A DNA stretch of 64,000 nucleotides from assembly GCA_001548435.1 (NCBI GenBank), contig AP017308.1, forward strand, positions 1,373,030 to 1,437,029. The letters are read 5' to 3'. Made by a program: the position numbers and the translations under genes. Positions 1-64,000 of the stretch are shown here, piece after piece. The notes below the pieces were generated by a model. The model saw nothing but the letters and a program-made list of their open reading frames with translations, was not told the DNA's origin and did no database searches. Each line of letters begins with the position of its first letter. The stretch's first letter is position 1. Source of the stretch: Leptolyngbya sp. NIES-3755. Lineage in GTDB: Bacteria; Cyanobacteriota; Cyanobacteriia; Leptolyngbyales; Leptolyngbyaceae.

Positions 1-350
1 GGCGATCGTGAATTGTAGCGAGGACGATGCTTGCAGCGCACTGCGTGTTCGGGAGAGCGTGGATTGGCACAGATGGCTATGACACAGAACATGAGTGAGA
101 AATTTGGGTGTTTCGAGTAGCTTGCCTCCTGCATTCGGAATGCCACTGAACCACGAAGCGACCCACATAAGTCCAAGTATCAACATTGTTAGTTTGACTT
201 CAAAATTGTAAACAGCAATACATTTTTTCCGAAACTTATTATAAAGTTCTCCTGACGTAAAATGGATTCACCAAAGGGAGTAATTCTGCTTAACTTTGGA
301 ATTCTTTTGCTTAATTCATGTACCTTTTGGCACATACTGAGGGTTAACTG
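1..350. other. Left-edge non-coding stretch with a weak partial ORF
   Basis: No convincing gene is seen here. On the minus strand an ATG at 186 opens a frame that stays open to base 1 (62 codons) and begins with a hydrophobic run (MLILGLMWVASWF), so it could be the start of a membrane protein cut by the window edge. The later residues look unremarkable and I cannot name it. The last 100 bases are AT-rich and should hold the promoter and leader of the phzF-like gene, with a GAGGG ribosome-binding motif just before its ATG. Confidence 0.25.
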
Positions 351-1238
351 ATGGCGCTACCGTTTTACATTGTGGATGTATTCACTGAACGCAAATATGC
401 GGGAAATCAACTTGCGGTATTTCGGGCTGATCATTCGCTGAAAACTGAGGAAATGCAAGCGATCGCGAAAGAAATAAACTATTCGGAAACGACATTCATT
501 CTGTCGGAATCTCCACAAAATGGCGGTTATCCAGTTCGCATTTTTACACCGGATCAAGAGCTTCCTTTTGCGGGTCATCCCACGCTTGGTACTGCGTTCA
601 TTTTGCAACAAGCCATTGTTCAAGAATCCGTATCTATCGTGAGATTAAACCTGGCAGTCGGTCAAATTCCCGTCACATTGAACTACTCCGAAAGCACTAT
701 TGAAGGGTTGTGGATGCGCCAGAACGCACCGAATTTTGGACAAAGATTTGATCCAGCGACGATCGCGCCTGTCTTAGGACTGAGTGTGGATCAAGTTGAC
801 GATCGCACTCCAATTGAAGATGTTTCCACAGGTTTACCGTTTATCATTGTTCCACTGAAAAACTTAGCTGCACTACAACAAGCAACTGTCGATCGAGCCG
901 CACTATTTAAGCTAGTAGAAACAACAGAAGCAAAAGCTATCTTGATCTTTTGCCCTGAAACACGCAGCTTAGACAATCAATTAAGTGTGCGTGTGTTTGT
1001 GGAACCCTTGGGAGGACCACCAGAAGATCCAGCAACCGGAAGCGCGAATGGATGCTTGGCAGCATATTTAGTTCAACACTCCTACTTTGGTCGAGATGCA
1101 ATCGATCTTCGAGTTGAACAAGGTTACGAAATTGGGCGACCTTCTCTGCTCTTTCTTAGAGCCAGAAAAGAGAATGAAGCTTTTGAGATTTCAGTGGGGG
1201 GCAACGTTATTCTGGTAGCTAAAGGTGAATTTGTTTAA
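351..1238 (+). CDS. PhzF family isomerase/epimerase
   Basis: The 295-residue protein has the length of PhzF/YddE enzymes, which fold into two similar halves and isomerise small acids. Visible motifs are GNQLAVF near residue 19, NYSETTF near residue 44 (its Glu is the family's catalytic acid), FAGHPTLGTA in the first half and DPATGSANG in the second half. In Pseudomonas PhzF acts in phenazine synthesis, but most family members, probably including this one, have unknown substrates, and no other phenazine genes are nearby. It is followed after 3 bases by the M28 peptidase gene, so the two are probably co-transcribed. The ATG follows a GAGGG motif. Confidence 0.9.
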   Translation: MALPFYIVDVFTERKYAGNQLAVFRADHSLKTEEMQAIAKEINYSETTFILSESPQNGGYPVRIFTPDQELPFAGHPTLGTAFILQQAIVQESVSIVRLNLAVGQIPVTLNYSESTIEGLWMRQNAPNFGQRFDPATIAPVLGLSVDQVDDRTPIEDVSTGLPFIIVPLKNLAALQQATVDRAALFKLVETTEAKAILIFCPETRSLDNQLSVRVFVEPLGGPPEDPATGSANGCLAAYLVQHSYFGRDAIDLRVEQGYEIGRPSLLFLRARKENEAFEISVGGNVILVAKGEFV

Positions 1239-1241
1239 CAG

Positions 1242-2087
1242 ATGCCAGAACTAACAGAACGATTGCGATCGCATATTGAAGAGATTAGTCGCGATCGCGA
1301 TCCATTCTTTGCTACTCAAGGTCATTTCTATGTTCAACAATACATTCGCGAACAGTTTTCACACTGGGGAACAGTTGAGGCGCATGAATTTCAAGTCGGA
1401 AAGCGAACTCACACGAATTGGATTTTGAATCTACCAGGGCGGGAGAATGCGAAACCACCGATTCTGATTGGTGCACATTATGATTCCGTTCCAAACTCTC
1501 CAGGTGCAGATGATAATGCAACAGGTATCGCGGTGTTGTTGGAAATGGCAAAGGCTTTTTCTGAACAATTCGCCCGCTATCCGATTCGATTGATTGCGTT
1601 TGATTTGGAAGAGAACTTCACCCAAACTGATGCTCATGGTAATAGTCAGTACGCAATCTCATTAAGTGGTGAACCTTTGAGATTGATGATTGCTTTAGAA
1701 ATGTTGGGTTACTGCAATCACGATCGTAATTCACAGCTTTACCCCGCAGGATTAGAGCGGTTCTATCCAGATCAAGGCAACTTTATTGCACTGATTGGCA
1801 ACATTCCAACGATTCCCGATTTGATTCGATTGAGTCGGGGAATTCGTCGATCGAACATTGGATGCGAATGGCTCCCAGCAGGAATGCGCGGCAAGATAGT
1901 TCCCGATACGCGTCGGGGTGATCATGCTGCATTTTGGGATCGGGGCTATCGAGCATTGATGGTGACAGACACCGCGAATTTGAGGAATCCGAACTATCAC
2001 AAATCGAGCGATCGGATTGAAACGCTTGATTTTGAGTTTTTAACAAAAGTGTGTGAAGGTTTGATCAACTCCATCCGCCAACTTTAG
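1242..2087 (+). CDS. M28 family zinc peptidase
   Basis: The 281-residue protein carries the M28 aminopeptidase metal-site motifs in order: GAHYDS (His/Asp ligands), PGADDNATG (bridging Asp), FDLEEN (catalytic Glu pair), an LEMLGY segment and a final HKSSDRIETL where the last His ligand sits. There is no signal peptide, so it is probably cytoplasmic and cleaves N-terminal residues from peptides. The motif that is usually EExGLxGS is altered to EENFTQTDAHGN, so this is a divergent member. It starts 3 bases after the PhzF-like gene and is likely in its operon; the substrate is unknown. Confidence 0.85.
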   Translation: MPELTERLRSHIEEISRDRDPFFATQGHFYVQQYIREQFSHWGTVEAHEFQVGKRTHTNWILNLPGRENAKPPILIGAHYDSVPNSPGADDNATGIAVLLEMAKAFSEQFARYPIRLIAFDLEENFTQTDAHGNSQYAISLSGEPLRLMIALEMLGYCNHDRNSQLYPAGLERFYPDQGNFIALIGNIPTIPDLIRLSRGIRRSNIGCEWLPAGMRGKIVPDTRRGDHAAFWDRGYRALMVTDTANLRNPNYHKSSDRIETLDFEFLTKVCEGLINSIRQL

Positions 2088-2128
2088 CTTGGGTATAATC
2101 TCTAAAAAGAAAGGTCATAACAATCACT

Positions 2129-3343
2129 ATGATGCAACGATTTATCCCGGTAGTTCTCGCCAGCATCACCAGTTTTACACTCACTGATTCACAAGCCATT
2201 AGCCAAAATAAGCCCAGTTGTCAGCGATCGTCTCAAAGCTTTCTCGTCTTCGGTGGCGGCGGTGCACCTTCTTATAACGAGATTGCGCTTGAAAAAAATA
2301 TGCTGTACTTTCAGCGATCGCTCAAAGAACTCGGATATGCTCCCAACGATGCGCCAATCTATTTTGCAAATGGCAACACAGGCGAAAAAACAGTTCGTTA
2401 TCTGAATGAGCAAGGCGATCAGCAATTCAAAGCGCATACCATTCCAAATGTTCAAGGTGCTTCGAGCGTTGCAAACTTACAAACCTGGATGGCTCAAGCC
2501 GCAAAAGAGAAAACAACGACTCCATTGTTCTTTTACTTCTCTGGACATGGTGGACACAATCGCATGAATGAGGATAACTCTACGTTGTTAATGTGGCGCG
2601 ATCGCCAATTGAATGTTCAAGATTTTACTGCAATGCTCGATCGACTTCCGCAGAACAAGCCTTTTGTTACGATGATGTCTCAATGTTATTCTGGCTCGTT
2701 TGCAAATCTCATCTACAACGGTGGCGATCCAAACAAAGGCGTTGCACTTCAAACTCGCTGTGGATTCTTTGCCACGATTAAATCTCGTCCTTCAGTCGGT
2801 TGTACTCCAGAAGTAAATGAAGCAGACTATCGTGACTATAGTTCGAGCTTTTTTGCAGGATTAACTGGACGCGATCGTATTGGTCGCAAAGTCGCTTCAG
2901 CGGATTACAACAAAGACAGACGGATCTCGTATTCTGAAGCTCACGCCTACGCCAAGATTGATAAATTCACCACCGATTTACCTGTTTCAACTTCTGAAGC
3001 GTGGTTACAGCGACAAGTGAGCAATCCAACCATGCGAGAGCAAATTTTGGGACAACCGATCGCACCATTAGCAAAAATTGCTCGACCCGAACAGCGCTTT
3101 GTGATTGAATCTCTGAGTCGTCAATTTAAGTTTGATTTGAATCGATCGTTTAATGGAAATCTAGCATCAATGAATTCCAACTTAGTCAAAACCGCTGAAG
3201 ATGAAGCTTACCTAGTGCGCTTGTCGATGGAGTTGACGAATGTGGCAATGGAGCGGCGAGTTAAAACTTCTAAGAATGCTCGATCGATTCAGACGCTCGA
3301 TCGATTAATTCGATGTGAAGCCGGATCATGGGGTAAGCCTTAG
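2129..3343 (+). CDS. Secreted caspase-like (C14) peptidase with an EF-hand motif
   Basis: The 404-residue protein has a likely signal peptide over the first 23-25 residues. Its caspase-fold catalytic pair is visible: His at about residue 140 in FYFSGHGGH and Cys at about residue 186 in MSQCYSGSF. A segment near residue 255, DYNKDRRISYSE, fits a calcium-binding EF-hand loop (acidic residues at 1, 3, 5 and Glu at 12). Many prokaryotic metacaspases need calcium, so calcium control is a reasonable inference. The C-terminal third is helical with no domain I recognise. The stop codon overlaps the convergent Uma2 gene by 4 bases. Two ATG codons in tandem (2129, 2132) could start it. Confidence 0.8.
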   Translation: MMQRFIPVVLASITSFTLTDSQAISQNKPSCQRSSQSFLVFGGGGAPSYNEIALEKNMLYFQRSLKELGYAPNDAPIYFANGNTGEKTVRYLNEQGDQQFKAHTIPNVQGASSVANLQTWMAQAAKEKTTTPLFFYFSGHGGHNRMNEDNSTLLMWRDRQLNVQDFTAMLDRLPQNKPFVTMMSQCYSGSFANLIYNGGDPNKGVALQTRCGFFATIKSRPSVGCTPEVNEADYRDYSSSFFAGLTGRDRIGRKVASADYNKDRRISYSEAHAYAKIDKFTTDLPVSTSEAWLQRQVSNPTMREQILGQPIAPLAKIARPEQRFVIESLSRQFKFDLNRSFNGNLASMNSNLVKTAEDEAYLVRLSMELTNVAMERRVKTSKNARSIQTLDRLIRCEAGSWGKP

Positions 3344-3999
3344 AGGTCTGGATCAATGCCGAGCGATCGTAATTGTTCAGCAAGTCGTTCGGCTCTTTGT
3401 TCTGCCAACAGTGCGGACTCAGCAGGAGTTAGAACAATTTCGCCATTCGGTTGAAAATATCGCAACTGATTGTCATGTACTCCTAAAAATAACTCCAGCG
3501 ACTCGCTCCAGAGTTGATTTTGAGCGTTTGGCTCGATCGCTTGATATTGTTCTCCCACTAATCGGAATCCTGCAAACTCAAGATCACTCGGTGAAAACCA
3601 AAAATATTCTGCTGTTCGGAATCGATTTTGATACAGGTCTTTTTTCAAGCCTTTATCTGTACTTTTGGTTTCATCAGACAGTAATTCGATAATCACATCA
3701 GGATAGCGTCCGTCTTCTTCCCAGACCACCCACGATCGACGTGGATATTTCTGAGTATTCTTAACTAAAAAGAAATCAGGTCCTCGGAAGTCGCGATTCT
3801 TCAGTTGTTGGCGACTGAAATAAATCGTGAGGTTTGCACCGATGAAAAAATCTTCTCGATCACGCCACCACCACTCTAAGCAACTCACCAGTAATGCTAA
3901 TTGGGCATAGTGCAAAGACGTTTCCATTTCTGGCTCATCGCTATTGAGTTGTGTGGCATCGGGCATCAAGGCTTCGAGTTCTTTTGCCGTCAGGTGCAT
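3340..3999 (-). CDS. Uma2 family endonuclease (DUF820)
   Basis: The 219-residue protein shows the DUF820/Uma2 pattern, a PD-(D/E)xK nuclease fold very numerous in cyanobacteria: YPDVIIELLSDET supplies the Asp and Glu of the active site and is followed by YQNRFRTAEYFWFSP, the typical region where the protein describes its own spatial pattern. The last 25 residues (AEQRAERLAEQLRSLGID) form the common charged helical tail. The cellular role of Uma2 proteins is largely unknown; mobile-element or defence roles have been suggested. It ends inside the end of the caspase-like gene. Confidence 0.85.
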   Translation of the reverse strand: MHLTAKELEALMPDATQLNSDEPEMETSLHYAQLALLVSCLEWWWRDREDFFIGANLTIYFSRQQLKNRDFRGPDFFLVKNTQKYPRRSWVVWEEDGRYPDVIIELLSDETKSTDKGLKKDLYQNRFRTAEYFWFSPSDLEFAGFRLVGEQYQAIEPNAQNQLWSESLELFLGVHDNQLRYFQPNGEIVLTPAESALLAEQRAERLAEQLRSLGIDPDL

Positions 4000-4060
4000 G
4001 GCTCTACTTCCAGAGTGCTGTATCTTTAGCGTACCATTGCGATCGAGTCTCGTTTCCTAA

Positions 4061-4381
4061 GTGATGAATATCTTTGAACTCCCAGAAAATTTGCTCGATC
4101 GAGAAATCCTTGAGCCATTGATCGAAACAGATCAACTTCTCATCGAACGCATTATCTCAACTGGACAAACTACACCAGAGGGCGAATGGTACGATCAACC
4201 GCGTGATGAATGGGTGTTGCTGTTGCAGGGTGAAGCGCAGTTGACTTATGAGAATGGAACGTCGATCGACCTTAAAACGGGCGATTATTTGCTAATTCCT
4301 GCACATCAAAAACATCGCGTCAGTTATACCAGTTCTGATCCCGCTTGTATTTGGTTGGCGGTTCATGCAGTGATAAATTAA
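4061..4381 (+). CDS. Small cupin-domain protein
   Basis: This 106-residue single-domain cupin has the two conserved cupin motifs: WVLLLQGEAQLTYENG at about residues 57-72 and a second strand region GDYLLIPAHQKHRVSYT at about 77-93 with the metal-ligand His residues. Proteins of this kind bind a metal or small ligand; the substrate cannot be read from the sequence. The N-terminal half (NIFELPENLLDREILEPL) is typical of a cyanobacterial subgroup. It precedes an orphan xisI by 57 bases. Confidence 0.85.
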   Translation: MMNIFELPENLLDREILEPLIETDQLLIERIISTGQTTPEGEWYDQPRDEWVLLLQGEAQLTYENGTSIDLKTGDYLLIPAHQKHRVSYTSSDPACIWLAVHAVIN

Positions 4382-4438
4382 ACTTGAACCACGAAGCGCA
4401 AACTCGCTGGGAAACGAAGCTATCGCACGTAATGTGAA

Positions 4439-4768
4439 ATGGATACCAACCTAAAACGAGCTATTCTCACCGTCCTACAGAACTACATCAGCTTTCTCGG
4501 CAATGATCCTGACACACAATTGCAAATCGTTAGCGACGAAACAAATCATCATTACCTTCTTGTCGAACTCGGTTGGCAGGACGGGCGACGCATCTATGGT
4601 ACGCTGATTCATCTCGACATCATCAACGGGAAAATTTGGATTCAACAAGACGGAACTGAAGACGGTATCGCGAGTGAACTTGTCGCGATCGGGATTCCAA
4701 AACAACAGATTGTTCTCGGCTTCAAATCCGAACAGCGGCGACGTATTACAGAATTTGCACTATCTTGA
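4439..4768 (+). CDS. xisI: XisI family protein, without XisH partner
   Basis: The 109-residue protein matches XisI (fdxN element excision controlling factor family): it has the N-terminal helix LKRAILTVLQNY, the central HYLLVELGWQDGRRIYGTLIHLD, the family signature NGKIWIQQDGTEDGIASEL, and the end IVLGFKSEQRRRITEFA. Normally xisH lies directly upstream and overlaps xisI by 13 bases, as in the two intact pairs in this window, but the 57 bases here encode no XisH tail, so this is an orphan. In Nostoc XisH/XisI help excision of the fdxN element in heterocysts; elsewhere their role is unknown, and no recombinase is seen here. Confidence 0.88.
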   Translation: MDTNLKRAILTVLQNYISFLGNDPDTQLQIVSDETNHHYLLVELGWQDGRRIYGTLIHLDIINGKIWIQQDGTEDGIASELVAIGIPKQQIVLGFKSEQRRRITEFALS

Positions 4769-4793
4769 GGGGCTAAAACGTAGTCATCTTAGA

Positions 4794-6116
4794 TCATTCG
4801 AGTGTTGTACCGGACTTCGCAGTTCCAACTAATACTTTATCGACTCGGTTTCCGTCCATATCCATCACTTCAAACCGCAAAGTTTCCCACTCGAACGCAT
4901 CCGCAGCAGTCGGGATTCGTCCCAGATACATCACGACAAAGCCACCTAGTGTTTGATAGCTTCCTCGCTGTTCTCCAGGAAGTTCTTGATCTTCAATGTG
5001 CAGAATCTCTTTGAATTGATAGATTGGCAGCATTCCATCGAGCAACCAAGAACCATCATCACGTTGGACTGCTTGGGGTTCTGCAAGTTCTTCGACTGTG
5101 GGAATATCACCGACGATCGCTTGCAATACATCCGTTAAAGTTACCAATCCCTGAATCACGCCATACTCATCCACGACAAAGGCAATCTGTGTTCCGGTTT
5201 GCTTGAATAGCTCTAACACTTTCAAAGCACGAGTACTTTCAGGTACAAACACTGGAGTCTGAAGCGAAGTTGTAAAATCTAGCGGTTGACCAGACATCAG
5301 CGTGACCAAAAGATCATAAGTTTGAACGACTCCAAGCAAGTGATCTAATCCACCCTGACAGACCGGAAATCGAGCATGGGAACTGTCCGTCATCTGACGC
5401 TGAATTTCGTCGATCGTATCTTCCAAATCAATCCAAGTAATCTCTAATCTCGGTGTCATTAAAGAGCTAATTCGTCGATCGCCTAATCGAAACACCCGCT
5501 TCATGATGTCTTCTTCAGCCTGCTCGAACATTCCCGCTTCTGTACCTTGCTCGATCATCACGCGAATTTCTTCTTCAGTCACAGGCGGTTCATCCGAGGG
5601 ACGAATGCCTAATAATCGAACTGCGAGATTTGTAGAAGCACTTAATAGATATACGATCGGGGCTGCCGCTTTCGCCATCAAACTCATCGGAACTGCTGCC
5701 CAAGCTGCGATCGCTTCAGGAGAATTCAATGCCAATCGTTTTGGAACGAGTTCACCAACAATCAGTGTGAGATAGGTCAGAGTCAGAATCGCAATTCCGA
5801 ATGCAAGCGGTTGACTGTAGGGTTCGAGAAACGGGAACGATCGAAAAAATGGCTCTAGTCGTCTCGTTAAGGCTTGTTCCCCGAATGCACCCGACGCGAT
5901 GCCGATCAGCGTAATTCCGACTTGAACGATCGCTAAAAAATTATTCGGTTCTTCTGCCAATCGGAGTGCCGCTCTTGCTTTGGTATCACCTTGATTGGCG
6001 GTTTGGAGAAGGCGGACTTTGCGAGCCGATACGATCGCGAGTTCGGACATGACAAATAGCCCGTTTGCCAAGGTCAGAAACAGGATGATCAACAAATCAG
6101 AGGTTAGCGAATTCAT
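4794..6116 (-). CDS. CNNM/hemolysin-C type membrane protein (DUF21-CBS-CorC)
   Basis: Starting at ATG 6116 gives 440 residues, the usual length. The N-terminal about 200 residues form the DUF21 membrane domain with several hydrophobic helices (starting SDLLIILFLTLANGLFVMSE). A CBS pair follows, beginning near RVFRLGDRRISSLMTPR, and the C-terminal about 80 residues are the CorC/HlyC domain (DGSWLLDGMLPIYQF). Family members transport or regulate magnesium or cobalt and occur in the inner membrane. The frame is open 96 codons further upstream, but that stretch looks non-coding and crowds the mfd promoter. It is divergent from mfd. Confidence 0.88.
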   Translation of the reverse strand: MNSLTSDLLIILFLTLANGLFVMSELAIVSARKVRLLQTANQGDTKARAALRLAEEPNNFLAIVQVGITLIGIASGAFGEQALTRRLEPFFRSFPFLEPYSQPLAFGIAILTLTYLTLIVGELVPKRLALNSPEAIAAWAAVPMSLMAKAAAPIVYLLSASTNLAVRLLGIRPSDEPPVTEEEIRVMIEQGTEAGMFEQAEEDIMKRVFRLGDRRISSLMTPRLEITWIDLEDTIDEIQRQMTDSSHARFPVCQGGLDHLLGVVQTYDLLVTLMSGQPLDFTTSLQTPVFVPESTRALKVLELFKQTGTQIAFVVDEYGVIQGLVTLTDVLQAIVGDIPTVEELAEPQAVQRDDGSWLLDGMLPIYQFKEILHIEDQELPGEQRGSYQTLGGFVVMYLGRIPTAADAFEWETLRFEVMDMDGNRVDKVLVGTAKSGTTLE

Positions 6117-6326
6117 TCGGAGAACTTTAGCCGAGAGCAACGAATTGTATAAGTGTATCTCCGATCGACGCTTGCTTCGAGTTGAATTCTGGATTTGAAT
6201 TTTTCTGTAGAGAAAAGGCTGGATTTCCGATGCTATAAAGGGTTGAATTCCAGATCGGACCAGATTCGCCTCGCAGAATCCTGATTCGATAGAATGTAAA
6301 GACCCATTAAGCTTTCCCTGTCCGAC

Positions 6327-9300
6327 ATGGCTTTTTCTTCGATTACTCGCGCTCTCGGTCGATCGCCGCTGACGACTGAACTCCTCAGCAAACTTAAGCA
6401 ACATTCGACACTGAATCTATCTGGCTTGTCGCGCTTGGCGAAAGGGATTGTCGCTTCGACTTTGGCGCAAACGAGCGATCGCTCTCTTCTGATCATTACC
6501 GCAACGCTAGAAGAGGCGGGACGCTGGAGCGCTCAAATGGACGCGATGGGCTGGAATACGGTGCATTTCTATCCGACTTCGGAATCGTCGCCGTATGAGC
6601 CGTTTGATCCCGAAGCGGAAATGACTTGGGGACAGTTGCAAACTTTAGCGGATTTGGTTAAGGGATCGGAGAAAATGGCGATCGTGGCAACCGAACGCGC
6701 TCTCCAGCCCCATTTACCGCCACCCGAAGCATTTTCGCCTTACTTTTTAACCTTAGAGAAGGGGAAAGAGGTCAATCTTGGACAGTTGGGCGATCAGTTA
6801 GCGAAATTAGGATATGAACGATCGAACTTGGTTGAAACCGAAGGGCAATGGAGCCGACGAGGGGACATTATCGATGTGTTTCCGGTTGCGGCAGAGTTAC
6901 CTGTTCGATTGGAATTATTTGGGGATGAGTTGGATCAGATTCGTGAGTTTGATCCGGGGACACAGCGATCGCTCGATCGAGTCACACAAGTTACTTTAAC
7001 GCCAACAAGCTTTAGTCCAATTATTCAATCTGCATTAGATGAGACGGTTCTTGACTATCTATCAGCGGAAGATCAAGAACGATTTGCAGAAGGTGTATCT
7101 ATTGAAGGAATTCGCCGCTATCTAGGATTAGCATTCGATCGACCTGCTTCTTTATTGGACTATCTACCGAGTGATACGATCGTTGCGATCGATGAGCCTG
7201 AAATGACTCATGCACATAGCGATCGTTGGATCGAACACGTCGAAGAACAATGGCAAGAAGTTAAACCAAGCTTGCCCAAGATTCATCGTAATTTAGAAGC
7301 TTCATTGCTTGAAGTTGAAAAGTTCGATCGCATTAATCTCAATGAATTAGCCGAAGAGAAAAACGGGCTGAATCTTGCTTGTCGTCCGGTTCCAGCCATT
7401 CCACATCAGTTTGCAAGATTAGCGGAAACATTGAGGGGAGAGCGCGATCGTAACTTTGCAATTTGGCTTGTATCGGCGCAACCTTCCCGATCGGTTGCAT
7501 TGTTACAGGAGCATGATTGTCCAGCGCAGTTTGTACCGAATCAGCGGGACTTTTTAGCGATCGACAAATTGCAAGTTCAGCACATTCCCGTTGCAGTGAA
7601 ATACTCTGGTTTAGCAGAACTCGAAGGCTTTATCCTACCGACCTTTCGTTTAGTTGTTGTTACTGATAAAGAGTTCTTCGGACAGCAAACTTTAGCTACT
7701 CCGACTTATGTTCGCAAGCGTCGAAGAGCAGCTTCTAAGCAAGTTGATCCGAACAAGCTACAGCCTGGAGACTATGTTGTTCATAAGAGTCATGGAATCG
7801 GGCAATTTATCAAGCTCGAAAGCTTAACGATTAATAATGAAACTCGCGAGTACTTAGTTCTAAAGTATGCGGATGGACTATTGCGAGTTGCAGCCGATCA
7901 GTTGGGTGCATTGTCTCGCTTTCGAGGTGTGGGAGATGCGAAACCTGAACTGAATAAGATGTCGAGTAAAGCTTGGGAGAAAACCAAGACTAAGGTTCGC
8001 AAAGCCGTTAAAAAGGTTGCCGTTGATCTACTCCAACTCTATGCACAACGGGCACAGCAACAAGGCTATCCTTATCCGTCTGATATGCCTTGGCAGCAAG
8101 AAATGGAAGATTCTTTCCCGTATCAGCCCACACCGGATCAATTAAAAGCGGTGCAAGATGTGAAGCTCGATATGCAAAGCGATCGACCTATGGATCGCCT
8201 CGTCTGCGGTGATGTTGGTTTTGGTAAAACCGAAGTTGCGATTCGAGCGATTTTCAAAGCGGTGACTGCTGGAAAACAAGTTGCATTACTCGCACCGACT
8301 ACAATTCTGACTCAACAGCACTATCACACGATCAAAGAACGCTTTGCACCATATCCGATTCAGGTTGGATTGCTCAATCGTTTCCGTACTCCTGAAGAGC
8401 GCAAAGACATTCAGCGCAGAATGATCACTGGAGAGTTAGATATTGTTGTTGGAACACATCAACTTTTAGGAAAAGGCGTTGCATTCAAGGATCTAGGTTT
8501 GCTCGTTGTAGATGAAGAACAACGATTTGGAGTGAATCAGAAAGAGAAGATCAAATCGCTGAAGACTCAAGTTGATGTTCTTACACTGAGCGCAACTCCG
8601 ATTCCGAGAACTTTGTATATGGCGCTTTCGGGAGTGCGGGAGATGAGTTTGATTACGACTCCGCCGCCTTCTCGTCGTCCAATTAAGACCCATTTATCGC
8701 CTTATGATGGGGAAATGGTGCGATCGGCAATCCGACAAGAACTCGATCGAGGTGGACAAGTCTTTTATGTAGTTCCGCGAGTTGAAGGGATTGAAGAGAT
8801 TTCCGCTCGAATTCGAGAAATGATACCCGGAGTAAGAATTGCGATCGCACATGGTCAAATGCCCGAATCCGAACTTGAATCGGTGATGCTGACATTCGGT
8901 GCAGGTGAAGCTGATGTGCTGCTTTGTACCACGATTATCGAGTCAGGATTAGACATTCCGAGAGTGAATACCATTCTGATCGAAGATGCTCAGAAGTTTG
9001 GACTATCCCAGCTTTATCAGCTACGCGGTCGAGTTGGACGAGCAGGAATTCAAGCTCATGCTTGGTTGTTCTATCCGAAGCAGTATCAACTATCGGATGC
9101 AGCGAGACAACGATTACGCGCATTGCAAGAATTTACACAGCTTGGGTCGGGCTATCAGTTAGCAGTTCGAGACATGGAAATTCGTGGAGTTGGAAACTTG
9201 CTCGGTGCAGAACAATCCGGACAAATGGATGCGATCGGCTTTGATCTCTACATGGAAATGCTGCAAGAAGCCATCCAAGAAATTCGAGGTCAAGAAATTC

Positions 9301-9773
9301 CACAAGTCGATGACACCCAGATCGATCTCAGTCTCACGGCATTTATTCCAGCCGATTACATTCCTGACTTGGATCAAAAGATGAGTGCTTATCGTTCAGT
9401 TGCGGCAGCACAATCAAAATCGGAACTGGTGCAAGTGGCAGCCGATTGGAATGATTGGTATGGACAAATCCCGATCGCGGCTCAACAGTTACTCCGCGTC
9501 ATGGAATTGAAGCAGATTGCTAAGAAGCTTGGATTTTCTCGGATTAAGCCAGAAGGGAAGCAGCACGTGATTTTAGAAACGCCAATGGAAGAACCTGCTT
9601 GGAATCTATTGAAAGAGAATCTACCGGAGCATCTACGATCGCGCTTCGTGTTCACTTCTGGAAAAGTGACGGTTCGCGGCTTAGGTTCGCTCAGTGCCGA
9701 TCAACAATTAACCAACTTAATCGACTGGCTAAGCAGAATGCAAGGAGCTTTACCTGAACCTACATTAGTTTAA
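6327..9773 (+). CDS. mfd: Transcription-repair coupling factor Mfd
   Basis: The 1148-residue protein is a full-length Mfd. It displaces RNA polymerase stalled at DNA lesions and recruits UvrA for nucleotide excision repair. The N-terminal third is the UvrB-like UvrA-binding region. The RNA-polymerase interacting domain begins near residue 480 ([17 protein letters not shown]), followed by the RecG-like translocase with Walker [12 protein letters not shown], the DEEQ box in [18 protein letters not shown] (motif III), and QLRGRVGR (motif VI). The C-terminal TRCF domain starts after [12 protein letters not shown]. It is divergent from the CNNM-like gene. No frameshift is seen. Confidence 0.98.
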
Positions 9774-9990
9774 TAAAAACTGAAAGCTCAAACTCCCTCA
9801 AACGGCTGAAATCCATAGTTTTTCAGTAATGAATTGTAAGTTTGATCTTTCTTTTTTTGGTTAGTTGCAAATAAACACAAGTCCGCCCTTAGAGGCATTT
9901 TCTCCTTAAGTAAAGTCGTTAGCTTTGCTGTAGATGGCAATGCAAATTGCCCTTACTGAATCAGAAGACTTTTGCTTTAGGAGACACATC

Positions 9991-10788
9991 ATGGTCAGCG
10001 AAAATCAATATCCCACGACTCAAACCAGCAATCCTCAACAATCGATGTCTACGCCTCAATCTGAGTATCGTCCGACATCCAGCAGCTCTCAGCCTGAATC
10101 AAGCTATCAATCTGGCTCGAACTATCCGCCTGGAGCAAACTATCAACCCCAATCGAACTACCAGCCCGAAGTCAAGTCGGATAGTTCCTCTAACTCAGCA
10201 CTCACCAGAGCATTAGTCGGTGGACTGATTGGAGCCTCGATCGGACTGTTAGCCGGTAAGAAGCTGACTCAAGGATTTAACCGGGCATCCAAAGGATTTG
10301 GTAAAGCACTAGGCACGATCGGGGAAGGATTGGGAACGACCGCAAAAGGCATCGGAGAAGCGGCACAAAGCATCGGTGACGGTGTGAGTTATGCCGTTGT
10401 GGGTGGCACATCAGATGTCGCACAGAGTGTCTCTCAAGGAGTTCAACAAGTCGCATCCAGCACCGCAAGCGCAATTCAGCAAACAGGGGAAGCGATCAGC
10501 CAAGGAACCCAACAAGCTGCTTCTAAGACTGCAAGCGCAGTTGATCAAACTGGAAAAGCAACCAGCCAAACCATCAATGATGTGGCTTCGGCTGCACAGT
10601 CTTCGACCGCAGGAACCGGACAATCGATGATGGATCAAGGAATGCCTGCAAAATCGCTTGAGACGGATATCGATTCGATGCAGCCTTCGGAGATGGAAGT
10701 AGAAACATCCTACGGTTATTCGAGCAGCGAAGAAGTCGCCGTCGATCCGGTTACTAACTTCTACGAAACTTTTGAGCGGACGGACTGA
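9991..10788 (+). CDS. Glycine-zipper protein, YtxH-like
   Basis: I choose the ATG at 9991 because TTAGGAGACACATC gives it a strong ribosome-binding site; the open frame begins at 9934. The 265-residue protein has a Ser/Gln/Tyr-rich disordered head with repeated units of the type SNYQP, a short glycine-zipper membrane segment (ALVGGLIGASIGLLAGKK, about residues 70-87), then Gly/Ala/Ser/Thr repeats predicted to be amphipathic helices, e.g. repeated ASxTASA-Q-TG-A-SQ. This resembles YtxH/Apolipophorin-like stress proteins of unknown function. The next gene encodes a shorter protein with the same plan, which points to duplication. Confidence 0.6.
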   Translation: MVSENQYPTTQTSNPQQSMSTPQSEYRPTSSSSQPESSYQSGSNYPPGANYQPQSNYQPEVKSDSSSNSALTRALVGGLIGASIGLLAGKKLTQGFNRASKGFGKALGTIGEGLGTTAKGIGEAAQSIGDGVSYAVVGGTSDVAQSVSQGVQQVASSTASAIQQTGEAISQGTQQAASKTASAVDQTGKATSQTINDVASAAQSSTAGTGQSMMDQGMPAKSLETDIDSMQPSEMEVETSYGYSSSEEVAVDPVTNFYETFERTD

Positions 10789-10827
10789 CTCAACGAGTCA
10801 AGCGAACAAATAAGGAGACGTGCGATC

Positions 10828-11403
10828 GTGGAGAATAGCAATCAGTTCTCAACAACAGAAACGCCACCGGTGAATGGTTCGAGCTATTCATCGGTGGGCG
10901 ATCCGGGAAATGGAAATGGCTTTTCTAAGATTTTGGTTGGCGCATCGATCGGGGCGCTTTTGGGCGGTCTGGTCGCGTCGCTTTTGACCCCAGAAACGAC
11001 AACGCGATTTAATCAAACCATTCGCAATGTTGGGGGAACCGTAAAAACGACGGCTGACAGTTTTAATGAAGCGGTTCAGCAGCTTGGTACTGCGGTGAAC
11101 AGTGTGGCTGACAACATTGATGGCTCGACCAAAGATGTCAATGAGGCGGTTAATAGTGTAACCACGAATGTTAGTGATACGGTAAGAAGTACAGTGAGTA
11201 CGGTTCGACAAACGGCAGAAGGAGTCAATGCAACGGTGAAAACCGTGGCAAATGCGGTGAATGTGGTAAAAGCGATCGCGAATGAGGTTCAACAACCTCC
11301 GACTCAGCGCATCGTGAATCTGCCAGCCGCTGTTCCGCCACCGGATAAGTCGAATGGTGAAACTCTGTATAAATTAGTCCCAGTAAATCAAGAGCCGCAA
11401 TAG
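10828..11403 (+). CDS. YtxH-like glycine-zipper protein
   Basis: The GTG start at 10828 follows AAGGAG by about 10 bases. The 191-residue product has a short polar head, a glycine-zipper hydrophobic segment (ILVGASIGALLGGLVASLLT, about residues 32-51) followed by PETTTRFNQTI, the part most like YtxH, and then long Val/Thr/Asn heptad-like repeats suggesting an amphipathic helix or coiled coil. It lies 39 bases after its paralogue-like neighbour and is closed by a strong terminator, so the two form a short operon. Role unknown; a general stress or membrane-associated role is only a guess. Confidence 0.6.
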   Translation: MENSNQFSTTETPPVNGSSYSSVGDPGNGNGFSKILVGASIGALLGGLVASLLTPETTTRFNQTIRNVGGTVKTTADSFNEAVQQLGTAVNSVADNIDGSTKDVNEAVNSVTTNVSDTVRSTVSTVRQTAEGVNATVKTVANAVNVVKAIANEVQQPPTQRIVNLPAAVPPPDKSNGETLYKLVPVNQEPQ

Positions 11404-11426
11404 TTCACTGAGCCATTAACCAAAAT

Positions 11427-11474
11427 AAAAGAGCAACTGAGTCAGAAATTCATCCTGCTCCGTTGCTCTTTTTT
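11427..11474 (+). terminator. Rho-independent terminator
   Basis: The inverted arms AAGAGCAAC and GTTGCTCTT are followed by a run of T (TTTTTT). It sits 24 bases after the YtxH-like gene and ends that operon. Confidence 0.85.
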
Positions 11475-11484
11475 GGTGTAATTA

Positions 11485-11592
11485 ATGTGGCATAGGGGCT
11501 ATATTTCCACGCTCAAGAAGCAGGGATTCAACGTATTGGATGCACTCAAGCAAGTGTTCTTAGGTAATCCGACTATCCCTCAGCCTGAGTAG
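11485..11592 (+). pseudogene. C-terminal remnant of an IS66-type transposase
   Basis: A 35-codon frame reads MWHRGYISTLKKQGFN and then VLDALKQVFLGNP before the stop. This matches the closing segment that I know from IS66-family TnpC proteins of cyanobacteria (RGYxSTxxKQG then LxxVFxGxP). Nothing of the rest of the transposase is visible, because the stretch begins right after the previous terminator. It is therefore a 3' scar of a lost insertion sequence. The family call rests on pattern memory alone. Confidence 0.5.
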
Positions 11593-11740
11593 TTACCGAA
11601 ATTTTATCCATGATTTCTTGAAACCTGAGTGGATCTTGCTTGCGGTTTATTCTCCTGAAAAATTAATGTATCAAATTTGCATAATTTTCCTTCTTTCTAC
11701 TGATACTTAAATGTAAGCCCCAAGTTTCACCTGTAGATTG

Positions 11741-13257
11741 ATGAATTCCGTCGAAAACTGTCGCTCTCGCCCAAGCCGGGGTGGCGTAACCCAATGTCGA
11801 AAATTCCAATATCTGTCCGCAGTGTCAATTCTGCTATTTGGAACATTTGGACAAACCACAGTTGCAAATTCTACTCCCACAGTTGATTTAACCGTTCCTA
11901 TAGAATCAAGCCTAGAGCAAGCCAGCCGCAAGATGAGTTCAGAGAAAGTTCCAGCGATCTTATCTCAACCATCTTCGCCTGAGAGTTTAGCCACCGTCCG
12001 AATGCGGTGGAGCCATCAAAATTCTAGCGCTGCTTTACTCGCTCAGAAGCCAGAGCCATCTCCGTCAATTGCTCAATCCGCTCCCGAAACGGCACAACTC
12101 AGTCCAGTCACACCTGGAACACCAGAGCCACCGAAAGTTTCTCCGATCCAGCCTTCTGTGACTCCTGCAACTCAATCGTTGACAGTTGAGCAGTACTACT
12201 ATGACTGGTCAGACGAACTAGGCAACAGAGGCTCACAATACATTGCACCCATCACCTTTACCTACCAGAAAGGCAACGTTGATCTGGGAATTCGGACTGC
12301 ATACATTAACTCGGTATTTCATGGAGTGTTTCTGCTCGATGGCGTGAAAATTGGCGATCGTAAAGGCTCTGTCTCTACGCTGAGCGATACATCTGTCAGT
12401 CTTTCTTACACGTTGGGACAATCCCGCATTCCGATTCGGTTCAATCTTGATGCGAATGTCCCAACTGGACAAGCAACTCTCTTCGGGAATCAAAAGAATG
12501 CCATCATGGATGGTGCATTGGTGCAGCAAACTCGCTTTGGTGAGGGTTGGAACTTTGCACCTGGAATCAGTGTTTCCTACCCGATTAGCCCAAAGGATGT
12601 ACTGGGCTTGGGGGTGAGTCACATTATGCGCGGCAAGTTCGATCCAAATGGAGATGTTAGCAATGATGTGATCAATCCGGGTAATGAAACGGTTGCAACA
12701 TTGCAGTACCAACATAGAGATCGCAATTGGTTGCTGATTGGTGGATTGATTTACACGCATTACGGAACCACGAGGCGCGACGGTCAGGATTACTATCGAA
12801 GTGGCGATCGCTTAGATGCGAATGCGACACTCGTTTTCTCGCCGTTTCAGGGGCATCGGGTTCAACTCAGTGGACGCTACTTTACGCAAGCTCGTAATGA
12901 TGTAGTGAATTTCTTCACGGGTGATTTTGCTAAAGAGTCGGCAAATAGCAATGGTCGATCTATCTTAGTTTCGATTGGGGGATTGCAACCGATCGTCAAC
13001 AGCGCGGAACTTTGCATTTATTGGCAGATTGGCTGCATGTGAATGCAAACAGCTATGACCGGATCAATGACCTATTTAATGCTGGACGCAGTAAGTTTAG
13101 CGTTGGTTTGGGTTACGACTATGCGTTATCTCGTAGTCTAAGTGCCGGTATTCAAGCAAAGTACTTTCATCTGTTGGATAAAGCAACACCGATTACCCAA
13201 CAAGATGTGCGATCGAATGGGATCAATCTTTTTGCAACCTTCAATTACTTCTTCTAG
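11741..13257 (+). pseudogene. Outer-membrane beta-barrel protein, interrupted by a frameshift
   Basis: The reading frame from ATG 11741 gives about 433 residues and stops at 13042. It has a signal-like segment, a Pro/Gln-rich linker, then alternating barrel strands from about residue 150 (LTVEQYYYDWSDELGNRG onward). The end of this frame (AELCIYWQIGCM) is unlike a barrel. In the -1 frame the barrel continues from about 13006 (GTLHLLADWLHVNANSYDR) to 13257, and ends in FNYFF, a proper C-terminal aromatic insertion signal. A run of five G at 12977-12981 lies close to the break. The full product would be about 505 residues. It could be a real mutation or a sequence error. The lipase gene follows after 9 bases. 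Confidence 0.7.
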
Positions 13258-13266
13258 GAGGCGCTG

Positions 13267-15057
13267 ATGAGAAATAAAGGCATGATTGCTTGTATGATTG
13301 CGGTTTCCTCTATTTTTGGGGCAGAGATTGCTTCTTCAAAGCCGATCGAGGAAGTGTGTCGCTCTCAAAACCGTAAATGCGATTCAATTTTATATACATC
13401 CAAGCTGATCTTCCCCACTTACGAAACAGATGAAACGAAAGCTCGTGAAGATCTTCAGAAGTTGGGATGGCAACCAGACGAGACATTTCTTCGAGAGGCT
13501 AAGTCTTTTCCAGTGGTTGACGATCAGGGAAAAGAAAGTGCTACTTCAATTGACGCACAAGCAATTATCAGCAAACGAGTTGTTGATGGAAAAACTTATT
13601 ATCTTTTTTCCTTTAGAGGAACAGAGAAGACAAAGCCGGGTGATCTAACGGCTGACGCTAATGGAACACAAACAGAATTTCTTGGGGATGCCAAAGTTCA
13701 CAGAGGCTTTTTGGACTACACCAAATCAGTTTACAACGATCAAAAAGTTCGAGAATACGTCGGCGAAATTGCTCAAAAGCAAATTAACGGACAGCCCTAT
13801 GAAGTGATTGTAACGGGTCATAGTTTAGGAGGAGCCGCTGCTGAGGTATTCTCAGCGATTCTACAAACTGCCGCAAGTGTTCCTCAAGACAAGATTCAAA
13901 ACATTGTCTTTGGCGCTCCTTCTGTGGGAAACAAAGCCTTCACAGATCGCTACCTTGGTCGCACCATTAAAGCAGAAATTGATCTAGACCCAGTTCCTGG
14001 AGCAACTAAATTTGCAAATAATATTCCAAGTTGGTTGCTTGGTGGTGCATACAATCATGACTTTGGTGAGCTTGTAACGCTTCAAGCAACACAGCAAACT
14101 CGCGACAAGTATGCGGCTTATGATGAACAAATCAAGCAGTTAGAAAAGGACCGGGATAGCCTTGCATTCTGGGAGATCTTTAAAAGAAGAGAAATTGAAG
14201 GCAGGGTTGATAGACTTCGCCTTGAGAAGACCTTGTTGCTGATCGATGCACACATGGATTACACATCCAGTATTGAGAACATCTACGCACTGATCCAGAT
14301 AGCAGCACTTGAACGTGCGAATCAAATGACTGTACTTAACAATTGCATTACGTCAGTCAATACAACTCACATCGGTAGTGCTTCCTGTTTTGTTAGTCGT
14401 CAACCCATCCAGAACTTAATTTTTGATCAACAAAACGCCGCAGTAAATGCACGACCTCAATCGATTCAACAGCAAAGTCAGTACACAGATGGTCAAATCG
14501 TTCGCGCTCCGTTGGACATCAGCTTAACCTGGAATCAAAATACGCTGCTTGATTTAGATTCTCACTTAGTGACACCGAACAATGAACACATCTACTTTTC
14601 TCAGCGTGGTGCACTTGATCAAGCTCCGAATGCGTTTCTGTATCGGGATAGCATTCCTGATGGTGGTCTTCGTGGGGCTGAACAAACTCGAATAACTCGA
14701 TTTCAGAATGGGGAGTACCGCTTTTATGTCTATAACTACAGTGATTCTGTGGGAAGTAATGCAGCTAGAGTAGCAGGTCCCAATGGTCTTTCTAACTCTG
14801 GCGCAACTGTGCAAATCTATGAAGGTGGTGCATCGCTCACGAATATTCCAAATGATCCCAACACCTTTGATTTGAATAATCCAAACGTTCAGCGAGTTGG
14901 TAATCCTTATCCAGGTGATAGCACCTTTAGTGTTCCAACGAACCAACCTGGGAATACTTGGTTTGTGTTCAGGCTCGACACCCGCACCGGAATTCTTCAA
15001 AGAGTGAATCGTTTAGGCAATTCTCCAAACTCGTCGTCGGTTCCCAACGTGCGCTGA
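13267..15057 (+). CDS. Secreted class 3 lipase-like protein
   Basis: The ATG follows AGGAGG by 5 bases. The 596-residue protein starts with a signal peptide (about residues 1-25). The lipase class 3 fold is shown by FSFRGTEKT (oxyanion region), the nucleophile elbow VTGHSLGGAAAE with Ser186, the region VFGAPSVGNKAF, an Asp in IDLDPVPGA and a His in AYNHDFGEL. A coiled helical region follows (about residues 280-340), and the C-terminal 200 residues form a beta-rich domain (ISLTWNQNTLLDLDSHLVTP) like the DUF2135/YfaP-type domains of exported proteins. Expected activity is hydrolysis of acyl esters outside the cytoplasm. It is probably in one operon with the barrel protein. Confidence 0.8.
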   Translation: MRNKGMIACMIAVSSIFGAEIASSKPIEEVCRSQNRKCDSILYTSKLIFPTYETDETKAREDLQKLGWQPDETFLREAKSFPVVDDQGKESATSIDAQAIISKRVVDGKTYYLFSFRGTEKTKPGDLTADANGTQTEFLGDAKVHRGFLDYTKSVYNDQKVREYVGEIAQKQINGQPYEVIVTGHSLGGAAAEVFSAILQTAASVPQDKIQNIVFGAPSVGNKAFTDRYLGRTIKAEIDLDPVPGATKFANNIPSWLLGGAYNHDFGELVTLQATQQTRDKYAAYDEQIKQLEKDRDSLAFWEIFKRREIEGRVDRLRLEKTLLLIDAHMDYTSSIENIYALIQIAALERANQMTVLNNCITSVNTTHIGSASCFVSRQPIQNLIFDQQNAAVNARPQSIQQQSQYTDGQIVRAPLDISLTWNQNTLLDLDSHLVTPNNEHIYFSQRGALDQAPNAFLYRDSIPDGGLRGAEQTRITRFQNGEYRFYVYNYSDSVGSNAARVAGPNGLSNSGATVQIYEGGASLTNIPNDPNTFDLNNPNVQRVGNPYPGDSTFSVPTNQPGNTWFVFRLDTRTGILQRVNRLGNSPNSSSVPNVR

Positions 15058-15101
15058 CTGACCACACATCATAGTTTGTCCACCTTATCTTCCTAATCAT
15101 C

Positions 15102-15590
15102 ATGAAAGAACAACTCCTTGCTTTTGCTGTTCTTGGCTCGATCGCTTTCCCCCAACTTCACGCTGATCGAGCGATCGCAGCCCCAGAAGTATACAAAGTT
15201 GAACTGCGCGAAATTGCCAGACCCGCCGACAATGACTCTTTTGCCGCAAGCATGGGATTTGCTAGAGATCGAGGGCGTTCTGAATGGGCAGTCGTCACTG
15301 TAACCGACGGTAAGACTGTCACCATTCGTCATGCCACGCGCATCGAAAACATGATTGGCATGAGCCGTTGGTTTGACCACAAAGTAACCGCAATTCGGAT
15401 GTGTAACGGAGAATCCTTCGACACGAACGACACAAAGAAGGATTGCACCATCACCAAAGGCAATACTGTAAGATTACCAGCAGGAAAAGCGGTCAATGAT
15501 GTCTCCTTCGACTTCAAATATACCGAAGGCGGAATCGGCTACACTCGCAATGTTCAGATTTCGCCAGAGATGAAGCCAGAAGGAAAATAG
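15102..15590 (+). CDS. Small exported protein of unknown function
   Basis: The 162-residue protein has a signal peptide ending near ADRAIA-AP (about residue 27). The mature part is beta-rich, with two cysteines (RMCNGES and KKDCTITKG) that could form a disulfide, and no motif I recognise. It lies 44 bases after the lipase gene on the same strand and may be part of that secreted-protein cluster. Confidence 0.6.
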   Translation: MKEQLLAFAVLGSIAFPQLHADRAIAAPEVYKVELREIARPADNDSFAASMGFARDRGRSEWAVVTVTDGKTVTIRHATRIENMIGMSRWFDHKVTAIRMCNGESFDTNDTKKDCTITKGNTVRLPAGKAVNDVSFDFKYTEGGIGYTRNVQISPEMKPEGK

Positions 15591-15856
15591 TAGAAATGTG
15601 CGATCGTTTCTCAATTGAGGGCAAGCGATCGCATGAATTTGCTCTTGTTATTAACAATACTTCGGACAGATTTAAGCAGAAACTACCCCGTGAGAGTGCA
15701 AGGACTCATAGTTGGGATGAGATTTAGCTAAAGAACGAATGGTTTCCTTGTAGAGTCCCTCTAAAAACTGTCTGCTGTACTGTATTAAAGTCAGTAAGAT
15801 TATGCCAGAAGTAAAAATCTATGTAAAATAACATATTTTTCTACGTATTCTCAGCT

Positions 15857-16558
15857 ATGATTCAATCCGATGAGCATCTAGATTTCCTACTGAGCAGAGC
15901 ATTGCAACATCCAGCGGCTAGTCTGGATCGGGCTAAAGCGATGCACCGATTATTGCTCAAACTGCAATCCTTGCCTGGAATCTTGCGATCTTCCCATCCA
16001 GACTACCCGTTTGCGCTCAATTCCACCTGGATTTGGTTACACAAAAATATTGAAACGTTTGACATTCGTAGTTCCTGGATGCAGAACGCGAATCTAGAAA
16101 CTGCTCTAGTCAATTGGATTAATAGCTATCTGCGATATCGCATTAGAGACTTAGAAACTGTAAAGAAGCTTGATCACATCAGCATTGATCGGATCAGTGC
16201 AAGTCCAGATCAAAGACATCTCGCGAGTCAGTTAGTCTCACCGACACTAGAGGGACTAGAAGCGACGATCGCACAAGAACACCAGCAAAACCAATTGAAA
16301 GCTTATGTAAAAATGACAGAACTGCTTAAATCAGATCCACAAGGTGTTCTGAAAAGCTGTCATCCTAAAGCGAATCCCAATTGTACCTGCTACGAAATTT
16401 GTCAGCGCTACCTGCTCAAACCTCAGCCTGATACCTATGCTCAAATCGCGCAAGATCTCAATATCAATTACCAAACGCTAGTCGGACACTGGAAACGTAA
16501 TTGTCTCAAAAAACTTCAACAGATGCTGTCTCCTCTCCGATATGAACTAGAGGGATAG
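15857..16558 (+). CDS. Sigma-70-like regulatory protein with cysteine cluster
   Basis: This 233-residue protein looks like the divergent sigma-like regulators of cyanobacteria. The region LVNWINSYLRYRIRDL (about residues 84-99) resembles the end of sigma region 2, and the C-terminal TYAQIAQDLNINYQTLVGHW (about residues 194-213) is a helix-turn-helix of region 4 type, followed by the basic end RNCLKKLQQM. Between them lies a cysteine cluster, CHPKANPNCTCYEIC (C-x7-C-x-C-x3-C), which might bind zinc or an iron-sulfur cluster. The gene stands alone. Whether it is a true sigma factor is uncertain. Confidence 0.55.
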   Translation: MIQSDEHLDFLLSRALQHPAASLDRAKAMHRLLLKLQSLPGILRSSHPDYPFALNSTWIWLHKNIETFDIRSSWMQNANLETALVNWINSYLRYRIRDLETVKKLDHISIDRISASPDQRHLASQLVSPTLEGLEATIAQEHQQNQLKAYVKMTELLKSDPQGVLKSCHPKANPNCTCYEICQRYLLKPQPDTYAQIAQDLNINYQTLVGHWKRNCLKKLQQMLSPLRYELEG

Positions 16559-16574
16559 AAACTTTTCATTCATG

Positions 16575-16626
16575 AAAAACGCCTCCAGTCGATGCGGTGG
16601 CTTCGCCTAGCTCCATCGGCTGGAGG
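16575..16626 (-). terminator. Terminator for the minus-strand subtilase operon
   Basis: Arms CCTCCAGTCGATG (16582-16594) and CATCGGCTGGAGG (16614-16626) pair with one G-T mismatch around a 19-base loop. On the minus strand the hairpin is followed by GTTTTT, so it should end transcripts from the small gene at 16696-16911. Confidence 0.65.
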
Positions 16627-16695
16627 TGTAATCACACTTGAAAACGTCAGCTCATTCCTTCTAAAGAAACTAGCATATTGATTGAATGAGCATCA

Positions 16696-16911
16696 TCACA
16701 GGATCTCAAACTCCTTCACTTCGAGAATTTGCCCAATCATGGCAAAGCTCATAACATCATCGCGGATTTCGCCTTCAACTTTGACTTTGAGACCTGCCTC
16801 TTGAAGTTCTTTGGGAGGATTGTGCAACTCGTAAGACTTGCCATTGTCGGCATCGATCGCCCAAGCTCCGGTTCCAAATCCTTTGCGCTGAATTACACCT
16901 GTGAGAGTCAT
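16696..16911 (-). CDS. Small protein coupled to the subtilase gene
   Basis: The ATG at 16911 overlaps the stop of the subtilase gene in an ATGA and has a CAGGAGA ribosome-binding site inside the end of that gene; longer upstream readings are shadows. The 71-residue product (MTLTGVIQRKGFGTGAWAID... ending VKEFEIL) is predicted to be a small OB-like beta barrel: it has GxGxWAIDADNGKSYELH and KVKVEGEIRDD. I do not know its function. Translational coupling suggests it works with, or is regulated together with, the peptidase. Confidence 0.7.
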   Translation of the reverse strand: MTLTGVIQRKGFGTGAWAIDADNGKSYELHNPPKELQEAGLKVKVEGEIRDDVMSFAMIGQILEVKEFEIL

Positions 16912-18743
16912 ACGGTTCGTTCTCCTGCTTGTAGAGCCAATCGTGCGAGTCCAAAACAGAGGATAGCTTGAATAATCAGATAGGTGCGTCCGAGCAAACC
17001 GCCACCGAGCCACATCAGTTGAGGATCAACGATCGCGCTCATTCCCAGAAAGGCAGTGACTCCGATCGTAGTTCCGATCGCGAACGATCGTCCTTGAGAA
17101 TTTCCTAACAATAACGCAAGCAGAATAAACGGAATCACCACGCTGGCAGAGATCGGATTGAGTGCGCCACTCGCTTGGATTGCGCTACCGAGTTCGGGTA
17201 AGGAGCTTCCCAAAATGCGGAACGGGAATTGTGGCATATCAAATCGGTACAGTCCTTTGAGAAAGAACAGTCCAGAGCTTCCCATCACTAAACCGGATGA
17301 CATTGCCCAACTCCAGTTGAACGGGAAGTAGACTTTCAAGAACCAAGCCAACAGGTAGGAGCCGATCACCATTCCCAGCTTCGGTAACAGTGCAATCACA
17401 CCCCCATCGATCCAGAACACCGGATTGAGATAGCCATTATCACGCAACCAGCGGAAGAAGTCGTTAAACGTAATTTTGCCGTGGAGTGCTAATTTCACTG
17501 CCGCAGACGCATCAAGTTTTCCGGCTCCAAAATGGTTCAATTCATCCGTTTCAACTTTCCGCGCCGATTGGGTCAGCACTGCTAAGACGCGATCGGGTTC
17601 GACTACACCTGCGGCTTTAATTAATGCTGCGACCCCTGCAACGTGAGGAGCCGCCATACTGGTTCCTTGAAACGCTGCAAAGACAGATTCACCTGTTTGC
17701 GGATCGAGTGTGTTTTGCAGAATTCCACCTGCTTCGCCTTCGAGAGTGGAACCACCCGGAGCAGAAATATCGACCCCTGCGCCATAGTTGGAATAGAAAG
17801 CCTTTTCACCAGAAGCATTTAACGCCGCAACCGCGATCGCATGAGGATATCGAGCGGGATAATCGGCGGCATTCTGATCCGAATTTCCTGCTGCTGCGAC
17901 GACGACGACTCCTTTACTGTAGGCGTAATCGATCGCGTCTTTCATCACAGAACTTTCGCCGCCACCGCCCAAACTGAGGTTAATCACATCGGCTTTGTTA
18001 TCGGCTGCAAATCGAATCGCTTCGGCAATATCCGCGACTGTTCCACCTCCGAAAGAACTGAGAACTTTCAGCGGCATAATGTTGGCTTCGTAAGCAATTC
18101 CAGCAACACCGAAATTGTTATTTGTCGATTGTGCGATCGTACCTGCGACGTGAGTTCCATGTCCATTATCATCTGCGGCATCGTCTCGATCGTTGACGAA
18201 ATCGTATCCCGCAACGAAATTGGTTTGCTCCAAGTCAGGAACTTTCGAGACTCCGGTATCAATCACCGCAACCGTTATTCCTCGTCCCTTCGTTTCTACC
18301 CAACTGGATTCGATGTTGATGTTATGCAAATTCCATTGTTTGCTGTACATCGGATCATTGGGAGCTTGAGAGGATAGCTTTGGATCTGAAGTGGAATCGA
18401 CAGGTTTGAATGTTTCACCTTCAGGAATGCGATAGATAAAATCTGGCTCGATCGCTTCGGTGTATCGCTTCACATCCGATTGCTTCAGAGCCTTTAGAAG
18501 CGCCTGATCACCAGGAATAATGTAGAGATGTTCAGCCTGTGAAAATTGGCTATTTAACTTCGGTTGAACATTATATTTTTGTGCGATCGCATCCAGTTGA
18601 GTTTGAATTTCAGCGGGTGCGAGATCGTCACGGAAATCGAGAATAATGCGATCGTAAGTTCCTTGAGCCGCTAAACCGGGAAATTGTACGATCGCCCAAC
18701 TCAATCCCACAAGAACGAGGGCGATGATCAGGAGTTTTCTCAT
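16908..18743 (-). CDS. S8 family subtilisin-like serine peptidase with membrane C-terminus
   Basis: The 611-residue protein begins with a signal peptide or signal anchor (about 1-26). A propeptide-like region follows to about 125. The catalytic triad is visible: Asp in TVAVIDTGVS, His in DNGHGTHVAGT, Ser in GTSMAAPHVAG. It resembles fervidolysin-type subtilases. After the peptidase domain (ends about residue 430) there are several hydrophobic helices (for example GVIALLPKLGMVIGSYLLAW) through to the C-terminus, so the enzyme is probably fixed in a membrane with its active site outside the cytoplasm. This long membrane tail is unusual for the family. Confidence 0.9.
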   Translation of the reverse strand: MRKLLIIALVLVGLSWAIVQFPGLAAQGTYDRIILDFRDDLAPAEIQTQLDAIAQKYNVQPKLNSQFSQAEHLYIIPGDQALLKALKQSDVKRYTEAIEPDFIYRIPEGETFKPVDSTSDPKLSSQAPNDPMYSKQWNLHNINIESSWVETKGRGITVAVIDTGVSKVPDLEQTNFVAGYDFVNDRDDAADDNGHGTHVAGTIAQSTNNNFGVAGIAYEANIMPLKVLSSFGGGTVADIAEAIRFAADNKADVINLSLGGGGESSVMKDAIDYAYSKGVVVVAAAGNSDQNAADYPARYPHAIAVAALNASGEKAFYSNYGAGVDISAPGGSTLEGEAGGILQNTLDPQTGESVFAAFQGTSMAAPHVAGVAALIKAAGVVEPDRVLAVLTQSARKVETDELNHFGAGKLDASAAVKLALHGKITFNDFFRWLRDNGYLNPVFWIDGGVIALLPKLGMVIGSYLLAWFLKVYFPFNWSWAMSSGLVMGSSGLFFLKGLYRFDMPQFPFRILGSSLPELGSAIQASGALNPISASVVIPFILLALLLGNSQGRSFAIGTTIGVTAFLGMSAIVDPQLMWLGGGLLGRTYLIIQAILCFGLARLALQAGERTV

Positions 18744-18851
18744 ATCAAATAAGTTCCTACTTGCACTCTCAAGATAGCCGATACCTCTGTTCTTGTGTGT
18801 TTAGAACGGTGAAGCTATACGATGGGAAATGTTTCTTGAATAGATTCAATT

Positions 18852-19265
18852 ATGATTCATGGGCTGTTGTGGTTGCCATTGTTGGCAGCATTTATTGGAC
18901 TGGCGTATGCGGGGTGGAATGAGTATCAAACGCTCGAAACTTATCGTCGCTGGGCAGAACCGTTTGGACGGGCGAAATTTGATATCTATTCGGTCTTGGG
19001 ACAGAAAGAAGATGTTTTAACGGTTGGAAAGGCAACTCGAAAAGCAGTGACAGAAACAGAATCTTTTTCGTTGAAATCAGTGGAAAATATTCGATTGCTG
19101 GTGAATGATCAATCGGTCGATTTGAATGCGCCTCCGAGTAAAGGGAAAAAGGTCGCGTTGGCGTTTGAATTGAGCGATCGAACGATCGAGGTTCCTTTTA
19201 CCCAAATTGGACTCGCGGCAAAATGGGGTGAAGTATTGACGAAAGACTGGCAGGAAATGAAATGA
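18852..19265 (+). CDS. Membrane-anchored protein of unknown function
   Basis: The 137-residue protein has one N-terminal membrane segment (GLLWLPLLAAFIGLAYAGW) and a soluble beta-rich remainder without a motif known to me. Its last codons overlap the next gene by 4 bases (ATGA), so it is co-translated with the DUF2079 membrane protein, which suggests a shared role in the cytoplasmic membrane. Confidence 0.65.
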   Translation: MIHGLLWLPLLAAFIGLAYAGWNEYQTLETYRRWAEPFGRAKFDIYSVLGQKEDVLTVGKATRKAVTETESFSLKSVENIRLLVNDQSVDLNAPPSKGKKVALAFELSDRTIEVPFTQIGLAAKWGEVLTKDWQEMK

Positions 19266-20884
19266 AAGCGTTGAAAGCGATACTACCGAGTCGAGATCAA
19301 AAAGGATTAAGACGAGCATTGATCTTAGCGGCGATCTTTTTTTGTCTCGTATTAGCTATTTCGCTCAATCGCTATTTCTCTTTTTATACTTCTTACGATC
19401 AAGGACTGTTTAATCAACTGTTCTGGAATAATCTACACGGGCGTTGGTTTCAGAGTTCTTTAACCTCTGCAAATTCGGTTGCTTCACTGGAAGATGGAAA
19501 AACACCGATCGTCAATTTCATCCATCTGGGTCAGCATTTCGTTATCAATTTTCTTTTATGGTTGCCGCTCTATGCGATTTTTCCCCACCCGATCACTTTA
19601 ATCGTATTACAAGTTGGATTGATGACTGCTGGCGGATTGATGCTCTATGCTCTAGCACGACAGCGATTATCTCCACAATTATCGGTTTGGATTACAGGTA
19701 GCTATTACAGTGCAATTCCGGTGATTGGTTCAACGGTTGCAAATTTCTATGAGCATTGTCAAATTCCGCTGTTTACGTTTGGAACATTGTTAGCGTTAGA
19801 GAAGAAAAACTGGGTTTGGTTTTGGGTTGGTGCGGCTTTGGTGATGGGGATTCGACAAGAAATCGGCATCATTCTTTTCGGGATTGGAGTCTACTTGATC
19901 GTGAGTCGGAGACATCCTTGGATCGGAGTTGCACTTTGCTTGGTTAGTTTTAGCTATGTAGCATTCGTTACGAATGTGATTCAGCCTCGGTTTTCCGAAG
20001 ATGTGTCGCGATTGTATTTAGCAAATCGATTTCGGCAGTTTGTGGATACGGATGAGCCAACTACATTACAAGTTTTGTGGGGAATGATTACGAATCCGAT
20101 TCGGTTGGCAGAATATCTCTTTTTACCGATCGATAGACGTATCAATTATCTAGCAGGTCATTGGGTCGCGTTGGCGTTTGTTCCTGTTGTGTCGGGAGCG
20201 GCTTGGATTATGGCTGGATTTCCGCTGGTAACGATCTTTGCTCAATCGGGACGAACTGCTTTAACGATTTGGCTACGATATGCGGTCACAGTAGTTCCAG
20301 GAATGTTCTATGGGGCGATCCTCTGGTGGGAACAACACCCGCAGTACTTCACACCGAAATTTCGACGCTGGTGGAAAGTGTGCATTGTCCTGTCTTTGCT
20401 TTTTATGTTCAGTGGCAATCCAAATCGCGCATTTTCATTCATCATTCCCGATTCGGTTCGCCCTTTAGTGTATGTTCCATTGCCGCGCCAGTGGGAACGT
20501 GCAGTACATATCAATAACGTGATTCGCAATGTTCCGAAAGATGTGAGTGTGAGTACTACAACGCATTTGATTCCGCAGCTTTCATCGCGCCGGATCATTG
20601 TTCGGTTACCTGTGTTGGAGATTTACAACGAACAGAAACAGATTGTTCAAATTGATTATGCGATCGCGGATCTCTGGAATCTCAAAGAGTACAGCCGAGC
20701 CTTCAAAGATAGTAAGTCTGAACTTTTCCGAACTTTGCCTATGCTAGAAAAATTAGTCAACGAAAATCAGTATGGAGTGCAACAGGTTGAAGATGGAGTC
20801 GTAATGATGGTGCGCGGTCAGCCTTCAAATCCAGCAATGTTGGCAGAATGGCAAAAATTACTCGTGCAGATGAAATCGGCTTAA
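19262..20884 (+). CDS. DUF2079 polytopic membrane protein
   Basis: The 540-residue protein has about ten hydrophobic helices and a DUF2079-like start: after the first helix comes a conserved YDQGLFNQLFWN segment, then NFIHLGQHFVINFLLWLPLY with the family's His, and a soluble C-terminal part with the STTTHLIPQLSSR type of ending seen in this family. DUF2079 proteins are distantly similar to glycosyltransferase-C type membrane proteins, so transfer of sugars from lipid carriers is a possible, unproven role. Its start overlaps the preceding gene (ATGA). Confidence 0.85.
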   Translation: MKALKAILPSRDQKGLRRALILAAIFFCLVLAISLNRYFSFYTSYDQGLFNQLFWNNLHGRWFQSSLTSANSVASLEDGKTPIVNFIHLGQHFVINFLLWLPLYAIFPHPITLIVLQVGLMTAGGLMLYALARQRLSPQLSVWITGSYYSAIPVIGSTVANFYEHCQIPLFTFGTLLALEKKNWVWFWVGAALVMGIRQEIGIILFGIGVYLIVSRRHPWIGVALCLVSFSYVAFVTNVIQPRFSEDVSRLYLANRFRQFVDTDEPTTLQVLWGMITNPIRLAEYLFLPIDRRINYLAGHWVALAFVPVVSGAAWIMAGFPLVTIFAQSGRTALTIWLRYAVTVVPGMFYGAILWWEQHPQYFTPKFRRWWKVCIVLSLLFMFSGNPNRAFSFIIPDSVRPLVYVPLPRQWERAVHINNVIRNVPKDVSVSTTTHLIPQLSSRRIIVRLPVLEIYNEQKQIVQIDYAIADLWNLKEYSRAFKDSKSELFRTLPMLEKLVNENQYGVQQVEDGVVMMVRGQPSNPAMLAEWQKLLVQMKSA

Positions 20885-20931
20885 GTCGGATTTTGCGCGA
20901 TCGGATAGATTTGCTACTCTGGGTACAAGTA

Positions 20932-20970
20932 CGCTCCTTTACGATTTAGTAGGGAGCGATTTTTATTTTT
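20932..20970 (+). terminator. Probable terminator before argF
   Basis: CGCTCC and GGAGCG pair around a 15-base loop and are followed by ATTTTTATTTTTT. It would end the DUF2079 transcript, or act as an attenuator of argF, whose ATG is 16 bases downstream. The stem is only 6 pairs, so strength is moderate. Confidence 0.5.
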
Positions 20971-20985
20971 TAAGAGAGACATCAG

Positions 20986-21921
20986 ATGGGATCACTCAAG
21001 GGACGGGATTTATTGAAATTGTCAGATCTCAGCACAGATGAAGTGATGGAACTATTGGACATCGCGGCACAACTGAAAGCGGGAAAAGTTAGTCCACGCC
21101 CGATCGTCAATGGTCATGCTCCTGTGTTGGGATTGTTGTTTTATAAAGCCTCGACTCGAACCCGTGTGAGCTTTTCCACTGCGATGTATCACTTGGGTGG
21201 ACAGGTTTTGGATCTGCCTCTGAATGCCACTCAGGTCAGCCGTGGAGAACCGATCGCAGATACAGCTAGAGTGCTCGATCGATATCTCGATATTCTCGCA
21301 ATCCGCACCTTTGAACAGTCTGATCTCGAAACCTTCGCCAACGAGATGGAAATTCCTGTCATCAATGCGCTGACTGATTTAGAGCATCCCTGTCAAATTC
21401 TGGCAGATCTTCAAACGATTCAAGAGAAATTCTCTACGCTGTCTGGTCTGACTCTTACTTATGTTGGGGATGGAAACAATGTGGCGCATTCTCTCATGAT
21501 TGGATGTGCGCTTGTGGGGATGAATGTTCGGATTGCGACTCCAGCGGATTACAGACCAGATTCCTCGATCGTGGAACTCACCCAAAAGATTGCAGATGGA
21601 AAATCAGAGGTCTTGCTCACCGAAGATCCGATCGCTGCAACAAAAGGTTCTCATGTGGTCTATACCGATGTCTGGGCAAGTATGGGACAGGAAGATTTAG
21701 CTCAAAGTCGAATTCCGATTTTCCAACCGTATCAAGTGAATGACGAATTGATGAGCTATGCGGAAAAAGATGCGATCGTGCTTCATTGCCTTCCCGCTCA
21801 CCGAGGCGAAGAAATCACGCATGAAGTGATCGAAGGCGCACAATCGAAAGTTTGGGATCAAGCTGAGAATCGAATGCACGCACAGAAGGCATTAATGGCG
21901 AGTTTATTAGGGGCAGTCTGA
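20986..21921 (+). CDS. argF: Ornithine carbamoyltransferase
   Basis: The 311-residue protein has all three signatures of the enzyme that makes citrulline from ornithine and carbamoyl phosphate in arginine synthesis: the carbamoyl-phosphate loop STRTRVSF near residue 55, HPCQILADLQT near residue 133, and HCLPAHRGEEI near residue 265 in the ornithine site. The family length (about 305-320) fits. It is soluble and trimeric in other bacteria. It stands alone, with an IS200/IS605 relic starting 8 bases after the stop codon. Confidence 0.97.
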   Translation: MGSLKGRDLLKLSDLSTDEVMELLDIAAQLKAGKVSPRPIVNGHAPVLGLLFYKASTRTRVSFSTAMYHLGGQVLDLPLNATQVSRGEPIADTARVLDRYLDILAIRTFEQSDLETFANEMEIPVINALTDLEHPCQILADLQTIQEKFSTLSGLTLTYVGDGNNVAHSLMIGCALVGMNVRIATPADYRPDSSIVELTQKIADGKSEVLLTEDPIAATKGSHVVYTDVWASMGQEDLAQSRIPIFQPYQVNDELMSYAEKDAIVLHCLPAHRGEEITHEVIEGAQSKVWDQAENRMHAQKALMASLLGAV

Positions 21922-21928
21922 GAATGAT

Positions 21929-22273
21929 TTGACACACTCCCACAGCTAGAAGCAGTGGGATTCTAGGCTCAGACAGCAATAGCAGGCGTAGCCCGTCTTA
22001 CATTACCTACCCTAACGGACAATGCCCTGCCCGTTTTTGAACAAGTACAAATCAAAAAACGAAAAGTATGTTCAACCGATTCCGCACAAAGTTTTACGTA
22101 GACCACGATTCAGGTCTACAACCCCATACCTTGTTGTCATGGTTCAGTGTTGCTCCGAGGTTTTACCCTACGCGAGAATTCAATTGTACCAGAAGAGGAT
22201 GGCGCTTTTAAGCGCGTGTCGCATTTCGTCCCACGACTGAAGCCAGTGGGCTTTCATTCTCCCGTCCTACCCT
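21929..22273 (-). mobile_element. IS200/IS605-type remnant or MITE (no transposase)
   Basis: The two ends look like the subterminal hairpins of an IS200/IS605-family element in minus orientation. At the left, TTGACACACTCCCAC folds with GTGGGA; read on the minus strand this end finishes in GGGAGTGTGTCAA, like a right end. At the right, CGTCCCACGACTGAAGCCAG pairs with its own TGGG, the typical left-end hairpin. Between them there is no tnpA or tnpB, only about 200 bases with another small palindrome (GCGCTT-tt-AAGCGC). It looks like a palindrome-associated transposable element moved in trans. The exact ends are estimated. Confidence 0.6.
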
Positions 22274-22310
22274 GTAAACTTTTGTAATAGGACATTTTGT
22301 AACTGCAACT

Positions 22311-22754
22311 ATGACAAGCTCTCCTGGATTCGGTAAGAAGGTTCATAAAGAGAAGAAGAAATCAACTGGGAACGAGAAGCGGGCAAATGCTTCCAGACAG
22401 TTCGATGATTTCAAATCGCAAGGGCTACCGGAATATGAAATTTATCTCCGAGTCCAGGGCAAGAAACAGCTTCAATGGTTTCCAATCGGCGCGATCGCAG
22501 TAAAACGATCGACCCAAATCAATGCCGCTATTTTTGCCAATGAAGAAGAATTGCTCAAAGGCGCGTTCCGGTTGTTCCCCAAACTCAGACAAGAACGTGA
22601 TTCTTTGGAATATGGCTACCGTCTGAAAGAGTTCAAAGACGAAGAGATTCAATTGGCAGTTCGCCCGCAACCGGGTGTCACGAATGCGGTACAAAATGCG
22701 ATCGCGTCTGTGGGCGAAAAACTCGGCGGATTGTTCAAACCAAAATCTGCCTAA
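22311..22754 (+). CDS. HHL1-like protein (DUF6523)
   Basis: The 147-residue protein resembles HHL1 of plant chloroplasts, a photosystem II-associated protein needed under high light, and its cyanobacterial relatives: it has a basic disordered head, then YEIYLRVQGKKQLQWFPIGA and the highly conserved NEEELLKGAFRLFPKL. The recognition is from these motifs. A role in photosystem II repair is inferred from the plant homologue only. It ends at a shared, bidirectional terminator with gcvP. Confidence 0.7.
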   Translation: MTSSPGFGKKVHKEKKKSTGNEKRANASRQFDDFKSQGLPEYEIYLRVQGKKQLQWFPIGAIAVKRSTQINAAIFANEEELLKGAFRLFPKLRQERDSLEYGYRLKEFKDEEIQLAVRPQPGVTNAVQNAIASVGEKLGGLFKPKSA

Positions 22755-22764
22755 AATTTCAAAC

Positions 22765-22812
22765 AAAAAAGCGCCCTCATTCCAGTTTTTCCGGAGCGAG
22801 GGCACTTTTTTA
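22765..22812. terminator. Bidirectional terminator
   Basis: GCCCTC (22773-22778) and GAGGGC (22798-22803) form the stem, with AAAAAAGC on one side and ACTTTTTT on the other, so it can end both the HHL1-like gene and gcvP. Confidence 0.8.
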
Positions 22813-22816
22813 TTGA

Positions 22817-25753
22817 TTAGCTTTCGTAAGCGTCCATCGGTAAGCAAGAACAAACCAAATTACGATCGCCATACGCATTATCGATTCGTCCCACGGCTGG
22901 ATAGAACTTGTTTGCACGAGTCCAAGCCGTCGGGAAAATTGCCTCATTGCGAGAATACGGACGATTCCAATCTTCAGAAGTGAGATCGGCAACCGTGTGA
23001 GGTGCATTTTTCAAGAGATTATTTGTTCGATCGACCTTTCCAGTTTCGATCAGTCGAATCTCTTCTCGAATCGCAATCATCGCATCACAGAATCGATCGA
23101 GTTCTGCTTTTGATTCGCTCTCAGTTGGCTCAACCATGACTGTTCCAGCGACGGGCCAAGACACTGTAGGCGGATGGAAGCCATAATCGATCAATCGTTT
23201 CGCGATATCATCGACTTCGATTTCTGCACTCTTCTTGAACTCTCGCAAATCGAGAATACATTCGTGCGCCACTAAACCATTTTTGCCTTTGTACAAGACT
23301 GGATAGTGACCTTCAAGCCGTTTCGCGATATAGTTCGCATTCAAAATCGCAATCTCGGTCGCTTCGGTTAATCCTTGACCACCCATCATGGCAATATACA
23401 TCCACGAAATTGGCAAAATGCTGGCACTGCCCCAAGGAGCCGCTGACACTGCACCAATTCCTTGCTCTGTGCTGGTGGGAATCACAGAATGATTCGGTAA
23501 GAACGGAACGAGATGTGCTGCGACCCCGATCGGTCCAACTCCAGGACCACCGCCACCATGTGGAATACAGAACGTTTTATGCAAATTCAAATGGCAGACA
23601 TCCGCACCAAAATCACCAGGGCGGCAGAGTCCGACTTGAGCATTCATGTTCGCGCCATCCATGTAAACCTGTCCACCGTTCTCATGCACGATCGAACAAA
23701 TTTCCCGAATGCCTTCCTCGAACACACCATGCGTTGAAGGATACGTCACCATCAAAGCTGCAAGGTTGTCCTGATGTTGTTCAGCTTTGGCTTTGAGGTC
23801 AGCGAGATCGATATTGCCTTCAGGGTCACATGCGATCGCAACAACTTTCATACCTGCCATCACAGCACTCGCAGGATTGGTTCCGTGTGCGGACTGTGGA
23901 ATCAGACAGATATTCCGATGAGCATCACCGCGACTGAGATGATATTGCCGAATCACGAGCAATCCAGCGTATTCACCTTGTGATCCTGCATTCGGTTGCA
24001 GTGAAATTCCAGCGAATCCAGTGATTTCAGACAGCCAGGATTCAAGCTGCTTAAAGAGATCTTGATAGCCTTGAGTTTGATCGATCGGGGCAAATGGGTG
24101 CAACTGTCCGAATTCCGCCCAAGTGATCGGAACCATTTCTGCGGTTGCGTTCAGCTTCATCGTGCAAGAACCGAGTGGAATCATTGCAGAAGTCAGCGAC
24201 AAATCTTTTGATTGCAAGCGATACATGTACCGGAGCAATTCAGTTTCCGATCGATAAGCCGAAAAGGTCGGATGCGTTAGATAATCCGAAGTTCGGGCAA
24301 ACGTAGCTGGAATTTGCACACCGGGAATTTCAGGCAGTTTTGCCCGATCGCTAAAACTTTTGAGAATATCGACTAAATCTTTTTCCGAAGTCGTTTCATC
24401 GATCGAGATTCCAACGGTATCGGCATCAATCCGACGTAAGTTAATTCCCAGATTTAATGCCTGCACCAAAATCTGATCGGCTTTTCCTGGAACTTCGACT
24501 CGTAACGTATCAAAGTAAGGTTCAGAGCCGAGTTTGAACCCTGATTTTTGAAGCGCGATCGCCAATTGAGCGGTCATGCGATGAATGCGATCGGCAATAT
24601 TTTTCAGTCCGATCGCACCATGATAAACGCCATACATTCCAGCAATCACAGCGAGTAGAACTTGTGCTGTACAGATGTTACTGGTGGCTTTGTCGCGTCG
24701 GATATGTTGCTCACGAGTTTGAAGTGCCAATCTTAGAGCAGGTTGACCGCTGCGATCTTTTGAAACACCAACTAATCTTCCTGGAAGCTGGCGTTTGTAG
24801 GCTTCTTTGGTGGCAAAGTAAGCGGCATGAGGTCCACCATAACCGAGGGGAACACCGAATCGTTGAGTGTTTCCGATCGCGATATCGGCTCCGAATTCTC
24901 CAGGTGGTTTCAACAGCGTCAAACTGAGGAGATCTGCCGCGACTGTGACGAGTGCTCCGGATTGATGAGCACGATCGATAAATTCGGCATAGTCATAGAT
25001 CGCACCATCGGTGGCTGGATATTGCAACAACGCTCCAAAGATGGGCGTATCAAATCCGAACGTCCGGTGATCGCCAACAATCACATCGATTCCGAGTGGG
25101 AGTGCACGAGTTTGAATAACTTCGATCGTTTGCGGATGACACGCACTCGAAACCCAAAACGTTTTTGCGCCATTCTTCACGAGTCCATAACTCATCGACA
25201 TCGCTTCCGCTGCCGCCGTTCCTTCATCCAACAGAGACGCATTCGCGATTTCTAGCCCCGTCAAATCCATCACCATCGTTTGATAGTTCAACAGCGCTTC
25301 GAGACGACCCTGAGCAATTTCGGGCTGATAGGGCGTATATTGCGTGTACCAACCTGGATTTTCTAAGATGTTGCGCTGAATTACTGGCGGCGTAATGCAA
25401 TTCGAGTAGCCCATGCCAATGAACGATCGCATCACTCGATTTTTTGATGCGATCGCTTTCAACTCTCTCAGCAGTTCATACTCACTTTTTCCCGCTCCAA
25501 TCTGTAACGGGCGTTGGATTCGGATCGTTTGTGGAACCGCTTTATCGATCAAATCTTCAACCGAGTTCAAGCCCAACACAGTGAGCATCGCTTGAATGTC
25601 ATCGCCTCGGACACCGATATGACGATCGACAAAGCGATCGGTGTAATTCAATTGAGTTTGAGCGGGAGTGTGGGAGATCGAATCGGACGAATCGAATTCG
25701 ACGTGAGCGCGATCGTAGTCGGACAAAATCGGCATGGAAGTGGGTTCAGACAT
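22817..25753 (-). CDS. gcvP: Glycine dehydrogenase (decarboxylating), P-protein
   Basis: The 978-residue protein is a complete single-chain P-protein. It decarboxylates glycine with pyridoxal phosphate and passes the aminomethyl group to GcvH in photorespiratory glycine breakdown. The first half starts at [17 protein letters not shown] and includes [13 protein letters not shown]; the second half has [16 protein letters not shown], the PLP lysine region [19 protein letters not shown] and the end motif [14 protein letters not shown]. It has an about 35-residue non-conserved head, and a second Met at residue 7 could also be the start. It is divergent from the SNF2 gene. Confidence 0.97.
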
Positions 25754-26016
25754 AGGAGATCGGAATCGCTAAGGGACAGAAAAATTCCTAAAATTTCAGT
25801 CGTTGAACATTCACAATATCAAATCGATTAGAAACATTCTGCAACAATTCACTCGTAAGCGAAACCAAAAGACGTGAATCTACCATGAAGATGCGATTTA
25901 GATTCTAGGAGTTTGGAAGAAAAATCATGGAATTGGGTAGTTCAAACGAGATTTCGCTTCCGATCGAGCTTTCTTGTTATCCTGGTTGACATCCATTTTC
26001 TTCAGATTGAACGCCA

Positions 26017-29000
26017 GTGGATGCAGCACAAACTCAGTTAATCGATCGCTACCGAAAACTCGACCCGCTCAAACGCCAAATCGTTCGCGTGTACTCGATC
26101 GCGTATGAGCCAATCAGTCGGACTGCATTTTTAAGCTGTTTCAATCCGCTCGGTGCAAGAAATCAAACGGGTAAAACTTATACCACGACCGAACTCAAGC
26201 CACATTTCGATCGCTTACTTCAAGACGAATTTCTCATCCCGTCCGGTCAATCGACCATTTGCAATCCACTGATCGCTGAAGTTGCCACTCGTGAAGCGAT
26301 CGAATTCGACGAATTTCATACGATCGCGGCTGCGGTGAATGAACATTTACCGATTCACACCTACGGCAAGATGGGACCGCGCTATTTCACGAGTGAGCGA
26401 CAGTTTCTCCGCGAAGTTCGGATCGGCGTGTATCAGAACAATCTCATCTTTGTGGCGGAGCAATTCGAGGACTACTATCGATACGCCAATCAGAAACAGA
26501 AAATGTCGATCGAGGATGTTCTAACTTACATTTGCAGCAATCCTTTCGATCCAACCTGGTTTCGTACCTTAGATCCAGATATCTATCGAACTGCTTTAGT
26601 TGGAGTTTTAGGAGATTCCTATCAGCATCTCGTTCCAGCGCATGAAGCGTTTCAACTCTTGCAAGAAGACTGTGCAGCGGAATCGCTCAAGTTCGGGTGG
26701 CAGCCTTTGTTGTTAGCTGAACAATTGTTGTTACGCGGACAACTTGAACAAGCGGGGAAAGTTCTAGAGAATTTACCCAATGAGTATCAACAGAGTGGTT
26801 CAGCGTTGTGGGGATGGTTCCATCTGTTGAATCAGGATACGGAAGGTGCGATCGCACAATTCTCGATCGCACTCCAAACGCTGAGAAAAGGCACTGGAAA
26901 ACGCAAGACATACTTCCAAGCTGTGACCGGATTGTTCTTTGTGCTGGCATTGGTCAAAGACGGATCTCCACAGCGATTAGAAGAAGCGAAAACGTATTGT
27001 GCGATCGCCAAACAAGCAAAGTTCTGGCTTAGTTCCCCTTACGAAACGCTAGAAAAAGTCATTCAACTACAACAAGGTGACATCGCTCAAAAAGATTGGA
27101 TTCTCGATCTTGCTCCCTATCGAAATCAGCACAGCTTAGAGACAATTATCAATGCACTCGCTGTCTATTGGACGGATGCGGATAGTGCCAAACGATTGTT
27201 ATCTCGTGGCTTAGAAGCATTTTATGAAAGGGCAAGTACCGCAGGCTATGACTGGATTGCGCTCGAAACTGCGGCACTATTAGCGAAGTTCAAACCGCGT
27301 AGTAAGTTTGTTGAAATTGCAGAACAATTAATCCGATCGACGAACATTACACCAATGGTTGAGTTAGTGCGATCGCAAGAACCTTGGGAACTCTGCCTCA
27401 ATGCTTTAGTAAATTTACAAAAAGAACCAACTAAACCGAGCAAGACTGAAACAAAACAGAGATTAGCTTGGTTTGTGACTGTGTTCCAAAATCATTGGTT
27501 ACTTCAACCTAGAGAACAGTCTTTGAATGCGCGAGGACAATGGGGTAAAGGTCGAAATGTTGCACTGAAACGATTGGATAAATCGATCGCTGAATTTTCC
27601 TATTTGACAGAACAAGATCGACGGGCTTGTGCGGAACTGAAATCAACTCCTTCTGGCTATTATGGGCAGGTCGATTATAAATTTGGGGAAAGAGCGATCG
27701 CGGCTTTGGTCGGTCATCCTTATGTGTTTTGGGAAGATACCAATGTGCAGATCGAGATTGTTCGAGGTGAACCCGAATTGATGGTGAAAAAGGGCAAGAA
27801 CGATCGTTTAACTTTACAGCTTTCCCCTGCTCCAAAAGAGAATCAAAGTATTCTAGTGATCAAAGAGACTCCAACACGGCTGAAAGTAATCGAACTGTCT
27901 CCAGAGCATCGTCGGATTTCTGAGATTTTAGGATCAAAGAATCAGTTAGAAGTCCCTTCGGCTGCAAAAGATCGAGTACTATCCGCTATCCATGCAATCT
28001 CTGGATTAGTAACTGTTCATTCTGATATTGGTGGTGGTGTCAGTGCTGAAGAAGTTCCTGCTGATCCGACTCCGAACATTCATTTACTTCCAGCGGGATC
28101 AGGTTTGAAAGTTTCTGTGTTGGTGCGTCCGTTTGCAATTGGGGGAGCATACTATCGTCCGGGTATGGGTGGCGAAACTGTGATTGCTGAGATTGATGGA
28201 AAGCGATTGCAAACCACACGAGATTTACAACAGGAACGAAAACTAGCAGAAAGCGCGATCGCAGATTGTCATACGCTCGATGACTACGAAGAAGAAGACG
28301 GGGAATGGTGGATTGAAAACCCTGAAGCCTGTTTGGAACTATTGCTCGATTTGCAAGATTTAGGCGATCGAGCAATCATTTCCCATCCTGAAGGTGAAAG
28401 ATTCCGCATCCGCAGACAGGTTGGACTGGGAGATTTTCAGCTTCGGATTCAACGTGAACAAGATTGGTTCTCTGCAACAGGCGGCGTAAAGCTCGATGAA
28501 GAGTCTGTCTTGGAAATGCAGCAATTATTAAAACTGCTTGGACATACAGAAAGTCGGTTTATTCAATTGGAGGATGGTCAATTCCTCGCGCTCACAGAAG
28601 AGTTTCGCAAACGATTGGAAGAATTTAGAGCGATCGCACAACAACATGGAAAAGGCTCACGGTTTCATCCTTTAGCCGCAGTTGCGATCGAGGATTGGAT
28701 CGAGGATGTGGGAGATCTCGAAGTCGATCGGAATTGGAGAGAACATCTCAAGAAATTGAAAGAAGTCGAAGCACTTGATCCAATTGTTCCATCGACGCTA
28801 CAGGCAGAACTTCGAGAGTATCAAATTGAAGGCTTTCGCTGGATGGCAAGATTAGCTCATTGGGGTGTGGGAGCTTGTTTAGCGGATGGAATGGGACTCG
28901 GAAAAACATTGCAATCGATCGCGCTCATTCTCACTCGTGCTGCAAATGGTTCAACCTTGGTGATTGCTCCGACTTCTGTATGTCTCAATTGGATCAGTGA

Positions 29001-30186
29001 AATTGATCGATTTGCTCCAACCTTGAATGTGGTTCAGTTTGGAAGTGGCGATCGACAAAAAATCATCGATCGTTTGCAACCATTCGACGTTCTAATTTGT
29101 AGTTATGGATTGCTACAGCAAGATGATGTCGCGCAACTATTAGCCAGCGTTGAATGGCAAACAATTATTCTTGATGAAGCACAATCGATTAAGAACTTTG
29201 CCACAAAGCGATCGCAAGCTGCCATGAACTTAAAAGGCGGCTTCAAACTGATCACGACTGGAACCCCGATCGAGAATCATTTAGGCGAACTCTGGAATCT
29301 ATTCAGATTCATCAATCCGGGATTGCTTGGATCATTGGAGCAATTTAACGAACGATTCGCAGTTCCGATCGAGCGATTCGAGGACAAACAAGCCCGAATT
29401 CGGCTGAGAAAATTAATCCAACCTTTTTTACTTCGCCGTACAAAGAGTCAAGTCCTACAGGAATTACCTTCGAGAACTGAGATTGTTCTACACGTCGAAC
29501 TGAGTGCGGAAGAACGCTTATTCTATGAAGCTTTGAGAAAAAGCGCGATCGAACGTCTCGAACAATCCGAAGCGGTTGCAGGTCAAAAACATCTACAAGT
29601 TTTAGCAGAGATCATGAAACTGCGTCGGGCTTGCTGCAATTCTCGGTTAGTGACTCCAGAATCCCCTTTACCCAGTTCAAAACTTCAGCTATTTGGCGAA
29701 GTACTAGAAGAACTTTTAGACAATCGCCACAAAGTTTTAGTATTTAGTCAATTTGTTGATCATCTGCAAATCTTGCGGGGACTTTTGGATGAAAAAGCGA
29801 TCGCACATCAATATCTCGACGGCAGCACCTCGATTCCTGAGCGCAAAAAACGCATTAATGCTTTCCAATCGGGTGAAGGCGATGTATTCCTGATTAGCTT
29901 AAAAGCAGGCGGAACTGGATTGAATCTGACTGCCGCAGATTATGTGATTCACATGGACCCGTGGTGGAATCCCGCCGTTGAAGATCAAGCCAGCGATCGC
30001 GCTCATCGGATTGGGCAACAACGACCCGTCACGATCTATCGACTGGTGGCGAAAGAAACGATCGAGGATCAAATCGTAGAGTTACACCAGCACAAACGCG
30101 AATTGGCAGATAGCTTACTTGAAGGCACAGAGATCAGCGGCAAGATTTCAACCGATGACCTCTTACAACTGATTCAAGTAGGCTAA
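26017..30186 (+). CDS. SNF2 family DNA-dependent ATPase/helicase
   Basis: The GTG at 26017 is the only usable start after an in-frame stop at 26008. The 1389-residue protein has an about 850-residue helical N-terminal part of unknown function and a C-terminal SNF2 motor: Walker A LADGMGLGKTLQSIAL, the DEAQ box in IILDEAQSIKN, GTPIENHLGELWNLFRF, LKAGGTGLNLTAADYVIHMD (motif V) and DRAHRIGQQRPV (motif VI). Such proteins move along DNA and remodel DNA-protein complexes; several bacterial ones act in repair or phage defence. It lies inverted between gcvP and gcvH; its stop is 5 bases from that of gcvH. Confidence 0.92.
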   Translation: MDAAQTQLIDRYRKLDPLKRQIVRVYSIAYEPISRTAFLSCFNPLGARNQTGKTYTTTELKPHFDRLLQDEFLIPSGQSTICNPLIAEVATREAIEFDEFHTIAAAVNEHLPIHTYGKMGPRYFTSERQFLREVRIGVYQNNLIFVAEQFEDYYRYANQKQKMSIEDVLTYICSNPFDPTWFRTLDPDIYRTALVGVLGDSYQHLVPAHEAFQLLQEDCAAESLKFGWQPLLLAEQLLLRGQLEQAGKVLENLPNEYQQSGSALWGWFHLLNQDTEGAIAQFSIALQTLRKGTGKRKTYFQAVTGLFFVLALVKDGSPQRLEEAKTYCAIAKQAKFWLSSPYETLEKVIQLQQGDIAQKDWILDLAPYRNQHSLETIINALAVYWTDADSAKRLLSRGLEAFYERASTAGYDWIALETAALLAKFKPRSKFVEIAEQLIRSTNITPMVELVRSQEPWELCLNALVNLQKEPTKPSKTETKQRLAWFVTVFQNHWLLQPREQSLNARGQWGKGRNVALKRLDKSIAEFSYLTEQDRRACAELKSTPSGYYGQVDYKFGERAIAALVGHPYVFWEDTNVQIEIVRGEPELMVKKGKNDRLTLQLSPAPKENQSILVIKETPTRLKVIELSPEHRRISEILGSKNQLEVPSAAKDRVLSAIHAISGLVTVHSDIGGGVSAEEVPADPTPNIHLLPAGSGLKVSVLVRPFAIGGAYYRPGMGGETVIAEIDGKRLQTTRDLQQERKLAESAIADCHTLDDYEEEDGEWWIENPEACLELLLDLQDLGDRAIISHPEGERFRIRRQVGLGDFQLRIQREQDWFSATGGVKLDEESVLEMQQLLKLLGHTESRFIQLEDGQFLALTEEFRKRLEEFRAIAQQHGKGSRFHPLAAVAIEDWIEDVGDLEVDRNWREHLKKLKEVEALDPIVPSTLQAELREYQIEGFRWMARLAHWGVGACLADGMGLGKTLQSIALILTRAANGSTLVIAPTSVCLNWISEIDRFAPTLNVVQFGSGDRQKIIDRLQPFDVLICSYGLLQQDDVAQLLASVEWQTIILDEAQSIKNFATKRSQAAMNLKGGFKLITTGTPIENHLGELWNLFRFINPGLLGSLEQFNERFAVPIERFEDKQARIRLRKLIQPFLLRRTKSQVLQELPSRTEIVLHVELSAEERLFYEALRKSAIERLEQSEAVAGQKHLQVLAEIMKLRRACCNSRLVTPESPLPSSKLQLFGEVLEELLDNRHKVLVFSQFVDHLQILRGLLDEKAIAHQYLDGSTSIPERKKRINAFQSGEGDVFLISLKAGGTGLNLTAADYVIHMDPWWNPAVEDQASDRAHRIGQQRPVTIYRLVAKETIEDQIVELHQHKRELADSLLEGTEISGKISTDDLLQLIQVG

Positions 30187-30191
30187 GATCT

Positions 30192-30581
30192 TCAACCGCC
30201 CTCAACCATGCCGCGATAGTCATCCGCCGACATTGCACTATCCAACTCAGACGAATCACTCACCTGAACTTTAATCAGCCAACCCGATGTATACGGATCA
30301 TCGACTAACTTCTCCGGTGTATCTACCATTTCCGTATTCGCTTCCAGCACAGTACCGCTCACAGGCGATTTCAAATCTTCAACCGCTTTCACCGATTCCA
30401 CCGTTCCGAAGTTCTCACCTTTTTGCACTTCGGTTCCAGGTTCCGGTAATTCCAGAAACACAATATCGCCAAGTTGGTCGATCGCGAATGCAGTAATGCC
30501 GATCGTGGCAGTGTTGCCATCGAGTTTGGCGTATTCGTGAGAGTCGGTGTATTTCAGCGTGTCAGGATAATCGAATGCCAT
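30192..30581 (-). CDS. gcvH: Glycine cleavage system H protein
   Basis: Starting at ATG 30581 ([19 protein letters not shown]) gives 129 residues, the usual GcvH size; the longer reading would need a TTG start. It carries the methylamine group on a lipoyl-lysine, which is the Lys in [18 protein letters not shown]. It shuttles between GcvP, GcvT and the lipoamide dehydrogenase. It follows gcvT by 33 bases on the same strand, so gcvT-gcvH is an operon. Confidence 0.96.
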
Positions 30582-30614
30582 GAGCGGTCTGGGGGTCAAA
30601 TTGCATCTTCTATT

Positions 30615-31697
30615 CTATTTGGTTGCGCGATAGAACGGACGCTTTACTACGATCGCACCATAGTTTTTTCCGCGAATTCCAATTTCGACCAGTTGTCCAG
30701 GCTTAGATAATTCGGTCGGAACATATCCAAGTGCGATCGCTTGTCCGACTGTTGGTGCTAGTGTTCCACTCGTGACAATTCCAACTTCTGCATCATCCAC
30801 AAAAATCGGATAGTCATGTCGTGCAATATTGCGTCCCTGCATTTGTAAACCGACGAGCCGTTTTTTCACGCCATTCTGTTTCTGATCTTCGAGAACCGAT
30901 CGACCCATAAAATCCCCTTTCGTATCGAGATGAACGAGCCAGCCTAATCCCGCTTCGAGTGGCGTGGTCGAATCGTTGATATCTTGACCGTAAAGCGCCA
31001 TTGCAGCCTCTAATCGGAGAGTATCCCGCGCTCCTAATCCACAAGGAACGACCCCAGTATCGAGCAGTGATCGCCAAAGTTCGATCGCGCCTTCAGGATC
31101 AAGCATCACCTCGAATCCATCTTCTCCGGTGTATCCAGTTCGAGCAATAAACGCAGAATGACCGAGAATTTTCGTTTCTAAATGACCAAAGGGTTTGAGA
31201 TGAGAAAGATTTTGATCGACGATCGCATTCAAATGTTCAACCGCTTTTTTACCCTGAACCGCAATCAAAGCTTGAGAGTCAGAGAGATTTTGGAATTCAA
31301 CTCCACTCAGATTTGCAGACATCCAATCAAAATCCTTCTGAGTCGTTGCCGCATTTACGATCACCGTCCAGCGATCGTCACCTTGAAAGTAAAAAATCAA
31401 ATCATCGATAATGCCACCTTGTTCATTCAGTAGCACCGTGTATTGAGCCTGTCCGGGCTGGAGACGGCTTAAATCTGAAGGAACGAGCCGTTGAATCTGA
31501 GGCAGCACATCCTTGCCTTTAAGCGTAAATTTACCCATGTGTGAAATATCGAACATTCCAGCATCAGCGCGAACTGCATGATGTTCCTGGGTAATTCCGC
31601 CAAACTGAACGGGCATTTCCCAGCCAGAAAAACCGACCATACGGGCATTTAGCTCGATCGCTAATTCATACAATGGGGTGCGGCGCAAAGAATTCAA
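30615..31697 (-). CDS. gcvT: Aminomethyltransferase, glycine cleavage T protein
   Basis: The 360-residue protein transfers the methylene group from GcvH to tetrahydrofolate. It shows the family start LRRTPLYELAIELNARMVGF, SGWEMPVQFGGITQEHHAVR, the folate region DISHMGKFTLKG and the signature RTGYTGEDGFEV, then GLGARDTLRLEAAMALYGQD. The first usable codon is TTG 31697, because a stop lies just upstream in frame and no ATG precedes the conserved start; this probably lowers its translation. It is upstream of gcvH in the same direction. Confidence 0.95.
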   Translation of the reverse strand: MNSLRRTPLYELAIELNARMVGFSGWEMPVQFGGITQEHHAVRADAGMFDISHMGKFTLKGKDVLPQIQRLVPSDLSRLQPGQAQYTVLLNEQGGIIDDLIFYFQGDDRWTVIVNAATTQKDFDWMSANLSGVEFQNLSDSQALIAVQGKKAVEHLNAIVDQNLSHLKPFGHLETKILGHSAFIARTGYTGEDGFEVMLDPEGAIELWRSLLDTGVVPCGLGARDTLRLEAAMALYGQDINDSTTPLEAGLGWLVHLDTKGDFMGRSVLEDQKQNGVKKRLVGLQMQGRNIARHDYPIFVDDAEVGIVTSGTLAPTVGQAIALGYVPTELSKPGQLVEIGIRGKNYGAIVVKRPFYRATK

Positions 31698-31902
31698 GGG
31701 AGCAACTCACAACATAAAGACATCATTCCAAAGTTATCATTTCCCGCAATTTTGATTCGTGAATGTATTCTATATTGCAAACCTCCTCAAAATTTTCCCT
31801 CAACGATCCCCAATTTGAATTCTCTACCCGAAACCTCTTGCCAACTTTGCCATCCAGACCCAAACTAAGGGTGGGAGTCGAAGAGGAAGTTGAGGTTATT
31901 TT

Positions 31903-33198
31903 GTGAAAAAGGTATTAGCAATAATCCTGGGAGGGGGCGCTGGAACCCGGTTGTATCCGTTGACGAAACAACGCGCTAAACCTGCTGTCCCACTTGCCGG
32001 AAAGTATCGACTCATTGATATTCCAGTGAGTAACTGCATCAATTCCGAAATTTTTAAGATCTACGTTCTAACGCAATTTAATTCTGCTTCTCTCAATCGT
32101 CATTTGAGCCGCGCTTACAATTTTTCAGGCTTTAATGAAGGGTTTGTCGAAGTGCTTGCGGCTCAACAAACGGCTGAAAATCCGAATTGGTTTCAAGGAA
32201 CGGCTGATGCAGTTCGTCAATATATTTGGCTGTTTCAAGAGTGGGATATTGATGAGTATTTGATTCTTTCGGGTGATCATTTGTACCGGATGGATTATCG
32301 CGAATTTGTGCAGCGTCACCGCGATACGGGTGCAGATATTACGCTTTCTGTTGTGCCGATGGATGACGATCGTGCTTCAGATTTCGGATTGATGAAAATT
32401 GATCAGGCTGGACGGGTTGTGGACTTCAGTGAAAAGCCGAAAGGCGATGCCCTCAAAGCAATGCAGGTCGATACAACGGTTCTGGGTTTAACCGCAGAAG
32501 AAGCTGTTAAGAATCCCTACATTGCTTCAATGGGAATCTATGTTTTCAAAAAAGAAGTTCTCGAAAAGCTGTTAAAAGAAGCCCCGAATCAAACGGATTT
32601 TGGTAAAGAAATCATTCCGAATTCGTCAAATCGTTACAATGTTCAAGCGTATTTGTTTAACGATTATTGGGAAGATATTGGAACGATCGCAGCTTTTTAC
32701 GAATCCAATCTTGCGCTGACTCAGCAACCGTATCCTCCGTTTAGTTTCTACGACGAACAATCTCCAATTTACACTCGTCAAAGATTCTTACCTCCGAGCA
32801 AATTCCTCGATTCTCATGTCACTGAATCAATCATTGGGGAAGGCTGTATTTTGAAGCAATGTCGAGTGCATCATTCGGTATTGGGAGTTCGATCGAGAAT
32901 TGAAGCAAATTCGATCGTGGAAGATTCGCTGATCATGGGAGCCGACTTTTACGAAGGTCACGCTGAACGAAAATCAGGGACCGATTGCGGTACGCCAAAA
33001 GTTCCATTGGGCATCGGTTCTGACACGATCATCCGAGGCGCAATCATTGATAAAAATGCTCACATCGGCTGCAATGTGCAAATCGTGAACAAGGATCGGG
33101 TGCAAGAAGCCGATCGAGAAAATCAGGGTTTCTACATTCGTAGTGGCATTGTCGTCACGTTGAAAGGTGCAATCATTCCCGACGGAACCATTATCTAA
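31903..33198 (+). CDS. glgC: Glucose-1-phosphate adenylyltransferase (ADP-glucose pyrophosphorylase)
   Basis: The 431-residue protein makes ADP-glucose, the committed step of glycogen synthesis. It begins at a GTG codon preceded by GAGG. Visible motifs are the nucleotide loop [40 protein letters not shown], the catalytic region [10 protein letters not shown], the sugar-phosphate loop [11 protein letters not shown] and the C-terminal beta-helix with the allosteric sites ([13 protein letters not shown] and [17 protein letters not shown]). In cyanobacteria it is activated by 3-phosphoglycerate and inhibited by phosphate. The downstream kinase gene overlaps its end. Confidence 0.98.
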
Positions 33199-33718
33199 AG
33201 TTCGCTTAATTCTGTTAATCGGCTTACCAGGGAGCGGGAAATCAACTTTTGCCCGCTCTCTTTCCCATACGCGGATCATTTCCACGGATGCAATTCGCGC
33301 TCAATTGTTCGGAGAAGAAGCGATTCAGGGCAGTTGGTTAAAGATTTGGTTAGAAGTTCGATCGCAGTTTGATCAAGCGATTAATGCGATCGAGAACAAT
33401 GAAATTGAATTCGCGATTTACGATGCGACCAATGCAGTGCGAAAACAACGCAGAGCCGCGATCTCATTAGCGCGAAAATGTGGATTTACAGAGATTATCG
33501 GAGTTTGGATCAATCCGTCGATCGAGATTTGTTTGGAACGGAATAAATTGCGATCGCGAATCGTTCCAGAAGAAGTAATCTACCGGATGGCACGTCGATT
33601 GTATGGCGCACCACCCGCAGTAGATGAAGGATTAAACGAGTGTATCTGGTGTGATTCAATCCAAAGCTGCCAGCGACATTTTCTTTTGCAGAGTTTGATC
33701 TGTCCGAGTCAAGACTGA
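33167..33718 (+). CDS. P-loop kinase-like ATP-binding protein
   Basis: The protein (up to 183 residues) has a Walker A motif [13 protein letters not shown] near its N-terminus, [12 protein letters not shown], and [15 protein letters not shown], a pattern of the AAA_33/polynucleotide-kinase-like group of small P-loop kinases; the substrate is unknown. The GTG start at 33167 lies 32 bases inside glgC, and the ribosome-binding sequence is poor, so the true start is uncertain and translation may depend on coupling to glgC. At the other end it overlaps the convergent parA gene by 63 bases. Confidence 0.75.
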
Positions 33719-34603
33719 TAGTTTCTGCAAAGTTTCTTGAGCTAACATTGCAAACGCTTTCGATCCGGCTGTTCCTGGATTCGTTAATACAACCGGGCTG
33801 AAACTATCGATCGCTTTCGACACATTCACATCAGACGGAATCCGCGTCTTAAACAATTTCGCTTCACTGAAATCTTCATTCAATCGCTTCATCACCTGCC
33901 CGTAATATCGACCCGTCAAAATATTATTACCAGACAGCGAGAATACAATGCCCAACATTTCTAATTCAACTTCAGCCGCATCTGTTTTGTGCGTTTCTTT
34001 CAGCTTATTAATTCGACGCTCTAAAAGCTGAATTCCAATCAACGAAAGTGGTTCAGGTTTTGCAGGAATGAGATAGAAATTACTGGCTAACAATGCGCTT
34101 CGAGTAATCAAGTTATAACCCGGAGCACAATCGAGAATAATGAAATCGTAATCTTTTTCGATCGGTTCCAACACTTTCCGAATCAGTTGCTTCTCAAAGA
34201 CATTCCAAACCTGTTCAAAATCAGTATCGCCTTTTTGAAGTGCTGTTTTATGTAACAGTTGAGATACCAGAAATTCATCGTATAAATCAATATCTCCCGG
34301 CAACAAATCGAAGCCTTTCAACTGGCAAACATACTTATGAATCGCATCCGGGACGATTTGAGGCAGTTTTGGATCAGACGCGATCGCACGATTGATCAAA
34401 TTTCTCAACGTCCGCTTATCATTCCGCACCTTGGCAAAATCCGCAGGCGGCATCAAGCTCAGAGTCGCGCTAATTTGCGTATCTAAATCGACTAAGAGAA
34501 CGCGCTTTTGATGAAATTTTGCTAAGCAGGTTGCCAAATTCACCGAAAGGGTCGTTTTACCCACGCCGCCTTTCATGTTCGTCATTGCGATCGTATACGT
34601 CAT
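33656..34603 (-). CDS. ParA family ATPase
   Basis: The ATG at 34603 has a GGAGG site 5 bases upstream; an earlier TTG is less likely. The 315-residue protein has the deviant Walker A box MKGGVGKTTLSVNLA at about residues 10-24, the Walker A' region LLVDLDTQ and the Walker B region FIILDCAPGYN. Such ATPases form ATP-dependent dimers on DNA that position plasmids or large complexes. It has no N-terminal DNA-binding helix-turn-helix, so it is the short ParA type. It is divergent from a gene for a second ParA domain, with 212 bases between, and shares its 3' end with the kinase gene. Confidence 0.9.
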   Translation of the reverse strand: MTYTIAMTNMKGGVGKTTLSVNLATCLAKFHQKRVLLVDLDTQISATLSLMPPADFAKVRNDKRTLRNLINRAIASDPKLPQIVPDAIHKYVCQLKGFDLLPGDIDLYDEFLVSQLLHKTALQKGDTDFEQVWNVFEKQLIRKVLEPIEKDYDFIILDCAPGYNLITRSALLASNFYLIPAKPEPLSLIGIQLLERRINKLKETHKTDAAEVELEMLGIVFSLSGNNILTGRYYGQVMKRLNEDFSEAKLFKTRIPSDVNVSKAIDSFSPVVLTNPGTAGSKAFAMLAQETLQKLSVLTRTDQTLQKKMSLAALD

Positions 34604-34665
34604 GCTTTGCCTCCGATGATTCGTCAAAATCGCGACCCGGACATTTGGGACATGATACAGCGTTC

Positions 34666-34692
34666 TGATTTAACAATGAAAAAATTAAATCA
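34666..34692. promoter_or_regulatory. Inverted repeat between the two parA genes, possible operator
   Basis: TGATTTAA (34666-34673) and TTAAATCA (34685-34692) are perfect inverted 8-mers separated by 11 bases. They lie in the AT-rich divergent promoter region of the parA and nuclease-parA genes. ParA or ParB proteins often repress their own promoters through such sites, but binding here is an inference. Confidence 0.35.
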
Positions 34693-34815
34693 AAATACGA
34701 TCGCAGCGCTATACGAAAACTTTAACTTCGCGATCGAAAAACTTACGTAATCCTACGGAACTATTCTGTAGTGGGATTTATCACGATTATTACGAATCCG
34801 TTATAAAGCTGTGAA

Positions 34816-36198
34816 ATGCAGGAGTTTGAGGAAAATCCCCCTTTAGAATTTGATCCGGAGCAGTGCCGCAACGAAAGCGAAGTCGAAAGCAAATTGATTG
34901 TGCAATACCTTTTACCTGCCTTGGGCTATCGTCCGAATGATTGGCATCAGGAAGTTGCGGTTGGAAGCATTCGACTGGATTTTCTCGCATTTGCAGCACA
35001 GGTGATTCCGTTCGTTCTAGATGCGAATTCGCCGCTGAGTGTGGCAATGGAGGCGAAAAGTCCGAAGCAAAATTTGGATCTGCACGTCCGGAAACTGGAT
35101 CGGTATTTGAGCAGTTTGAATATCAGGTACGGTTTGTTGACCAATGGCAAGGAGATTAGGATTTACGATCGACGTTCAGATAGAATTCAACTCGTTTTTC
35201 AATGCAAAGGACGAGAAATTCAGAATGAATTAAATACGGTGAGAAGCCTGATTGGACGGGAAAATCTAAGGAATCAGATTAACAACGATACGAGTTCTCA
35301 AACAATCTCAGAAGCAAGTAGGAAACGCGAAATGAAGGTGATTGCGGTTTATCACAATAAAGGTGGTGTAGGAAAAACTACCACAGTTACGAATTTGGCG
35401 GCAGCAATTAGAAAGAGGGGCAAAAAGGTCTTAATCATTGATCTTGATGCACAAGCAAACACAACTTTTGCGACAGGTCTGATTAAGTTTGATGATGAAG
35501 AATTTGACGATATCAGACCCTGCAATATTTTTCATGTATTAACTTCAGAAGAGCTATATCCTATTTCAGAAGTTGCGAGACGATCATCATTCTGTAATCC
35601 TCCAATTGATGTTATTCCGGCTCATATTGATCTAATAGATAAAAAGAGGGAAGCTACGCTCAATCGATTTGACTTCTTGAGAATAACCCTAGGGGAAAAG
35701 CTGAAAAACGCACAGAACGATTACGATGTTGTGATCATAGATACACCTCCATCACGCAATCTCTATACTGAAATTGCATTAGTCGCCTGTGACTATCTAA
35801 TTATCCCCTCTGACCTCAAGCCATTTTCAAACCAGGGCTTGCAGCATATAGGAGGTTTCATCGAAGAACGAGATCCAGCCCGACGAAATTTGCAGAAGCC
35901 GCCTATTAAAGTTTTAGGAGTACTGCCGAGTAAGATTTCAACGAATCCACAATTTGTTAAAGCCACTTTACCTAAGCGAAAAGCTGTCATTCCTAAACGT
36001 TATGGTTTTGAGTTACTAAACACAGTGATTTTTGAGCGGGAAGATTTAGCAAAATGTGCAGAAAAAGTCTACATGGATGGCGATCGAGAAGTTCCCGATC
36101 CAAAATCTGTGTTTGACTTTAAACCAGATTCCCCTTCTGCTAAAGAATTTGATGATTTAGCGATCGAAGTTTTGCAAAAAATAGGAATGATGCCATGA
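34816..36198 (+). CDS. Fusion protein: PD-(D/E)xK (HsdR-N type) nuclease domain + ParA ATPase
   Basis: The 460-residue protein joins two domains. Residues 1-135 look like the HsdR N-terminal/PD-(D/E)xK nuclease fold: an acidic helix ending VESKLIVQYLLP (Glu24), then IRLDFLAFA (Asp55) and VAMEAKSPKQ (Glu79-x-Lys81), followed by YGLLTNGKEIRIYD as in HsdR_N domains. After a Ser/Asn linker, residues 173-460 are a ParA ATPase with YHNKGGVGKTTTVTNLAAA (Walker A at 182-189), IIDLDAQANTTF and VVIIDTPPSR. An ATG at 35332, exactly at the start of the ParA domain and preceded by AGGA, could start a shorter second product. The ParB-like gene overlaps by 4 bases (ATGA). Function unknown. Confidence 0.85.
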   Translation: MQEFEENPPLEFDPEQCRNESEVESKLIVQYLLPALGYRPNDWHQEVAVGSIRLDFLAFAAQVIPFVLDANSPLSVAMEAKSPKQNLDLHVRKLDRYLSSLNIRYGLLTNGKEIRIYDRRSDRIQLVFQCKGREIQNELNTVRSLIGRENLRNQINNDTSSQTISEASRKREMKVIAVYHNKGGVGKTTTVTNLAAAIRKRGKKVLIIDLDAQANTTFATGLIKFDDEEFDDIRPCNIFHVLTSEELYPISEVARRSSFCNPPIDVIPAHIDLIDKKREATLNRFDFLRITLGEKLKNAQNDYDVVIIDTPPSRNLYTEIALVACDYLIIPSDLKPFSNQGLQHIGGFIEERDPARRNLQKPPIKVLGVLPSKISTNPQFVKATLPKRKAVIPKRYGFELLNTVIFEREDLAKCAEKVYMDGDREVPDPKSVFDFKPDSPSAKEFDDLAIEVLQKIGMMP

Positions 36199-36923
36199 GC
36201 CTAAACCCATCTCTGCTTCCCGTTAAAAAAATCAAATCTAGCCAAGCTCGATCAATGTATCCCTCAGAAGTGATTGAGCAAGCCGCAAACGCAATTCTTG
36301 AAGCAGAGGGAACGATTAACCCAATTGTGGTTCGTCAGCTTAATTATCAGGAGTTTGAAGTGATTGATGGACACTTGGAATACCATGCGGCAGCCCGTGC
36401 AAAAGAACTTGATTTAGCCGGAGGTGAAATGATCGATGCGATCGTTGTTGAACCCGAAAACGAAGCCGCAATCTTAGAGCAAATTCGATTACTTCGATCG
36501 AGTAAACAATCTGAAACTCCGATGCAATCCACTTCTGATTCTTCTTCTGCGATTAAACATCGTCTAACGAATCTCGAAAAGCAGATTGAAAACCAACTCG
36601 GTGAACTGAATCGCAAACTTCTAGATCTGAATCAGCCTCGAAATTCTCAGCAACAGATGGCAGAGTTGATTCATACAACTGTTTCCGCTGTGATGAAAGA
36701 ACAGGTTTCTACGATCGTTCAGCAAATTGTACAAGAAGTGGGAACGAGTCGGAAAAAAGCGATCGTTCCAGTTGAGGAATTAGAGGAGAGAGTTAAAACA
36801 GAAGGATTCGAGAAATTAACTGCTGCCGAACTAAAATCGTTAGCAAAAGGACGAGGATTAACAGGATATTCGAGCAAGCGAAAAGCTGACCTCATCGCCT
36901 TCATCAAACAGTCTGAAGTCTAA
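36195..36923 (+). CDS. ParB-like protein with C-terminal Rho-N/SAP-type domain
   Basis: The 242-residue protein starts inside the stop of the nuclease-ParA gene (ATGA), so the two are made together. Residues about 8-100 form a ParB/sulfiredoxin-type N domain: PVKKIKSSQARSMYPSEVI, then INPIVVRQL and FEVIDGHLEYHAAARAKEL. The middle is helical and coiled (about 115-190). The C-terminus (FEKLTAAELKSLAKGRGL and KRKADLIAFI) is a Rho-N or SAP-like helix-extension-helix that binds nucleic acid. The ParB GxxRxxA box is replaced by GHLEYHAAA, so the CTPase activity of classic ParB may be absent. It is likely the DNA-binding partner of the ATPase. Confidence 0.8.
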   Translation: MSLNPSLLPVKKIKSSQARSMYPSEVIEQAANAILEAEGTINPIVVRQLNYQEFEVIDGHLEYHAAARAKELDLAGGEMIDAIVVEPENEAAILEQIRLLRSSKQSETPMQSTSDSSSAIKHRLTNLEKQIENQLGELNRKLLDLNQPRNSQQQMAELIHTTVSAVMKEQVSTIVQQIVQEVGTSRKKAIVPVEELEERVKTEGFEKLTAAELKSLAKGRGLTGYSSKRKADLIAFIKQSEV

Positions 36924-36937
36924 GAGCTGAAGTCTAA

Positions 36938-37148
36938 GAGCATGTTTGAAAAGTGTAAAAAGTCATCTCACTGCGTTCTATCCCGCCCCGGACTGGAAGT
37001 CGGGGCTAATCGAACGAAGTCCACTGAAGGGGACTAAAAGCCAATCTGGATCAAGTCTTCAGTCCTTTTCAAAGGACTTCGCACCGTTAGCCCCGACTTC
37101 CAGTCCGGGGCGGGTCGATACAATGAACGATACTTTTCAAACACGCTC
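36938..37148. mobile_element. MITE with IS5-like ends and long internal palindrome
   Basis: This 211-bp element has 17-bp terminal inverted repeats, GAGCATGTTTGAAAAGT and ACTTTTCAAACACGCTC (one mismatch), flanked by TAA on both sides (36935-36937 and 37149-37151), which fits a 3-bp TNA target duplication as in the IS1031 group of IS5. Inside, a perfect 28-bp inverted repeat (beginning CCCGCCCCGGACTGG) brackets the centre, so the whole element can fold into a hairpin. No transposase is coded. It separates the parB-like gene from the SDR gene and supplies part of the SDR stop codon. Confidence 0.85.
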
Positions 37149-38089
37149 TAAGCCTTTCTCCGAACGCCGCTTAGTTTTAGAACGTCTTCCATCGTGGAAC
37201 AATAATTTTCCATTCCGAATGTCGCAGGACTAACCGGATTCAAATGAGTGAAATGGCGGTAGCGCAGTGCAAATCGATCCCATTCACCGACTTGAATCCG
37301 GAACAAAAAGATAATCAAATCTGCCAGCCATAACAGTGGAATTCCGATCAGCGGTTTCAAGCCGAAATAATCACAGAGTTCCTCGATCGCTTGATTCACC
37401 GTGATCTTCGGATTTCCTAGAACAATGCTTTTCTCAGCAGGCGGATGATCCACGAAACGCCGCACGACTTGAGCAATATCATGTCCATGAATAAAGTGGA
37501 AGCTGCCATCTGCCCGAAACAGCCGAATCAATTTTGCCTGCTTCATCACATCTGGAATTCCCGCCGTGATTGCGGAATAAGGATAACGCTCGCCGCCACC
37601 GATTACTAGAGTTGGGAAAAGTTTAGTAATTTTGGGTGCGATCGCTAAGCTCTCTAATTTTTCGCAGCAAAGATACTTCGATTTGAGATAGTCATTCCCG
37701 ATCTCCATTGCTTCGGGAAGTAACTGATTTTGTCGATCGAGAATACTAGCCGTTGAGAAGTAAAGAACCTGCTCGATTCGGTCTGCATCCAGCATCAAGA
37801 GCAATTCGATGTTCTTATCAACATTTACAGCTTGAACACTGTCTCCACCCCAAGCGGTTGCTGCCAAGATTGCACAATCGATCGTTTTCAACAACTCTCG
37901 ATGCTGCTCGATCTCACACAGATCGGACTCAAGCACCGTAATGCCCGATCGAGCCGTCACATCGATTTTCAGCTTATTGGCATCTCGAACGAGCAAAAAT
38001 AGTTCGTGCTCAGTATCTTGAATGAGCGCTTCAACAAGATAGTGACCAATGCAACCACTAGCACCTGTCACAAAGATTCGCTTGGTCAT
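37148..38089 (-). CDS. NAD(P)-dependent epimerase/dehydratase family (SDR) protein
   Basis: The 313-residue protein is an extended short-chain dehydrogenase: the nucleotide-binding glycine motif VTGASGCIGHYLVEAL is at residues 7-22, an Asp-containing LLVRDANKL loop follows, and the catalytic-type LYFSTASILD and YLKSKYLCEKL-like segment (YLKSKYLCCEKLE) give the Ser and Tyr-x3-Lys pattern. The C-terminal part has hydrophobic segments (IGIPLLWLADLIIFLF), suggesting membrane contact. The substrate is unknown. The stop codon TAG is formed by the MITE's last base plus its TAA flank, so the original C-terminus may have been different. Confidence 0.85.
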   Translation of the reverse strand: MTKRIFVTGASGCIGHYLVEALIQDTEHELFLLVRDANKLKIDVTARSGITVLESDLCEIEQHRELLKTIDCAILAATAWGGDSVQAVNVDKNIELLLMLDADRIEQVLYFSTASILDRQNQLLPEAMEIGNDYLKSKYLCCEKLESLAIAPKITKLFPTLVIGGGERYPYSAITAGIPDVMKQAKLIRLFRADGSFHFIHGHDIAQVVRRFVDHPPAEKSIVLGNPKITVNQAIEELCDYFGLKPLIGIPLLWLADLIIFLFRIQVGEWDRFALRYRHFTHLNPVSPATFGMENYCSTMEDVLKLSGVRRKA

Positions 38090-38205
38090 TGAGGGAGTGA
38101 AGGATGAAGGACATGATTCGTGTGTGAGGAATCCCTTTGATTTAACAGAATATACGGATTCTGTGATTTCTGATCCCTGATCTATCTTTCATCCTTCAAT
38201 TTCCT

Positions 38206-39270
38206 TTACCGGGTAGCCGTTAGCAATTGATCGACTTGTTTCGCGGTTTCAAAGAAATAAGCCGCATTTTCCTCCGGAGTATTCGGGAGAATCCCATGTC
38301 CCAGGTTCAAAATGTGACCTCGGTTGCCCGCTTTGCGAATCGTGTCGAGAATTCGATCGCGAATAAATTCCTTCGATCCAAACAAGACACCCGGATCAAG
38401 ATTGCCCTGCACTTTCACGTCTTTTCCGAGTCGTGCCCGTGCATCCGCCATATCGACTGTCCAATCGATCGTTAAAATGTCCGCGCCCGCTTTCGACATC
38501 CGTTCAAGCAATCCAGCACTGCCAGTTACAAGCAGAATCAATGGCGTTTCAGGATGCACTTGTTTGATTTTGCTAAAGACTTGCTGTTGATACGGAAGCG
38601 CAAAAGTGTCGTAGTCTTGAGGGCTGAGTTGTCCTGCCCAAGAATCGAACATTTGGATCACCTGAGCGCCGCAGTCGATTTGATAGCAGGCATAAGTCGC
38701 GATCGCATCTGCCAATTTTGACAAGAGTTGATGCAGAATCGCTGGATCAGAAAACGCCATATTCTTGATAATCGAATAGGTTTTTGATCCTTTTCCTTCG
38801 ACTGCATACGCCGCTAAAGTCCAAGGTGCACCGACGAATCCGAGAACGGTTGCTTCGTTCTTCACTTCTTCGCGCAGAGACTTGAGAATCGTTTTGATAA
38901 ACGGCATCGTCTCTTCGGGAACCAAAGGATGCAAGCGATCGATTTGTGCCTGAGAGCGAATCGGATCAGCGATAATCGGACCCTTTCCTTCAGCGATATC
39001 CATTTCGATCCCCAATCCTGGCAGCGGAGTGACGATATCGGAAAATAGAATTACACCGTCCGGTTTGAATGCTCTCCAGGGTTGCAGCGACACTTCGATC
39101 GCGACTTCTGGAATCTCAGAGCGTTCGCGGAAAGAGGGATAGCGATCGCGTAAATCTCGGTAGGCTTTCATGTAGCGACCAGCCTGTCGCATCATCCAAA
39201 CTGGGGGACGATCCAACACTTCACCCCGTGCAGCCCGTAACAAAAGTGGAAGTTGCGAAGAACCCGTCAT
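38206..39270 (-). CDS. hemE: Uroporphyrinogen decarboxylase
   Basis: The 354-residue protein removes the four acetate carboxyls of uroporphyrinogen III to give coproporphyrinogen III, on the route to haem and chlorophyll. It has both family signatures: [20 protein letters not shown] at about residues 22-41 (with active-site Arg residues) and [16 protein letters not shown] near residue 145. The conserved [15 protein letters not shown] is at the end. It is soluble. It is transcribed away from the WGxxGxxG gene. Confidence 0.98.
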
Positions 39271-39528
39271 GCAAGAAGCCTCTTAATAAATCCTTTTGTT
39301 TTCTACGTTTTCTAGACTATCACTGAGCGGATCTCTCCTCGTCGCAACCCCAAGCAATGTAACGGTTTTGAAATATTCCCTCTATCAAGTGGCATGTGTT
39401 CGTAATTTCGGAATGACTCTAACAACAGAGACAAGTCTCAAGCTTTAGTCGGATTAAACTCCGGTTTGAAATTTCTATTGTGTAGCTATTCGAGGTTGAG
39501 TTCATGAATTTGAAAAGAGGATAAAACA

Positions 39529-39831
39529 ATGACTAAATTTGCTGCAAAACTCGCGATCGTCTCTGCTTTGATTTTGGCTCCGATGTCGCTGCCCGCAATG
39601 AGCCAAACCGGAACCGGAACCGGAACGGGAACTGGTACGACTGGAACGGGAACGACTGCTGTGGATACTGAATACCACCAAGAAGGACGCAACGGTTACT
39701 GGGGATTGCTTGGTTTGCTCGGCTTGTTTGGTTTATTGGGACGCAAGAGCAAGCGGGACGAGTATTCGGCAACCGGAACGACTGCATATCGTGATCCGGC
39801 AGATGCTTCGAGCACCCGCGATCGCTACTAA
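39529..39831 (+). CDS. Small WGxxGxxG-type membrane protein
   Basis: The 100-residue protein has a signal peptide (cleaved near PAMS), a Thr/Gly repeat linker (codons for GTGTGTGT from ACCGGA-type repeats), then the WGLLGLLGLFGLLGRKSKR segment of the WGxxGxxG-CTERM family: a short hydrophobic helix with glycine spacing followed by a basic stop. The C-terminal tail is polar. These proteins are thought to be surface or membrane-associated; no function is established. The ATG follows AGAGGA by 7 bases, and a terminator follows the stop. Confidence 0.8.
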   Translation: MTKFAAKLAIVSALILAPMSLPAMSQTGTGTGTGTGTTGTGTTAVDTEYHQEGRNGYWGLLGLLGLFGLLGRKSKRDEYSATGTTAYRDPADASSTRDRY

Positions 39832-39857
39832 TTTCGGTTAGTGAAACTCAGAAATTC

Positions 39858-39894
39858 AACAGCATGGGGGAACGATCTCTCATGCTGTTTTGTT
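39858..39894 (+). terminator. Rho-independent terminator
   Basis: AACAGCATG and CATGCTGTT pair around a 14-base loop and are followed by TTGTT. It ends the WGxxGxxG gene, 27 bases after its stop. Confidence 0.7.
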
Positions 39895-39984
39895 GTGAAA
39901 GGCTTAAAACAGTTTGTGCAAGCAGTCAGCATCATTAATATTTGCGGAATACTTAGGTTAGAGTGTCGAATTTGCCCTTAATTC

Positions 39985-40755
39985 ATGCTGTTTAAATTCT
40001 TCCGATTTTTCGCGATCGCGCTTTTCACCACGAGTTTAATGTTCTGTGTCGCACTGGAACTCGATATGAATTCCGCACTTGTGGCTGCACCCGTTCCAAG
40101 CAGTAGTCCTCAAGCTCCATTGCTCAAAATCACGCCGCTTCCAGTTCCCTCGATCGCGCCTCCTATTCCCTTGATCCAGCCTCCTAAAATTCAATCGTCT
40201 TATGGACATTTGCCATATCAGGAAGATGAACCTGCCCGATTGCAGACTGTAGGACAGTTTGTTCGAGGGGGTTCAGCAAGACCGGAAAGAATGGATCTCG
40301 AAGCGGTCAAAGCCTTTCAGGAAATGTCGATCGCAGCAAAAAAGGCGAAAGTTTCTCTGATGCCGATTTCGGGATTCCGATCGATTAAAGATCAAACATT
40401 CTTATTCGCTCGACAAACAGAGCGACAAGGGAGCAAAGCGGCAGCCGCAAGATGGAGCGCTCCACCTGGACATAGTGAACATCACACTGGATATGCACTC
40501 GATATCGCCGATCGACAACGCCCAGAAACGGATTTAAAACAAAGTTTTGCAGACACTCCTGCTTATCGATGGTTAGCGATCAATGCGAAGCAGTTTGGAT
40601 TTGAATTGTCGTTTCCGCCGCACAATTGGCAAGGGGTGAGCTATGAACCTTGGCACTGGCGGTTTGTTGGAAGTGAGCGATCGGGTCAGATTTTTGCAGC
40701 CGCGAAACAATTGGCGGAAACGCATCATTCATCGAAGTTATCTGTGCCAGATTAG
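39985..40755 (+). CDS. M15 family D-alanyl-D-alanine carboxypeptidase (VanY-like)
   Basis: The 256-residue protein has an N-terminal signal segment (FRFFAIALFTTSLMFCVAL) and a Pro-rich linker to about residue 70. The M15B domain shows the SGFRSIKDQTFLF strand, the zinc motif SEHHTGYALDI (SxHxxGxAxD) and the last ligand in YEPWHWRFVG. It should trim the terminal D-Ala from peptidoglycan stem peptides in the periplasm. It stands alone. Domain length fits the family. Confidence 0.92.
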   Translation: MLFKFFRFFAIALFTTSLMFCVALELDMNSALVAAPVPSSSPQAPLLKITPLPVPSIAPPIPLIQPPKIQSSYGHLPYQEDEPARLQTVGQFVRGGSARPERMDLEAVKAFQEMSIAAKKAKVSLMPISGFRSIKDQTFLFARQTERQGSKAAAARWSAPPGHSEHHTGYALDIADRQRPETDLKQSFADTPAYRWLAINAKQFGFELSFPPHNWQGVSYEPWHWRFVGSERSGQIFAAAKQLAETHHSSKLSVPD

Positions 40756-40843
40756 AGCGCAAATTGTTTCTTGAATGTTTCAGAATCGGAAGAATCTCAA
40801 ACTGTAGAATGAATCATCACCTGTCTTGATTCTTCTAGAAGTT

Positions 40844-42532
40844 ATGAGTTCTTCAAATCCCGGTAGATCTCCGTCTCAATTGCTTAGTAACCGTTACCGA
40901 ACGATAGGCGTTCTGGGAGATGGGGGCTTTGGCAAAACGTTTTTGGTGGAAGATACTCAGATGCCTTCCGCTCGAAAATGTGTGCTCAAACAACTGAAGC
41001 CGATTCATGACAATCCGCAAATTCATCAACTTGTGAAAGAGCGGTTTCAGCGCGAGGCAGCGATTCTAGAACGCTTGGGAGAACATCATCGCCAAATTCC
41101 ACGACTCTATGCCTACTTTGAAGAAGGAGACGAGTTTTACTTAGTTGAAGAATGGGTTGAAGGAGAAACCTTAACTCAACGAGTGGAATTACAGGGCGTA
41201 ATGAGTGAAGCAGAAGTTCGATCAATACTCCTCGATCTCTTACCCACGATTTCAGATATTCATCGCCAAGGCATTGTTCATCGCGATATTAAGCCCGATA
41301 ACATCATTCTGCGTCGATCAGATGGTAAGCCTGTCTTGATCGATTTTGGGGCAGTGAAAGAAACGATGGGAACAGCGGTGAATTCCAATCAAACGCATTC
41401 GATCGTGATTGGGACACCGGGATATATGCCCTCCGAACAAATGGCAGGTCGCCCCGTTTTTTCTAGTGATTTGTATAGCTTGGGACTAACCGCGATCTAT
41501 TTGCTGACAGGAAGACAGCCGCAGCAATTAGACAGCGATCCGATGACGGGAAAAGTTCTCTGGCAACGGTATGTCCCGAATGTCAGTCCGGATTTTGCAA
41601 CCGCGATCGAGCGTTCAATCCAACCGTATGCCAATCAACGATTCGCCGCCGCACAAGATATGGCAATGGCACTCTCACCCGGATCAGTACCGCCTTCTAC
41701 GATGATCGCGTCTGAACTCCGAGTCGATCGACCTTCACAAACGGTACAAATTGCACCGACTCCATCAACTCAAGCGCCTGTCGTTACAAAGTCGCCTTGG
41801 ACTTGGCAATGGGCATTGATTGGAATCGGAGTCGCTTCTCTAACGGGAATTGCAGGATTGCTTGCTTATTCAACAATGCGATCGAATCCAACACCGATCG
41901 TTGCAAATTCTCCAACTACAAATAAGGTCACTTCTCCGAAACCGTCTCCCGTTGTTCCCTCGCCAGTTTCTTCACCGAAAGAGACTCCCGTTTCTAAACC
42001 GTCTCCTGTTTCTCAAGAACCTGCCAAACCTGCTGATCCGCCTGCGAAACCTGTTGAACCGCCGATCGATCAAGCTTGCAGGTTGCAAACGGGAACAACT
42101 TTGAGAGCGCAAACCTTAACGTTGGATACCTGCTCGATCGATGCGAGTAATCCATCGCTGATTCAATTTGTTTATTATCTGGATCGCGATCGCGTTCAAG
42201 CCCAAACCGATTGTGCCAGCGGAACTTGGACAAGTCTGCCAGAAAATCAGGTGAATCGTCCTCAATCTCCTGCCACCGAGAAGATGTTAGAGCGCATCTG
42301 TGGTTCAAAATCGCCGCAAGATTCAAAGCCGCCTGATGACTCTATCTCTAAAGCTGGCGTTGCAACCGTTTTTCAGCCGCCCTCGAATGTGAGAGTTTCA
42401 CCGAATGGAGCAATTCTCTGTTCGGTTCGAGAAAAGCGCGATATGAATGTCTATGACTTGAAAGGCGATTGGTATACGACCGATGTTTGTGGTACACCAG
42501 GTGTGATTCATCGGGGTCAGCTTAAGTTCTAA
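40844..42532 (+). CDS. Serine/threonine protein kinase with C-terminal SH3-like domain
   Basis: The ATG at 40844 gives 562 residues; the frame is open 6 codons further to a TTG. The kinase domain (about 15-280) shows the glycine loop [14 protein letters not shown], catalytic [13 protein letters not shown] and DFGAVKET, and the [10 protein letters not shown] activation end. One membrane helix follows ([20 protein letters not shown], about residue 325), then a Pro-rich stretch and two small extracytoplasmic parts, the last ([17 protein letters not shown]) like a bacterial SH3 domain. So it is a membrane receptor kinase with an outer sensor. It is convergent with a second kinase gene, overlapping 4 bases. 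Confidence 0.93.
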
Positions 42533-44136
42533 TTGTGCAAATCAGCTTCCCAAACGCCAACATAGATGCGGTCTTGATTGTTGCGCTCGATCACGCCTTT
42601 GAGGTTGCCTTGTTGGAATGAATAGCGATCGCGTTGTCGTCGATACACTTGTTTCAAACCTTCAATAATTTCTGGAGCCGCCTGACTGCCTAACATTCCA
42701 TTCACAGTGACTTGCAACGTTAAATCATCGACGGATTGAGCAAACGAGGCTTCGGTTTGGCGAATTTGGTTTGTGGATTGATCGTAGAGATAGCCCAAAC
42801 TAATACGATCGGGGACAGGTTCATACAAGACACTGCGCGTATTTTGCCAATAGCCTGCACCAGTTCGGACAGGATCACCCAATGCGGCTCTAACTTCTTG
42901 TTCTGGTGTTCCGACTGCGAATCCAGGAACACGACTGCTGTTCGATCGAGTAATGGCTTTCGGCATTTCTGGAGATGGCAACGACGGATCAACGGGAATC
43001 GGTTGAGGAGCGGGAGATGGAGTGGGTTTGGGGCGTGGAGAAGCGCTCTGAACTGGGGATGGACTGGGAGAGACGGATGGAGAAGGTTCTGGAGGAAGAG
43101 ACGGTAATGGACTGGGAGAATTTAGAGTGACGACGGGCGGAGATGGGCGGGATTGTATCCAAAGAATTGCGATCGCAACTCCAGTTAAAGTTAATCCCGA
43201 TAATGCTGTCAATAGCCAAACGACCCGCAATCCAGGCTTTGAAGGTTCCGGTTTGGGGACGAACATCACCGTTTCAGTCGTGGGGGTCGATGCCTTCGGG
43301 GGCTGTGTCATTTGGAAGGATGGAGAACCTTCGGGCAATAGAGCAAGCCATTCCTCGATCGTGGAAGGTCGGGTACTTGCTTGCATTGCCATTCCTCGAA
43401 GAATTGCCTGATTTACTCCTGGACTGATCGAGGATACGAGTTCTTTCGGTTCTGGCATTCGTTCATGATCTCGTAGAATCGATGCCGTTGGAACTGTTGC
43501 CGTTACTAATGCGTAGAGTGTTGCTGCAAGTCCATACACGTCATTAGCAGGACTACGTTTTTCCTGAGCAAAATACTGCTCAATCGGCGCATATCCGACC
43601 GACATCATTTGTGTGTGCGTTTGCGTTGAATTTAGTGTAAATTCTCGTGAGATTCCGAAGTCAATTAGGATTGCTTCCTGGGTTTTCTCATGCAGAATAA
43701 TGTTTTGAGGTTTGATGTCTCGGTGCAGTAATCCATTCCGGTGAACGACTTGAAGCGCAGAGCCGATTTGTCGAATGTAGTGAATGGCAACCGATTCAGG
43801 CATGGGTCGATCGGGAAATACCAAATCTTCCAACGTCTTACCGGGAATGTAATCCATCACCATGTAAGCGCGATCGTCTTCGATGAAAAAATCGCTGACG
43901 CGCACAATATTGGGATGAATACACAGAGCAAGACGACGAGCTTCATCCTGGAACTTGCGCTGAAGATCCGGGAAATTGGGCTGCGATCGTAGTGATTCAT
44001 TCAGCGTTTTAATCACCACGGTTTGTTCGAGAAAGTGGTGAATCGCTTTATAAGTCACTCCAAATCCACCCTGACCGATTTCTTCTTGTAGGGTGTATTT
44101 GCCGTTTGAGAGCGTTGTACCGATAAGAGAATTCAT
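42529..44136 (-). CDS. Serine/threonine protein kinase, membrane-anchored
   Basis: The 535-residue protein has a kinase domain at about 1-270: [35 protein letters not shown] and the VGYAPIEQY element. A membrane helix ([20 protein letters not shown]) lies near residue 310, followed by a Pro/Ser-rich linker and a C-terminal about 140-residue domain ([19 protein letters not shown]) seen in cyanobacterial kinases and likely extracytoplasmic. Its ligand is unknown. It shares the kinase-TM-sensor plan with the neighbouring convergent kinase gene but has a different outer domain. Confidence 0.92.
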
Positions 44137-44145
44137 GCTGACAGG

Positions 44146-44949
44146 TCAACTTGCACTTCGAGGGAGCGTACATCGGATCTGAGTGATTTTTTCCTCTGAT
44201 CCACTGGGCATCTTCACGAATTCTAACCGACCATTCATCAACTCCATTAGGCTCTGATTGAGTAATAAGCTGAAACCTAAAGATGGCGGCTCTAAATCGG
44301 GGGGTGAATCTTTTTTCAATAGATCGATCGCGTCTCGCCAAACCTCGATCGGGCGTTCGTCTTCCAAATCGATGTAGACGAAATTAGAATCAGTTTGGGC
44401 TGAGAGTTTCAGCGTTCCATCCTGCATTGTCGCGATCGCACTACTAATCAAACTGGTGAGAACTTGTTCGAGAGACTTGCGATCGCACATCACTTCAAGA
44501 TCCGGTTCTGGTGACACAATCTGAAATGGCAAATTCCGATTCTCGGCTAATAGATGCGTCAGAGAAAACACATTGTCAAACACATCAGAAACAGAAACAG
44601 ACTTTAAATCTAATTTGCCTGTCCCGAATTCAACTTTTGAAATATTGATTACTTCATCGAGCAACTTCACCATTTTCAAAGCGGACTCATTAGCTTGTTC
44701 GATGAATTCGCGTTCTTCTTCTGGCGATTTACATAAGTCTGCAAGAATTAGTTGATGTGCGCCGATCATGCCGTTTAAAGGAGATCGCAGTTCGTGAGAA
44801 GTCCGGGCTAGGAATCCCGCTTTGAATTGGGCTTGTTCGAGCAGCGATCGGTATGCAAGTTCAGACTGTCGATCGAGCTTTTTCCGATTCGCGAACCAGC
44901 CACCGACAAAACCCATTCCCAATCCGGTGATTAAATCCACTAAATTCAT
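44146..44949 (-). CDS. Degenerate sensor histidine kinase
   Basis: ATG 44949 gives 267 residues; a GTG three codons upstream is possible. One N-terminal membrane segment (LITGLGMGFVGGWF) is followed by a HisKA dimerisation box, SHELRSPLNGMIGAHQL, with the phospho-accepting His. The ATPase part is weak: the N box reads LTSLISSAIATMQDG instead of NLxxNAxKF, and no clear GxGxG loops are visible. It may therefore be phosphorylated by another kinase or act as an inactive partner. It lies 40 bases after the BMP-type binding protein and is likely the end of that operon, so it might sense that system's ligand. Confidence 0.7.
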   Translation of the reverse strand: MNLVDLITGLGMGFVGGWFANRKKLDRQSELAYRSLLEQAQFKAGFLARTSHELRSPLNGMIGAHQLILADLCKSPEEEREFIEQANESALKMVKLLDEVINISKVEFGTGKLDLKSVSVSDVFDNVFSLTHLLAENRNLPFQIVSPEPDLEVMCDRKSLEQVLTSLISSAIATMQDGTLKLSAQTDSNFVYIDLEDERPIEVWRDAIDLLKKDSPPDLEPPSLGFSLLLNQSLMELMNGRLEFVKMPSGSEEKITQIRCTLPRSAS

Positions 44950-44998
44950 CGTTGCCACCGCTAACCACGTCTATGAGTGTAGCGGTGGCAGTGACGAT

Positions 44999-46204
44999 CT
45001 AAGCGGTCTTGCCGATTACACCTTCGACCAGCCAGTTCATCGATTCAAGCTCGATCGCGGTTGCACCGAAATCTTTGCCTGCTGGAACCACTGTCTTTCC
45101 GGTATTGTCCTTCAGTCCACCTTTGTAAACGATCAACGAACCAGTTTGCATCTGGGCGACAACGCCATCCGCTGCTTTCTTCGCTTCCGCTGTGACTGCT
45201 GGACCAAACGGCGAAATTTTCACAAATCCATCTTTGTATCCGCCGCGTAGCAAATGGGGAATGCCACCGTTCATCAGCGTTTTTCCTTCCTGAATCAGCT
45301 TGGCATAGTCGGTATACACTTTCGTCCAGTCCCATTCGGCTCCAGTGAGATAGCCTTTGGGAGCAAGAGAGGCTTGATTCGCGTGATAGCCCGATGAGAA
45401 CACGCCACGTTTTTCTGCGGTTTCCATCACCACTTTCGGACTGTCCACGTGGCAGGTAATCACGTCTGCGCCTTGGTCAACTAAGCTATTGGTTGCTTCA
45501 GCTTCTTTGACCGGAAGTGACCAGTCTCCAGTGAAAATAACTTGCGTGGTAATCGCAGGCTTAACGCTTCTTGCACCCAGTGTGAAGCTGTTGATATTCC
45601 GCAGGACTTGGGGAATCGGTTTTGCGGCTACGAATCCAAGCTTTCCAGTTTTGCTCATATAGCCCGCAACAACTCCTGCAACGTATTGAGCTTCGTCAAT
45701 GTATCCGAAGTAGCTTCCGACATTTTTCGGGTGTTTTGCGGCATCGTACAGAGCACCACAGTGGAAGAATTGCACTTCGGGATATTCGCCTGCCATTTTG
45801 AGAATGTGTGGATCAAAGTAGCCGAATGAAGTGGGGAACAGAACGGTTGCTTTGTCCTGCTCGATCATGTTCCGCATCGCTTCCTGAACTTCAGTGGTTT
45901 CAGGAACGCTTGCTTGATCAACCGTTTTGATGTTCAGCGCTTTTAAGCCTTCTTTGCCTTGATAATGCGCCTGGTTATAGCCAAAGTCGTCTTTGGGTCC
46001 GACATAAATGAAGCCCATGACAAGATCGCTCGCAGAGACGGGACTTGCTGCGGGACTTCCTCCAGAGGCGGTTGTGGTGGTGTTGGTGGCAGGAGTGCAA
46101 CCTGTCCAGAGTTTCGAGGTCGCGCCAAAGGCTCCAGTTGCGAGTAGCCCCCGAATCACTTGGCGACGGGAAACTTTTGAATGGTGTGAATTATTTGTAC
46201 TCAT
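44999..46204 (-). CDS. BMP family ABC-type substrate-binding lipoprotein
   Basis: The 401-residue protein has a twin-arginine export signal (SRRQVIRGLLATGAFG) and a lipobox-like WTGC near residue 35, so it is probably a Tat-exported lipoprotein. The mature part is a BMP/PnrA-like two-lobe binding domain: it has MGFIYVGPKDDFGYNQAH, VLFPTSFGYFDPHIL, YVAGVVAGYMSKTGKLGFV and GADVITCHVDSP. Homologues bind nucleosides or related amides. No ABC permease or ATPase gene is adjacent, so it either works with a distant transporter or acts only in sensing. It is the third gene of the formamidase operon. Confidence 0.88.
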   Translation of the reverse strand: MSTNNSHHSKVSRRQVIRGLLATGAFGATSKLWTGCTPATNTTTTASGGSPAASPVSASDLVMGFIYVGPKDDFGYNQAHYQGKEGLKALNIKTVDQASVPETTEVQEAMRNMIEQDKATVLFPTSFGYFDPHILKMAGEYPEVQFFHCGALYDAAKHPKNVGSYFGYIDEAQYVAGVVAGYMSKTGKLGFVAAKPIPQVLRNINSFTLGARSVKPAITTQVIFTGDWSLPVKEAEATNSLVDQGADVITCHVDSPKVVMETAEKRGVFSSGYHANQASLAPKGYLTGAEWDWTKVYTDYAKLIQEGKTLMNGGIPHLLRGGYKDGFVKISPFGPAVTAEAKKAADGVVAQMQTGSLIVYKGGLKDNTGKTVVPAGKDFGATAIELESMNWLVEGVIGKTA

Positions 46205-46281
46205 CGCTGGTTCCTTTTTCGGAGAGGGTATTAAATGCGATCGATTGAAGTCGGTTTAAATCAATCAAGCTGTATTGTCTA

Positions 46282-46965
46282 TCACAATCCCGATTTCAGC
46301 GCGGTGATTAGCTCGATCGAATCGCTCACGGCTCCAAATACGCCACCTTGCATTTTGATCATCTTGAGCGCTGCGAGATAGTTACCGTAATCGGTCGCGC
46401 CTGTGCAATCCGAGAGCAATAAACATTCGTATCCTCGATCGTTTGCATCTCTCATCGTGGTATGAACACAAACATCGGTCGTAATTCCCGTGAGAATCAA
46501 GTTCTGGATTCCTTTGCGGGTCAGAATTAAATCCAAATCGGTGGCATAAAACGATCCTTTTCCGGGTTTATCAATGATCACTTCTCCTGGCAGTGGGGCA
46601 AGTTCTGAGATAATTTCCCATCCTGGTTCGCCCCGCACGAGAATTTTTCCACAAGGTCCTGGATCGCCAATCCCGGCTCCGATTTGTTGCGATCGCCATC
46701 TTTTGTTTTCTGGTAAATCAGATAGATCTGGGCGATGACCTTCGCGGGTGTGAATAATGTGAAAATTGAGCGATCGCATCACTTCCATCACTTGGCGAAT
46801 TGGCTCGATCGGGGCACGAGTCAGAGATAGGTCATACCCCATCTTGTCTACATAGCCCCCTTTTCCACAAAAATCGGTTTGCATATCAATCACAATCAGC
46901 GCCGTATTTTCAGGACGCAAATCGCCATTGAATGGATACGGATAGGGATCGGCTTTAACGAACAT
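46282..46965 (-). CDS. Isochorismatase-like cysteine hydrolase
   Basis: The 227-residue protein has the isochorismatase-type catalytic triad: Asp in [16 protein letters not shown], Lys in the [17 protein letters not shown] segment, and Cys in [17 protein letters not shown]. With this triad the group includes biuret, ureidoacrylate and N-carbamoyl amidohydrolases, so a nitrogen-releasing C-N hydrolysis is likely, in line with the neighbouring formamidase and the NtcA promoter. The exact substrate cannot be read. It starts 3 bases after the formamidase, with GGAGG over that gene's end. Confidence 0.88.
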
Positions 46966-46968
46966 TGA

Positions 46969-47991
46969 TTAGCCTCCGGTGACTGAAGTTGGAAGTTCTT
47001 CACCACGATACGATCGAGTCGGCGCAGCAAATCCACAAGACGTGCCATCCGTGTGAATCACCTCATCTTCCCAGGGCAAACGATAGCTCTCGTTCACTAG
47101 ATCTTTCATGTAAGTGTAAGGACAATCTTGTGCTCCACCTTTGACCGCAACATAGCCTCGATGTCCGAATTGATAGATATTGTTTTCAACACTCCAATGC
47201 TTCCGAGCTTCCCGAACTAGATCGGGTCGTAGTTCAGCGGTAATAATTTCATCGGGTCGGTGACTGCCCATTGTGAGTGGCATTCCATCATAGTTCACAA
47301 ACATTCCTTCACCCATGGAGTCGAATGTTCCATCACTGCCGCACATACACACAGAAGCGGTGTACATCAGATTACAAAAAGCATTCGCTTGATTCGTAAT
47401 CTGCCAGGAATGACGAATGGGAGCCGTATAGCCTGCGGTGCGAATCATAATTTCTGCACCCTTGTAAGCACATTCCCGTGCCATTTCTGGGAACATCCCA
47501 TCGTGACAGATGATCAATGCGATCGTGCTTCCATTCGGACCTTCACACACAGGAATTCCTAGATTACCAGGTTCCCAAGGCTCGACCGGAACCCACGGGT
47601 GCAGCTTGCGATAGTACAGTTTCAGTTCGCCTTTATCATCGATAATGATGCCGCTGTTGTATGGATTGCCATGAGGGTTGTATTCCATGATCGAGAAACA
47701 GCCCCAGATGTGATTGTCTCGACAGGCTTTCTGAAAAGCTTCAACTTCTTTGCCATCTAAGCGACACATGATGGCTGGGTTCGTATCCATCGACAATCCA
47801 TGCAGCGAATACTCAGGAAAGACGACTAGATCCATCGTGGGCATATTGCGTCGCGCTTTTCCGACCATCTGACAAATGCGATCGGTTTGGGCAGCAAGAT
47901 CATCTGGGGTCACAACATTCGGAAGCTGTAACTGCACCAGTCCTAGAACGACCCCATTTGGCGTTTTATTGAGTCCACCTAATCCGCTCAT
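46969..47991 (-). CDS. amiF: Formamidase (AmiF-type nitrilase-family amidase)
   Basis: The 340-residue protein is very like AmiF of Helicobacter over its length. It has the Glu-Lys-Cys triad of the nitrilase superfamily: Glu in VFPEYSLHGL, Lys in LYYRKLHPWVPVEPW and Cys in ALIICHDGMFPEMA. AmiF hydrolyses formamide to formate and ammonia; acetamide-type short amides are alternatives (AmiE), but the PGNLGIPVCEGP and NNIYQFGHRGYVA segments match AmiF best. It is the first gene of a three- or four-gene operon, behind a perfect NtcA site. It should supply ammonium in nitrogen shortage. Confidence 0.9.
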   Translation of the reverse strand: MSGLGGLNKTPNGVVLGLVQLQLPNVVTPDDLAAQTDRICQMVGKARRNMPTMDLVVFPEYSLHGLSMDTNPAIMCRLDGKEVEAFQKACRDNHIWGCFSIMEYNPHGNPYNSGIIIDDKGELKLYYRKLHPWVPVEPWEPGNLGIPVCEGPNGSTIALIICHDGMFPEMARECAYKGAEIMIRTAGYTAPIRHSWQITNQANAFCNLMYTASVCMCGSDGTFDSMGEGMFVNYDGMPLTMGSHRPDEIITAELRPDLVREARKHWSVENNIYQFGHRGYVAVKGGAQDCPYTYMKDLVNESYRLPWEDEVIHTDGTSCGFAAPTRSYRGEELPTSVTGG

Positions 47992-47995
47992 AATC

Positions 47996-48044
47996 TGCCC
48001 TCAAGAATGCTTTGGGTCAGCTTTATCACACTTTTTTGAGGGCA
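47996..48044. promoter_or_regulatory. 9-bp inverted repeat around the amiF promoter
   Basis: TGCCCTCAA (47996-48004) and TTGAGGGCA (48036-48044) are perfect inverted copies flanking a 31-base spacer. The right arm lies between the NtcA box and the -10 element, and the left arm just before the amiF start. It could bind a second regulator or fold in the mRNA leader; no regulator is identified. Confidence 0.35.
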
Positions 48045-48048
48045 ATTC

Positions 48049-48062
48049 GTATTTGAGGATAC
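48049..48062 (-). promoter_or_regulatory. NtcA-binding box of the amide operon
   Basis: The sequence GTATTTGAGGATAC fits the NtcA consensus GTA-N8-TAC exactly. On the minus strand it is followed after 21 bases by GATAAA (48022-48027), which can serve as -10. This is the spacing of NtcA-activated class II promoters (about 20-24). The start codon of amiF is 57 bases from the box. It predicts activation of the operon when nitrogen is scarce (high 2-oxoglutarate). Confidence 0.75.
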
Positions 48063-48075
48063 GGTTTTGCAGTTC

Positions 48076-48936
48076 CTAACACGGAATCGGAAAGAACAAA
48101 ACAGGATGCACACTCCGGCGTAAGAGTTCTGCTGCAAAGCTTGGAACAAATCCTCGATTGCCATTGTTCGAGGTAATTGCGATCGCGCTAACATCTTTGT
48201 CTTGTGCAGCTTGTAAGATTTGTACGATCGCATTTCCACGTCGCAGTTCGATTTCGGTCTTGATACCCGCTGCTTGCAATTTCGCTTGAGTCGGCTTCAA
48301 TGTTTCAGAGACTAATCGATCTTCTTCTGCTTGCGATAGTTCATATCTTCCACCCTCATCGACCACGCGGCAGAGGTAGCAGAGTTGATCCGTTTCAGGC
48401 TGTGCAAGTCTTACAAGCTCAGAGACCGTATGTTTCGAGGCTGTACTGTCATCATACGGAACTAACAATCCACGGAAGAGATGCTGACAGCGTAAGTTTA
48501 GTTCTTCAGCGGTCAGTGCTGAAATTAATTGAGGACGGACCGTCATTAATGGGATTGTCGATCGCTGTGATAGTTCTGCCGTAGTGCTGCCGAACAGTTT
48601 CTCAGTCAGAGCGTTACGGCTTTCAGTGCCCATGAGAATAACATCACAATTGTAAGTTTTGGCAGCGCGAAGAATCACATCGATCGCTTTTCCGGGTTGA
48701 ACTTCGGTTTTCACTTCGATGCCTGAAGGGATGTTGTTTAGAGCCGCAGCGAATCTTTTTTGGGCACGATCGACTTTTTCCGCATCAGGTTTTGGAACTC
48801 CAACATCTTCCCTGAAGGGCACAACGTGGAGGAACACAATTTGTTTGATGCCCCCTGTTGCAATTTGGGGAACGAAATTTACCAGTCGTTGCAGACCATC
48901 TGTAAAGTCAGTACAAATTAGGATTCGTTGAAACAT
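48076..48936 (-). CDS. Universal stress protein with two Usp domains
   Basis: Starting at ATG 48936 (MFQRILICTDFTDG) gives 286 residues, two UspA-like domains in tandem. The first (about 1-140) has the ATP-binding pattern ILMGTESRNALTEKLFGSTT; the second (from about 155) starts LLVPYDDSTASKHTV and ends IAITSNNGNRGFVPSFAAELLRRS. The first domain keeps the G-2x-G-9x-G(S/T)-like motif, the second is looser. USPs are cytoplasmic and help survive stress; the partner is unknown. The operon context is unclear, and the preceding amiF promoter lies just downstream. Confidence 0.88.
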   Translation of the reverse strand: MFQRILICTDFTDGLQRLVNFVPQIATGGIKQIVFLHVVPFREDVGVPKPDAEKVDRAQKRFAAALNNIPSGIEVKTEVQPGKAIDVILRAAKTYNCDVILMGTESRNALTEKLFGSTTAELSQRSTIPLMTVRPQLISALTAEELNLRCQHLFRGLLVPYDDSTASKHTVSELVRLAQPETDQLCYLCRVVDEGGRYELSQAEEDRLVSETLKPTQAKLQAAGIKTEIELRRGNAIVQILQAAQDKDVSAIAITSNNGNRGFVPSFAAELLRRSVHPVLFFPIPC

Positions 48937-49004
48937 AGAACTTTCAAAATACGCGATTCTTCTTTTAACTGTGCAACATCCTGAAGGATCGGACAAGTTG
49001 ATAT

Positions 49005-49568
49005 TTAGGGTTTCACGACTACGAGTGTTCCAAGCGCCACTAATTTATACATTTCTCGAATGTGTTCGTTATACATCCGAACGCAACCATGAGAAGCAGC
49101 CGTTCCGATCGAGTCTCGATTGGGTGTGCCATGAAAGCCGATGATGCCGCCTTTGGTGCTGGTTGTAAATACGATCGCGGCTTCGGTAATCGGGATTTCT
49201 GGATCGGTGGGTGGAACGACTTCACCTGTGAATGGATGAACCCAAGCGGGATTTCGCTGCATTTCTGTGACTTTGAAAGTTCCCGTTGGAGTCTCCCAGC
49301 CAGGTTTGCCAATCGCGATCGGGTAAATTTTTTTCACGCGATCGCCTTGGAGTAGATATACTCTTCGCTGTTGTAATCGCACTTCTAAGCGAATCGGTTC
49401 AGTGATAGGAAATTCTTGCCGAAGTGAGGTTCCGAGTTCACCGACACCGCGATAAGGTTGAATCGTCAAAGTGTCAGAAAGTTGTGCGCCAGCGCGAGAA
49501 GGAACCGTAAGAAGAGCAATTGTGCTGAGGGTGAGAAAGAGCGATCGTATTTGCAACCGATTAAGCAT
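49005..49568 (-). CDS. L,D-transpeptidase (YkuD domain)
   Basis: The 187-residue protein has a signal peptide (LFLTLSTIALLTVPSRAGA) and one YkuD domain. It carries the active-site motif HGTPNRDSIGTAASHGCVRM: the His and the nucleophile Cys in SHGCVRM. It should make 3-3 cross-links in peptidoglycan or attach proteins to it, in the periplasm. The length is that of a minimal, single-domain member. It stands alone between a stress protein and a xisHI cassette. Confidence 0.93.
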   Translation of the reverse strand: MLNRLQIRSLFLTLSTIALLTVPSRAGAQLSDTLTIQPYRGVGELGTSLRQEFPITEPIRLEVRLQQRRVYLLQGDRVKKIYPIAIGKPGWETPTGTFKVTEMQRNPAWVHPFTGEVVPPTDPEIPITEAAIVFTTSTKGGIIGFHGTPNRDSIGTAASHGCVRMYNEHIREMYKLVALGTLVVVKP

Positions 49569-49729
49569 GATTGTTCTAGAGGCTTCCTAGAGTATTTTCA
49601 TGGGAGATAGAAAAAATCTAACACGGAGACCTCTGGAGTACTTTGCTGAAAACGGACAAGATCAGGTTTAAACAAGGTAATCAGGACCTTCGTGCAACAA
49701 CTGATCAGAGATACTGTGTACGAAACCCT

Positions 49730-50065
49730 TCAGGCTTTAGCATAAGGCGTATATTGTCTAAGAGTTGGAGCTTGATATTCCAAAACAATATCTGACGGAG
49801 GAATGCCTTCAGCGGTCAGCACATTTGCAACCCCTTCCTCTGTCGGATCACTGTGAATATAGATTTTGCCATTTTGAATCGATAGATGAAGACTCGTATA
49901 GATTCTACGAGACTGATGATCCCAGCCTGTTTGAATAATTTGATAGTGATGGGCTGTATCGTCAATGAGTCGAACTGTTTGAGTATCACTCATTCGCTGA
50001 TACAGATCGTAGTAGTGATTGATAATTCTCTTCAGAGTCTCAGCGTATTTTCCTACTCTATCCAT
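49730..50065 (-). CDS. xisI: XisI family protein
   Basis: The 111-residue protein follows the XisI pattern: YAETLKRIINHYYDLYQRM helix, HYQIIQTGWDHQSRRIYTSL, the conserved NGKIYIHSDPTEEGVANVL, and DIVLEYQAPTLRQYTPYA at the end. Its start overlaps the end of xisH by 13 bases, the same overlap as in the other pairs of this window. The pair acts in excision of the fdxN element in Nostoc, but no such element is seen here, and a broader role of XisHI is open. Confidence 0.92.
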   Translation of the reverse strand: MDRVGKYAETLKRIINHYYDLYQRMSDTQTVRLIDDTAHHYQIIQTGWDHQSRRIYTSLHLSIQNGKIYIHSDPTEEGVANVLTAEGIPPSDIVLEYQAPTLRQYTPYAKA

Positions 50066-50469
50066 TGCTCGATTCCTGGATTTTCGGTACGGTACACCAA
50101 AATTTTAACGCCAAAGGTTTGAATGCTGTCTTGATACAGAGGTTTATCAAATTCCGCTCTATAAACTTCGAGTGGCACAGCTAAATAAAGTCTTCGGCTC
50201 CATCCGTTGTGTCTAAAACCTAACTGGTAATGAAGATATTGTCCGATTGCAGCATGAAAATCGTTGACAGCACTCGCATCTAGGAAACTTTTGATTTCGA
50301 CTGCGATTTGTTCACTATCTCGTTGAGCACCGATGATCCGCTCTGCATCTAGATCGACTTTTAAGTTTGTCGGACCATAGCGAACAAGGAGCGGATCATC
50401 TGTAATATTCCATCCTTCTTGGATTAGTGCTTGTCTGACCGCTTGATGAAATCGATCTTTAGCACTCAC
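50053..50469 (-). CDS. xisH: XisH family protein, PD-(D/E)xK type
   Basis: The GTG at 50469 gives 138 residues, the usual XisH length (VSAKDRFHQAVRQALIQEGW is the family start), and overlaps the preceding gene in a GTGA; the longer reading is a shadow. A nuclease-like core is seen: LKVDLDAERI with Asp and IAVEIKSFLDASAVNDF with Glu-x-Lys, followed by GQYLHYQLGF. XisH belongs to the PD-(D/E)xK group by this pattern, so DNA cleavage is possible but unproven. It is sandwiched between a small gene and xisI. Confidence 0.92.
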   Translation of the reverse strand: MSAKDRFHQAVRQALIQEGWNITDDPLLVRYGPTNLKVDLDAERIIGAQRDSEQIAVEIKSFLDASAVNDFHAAIGQYLHYQLGFRHNGWSRRLYLAVPLEVYRAEFDKPLYQDSIQTFGVKILVYRTENPGIEQWIE

Positions 50470-50681
50470 GATTCGTCGTAGGCTTCGAGATCGAGTAAGT
50501 AAAGATACTGTTCGACCAGTTCTGGACGCTGGAATGCGATCGCTCTCAACAAGTGCCAATCCTTCAGCCCTTCAAACGCATCAGTATAGGCATCTTGCTC
50601 TAGACGTGTTGCCAATTCTGCGATATCGGTCTCAGTCAATGTGGACACGTTGAGATGTCCCAAGCTAAATGCAGTCATCAT
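50466..50681 (-). CDS. Small protein in front of xisH
   Basis: The 71-residue acidic protein starts at ATG 50681 (or 50678) with GGGAGGTC in front. It contains LTETDIAELATRLEQD and GLKDWHLLRAIAFQRPEL, a pattern I believe recurs next to cyanobacterial xisH genes; no domain function is known. Its stop overlaps the start of xisH by 4 bases, so the three genes are one translationally coupled unit, which suggests a joint function. It is not present at the other xisHI loci in this window. Confidence 0.7.
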   Translation of the reverse strand: MMTAFSLGHLNVSTLTETDIAELATRLEQDAYTDAFEGLKDWHLLRAIAFQRPELVEQYLYLLDLEAYDES

Positions 50682-50846
50682 ACTGACCTCCCGCTAGTTT
50701 CCCCTTAACCCAAATTTTACTTCAGAAGCTAGGGGCGGAATCAGAATAAAATTTTCGTTAACGATCGATCCGGTTGAAAACTTCACGAAAAAATTGGCGG
50801 GCTTTATTTTGATCTACATTAAGAATACGAATTAGGCTGACTACTG

Positions 50847-51461
50847 ATGACGATCGCGCTTGATAAACCCATTCAAAACTTTGATGAGTTTCTGGATCGT
50901 TATGGCGATGATAATCGTTACGAACTCATTGATGGAGAAATTTTTGATTTGGAACCGACTGGAGCGCATGAAGAGGTTGCAGCTTTTATTACTACAAAGC
51001 TTTGTGTTCAAATTGATCAAGCAAATTCGTCTTGGTTTGTGCTCCAACGGGGACCGTTACGCCCTTCCAACATGGGAATGACTGCTTTTCGTCCTGATGT
51101 TGCAGTGATTGATCGATCTGAACTTGTTAAAGAACCGTTGTGGGTGGATCAGTCAATTCTGACGTTAAGGAGTTCGATTAAATTTGTGGCAGAAGTGGTG
51201 AGCAGTAATTGGCAGAATGATTACGCCCGAAAAGTGGAAGATTACGCCGTTTTGGGCATTCCCGAATACTGGATTGCTGATTATGCAGCATTAGGGGGAA
51301 CGCGACATATTGGAAAGCCCAAACAACCGACTCTTTCGATTTGCACGTTAGTAGATGGAGAGTATGAGATTCAGCAACTTCAGGGCAATCAATCGATCGT
51401 TTCTCCCACGTTTCCTGAGTTGAGATTAACGGCTGAACAGGTATTAAAGGCTAGGCAGTGA
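50847..51461 (+). CDS. Uma2 family endonuclease (DUF820)
   Basis: The 204-residue protein has the full DUF820 pattern: NRYELIDGEIFDLEPTGAHE near residue 23, AFRPDVAVIDRSEL (active-site Asp), KFVAEVVSSNWQNDYARKVE (Glu and the following Lys) and YAVLGIPEYWIADYAAL. This is a PD-(D/E)xK fold; biological role unknown. Unlike the other Uma2 in this window it lacks the charged C-terminal tail. It lies beside xisHI but on the other strand, and is convergent with the barstar-like gene. Confidence 0.88.
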   Translation: MTIALDKPIQNFDEFLDRYGDDNRYELIDGEIFDLEPTGAHEEVAAFITTKLCVQIDQANSSWFVLQRGPLRPSNMGMTAFRPDVAVIDRSELVKEPLWVDQSILTLRSSIKFVAEVVSSNWQNDYARKVEDYAVLGIPEYWIADYAALGGTRHIGKPKQPTLSICTLVDGEYEIQQLQGNQSIVSPTFPELRLTAEQVLKARQ

Positions 51462-51478
51462 AATCTCTTTGCTTAAAT

Positions 51479-51853
51479 TTAACTCAGAAGCGACAGAACC
51501 CAGACTTCCATCAGTTTGCCTGATTCTTGCCAATGCTGTGAGGCAGATTGAAGAATGTCTTGAGCGATCTGCCACTGATCAGGTTGGGACTTTGCGAAAA
51601 TATCGGGTCGATCGTAAATCAGAATGTATTTCTGAGCAGAAACCCAACTGAGATCGCGAATACACTCATCAAACGCATCCCAATTCTTACCAAAATACGT
51701 TGGAAAGTTCATCGCTTCAGCCGACTCGCGCAAAAAATCCTCTCTAGTAGCAATCTTTCTGCCATCTAAATAAAACACTTTTGCGCCCTCCTGAGAAGCG
51801 CTTTTTTCGGCTTCCGTTTGTAGATCGAGTGCGGAACGTTGCTGCAACTGCAC
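51479..51853 (-). CDS. Barstar-like ribonuclease inhibitor
   Basis: The GTG start at 51853 has GGAGG seven bases before it. The 124-residue protein has barstar features: DGRKIATREDFLRESAEAM followed by FPTYFGKNWDAFDECIRDL, the helix-and-strand with the Asp residues that block barnase, and an ending WQESGKLMEVWVLSL. A C-terminal barstar fold binds and neutralises the ribonuclease made by the gene directly upstream. It is about 30 residues longer than classic barstar at the N-terminus. Confidence 0.9.
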   Translation of the reverse strand: MQLQQRSALDLQTEAEKSASQEGAKVFYLDGRKIATREDFLRESAEAMNFPTYFGKNWDAFDECIRDLSWVSAQKYILIYDRPDIFAKSQPDQWQIAQDILQSASQHWQESGKLMEVWVLSLLS

Positions 51854-51869
51854 AGGTTTCCTCCGTCAA

Positions 51870-52148
51870 TTAAGTAGTCACAACCTCCTGAAAACTATTG
51901 TAATGGTCATCCGTGTAATAGATCTCACCGCCCTGACCAATTACAATTCGTCGCGCTCCACGATCGGGACTTCCAGGAGTTTCAACGGTGTACTCTAAAT
52001 AGTAATTTAGAGGCTTAACAGGAAGCTTTTTCTCTAAATTCTTGAAAACAGAACCATCTTGAAGGTAAGGAAAACTGCCTCCAGATTGAATTTGCTGAAG
52101 AGTTGTTTGGGCTTCAGGAGTTAGATCACTGACTTTTACCTGTTGCAT
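51870..52148 (-). CDS. Barnase-like ribonuclease without secretion signal
   Basis: I choose ATG 52148, one base after the upstream stop (TGATATG), giving 92 residues; the frame is open to an ATG at 52187 inside the esterase gene. The protein has the barnase active-site residues: Glu in YYLEYTVETPG, Arg in RGARRIVIG and His in YTDDHYNSFQE. There is no signal peptide in either reading, so the toxin should stay in the cytoplasm, where the barstar gene 16 bases downstream protects the cell. This looks like a toxin-antitoxin pair; secreted barnases usually carry signals or polymorphic-toxin heads. Confidence 0.88.
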   Translation of the reverse strand: MQQVKVSDLTPEAQTTLQQIQSGGSFPYLQDGSVFKNLEKKLPVKPLNYYLEYTVETPGSPDRGARRIVIGQGGEIYYTDDHYNSFQEVVTT

Positions 52149-52149
52149 A

Positions 52150-52776
52150 TCATGGCAGTTGACTTTGGACAAACTTATACACTTCATTCAGCACAAGCGG
52201 TGAGATCTCATGTCCAATATCGAATTCGTGATAGTCGATCGACGTTTCCAATTTTTCTAAATTCGCTTTCGCCCGATGCGCTGCTGCGATGGGTACGACT
52301 TGATCCTGTCGCCCATGCACCATCAAAATCGGTGGAATTTTTGGTCCAGGACGTAATGCGCCATGTTGATATCCGCTCAAAATCATCAATCCTGCTAACG
52401 GCAAAGACAATCCAACATCTAACGTCATTGCGCCCCCTTGAGAAAATCCGCCCAGAATTGTTCTCGATAAGGGAACTCCAGTTTGTTGCTCTAGAGAATT
52501 GAGCCAATCTGTTAATTCTCGTCGGCTCGTTTGCAGATCGGATTGCTGAGTGAAATCGGTTTGAAAATTAGCATTTGAAAGGTCGTACCACATTTTTCCT
52601 TCGACGCTGTAGGGATGCGGGAATGGGGCATCGGGGAGAAAAAATTGCACATCAGGCAGATTGAGCAAGGAACAAAGGAAAGCGACATCTTGAGCGTTTG
52701 CACCCCAGCCGTGGAGGATCACGATCGAGGCTTTGGGCGTTTCAGATTTGGCGGGAATTGCGATCGCGTTCAACAT
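52150..52776 (-). CDS. Carboxylesterase/phospholipase family alpha/beta hydrolase
   Basis: The 208-residue protein has the catalytic triad of the YpfH/carboxylesterase group: Ser in GGFSQGGAMTL, Asp in HGRQDQVVP and His in FDIGHEISP; it starts with ASIVILHGWGANAQD. It should cleave short acyl esters, perhaps lysophospholipid or thioester bonds of proteins. The barnase gene starts directly after its stop, so the three genes form one operon; a link between esterase and toxin is unexplained. Confidence 0.88.
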   Translation of the reverse strand: MLNAIAIPAKSETPKASIVILHGWGANAQDVAFLCSLLNLPDVQFFLPDAPFPHPYSVEGKMWYDLSNANFQTDFTQQSDLQTSRRELTDWLNSLEQQTGVPLSRTILGGFSQGGAMTLDVGLSLPLAGLMILSGYQHGALRPGPKIPPILMVHGRQDQVVPIAAAHRAKANLEKLETSIDYHEFDIGHEISPLVLNEVYKFVQSQLP

Positions 52777-52842
52777 AGAATTTCCTATCTCATCCCATCG
52801 ATTGTAAGCTTATAGATCTCTTTCTACTTGGGAACTAAATCG

Positions 52843-54378
52843 ATGGCACGTTTGGCACTTCTTAGCGTCTCCGATAAAACCGGATTGGTCGAGTTTGCGA
52901 AGCAGTTAGTTGAAGAGTTTGGCTTTGATATTATCAGCAGTGGCGGAACGGCTCAGACCTTGAAAGCGGCAGGTTTGCCCGTGACGAAAGTTTCAGATTA
53001 CACGGGATCACCAGAAATTTTGGGCGGACGAGTCAAAACGCTGCATCCTCGAATTCATGGCGGAATTTTGGCAAGACGGGATTTGCCGGAACATTTAGCA
53101 GATTTGGAAGCGCAAAATATTCGACCGATCGATTTAGTCGTGGTGAATCTGTATCCGTTTGAGCAAACGATCGCGAAACCGAATGTGACGTTGGAAGATG
53201 CGATCGAGCAAATCGATATCGGTGGACCTGCAATGGTTCGCGCTTCTGCGAAGAATTTTGCTAATCTGACGATTCTCTCCAATCCGAATCAGTATGAGGC
53301 TTATTTGACGGAGCTTCGGAACAATGGAGAAGTGTCGATCGCATTTCGGCAAAATTGTTCGCTTCAGGCTTTCAAACACACGGCAAGTTACGATAGTGCG
53401 ATCGCAGCGTATTTAGAAAAGCAAACAGAATCGGAAACCGCATCGTTTACGCTAGCTGGAACACGAATCCAAGAGTTACGCTACGGGGAAAATCCACACC
53501 AACCTGCGGCATGGTATCAAACAGGAGCCGTTCAAACTGGATGGGCAGCCGCGACGAAACTTCAAGGAAAAGAACTGAGCTACAACAATTTAGTAGATTT
53601 GGAAGCGGCTCGATCGATTATTGCCGAGTTCACAAATGATGATCCCGCTGCAACCATCATCAAACATAACAATCCTTGTGGTTCAGCAATGGGTAGTTCA
53701 ATTTCCGAAGCTTACGAAAAAGCCTTTAACGCAGATTCTACTTCGGCATTTGGTGGCATTGTGGCATTGAATCGTGCGATCGATGTTTCCACTGCAACCG
53801 CACTGACTAAAACTTTCCTTGAATGTGTTGTTGCACCCGGAATTAATCCAGAAGCTCAAACCATTCTGCAAGCGAAACAGAATCTCAGAGTGCTAGTACT
53901 TCCCGATCTGAGCAATGGTGCAAAAGAGAACATCAAACCGATCGCAGGCGGATTCTTAGTTCAAGCAGCAGATGATATTGTTGCTGATCCGAATAGTTGG
54001 CAGTTAGTAACCGAGAAAAAGCCAACTCCCGAACAGCTTGCAGAATTGCTGTTTGCTTGGAAGATTTGTAAGCATGTGAAATCAAATGCCATTGTTGTCA
54101 GTCGCGATCGCACGACGATCGGAGTGGGTGCAGGACAAATGAATCGCGTTGGATCTGCCAAAATCGCGCTCGATCAAGCAGGCGAAAACGCCAAAGGTGC
54201 AATTCTCGCATCGGATGGATTTTTTCCGTTTGATGACTCGGTGAGAACGGCAGCAGCAGCGGGAATTAGCGCGATCGTGCAACCAGGTGGAAGTATGCGA
54301 GATAGCGACTCGATCGCGGCTGCCAATGAACTCGGAATTGTCATGGTTCTCACAGGAATTCGGCACTTTCTTCACTAA
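52843..54378 (+). CDS. purH: Bifunctional AICAR formyltransferase/IMP cyclohydrolase
   Basis: The ATG at 52843 (MARLALLSVSDKTGLVEFAK) gives 511 residues. PurH does the last two steps of IMP synthesis. The IMP cyclohydrolase domain (about 1-195) has SGGTAQTLKAAG and ILGGRVKTLHPRIHGGIL; the transformylase domain has LRYGENPHQPAAWY, KHNNPCGSAMG with the catalytic Lys-His, and SDGFFPFDDSVRTAAAAGI near the end. It is soluble and stands alone. Length and motifs are complete. Confidence 0.98.
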   Translation: MARLALLSVSDKTGLVEFAKQLVEEFGFDIISSGGTAQTLKAAGLPVTKVSDYTGSPEILGGRVKTLHPRIHGGILARRDLPEHLADLEAQNIRPIDLVVVNLYPFEQTIAKPNVTLEDAIEQIDIGGPAMVRASAKNFANLTILSNPNQYEAYLTELRNNGEVSIAFRQNCSLQAFKHTASYDSAIAAYLEKQTESETASFTLAGTRIQELRYGENPHQPAAWYQTGAVQTGWAAATKLQGKELSYNNLVDLEAARSIIAEFTNDDPAATIIKHNNPCGSAMGSSISEAYEKAFNADSTSAFGGIVALNRAIDVSTATALTKTFLECVVAPGINPEAQTILQAKQNLRVLVLPDLSNGAKENIKPIAGGFLVQAADDIVADPNSWQLVTEKKPTPEQLAELLFAWKICKHVKSNAIVVSRDRTTIGVGAGQMNRVGSAKIALDQAGENAKGAILASDGFFPFDDSVRTAAAAGISAIVQPGGSMRDSDSIAAANELGIVMVLTGIRHFLH

Positions 54379-54423
54379 GAATTGTGCTAAGTTTTATTAC
54401 AATCCTCATGAAGAACACCCTCT

Positions 54424-54894
54424 ATGTCCCCTGGCTTCCTCAACACCCTCAAAGTCTACAGTCAGTTTGTCCATCCGGTTTTGATGTGGGTCTTGCTCGC
54501 GTTGACCAGTTATGCACTGTACACAGGATTTCAATGGCGACGGACTCGATCGGCAACAGGCGATTTGAAGAAAGAACTGATCAAGCAGCGATTCAACATC
54601 AAACATCATCAAATTGGCGCGATCGTATTATCTTTGATGGTGGTTGGTTCGATCGGTGCAATGGGTTCAACTTATATCAATAGCGGTAAATTATTCGTCA
54701 ATCCTCACTTAGTTGCAGGCTTGGGAATGACTGGATTAATTGCGGTTTCTGCTTCATTGACTCCGTTTATGCAGAAAGGGCAAGAATGGGCGCGAGTCAG
54801 CCATATTTTGATCAATGTCGTGATTACTGGACTGTTCGGTTGGCAAGCTGTGACCGGAATGGGAATTGTTCAAAACATCATCAACCGAATGTAA
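54424..54894 (+). CDS. DUF4079 membrane protein
   Basis: The 156-residue protein has about four hydrophobic segments, starting with FVHPVLMWVLLALTSYALY, and a second with HHQIGAIVLSLMVVGSIG; His residues placed in the helices (VHP, HHQ, NPHLVAG, VSHIL) could bind haem, as in the di-haem cytochrome-like DUF4079 proteins of cyanobacteria. Thylakoid or cytoplasmic membrane is likely; function is unknown. It follows purH by 45 bases and may share its transcript. A terminator follows. Confidence 0.85.
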   Translation: MSPGFLNTLKVYSQFVHPVLMWVLLALTSYALYTGFQWRRTRSATGDLKKELIKQRFNIKHHQIGAIVLSLMVVGSIGAMGSTYINSGKLFVNPHLVAGLGMTGLIAVSASLTPFMQKGQEWARVSHILINVVITGLFGWQAVTGMGIVQNIINRM

Positions 54895-54912
54895 GACTAC
54901 CCAGTTGATTTG

Positions 54913-54949
54913 ATTCGGTGGTGGGAACTCTCTCATCACCGAATTTTTT
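54913..54949. terminator. Terminator, possibly bidirectional
   Basis: ATTCGGTG (54913-54920) and CACCGAAT (54937-54944) form an 8-pair stem followed by TTTTT. It ends the DUF4079 transcript and overlaps the stop codon of the convergent DUF3124 gene. Confidence 0.75.
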
Positions 54950-55475
54950 ATGATTTGCCTCGACTTTTGATCACTCGTCCCTGACTCACAAAAGAGATGC
55001 CTTGATTGCCACCTGTATTAATCATGACGGCTTCGATCGCTGGATTTGAAACATTCCGCAGTGCGACCCATTCAACAATAAAAGAAGCGCCTGATCCACC
55101 ACTCCGATCAGCTTCTGCAATCACAAAATCAGTCGCGGCGAGGGCATTTAGTTCGATCGGCTTGTCTAAATACTTGCGAACCAGCTTGCCATTGGTATCG
55201 TAATAGTCTGCACTCGTCACAATGATCGGCTGAGCCAAATCGGTATTTCGCACACTCAAGGTTGCAGTCAAATCCATTCTGCGACCTGCCTCAACCATGT
55301 AGATATGCGAATAGATCGGAACATAGAGCGTTTGCCCCTCAACAATCTTGGCATTGTCCACAGTCACGGTTTTCAGTTGAGGAGTCGGAGGCTGTTGAGC
55401 TTGTGGAGCTTCGGCTTGATCACAAGCGGTCAAACCTATCAGCGCAAGGCAACACAGCCAGAGATATCGCTTCAT
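54948..55475 (-). CDS. DUF3124 lipoprotein
   Basis: The 175-residue protein has a lipoprotein signal with lipobox LTAC (Cys at about residue 18), a Pro/Gln linker and a beta-rich DUF3124-like domain: YVPIYSHIYMVEAGRRMDLT, VTSADYYDTNGKLVRKYLD and ASFIVEWVALRNVSNPAIEA. Function unknown; it should sit on the outer face of the membrane. The gene stands alone and shares a terminator with the DUF4079 gene. Confidence 0.85.
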   Translation of the reverse strand: MKRYLWLCCLALIGLTACDQAEAPQAQQPPTPQLKTVTVDNAKIVEGQTLYVPIYSHIYMVEAGRRMDLTATLSVRNTDLAQPIIVTSADYYDTNGKLVRKYLDKPIELNALAATDFVIAEADRSGGSGASFIVEWVALRNVSNPAIEAVMINTGGNQGISFVSQGRVIKSRGKS

Positions 55476-55621
55476 GTTTTAGAACTCAAACAAGGCACTT
55501 AACCATAATCCTTCTTGTCTGAGATTCAGTCTAGCCCATGTTAATTCTTCTCCATCTTCAAACAGAAAAATGAATTTTGTTTACAAAAATACGGTTTAGC
55601 ACAACTCTGAAATGGATCTCG

Positions 55622-55653
55622 ATCGACGGTGGGAATTCTGTCGTCGATTTTTT
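55622..55653 (+). terminator. Orphan plus-strand terminator-like hairpin
   Basis: ATCGACG (55622-55628) and CGTCGAT (55642-55648) pair around 13 bases and run into TTTTTT. No plus-strand gene is visible in the 150 bases before it, so it may end a small RNA that begins between 55476 and 55600. Confidence 0.4.
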
Positions 55654-55735
55654 GATGGTCTCGATCGAGTCCGTAATGGAGCAATCATGAAGCACACTCC
55701 TACACAAAGCTGAAACTCCATGAGAGAATGCGACT

Positions 55736-55924
55736 TTAATTCTCAGGCTCATCGGTTTTAGGCGGCGTTGTGTGATTCTTCCATCGCCCTGCCTTCCGCA
55801 CAGATTCCATCAGCAAGTATTCAATTTGTGCATTCACACTCCGAAGATCATCCGCAGACCAACGCTCCAAGGCATCATACAACTTCGGATCAAGCCGCAG
55901 CAAAAATCGCTTCTTCTGACTCAT
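55736..55924 (-). CDS. Arc-family ribbon-helix-helix DNA-binding protein
   Basis: This 62-residue protein is of Arc type: [20 protein letters not shown] gives the basic beta strand and first helix, and [15 protein letters not shown] the second helix. Such proteins bind DNA as dimers and usually repress their own operon. Its ATG overlaps the stop of the SPFH gene by 4 bases, and a perfect 16-bp palindrome in front of that gene could be its operator. Confidence 0.88.
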
Positions 55925-56832
55925 GCGTAAAGTGTTCCAGTATTCACCACAGGTTGAGTATTTTGATCCGAAGTTAGAACCACAAGTAAGTTATTGACCA
56001 TTGCAGCTTTACGTTCTTCATCGAGTTCAACAATTTGTTCTTCACTGAGTCGCTTCAAAGCTTCATCAACCATTCCAACAGCACTTTCGACAATTTGACG
56101 ACGGGCATCAATGATCGCTTGAGCCTGCTGGCGACGGAGCATTACTTGAGCAATTTCGGGCGCATAAGCGAGATGAGAAAGTCTTGCTTCTAACACTTCC
56201 ACTCCTGCGATCGACAGTCTTGCCTGAAGTTCTCCCTGCAAGACATTGAGAATTTCATCAGGGACACCCCGCAATGAAGGAGTTCCAACAGGTGCATCGT
56301 AAGGATAGCTTACTGCTAATGTCCGAATTGCAGTTTCGCTTTGAGTGGCAACGAATTCTTGATAGTTATCGACGGCAAAGCTTGATTTCGCTGTGTCTTG
56401 AACTTGCCAGACGACAACCGCCGCAATCTCGATCGGGCTTCCTTGGGCTTCGTTCACTTTGAGAATTTTGCTATCAAAGTTACGAATTCGCAGAGAGATT
56501 CGACGTTTTCCAGCAAACGGATTCGTCCACCAGAATCCATCTTCTCGAACGGTTCCAATGTAACGACCAAAGAAGGTAAGCACCATTGCTTCATTGGGTT
56601 CAACCGTGAAAAAGCCTGAGATGGAAGGAAGAACAATCACCAGCAAAGTCGCGATCGCCCAAGCCAATAATTCTGGATCATCGAGTAGCGTATTCAAGTT
56701 CTCTAGCTGTCCCGGAAATTTCTGAAGCAACGACCAAATCCGCCAACTTGCAAAAGCGGTGATTGCTCCAACGATACCCAACAGAACAAAGCCATTGAGT
56801 TTGAAAGCTGGGAATTCTGCGATCGATTTCAT
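55921..56832 (-). CDS. SPFH/band 7 domain membrane protein
   Basis: The 303-residue protein has two hydrophobic N-terminal segments ([19 protein letters not shown] and [20 protein letters not shown]) and then an SPFH domain: [39 protein letters not shown] and [10 protein letters not shown]-like [12 protein letters not shown], ending in a coiled region ([22 protein letters not shown]). SPFH proteins form membrane scaffolds or cages. This subgroup is commonly followed by an Arc-type repressor gene, as here; a TA-like or stress role is possible but unproven. Confidence 0.9.
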
Positions 56833-56856
56833 GAGAGGTTCCTCAAGATTGATACT

Positions 56857-56872
56857 AAAGTGATATCACTTT
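56857..56872. promoter_or_regulatory. 16-bp palindrome, probable operator of the SPFH-Arc operon
   Basis: AAAGTGATATCACTTT is a perfect palindrome 24 bases before the SPFH start codon. An Arc-type dimer pair could bind it and repress its own operon. Confidence 0.55.
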
Positions 56873-57029
56873 GAAATCAGAACGTCAAAGATCTACCCCC
56901 GGTCGCATGAATTTCTAGAGATTCTGTAGAATAGTAGTATTAGGCACAGAAAAAGATTCGGATATGCTATAGAGCATAGTGACAGGTTTGAAAGTGCCTC
57001 CTGCAATCACTTCATTGAGGAGGACGCTC

Positions 57030-57170
57030 ATGAAATTCTTTAATCGTCAGAAGCTAGAGAAGAACCGTACACAAGTTGAACCGGAACCTAACTTGCATAA
57101 GGAACCGGAAGGACATGTTCACCCGAACTATCGTCATTGGGTTTACCTGAGACGATCGAGCGATCGCTAA
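57030..57170 (+). CDS. Small basic protein (46 residues)
   Basis: The ATG at 57030 has GAGGAGG eight bases before it. The 46-residue product (MKFFNRQKLEKNRTQ then a Pro/Glu-rich middle and HPNYRHWVYLRRSSDR) is highly polar and basic, without domain. The upstream stretch has a palindrome (TATGCT-ATAG-AGCATA, 56963-56978) that may regulate it. Its end overlaps the convergent murG by 4 bases. The good ribosome site is the main reason to accept it. Confidence 0.55.
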   Translation: MKFFNRQKLEKNRTQVEPEPNLHKEPEGHVHPNYRHWVYLRRSSDR

Positions 57171-58246
57171 AAGGCTTCTCTCACTAATTGCGCTGTTCGT
57201 TCAGCACTATCAATAATCGCGATCGACTTTGCATGATTCGTCATGTTTTGAAGTCGATCGCGATTTTCTAATAGTTCTAGTACTACTTTCTGAAGCTGTT
57301 CAACACTCAATTCTGATTGTCGATACATCTCTGCTGCACCTGCATTCACCATCACTTTCGCATTAAACGATTGATGATCTTCTGCGGCAAAGGGAAATGG
57401 AATGAGAATTGCAGGCGTTCCAGTTACCAAGAGTTCTGTCACTGTTCCGGCTCCCGATCGACTGATTGCTAAGTTCGATCGCATAAACAATGCTGCCATG
57501 TTCTGATAAAACGGCAAAGATAGATATTGCGAATGTTGTAAGCTCTTCGCCTCTGGATCATTCTCTCCAGTTAAATGCACCACCCAAGCCCCTTTCTCAA
57601 ACCATGCAGGAGCCGCTTGTCGCACTAATTGATTCATTGCAACTGCACCTTGACTACCACCGACTACAGTAATGAGTGGAACACCTTCAGGAATGGGTAA
57701 GTCTAATGGCTCTGAAAGTGCAGATCTAAACTGCGATCGTACTGGTGTCCCAACGACGACTGTTTTCGCTTTTGGAATCGATTTAGCAGCCATCTCAAAG
57801 CCGATCGCAACTAAGGTACACCAAGGCGCAAAGAAGCGTGTGACTTTCCCTGGTAGCGCATTCGATTCATGCAGAATCACAGGCAAACCCAGCGATCGAG
57901 CCGCAATAATCGCAGGTGCAGAAATGTAACCACCTGTCGTGAACACTCCCTCAAATCTGCCTTTCTGCAAAATCTGTCGAACATTCCAAATCGATCGAAC
58001 TAATCGAGAAACAACTTTGAGCGTTCCCAATCCGAGTTTTTGTTGAAAGCCTGCAACTGAAATGTAGTGAATTGGATATCGATCGTTCAAAAGTTGAGAT
58101 TCTAAGCGATCGGGAACACCGAGCCATTCGATCTCAAAATCTGAAAGTTGTTCCGCAACCGCGATCGCGGGAAAGACGTGACCACCCGTGCCACTCGCAG
58201 CGATCAAGAGGCGCGACTTCTTTTCTTGGCTTGAGGAAGATTGCAC
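57167..58246 (-). CDS. murG: UDP-GlcNAc:lipid I N-acetylglucosaminyltransferase MurG
   Basis: The 359-residue protein makes lipid II by adding GlcNAc to lipid I on the inner face of the membrane. It has the first glycine-rich loop ASGTGGHVFPAIAVAEQL, GGYISAPAIIAARSLGLPVI, the second loop VVGGSQGAVAMNQ, and the UDP-sugar region LAISRSGAGTVTELLVTG and AEDHQSFNAKVMVNAGAAEM. Length and motif order are normal. It is a single gene here, without mur neighbours. Confidence 0.97.
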   Translation of the reverse strand: MQSSSSQEKKSRLLIAASGTGGHVFPAIAVAEQLSDFEIEWLGVPDRLESQLLNDRYPIHYISVAGFQQKLGLGTLKVVSRLVRSIWNVRQILQKGRFEGVFTTGGYISAPAIIAARSLGLPVILHESNALPGKVTRFFAPWCTLVAIGFEMAAKSIPKAKTVVVGTPVRSQFRSALSEPLDLPIPEGVPLITVVGGSQGAVAMNQLVRQAAPAWFEKGAWVVHLTGENDPEAKSLQHSQYLSLPFYQNMAALFMRSNLAISRSGAGTVTELLVTGTPAILIPFPFAAEDHQSFNAKVMVNAGAAEMYRQSELSVEQLQKVVLELLENRDRLQNMTNHAKSIAIIDSAERTAQLVREAF

Positions 58247-58319
58247 AACAAATACTCAGCAATTCACGAAGGGCATTCTACCGCACTGAGAGGGGCAATG
58301 TTAGATCAAAAAACTCCAT

Positions 58320-58814
58320 TTAATCGGTTCCTCCCCAAGTCCAGCTAGGACTTCCACTTCGCACTGAGCGCTGCAAAATCACCGTTGTGAAATCATTTGC
58401 ATCAGTCTTTCCGGTCATATCCAGAATTAGGTAAACCTTGCCCTTAGCAAAACGGAGACGCAGATAAGAATGTCCTTGATAAGCTTCACCTTGGATCTGA
58501 GCCATGCCAGCAGTCGCTTTACATTTGCTGTACTTTGGCTTGAGTGTTCCGACCCAAGTGACACTAAAATCGTCGGTTGTCGCGATCGTAAATTTATCAG
58601 CGATCAAGCTTAGATTTGCTGATCCGTCGATCGTATAACCTCCTTCACGGTAAGGGCGCGATGTTTCTGTCAACATCACTTTTTCAGGACAGAGATTACC
58701 CGGATTTTGAGCATCAATGGTTGGCAATACTCGCATCTCGATCGTGGCAGCGTTGGCTGTAGCGACTGAGAACAAAGATAAAACAGAGGTGAATAGAACG
58801 GTAGTCGATCGCAT
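58320..58814 (-). CDS. Exported protein of unknown function
   Basis: The 164-residue protein has a signal peptide ending near TANA-AT (about residue 22). The mature part is beta-rich with two cysteines (GNLCPEKV, KYSKCKATAG) and an ending that reads SPSWTWGGTD; no motif is known to me. It resembles the small exported protein at 15102-15590 in general layout only. Role unknown. Confidence 0.6.
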   Translation of the reverse strand: MRSTTVLFTSVLSLFSVATANAATIEMRVLPTIDAQNPGNLCPEKVMLTETSRPYREGGYTIDGSANLSLIADKFTIATTDDFSVTWVGTLKPKYSKCKATAGMAQIQGEAYQGHSYLRLRFAKGKVYLILDMTGKTDANDFTTVILQRSVRSGSPSWTWGGTD

Positions 58815-58898
58815 AGAATCAAACCTTTGAGATAGTTTGATTAGCTACACTATGACTCAATTAATTTCCTGAACTAGGGCTTTTAATGAAAAGACTGT

Positions 58899-59246
58899 TT
58901 ATGCGATCGCAAACTCGGTTAGCGCTCTTTTAGAGGGTGGATGAAATCCCAGAACAATATCGCTTTTCGGGATACCTGCGCTCAGCAAATCATCGACAAC
59001 ACACAAATTTGTCATATCCTCTTCAACCCAAATTTTGCCATTTTTAATCCGCAAATACACTGTGACATAGCGAATTCGGCTCTTTTCATGCCAGCCCCAG
59101 CGGAACCAGAGATACTGACCGCGCTCTTCATCAAACGCGAGCATATCTTCTTCGTCAGAAGATTCTGTTTGAGATGAAGTTGTCATTGCATGATACTGAG
59201 ACAGTAATTTTTTGATAATGTCTCGATAATGATCTAGCTTGTCCAT
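58899..59246 (-). CDS. xisI: XisI family protein (partner xisH truncated)
   Basis: The 115-residue protein is a close paralogue of the XisI at 59869-60210, sharing AFDEERxQYLWFR, RIKNGKIWVEED and SxDIVLGFxPP. It starts 13 bases inside the end of xisH, but that xisH is cut to a 3' scrap by an IS200/IS605 relic. So it is now an orphan and its expression depends on another promoter. It may still be functional because the frame is intact. Confidence 0.92.
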   Translation of the reverse strand: MDKLDHYRDIIKKLLSQYHAMTTSSQTESSDEEDMLAFDEERGQYLWFRWGWHEKSRIRYVTVYLRIKNGKIWVEEDMTNLCVVDDLLSAGIPKSDIVLGFHPPSKRALTEFAIA

Positions 59247-59322
59247 TGCACAATCTCCTCTTGCTCGATGTTAACAACCATTAGAAGAAGCTGATTTTTC
59301 TGAACGACTGATTGCATCTTTT
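59234..59322 (-). pseudogene. xisH: 3' remnant of xisH
   Basis: Reading on the minus strand gives KKMQSVVQKNQLLLMVVNIE then EIVQWTS and a stop, which aligns with the end of the intact XisH at 60198-60614 (IIEQNQILLIVIN... VIVQWTS). The stop TAG at 59234-59236 lies 13 bases inside xisI, as in the intact pairs. Sequence upstream of about 59322 is unrelated and belongs to a tnpB relic. About 110 residues of XisH are missing. The left limit of the homology is estimated. Confidence 0.75.
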
Positions 59323-59329
59323 TATCAGG

Positions 59330-59673
59330 AGAAGGGGCCTAAAACCCTGTTGTTCTTACTCAGTCCCCTACGGAGGGAAACCCTCCTACAGGGCTGAGCG
59401 CTTCTACGACGGCTTTACAAGTACATTTGAACGGAGTACGATATCCCTGGGAGAAGCGAAAACCAAGTTTCTCCCAACCTATACCGAGGGACATCCGGGA
59501 AAGCGGGGTAAAGCTTAAAGCCTGTGGAGCGAGCATAAGACCAGAAAACTCCGAATCGAGTGGAGGCAGTTGCAATGAAGCAGGAAACAATAGGAGTGAT
59601 CCTGTAGAGACTAAGCGGCGATGCCAAAGCGCTTAGGAATCCTCGCACTTTTTAGGTCGAGGAGGTATGTCAA
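59330..59673 (+). mobile_element. IS200/IS605-family remnant with tnpB 3' end
   Basis: A short plus-strand frame (59427-59636) contains GVKLKACGASIRPE, like the extreme C-terminus of TnpB of cyanobacterial IS605-type elements (K-ACG-x-xxRP). It runs into a hairpin CCTCG-CGAGG and ends at GGAGGTATGTCAA, the same end type as the element at 21929. Such ends hold the omega-RNA region of TnpB. The rest of tnpB is missing. It appears to have truncated the neighbouring xisH. The left end is estimated; the family call rests on this motif and end structure. Confidence 0.5.
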
Positions 59674-59695
59674 TCTAGGGCTGCTAAACAAGAAC

Positions 59696-59855
59696 GCGAT
59701 CGCTCCTTTTCAGAAACGATCGCGCTTTCAGTTTTAGAGACTCAGATTAGTAATCAAAGTCACTCATACCGCCGCCAGCACCCGCACCAACCGCAGAACC
59801 GTCTTTTGGTTCAGGCTTGTCCACAACGATACATTCGGTGATCAGAAACATTGCC
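59696..59855 (-). pseudogene. groL: Extra copy of the groL 3' end and its terminator
   Basis: This 160-bp stretch aligns without gaps to 61262-61421, the last 36 codons of groL plus its terminator; I count about 18 differences (near 89 percent identity). The frame is kept: minus strand reads [19 protein letters not shown] and ends GGMSDFDY before the stop, against [19 protein letters not shown] and GGMGDFDY in groL. It starts 14 bases after the stop of xisI (59869). The terminator hairpin has decayed (shorter stem, broken T run). It marks a tandem duplication rather than a second chaperonin gene. Confidence 0.85.
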
Positions 59856-59868
59856 ACAGTAGATGAAG

Positions 59869-60210
59869 TTATGCAACTGCAAAATTTGTATGTTTTCGTA
59901 CATCAGGCGGTTGAAATCCTAACACAATGTCTGTTGCAGGAATTCCTGCGGCAAGTAAATCATCCACAACTCCCAGATCAGTCCAATCCTCTTCAACCCA
60001 GATTTTGCCGTTTTTGATCCGAATATAAACTGTGATATGGCGCACTCTTGTTTTATTTTGCCAACCAGAACGAAACCAGAGATATTGATCGCGTTCTTCA
60101 TCAAATGCAAGTCGTTGTTCTGCTTCATCATCTGAAGCAGAAGGCACTATATTTTGATAACCCGTCAAGATTTCTTTAATAATCTTGCGATATTGAGTCA
60201 GCTTGTCCAT
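59869..60210 (-). CDS. xisI: XisI family protein
   Basis: The 113-residue protein is a typical XisI: MDKLTQYRKIIKEILTGYQN, YLWFRSGWQNKTRVRHITVY, the signature NGKIWVEEDWTDLGVVDDLL, and DIVLGFQPPDVRKHTNFA. It overlaps xisH by 13 bases. It is closer to the XisI at 58899 than to those at 4439 or 49730, consistent with a recent local duplication. Function as in the other XisI entries is uncertain. Confidence 0.93.
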   Translation of the reverse strand: MDKLTQYRKIIKEILTGYQNIVPSASDDEAEQRLAFDEERDQYLWFRSGWQNKTRVRHITVYIRIKNGKIWVEEDWTDLGVVDDLLAAGIPATDIVLGFQPPDVRKHTNFAVA

Positions 60211-60614
60211 TGCACAATGACCTCATTTGCAGTGTTAATCACGATTAAAAGAATCTGGTTCTGTTCAATTATGGTTTGAATTCCTTTAAGTTGAAAGAAG
60301 TCATGGAATACTTCTTCGCGGATTGCAAGATAAACTTGTCGGTCAGGCTCGATCAGGGAGAGAAAGCCGCGGTAGATAAGATATTGTCCCAGTGCGACCT
60401 CCAAATCCCGAACTGGAGAAGGATTAATAAAGCTTTTAACTTCTACTGCTATCTTTCTTGTATCTCGTTCTGCTGCAAACAATTTTGTCGCTGCCATGTC
60501 TGCAAAAACTTGAATTTCCTCATATCGAATTCCCAGAGGATCTTTAGTAATAATCCAACCATCCTTGCTTAAAGCATTTTTCATGGCATCGTGATACAAG
60601 TCTTTGGCAGGCAT
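60198..60614 (-). CDS. xisH: XisH family protein, PD-(D/E)xK type
   Basis: The 138-residue protein is a full XisH: MPAKDLYHDAMKNALSKDGW, IQVFADMAATKLFAAERDT, then IAVEVKSFINPSPVRDLEV with the Glu-x-Lys nuclease-like pattern and GQYLIYRGFLS. The end VIVQWTS matches the truncated copy at 59234. Together with xisI it is the intact copy of a duplicated unit beside groL. A DNA-cleaving function is a family-level guess. Confidence 0.93.
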   Translation of the reverse strand: MPAKDLYHDAMKNALSKDGWIITKDPLGIRYEEIQVFADMAATKLFAAERDTRKIAVEVKSFINPSPVRDLEVALGQYLIYRGFLSLIEPDRQVYLAIREEVFHDFFQLKGIQTIIEQNQILLIVINTANEVIVQWTS

Positions 60615-60727
60615 AACTTAAGCTCGATCAGTAAAGAGAGGTGACTGAGGAAAATAAAATGTGGTTGCAGCAATCATTCTTCTTCTGGGAATTCTGTTTG
60701 TGTCAAACCTTATTTCTGAACTTCAAT

Positions 60728-61180
60728 ATGGGACTTTTCAGGAAAACCGCTGGCGGCGTTTTAGTTTCTCTTGGTTTACTTTTTGTTTTAGCTGGCATTA
60801 TGGCACTTGTGGACAGCACAACAGCGGCAGGCGAACGAGTTGGTGTTTTTGCAACTGGAGCCATTCTAGGTCTTCTTTTGGTATGGATTGGGATCTGTTT
60901 GTTACGACGACCAAAGGAGCAAGCAGATTCAACCAATGATGCTGTGGCAGAAGAGCCAATACGCAAATACTCAAGCCCTAAAACTGAGGAGGAAATTCGG
61001 ACAGCTCTCTTCAGGTTAGTTGAACAATCTAGTGGTTGCATTACACTCTTCAAATTTGCAATGGAAACTAATTTATCTGGTGAAGATGCCCGCACTTTCC
61101 TAGATGCACAAGCTAAAGCATTTGGTGCCAGCTTCCTTGTCAATGATAAAGGTGATGTTGTTTATCGATTTCCTCTGTAG
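60728..61180 (+). CDS. Small membrane protein with C-terminal winged-helix-like domain
   Basis: I choose ATG 60728, giving 150 residues, because MGLFRKTAGGVLVSLGLLFV is a natural start with two membrane segments (to about residue 63). The cytoplasmic C-terminal part (about 85-150; EEIRTALFRLVEQSSGCITL and NLSGEDARTFLDAQAKAFGA, ending DVVYRFPL) looks like the small helix-turn-helix domain found in many cyanobacterial membrane proteins of unknown function. The frame is open to GTG 60641. A different frame just upstream (VVAAIILLLGILFVSN) also looks like a membrane helix, which could mean a lost first exon-like segment by frameshift. It is transcribed against xisH and groL. Confidence 0.6.
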   Translation: MGLFRKTAGGVLVSLGLLFVLAGIMALVDSTTAAGERVGVFATGAILGLLLVWIGICLLRRPKEQADSTNDAVAEEPIRKYSSPKTEEEIRTALFRLVEQSSGCITLFKFAMETNLSGEDARTFLDAQAKAFGASFLVNDKGDVVYRFPL

Positions 61181-61255
61181 CAGGAGTTTAAGTTAAGTAA
61201 TCAGTTATTCTGACAAGTCTAATTCACTAACAGCGGCTAGTATTACCTTCAGACA

Positions 61256-61296
61256 AAAAGCGCGATCGCTCCTTTTCAAGAACGATCGCGCTTTCA
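61256..61296 (-). terminator. groL terminator built from HIP1 sequences
   Basis: AAAGCGCGATCG and CGATCGCGCTTT form a perfect 12-pair stem with a 14-base loop. On the minus strand TTTTT follows. It ends the groESL transcript 17 bases after the groL stop. Confidence 0.85.
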
Positions 61297-61312
61297 ATTT
61301 TAGAAACTCAGA

Positions 61313-63055
<1,743 letters not shown>

Positions 63056-63367
63056 CTATGAAACGACAGCAAGAATGTCTTTTTCAGACAGCAATACATA
63101 ATCGTCGCCACCGAGTTTGATATCGGTTCCGGCGTACTTCGAGTACAGAACCTTGTTCCCGATTTGAACTTCCATCGGTTGACGTTCGCCTTTTTCGTTG
63201 AGCTTGCCAGAACCGACTGCGACAATTTCACCAACTTGGGGCTTTTCTTTAGCGTTATCAGGCAAAAAGATACCGCCTGCGGTTCTTTCTTCAGCTTCGC
63301 TCACTTTGACGAATACGCGATCGCCCAACGGTTTGACGGTGGACACGCTAAGAGAGATGGCTGCCAT
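63056..63367 (-). CDS. groS: Co-chaperonin GroES
   Basis: The 103-residue protein is GroES, the lid of the GroEL ring. It has [20 protein letters not shown] and the mobile loop [40 protein letters not shown] and EKDILAVV. The start has GGAGGATTTGTAA ahead of the ATG. It is the first gene of the groESL operon under CIRCE control. Confidence 0.99.
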
Positions 63368-63496
63368 TTACAAATCCTCCAACAATCTAGATGAGCAAGA
63401 AACGATCAAATACTGGCGGCTGAATGATTTCAACCGGGTCGCCTCTGCTGGTATTTTTTCAACGTCTACCAGTCTACAGGCTTTTGGAGTTTTGAG

Positions 63497-63523
63497 TTAG
63501 CACTCTCACTTCCTGAGTGCTAA
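63497..63523. promoter_or_regulatory. CIRCE element (HrcA operator)
   Basis: TTAGCACTC and GAGTGCTAA, separated by nine bases, are an exact CIRCE. HrcA binds here and represses groESL until heat or other protein-folding stress. It lies about 130 bases before the groS start, overlapping its promoter region. Confidence 0.95.
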
Positions 63524-63789
63524 TTTAGCGAAGCCCGCGCCTGAATGCAACTTTGGAAAGAGTACGGCTTACCGAACGGGGAAGATGCGGAGAAAAATGT
63601 GCGAGTATTTCGACAACTTAGTTCCGAGTCATCTTTTTCAAGGGAGTAGACAGTTAAGTATCAGCTTAGACAATAAACTTAGCCTATCAATTGATATTTG
63701 AGCTAAATAGAGTTACATGGTTACGACAAAAACACGTAAAAACTAAGAAGCGCAAAAGTTAGATTACAAGTAAAAAATAGTGGAGATTC

Positions 63790-64000
63790 ATGACGCTAAT
63801 TTTATCCATCGGAAACGTAGATCAAGTTATCCAAATTTCCGATCGCCGTTTATCCAAGCATCAGAAAGTAGTTACCGACGACTCTAACAAAGCAACAGTT
63901 TTTATATGCAGAAATGGTCGATTCGCAGTAGGATATACGGGAATTGCAATTTCGCCACACAAAGGATTCCGAACGCAAAGATGGTTAATTGACTCATTTA
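63790..64000 (+). CDS. Partial gene, possibly Ntn-hydrolase/proteasome-like protein
   Basis: The ATG at 63790 opens a frame that stays open to the right edge (70 codons seen). It reads MTLILSIGNVDQVIQISDRR, then VVTDDSNKATVFIC, FAVGYTGIAIS and FRTQRWLIDSF. The ISDRRL strand and DDSNKATV resemble the start of proteasome-like Ntn-hydrolase proteins of unknown role in cyanobacteria, in which the first strands lead to an ADRR-type motif. The gene is cut by the window, so no function is claimed. Confidence 0.5.
   Translation, partial: MTLILSIGNVDQVIQISDRRLSKHQKVVTDDSNKATVFICRNGRFAVGYTGIAISPHKGFRTQRWLIDSF

Follow-up and report, generated by a model that had tools for sequence, protein, structure and literature searches.

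Is amiF, the first of a set of predicted amide-breakdown genes in Leptolyngbya sp. NIES-3755, under the control of NtcA, and how closely does its promoter follow the canonical form? According to PMC3898017, a canonical NtcA-activated promoter combines a GTAN8TAC box with a -10 hexamer TAN3T at class II distance, i.e., with the centre of the box approximately 41.5 bases before the transcription start. The initial annotation of the window (the whole stretch of 64,000 nucleotides analysed here) described the region in front of amiF as a textbook NtcA promoter. The locus contains the following features.

48076-48936, minus strand: usp, universal stress protein gene (PF00582), in the same direction as amiF
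48049-48062, minus strand: NtcA-type box, GTA-N8-TAC, GTATCCTCAAATAC on the coding strand, read directly from the sequence
48020-48027, minus strand: candidate -10 region GATAAAGC, read directly from the sequence
48014, minus strand: predicted transcription start, placed by the class II geometry in PMC3898017
46969-47991, minus strand: amiF, predicted nitrilase-superfamily formamidase, 340 aa (NF009803, 576 bits, cut-off 406; 5g3o, 2dyu)
46282-46965, minus strand: biuH, predicted biuret amidohydrolase, 227 aa, 3 bases past amiF (NF050097, 415.3 bits, cut-off 370)
44999-46204, minus strand: bmp, ABC-transporter substrate-binding protein, Bmp/PnrA-like, 401 aa (PF02608)
44146-44958, minus strand: histidine kinase-domain protein, 270 aa (PF00512), after bmp here and in two congeners

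The box lies in the 84-bp gap between usp and amiF, with the usp stop codon 13 bases before it and amiF 57 bases after it, and spans positions -71 to -58 relative to the amiF ATG (47991). On the plus strand it reads GTATTTGAGGATAC, which confirms the exact fit to GTA-N8-TAC that had been reported, and the GATAAA hexamer placed 21 bases further on the coding strand is also there (48022-48027, minus strand; TTTATC on the plus strand). The candidate -10 region offers two options, GATAAA at 21 bases and TAAAGC at 23 bases past the box, neither of which is TAN3T. The spacing between box and hexamer fits the class II distance, and the predicted start at 48014 lies approximately 41.5 bases past the box centre. 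In the Anabaena ChIP study of Picossi et al. (PMC3898017), which covered 508 sites, GTN10AC was the highly conserved core, A3 and T12 were merely prevalent, and T4, C5, A10 and A11 showed some conservation in the 40 strongest regions; all of these last four bases are present in the amiF box of this genome. We class the putative amiF promoter as NtcA-type, not as canonical.

The assignment of the downstream genes to amide breakdown agrees with the profile scores, by which a formamidase adjoins a biuret amidohydrolase, enzymes that would liberate ammonia from formamide and biuret. Residues 3-323 of AmiF align to the solved formamidase 5g3o, and the predicted enzyme has a Glu-Lys-Cys triad at E60, K129 and C162, which we take to be its catalytic positions. 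The catalytic triad of formamidases is partly described in PMC10781810. The structure matches of BiuH are 6azo (411 bits) and the biuret hydrolase 6xjm (342 bits), and the best solved chain for Bmp is 6pi5, "Atrazine periplasmic binding protein" (205 bits). Of 49 cyanobacterial amiF loci, many of them truncated where a contig ends, a biuH-type gene is present in 24, and bmp with two permeases precedes amiF in 13. Within the genus, amiF is present in six of eight genomes, this genome (G000) included, and in these six congeners the permeases and the ATPase are grouped elsewhere in the genome. The permease-permease-ATPase locus, which accompanies amiF in other cyanobacteria, is without GTAN8TAC just upstream; a GTG-N8-TAC at this locus recurs in five of the six congeners, again without TAN3T, and is too weak to claim. 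In the window (42529-46204), bmp stands apart from permeases, and a histidine kinase gene and a Ser/Thr kinase-like gene come next, here and in two congeners; bmp might serve as a sensor. Cyanuric acid hydrolase (PF09663) had no match in the six genomes and likewise none in 14 control genomes, so that the lack of matches does not establish its absence. The allophanate hydrolase model TIGR02713 was not matched above its cut-off in any of the six; all six have neighbouring genes for the amidase and the C-terminal domain, and the hydrolase thus seems to be split into two genes (here L205:4592-6521, reversed, about 4190.5-4192.4 kb of G000:C1), before which no NtcA-type box was found by the fixed rule given below.

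How much weight can the motif itself bear? The window contains 12 GTAN8TAC, compared to a shuffle mean of 3.24, and none of 100 shuffles reached 12. The whole genome contains 523 in 6,761,657 bases, compared to 1492 of the reversed control pattern CATN8ATG, i.e., GTAN8TAC is not over-represented genome-wide against this control, and because of these 523 occurrences the motif alone is weak evidence. The genome rate corresponds to 4.95 per 64 kb, and a single match near some gene start in 64 kb is therefore unsurprising; for the usp-amiF gap the expectation is 0.0065, which makes a box in one chosen gap mildly unlikely and is not decisive when the whole window is scanned.

We also scored the window with a matrix of 21 sites located before glnA, urtA, the second amt gene, ntcA, amiE and fmdA, a small matrix (its sites, each scored with their own gene left out, range from 1.2 to 26.7) that leans towards the consensus, because it was built only from sites that were found. 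The amiF box took the third place among approximately 128,000 positions on both strands. Its score is 15.9, compared to 14.9 for the box of G002 and 2.4 to 6.6 for those of four other congeners; the ranks that these five boxes would take in the window are 3rd, 18th, 26th, 26th and 90th. The two window sites that outscore the amiF box are at 208-221 and near 55592. The former, GTAAACAGCAATAC, has the top score in the window, with TAAAGT 20 bases on, and stands before a PhzF-family gene at 351. Another possible NtcA-type site, suggested by its sequence, is GTACGCTCCTTTAC at 20929-20942, with TATTTT 21 bases on and 57 bases before argF (ornithine carbamoyltransferase, 20986).

In our assessment, it is conservation in relatives that raises the amiF box above chance and carries the case. 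A block of 74 bases before amiF is present in the six genus genomes with amiF and in none of 36 other family genomes searched, and conservation in all six extends over approximately 70 bp, from the box as far as the ATG. The DNA beyond the block is of four kinds without mutual BLASTN similarity: over 1500 bases upstream of amiF, only 58-77 bases are common between G000, G001, G002 and the trio G005/G006/G007, the members of the trio having common upstream DNA. The box reads GTATCCTCAAATAC here, GTATTCCAAAGTAC in G002 and GTATC-N6-CAC in the other four congeners; accordingly, GT-N10-AC is kept in six of six, GTA and AC are invariant, the interior varies, and the right half is TAC in two and CAC in four. 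Within the -10 region, TGTGATAAAGCTGAC is unchanged in all six. The base that follows the box is G in the six amiF boxes versus A in all 21 control sites of the matrix, and it is chiefly in this G and in the lack of TAN3T that the amiF promoter departs from the canonical form. With these two departures, and with a perfect GTA-N8-TAC in only two of six congeners (here and G002), the label "textbook" is too strong.

The imperfect boxes, the missing TAN3T and the 523 genomic matches would also fit a chance palindrome, in which case the block is kept for other promoter elements, and amiF is driven by an NtcA-independent promoter or by read-through from upstream, where the co-directional usp ends 84 bases before amiF. 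We regard this as unlikely, given that the conservation includes the box, while the DNA beyond is unrelated among the four upstream contexts, that the spacing is class II-like, and that boxes recur in other groups.

The promoters of nitrogen genes in the same genomes served as controls. NtcA is encoded (388.7 bits, cut-off 244.95, in a profile search of the genome). For glnA, all six congeners have GTAN8TAC-N22-TACCAT; for urtA, the box is followed by TAGTAT after 22-23 bases in six of six (GTA in four, GTG in two). The second amt gene has GTAN8TAC in four of six, without TAN3T at 19-25 bases, and no box in G000 and G006; the first amt gene has no box close to its start in the six genomes; the upstream region of ntcA itself has GTAN8TAC without TAN3T. 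The profile search gave eight further NtcA-model matches below the cut-off, which are CRP-like proteins, one of them encoded approximately 1 kb left of the window. Together with CAC in place of TAC in four congeners, these proteins leave some room for the palindrome being used by another CRP-family regulator instead of NtcA; the perfect box here and in G002 equals that of glnA and urtA, and the genes downstream are nitrogen-releasing, which makes such a regulator quite unlikely.

NtcA-type boxes before amiF were found in two groups besides the genus ("Nodosilinea-type", "Leptolyngbya-type" and "Pseudanabaena-type" are our own labels). Eight Nodosilinea-type genomes have GTA-N8-CAC (one GTG-N8-CAC) 22-23 bases before TATAGT, and nine other Leptolyngbya-type genomes have GTG-N8-TAC (one GTA-N8-CAC) 22 bases before TAAA or TAGA. 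It should be noted that the resulting 23 of 23 for GT and AC, the six of the genus included, is partly by construction, because the rows were gathered via GT-N10-AC in alignable upstream regions; the agreement in the distance from box to hexamer across groups is not. Seven Pseudanabaena-type upstream regions have no GT-N10-AC box at that place. In two of the nine genomes (G012, G022) amiF is in two overlapping frames and perhaps broken, and G028 has amiF fragments with internal stops (G028:C1:5022002-5022532); these represent decay or sequencing errors.

For the 13 loci with bmp and permeases before amiF, GTAN8TAC-N22-TAN3T was found near the bmp start in two (L039, L067), GTAN8TAC without TAN3T in two (L040, L092), only a weaker GT-N10-AC in four (L041, L044, L051, L062), and none in five. 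We then applied a fixed rule (a site is either GTAN8TAC, or a GT-N10-AC in which one half is complete and which TAN3T follows at 21-24) to operon heads, and used as controls 324 other genes of at least 150 aa of the same loci. Sites were detected at 17 of 52 operon heads versus 30 of 324 other gene starts (p = 2.6e-5), a comparison in which the genomes are related, not independent, and seven of the 17 positive heads are Nodosilinea-type; the remaining 35 operon heads have no site by this rule. GTAN8TAC alone gave 9 of 52 versus 21 of 324 (p = 0.013), and the strict combination of GTAN8TAC and TAN3T gave 2 of 52 versus 3 of 324 (p = 0.14).

A second amide locus, amiE-fmdA (L190:3640-6703; G000:C1 458639-461702), encodes AmiE (711.7 bits, cut-off 427) and FmdA (674.4 bits, cut-off 500). 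The putative amiE promoter is GTAAAACTAGATAC-N22-TATGAT, 233 bases ahead of amiE, and that of fmdA is GTATAGTTAGGTAC-N22-TAGAAT, 250 bases ahead of fmdA; thus, the fully canonical NtcA-type amide promoters predicted for this genome are those of amiE and fmdA, not that of amiF. UrtA-like ABC genes lie downstream of fmdA, and a histidine kinase gene and a response regulator-MarR-like gene lie upstream of amiE. Among the six congeners, the locus was seen only in G000 and G006 (L191), with identical boxes. In Arthrospira, the FmdA formamidase is up under nitrogen limitation (PMC4509649) and falls along with other nitrogen genes under radiation (PMC8400943), which is an analogy only, because FmdA belongs to another family than AmiF.

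Control mainly by substrate, with NtcA as a minor helper and with a sensor of amides such as the downstream histidine kinase plus the BMP protein, would accord with bmp and a HisKA gene after biuH here and in two congeners and with the separate location of the permease and ATPase genes in all six, and is very unlikely, as the sensor role is guessed from gene order and no second conserved operator was noticed in the block besides the inverted repeat.

The region between the box and the amiF ATG also contains two complementary segments.

48036-48043, minus strand: GCCCTCAA, between the box and the -10 region, complementary to the amiF ribosome-binding region
47997-48004, minus strand: TTGAGGGC, with the ribosome-binding site GAGGG (47998-48002), 6 bases 5' of the amiF ATG

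The two form 6-9 perfect pairs in the six congeners. They could constitute a two-layer switch, in which a read-through message would hide the ribosome-binding site in a stem and stay silent, whereas an NtcA-started message, without the 5' arm, would be open; this model we consider doubtful. The predicted unpaired fraction of the site is 0 to 0.055 in the read-through RNA versus 0.50 to 0.85 in the short RNA in all six congeners, and the folding z-scores are weak (-0.96 to -1.97). Pairing holds in 47 of 48 pair cells; five of the eight pairs never vary and three vary on one side only; a wobble pair remains in four of the five changed cells, and pairing is lost in the fifth. The stem shows no compensatory change in the six congeners, and alignment shuffles do equally well. 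Stems of at least 8 bp over the start region were found in 4 of the 69 window ORFs, amiF among them, and an evolved RNA switch was adopted no further than as a hypothesis, because the arm is also part of the conserved promoter. A GTGTG/CACAC repeat around the -10 region is not intact in this genome and in G002 and was therefore discarded. Between 44000 and 50000, Rfam at gathering thresholds gave no RNA family.

The observations are explained most simply by an NtcA-activated class II promoter whose -10 region is sub-optimal. We consider it probable that such a promoter drives amiF-biuH and probably bmp, and very probable that the box is an NtcA binding site. Of the initial annotation, NtcA control of the amide operon is supported by the congeners, the two further groups, the glnA and urtA boxes and the gene content, and its "textbook" form is not. 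We infer the binding of NtcA, its activating effect under nitrogen shortage, the start point and how far the operon reaches. In cells short of nitrogen, NtcA together with 2-oxoglutarate would bind GTATCCTCAAATAC and recruit RNA polymerase to the weak -10 region approximately 21-23 bases downstream; transcription from near 48014 would leave a leader of approximately 23 bases before amiF. The message would carry amiF, biuH and probably bmp, and therefore the formamidase, the biuret amidohydrolase and the binding protein would be made, by which nitrogen would be liberated or captured from small amides and ureas.

With this reading, the likely NtcA regulon of a non-model cyanobacterium gains an AmiF-type formamidase and a biuret amidohydrolase, and amiF is preceded by NtcA-type boxes in three groups. 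The reading predicts that formamide and biuret, the latter an impurity of urea fertiliser (PMC7700744), are used as nitrogen sources under nitrogen stress. In one open-licence literature collection, we found no paper linking NtcA with AmiF or with biuret hydrolase, and a word search of the main text of a survey of cyanobacterial urea genes (PMC6737895) gave no mention of biuret or formamide.

Compared to known systems, this AmiF has the enzyme family and the catalytic Glu-Lys-Cys in common with AmiF of Helicobacter pylori and Bacillus cereus; the H. pylori amiF responds to acid via Fur and NikR (PMC10781810), not to NtcA. The canonical class II promoters of glnA and urtA resemble the amiF promoter in GTA-N8-TAC, in the 21-23 bases from box to hexamer and in their position before nitrogen-scavenging genes, whereas amiF is without TAN3T, has G instead of A after the box, and has CAC as the right half in four of six congeners. 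The amiE and fmdA promoters likewise have GTAN8TAC boxes before amide-breakdown genes and, unlike amiF, have TAN3T 22 bases downstream of the box. With NtcA binding and regulation as predicted here, the amiF promoter is a plausible further member of a familiar class of switches and does not define a system of a new kind.
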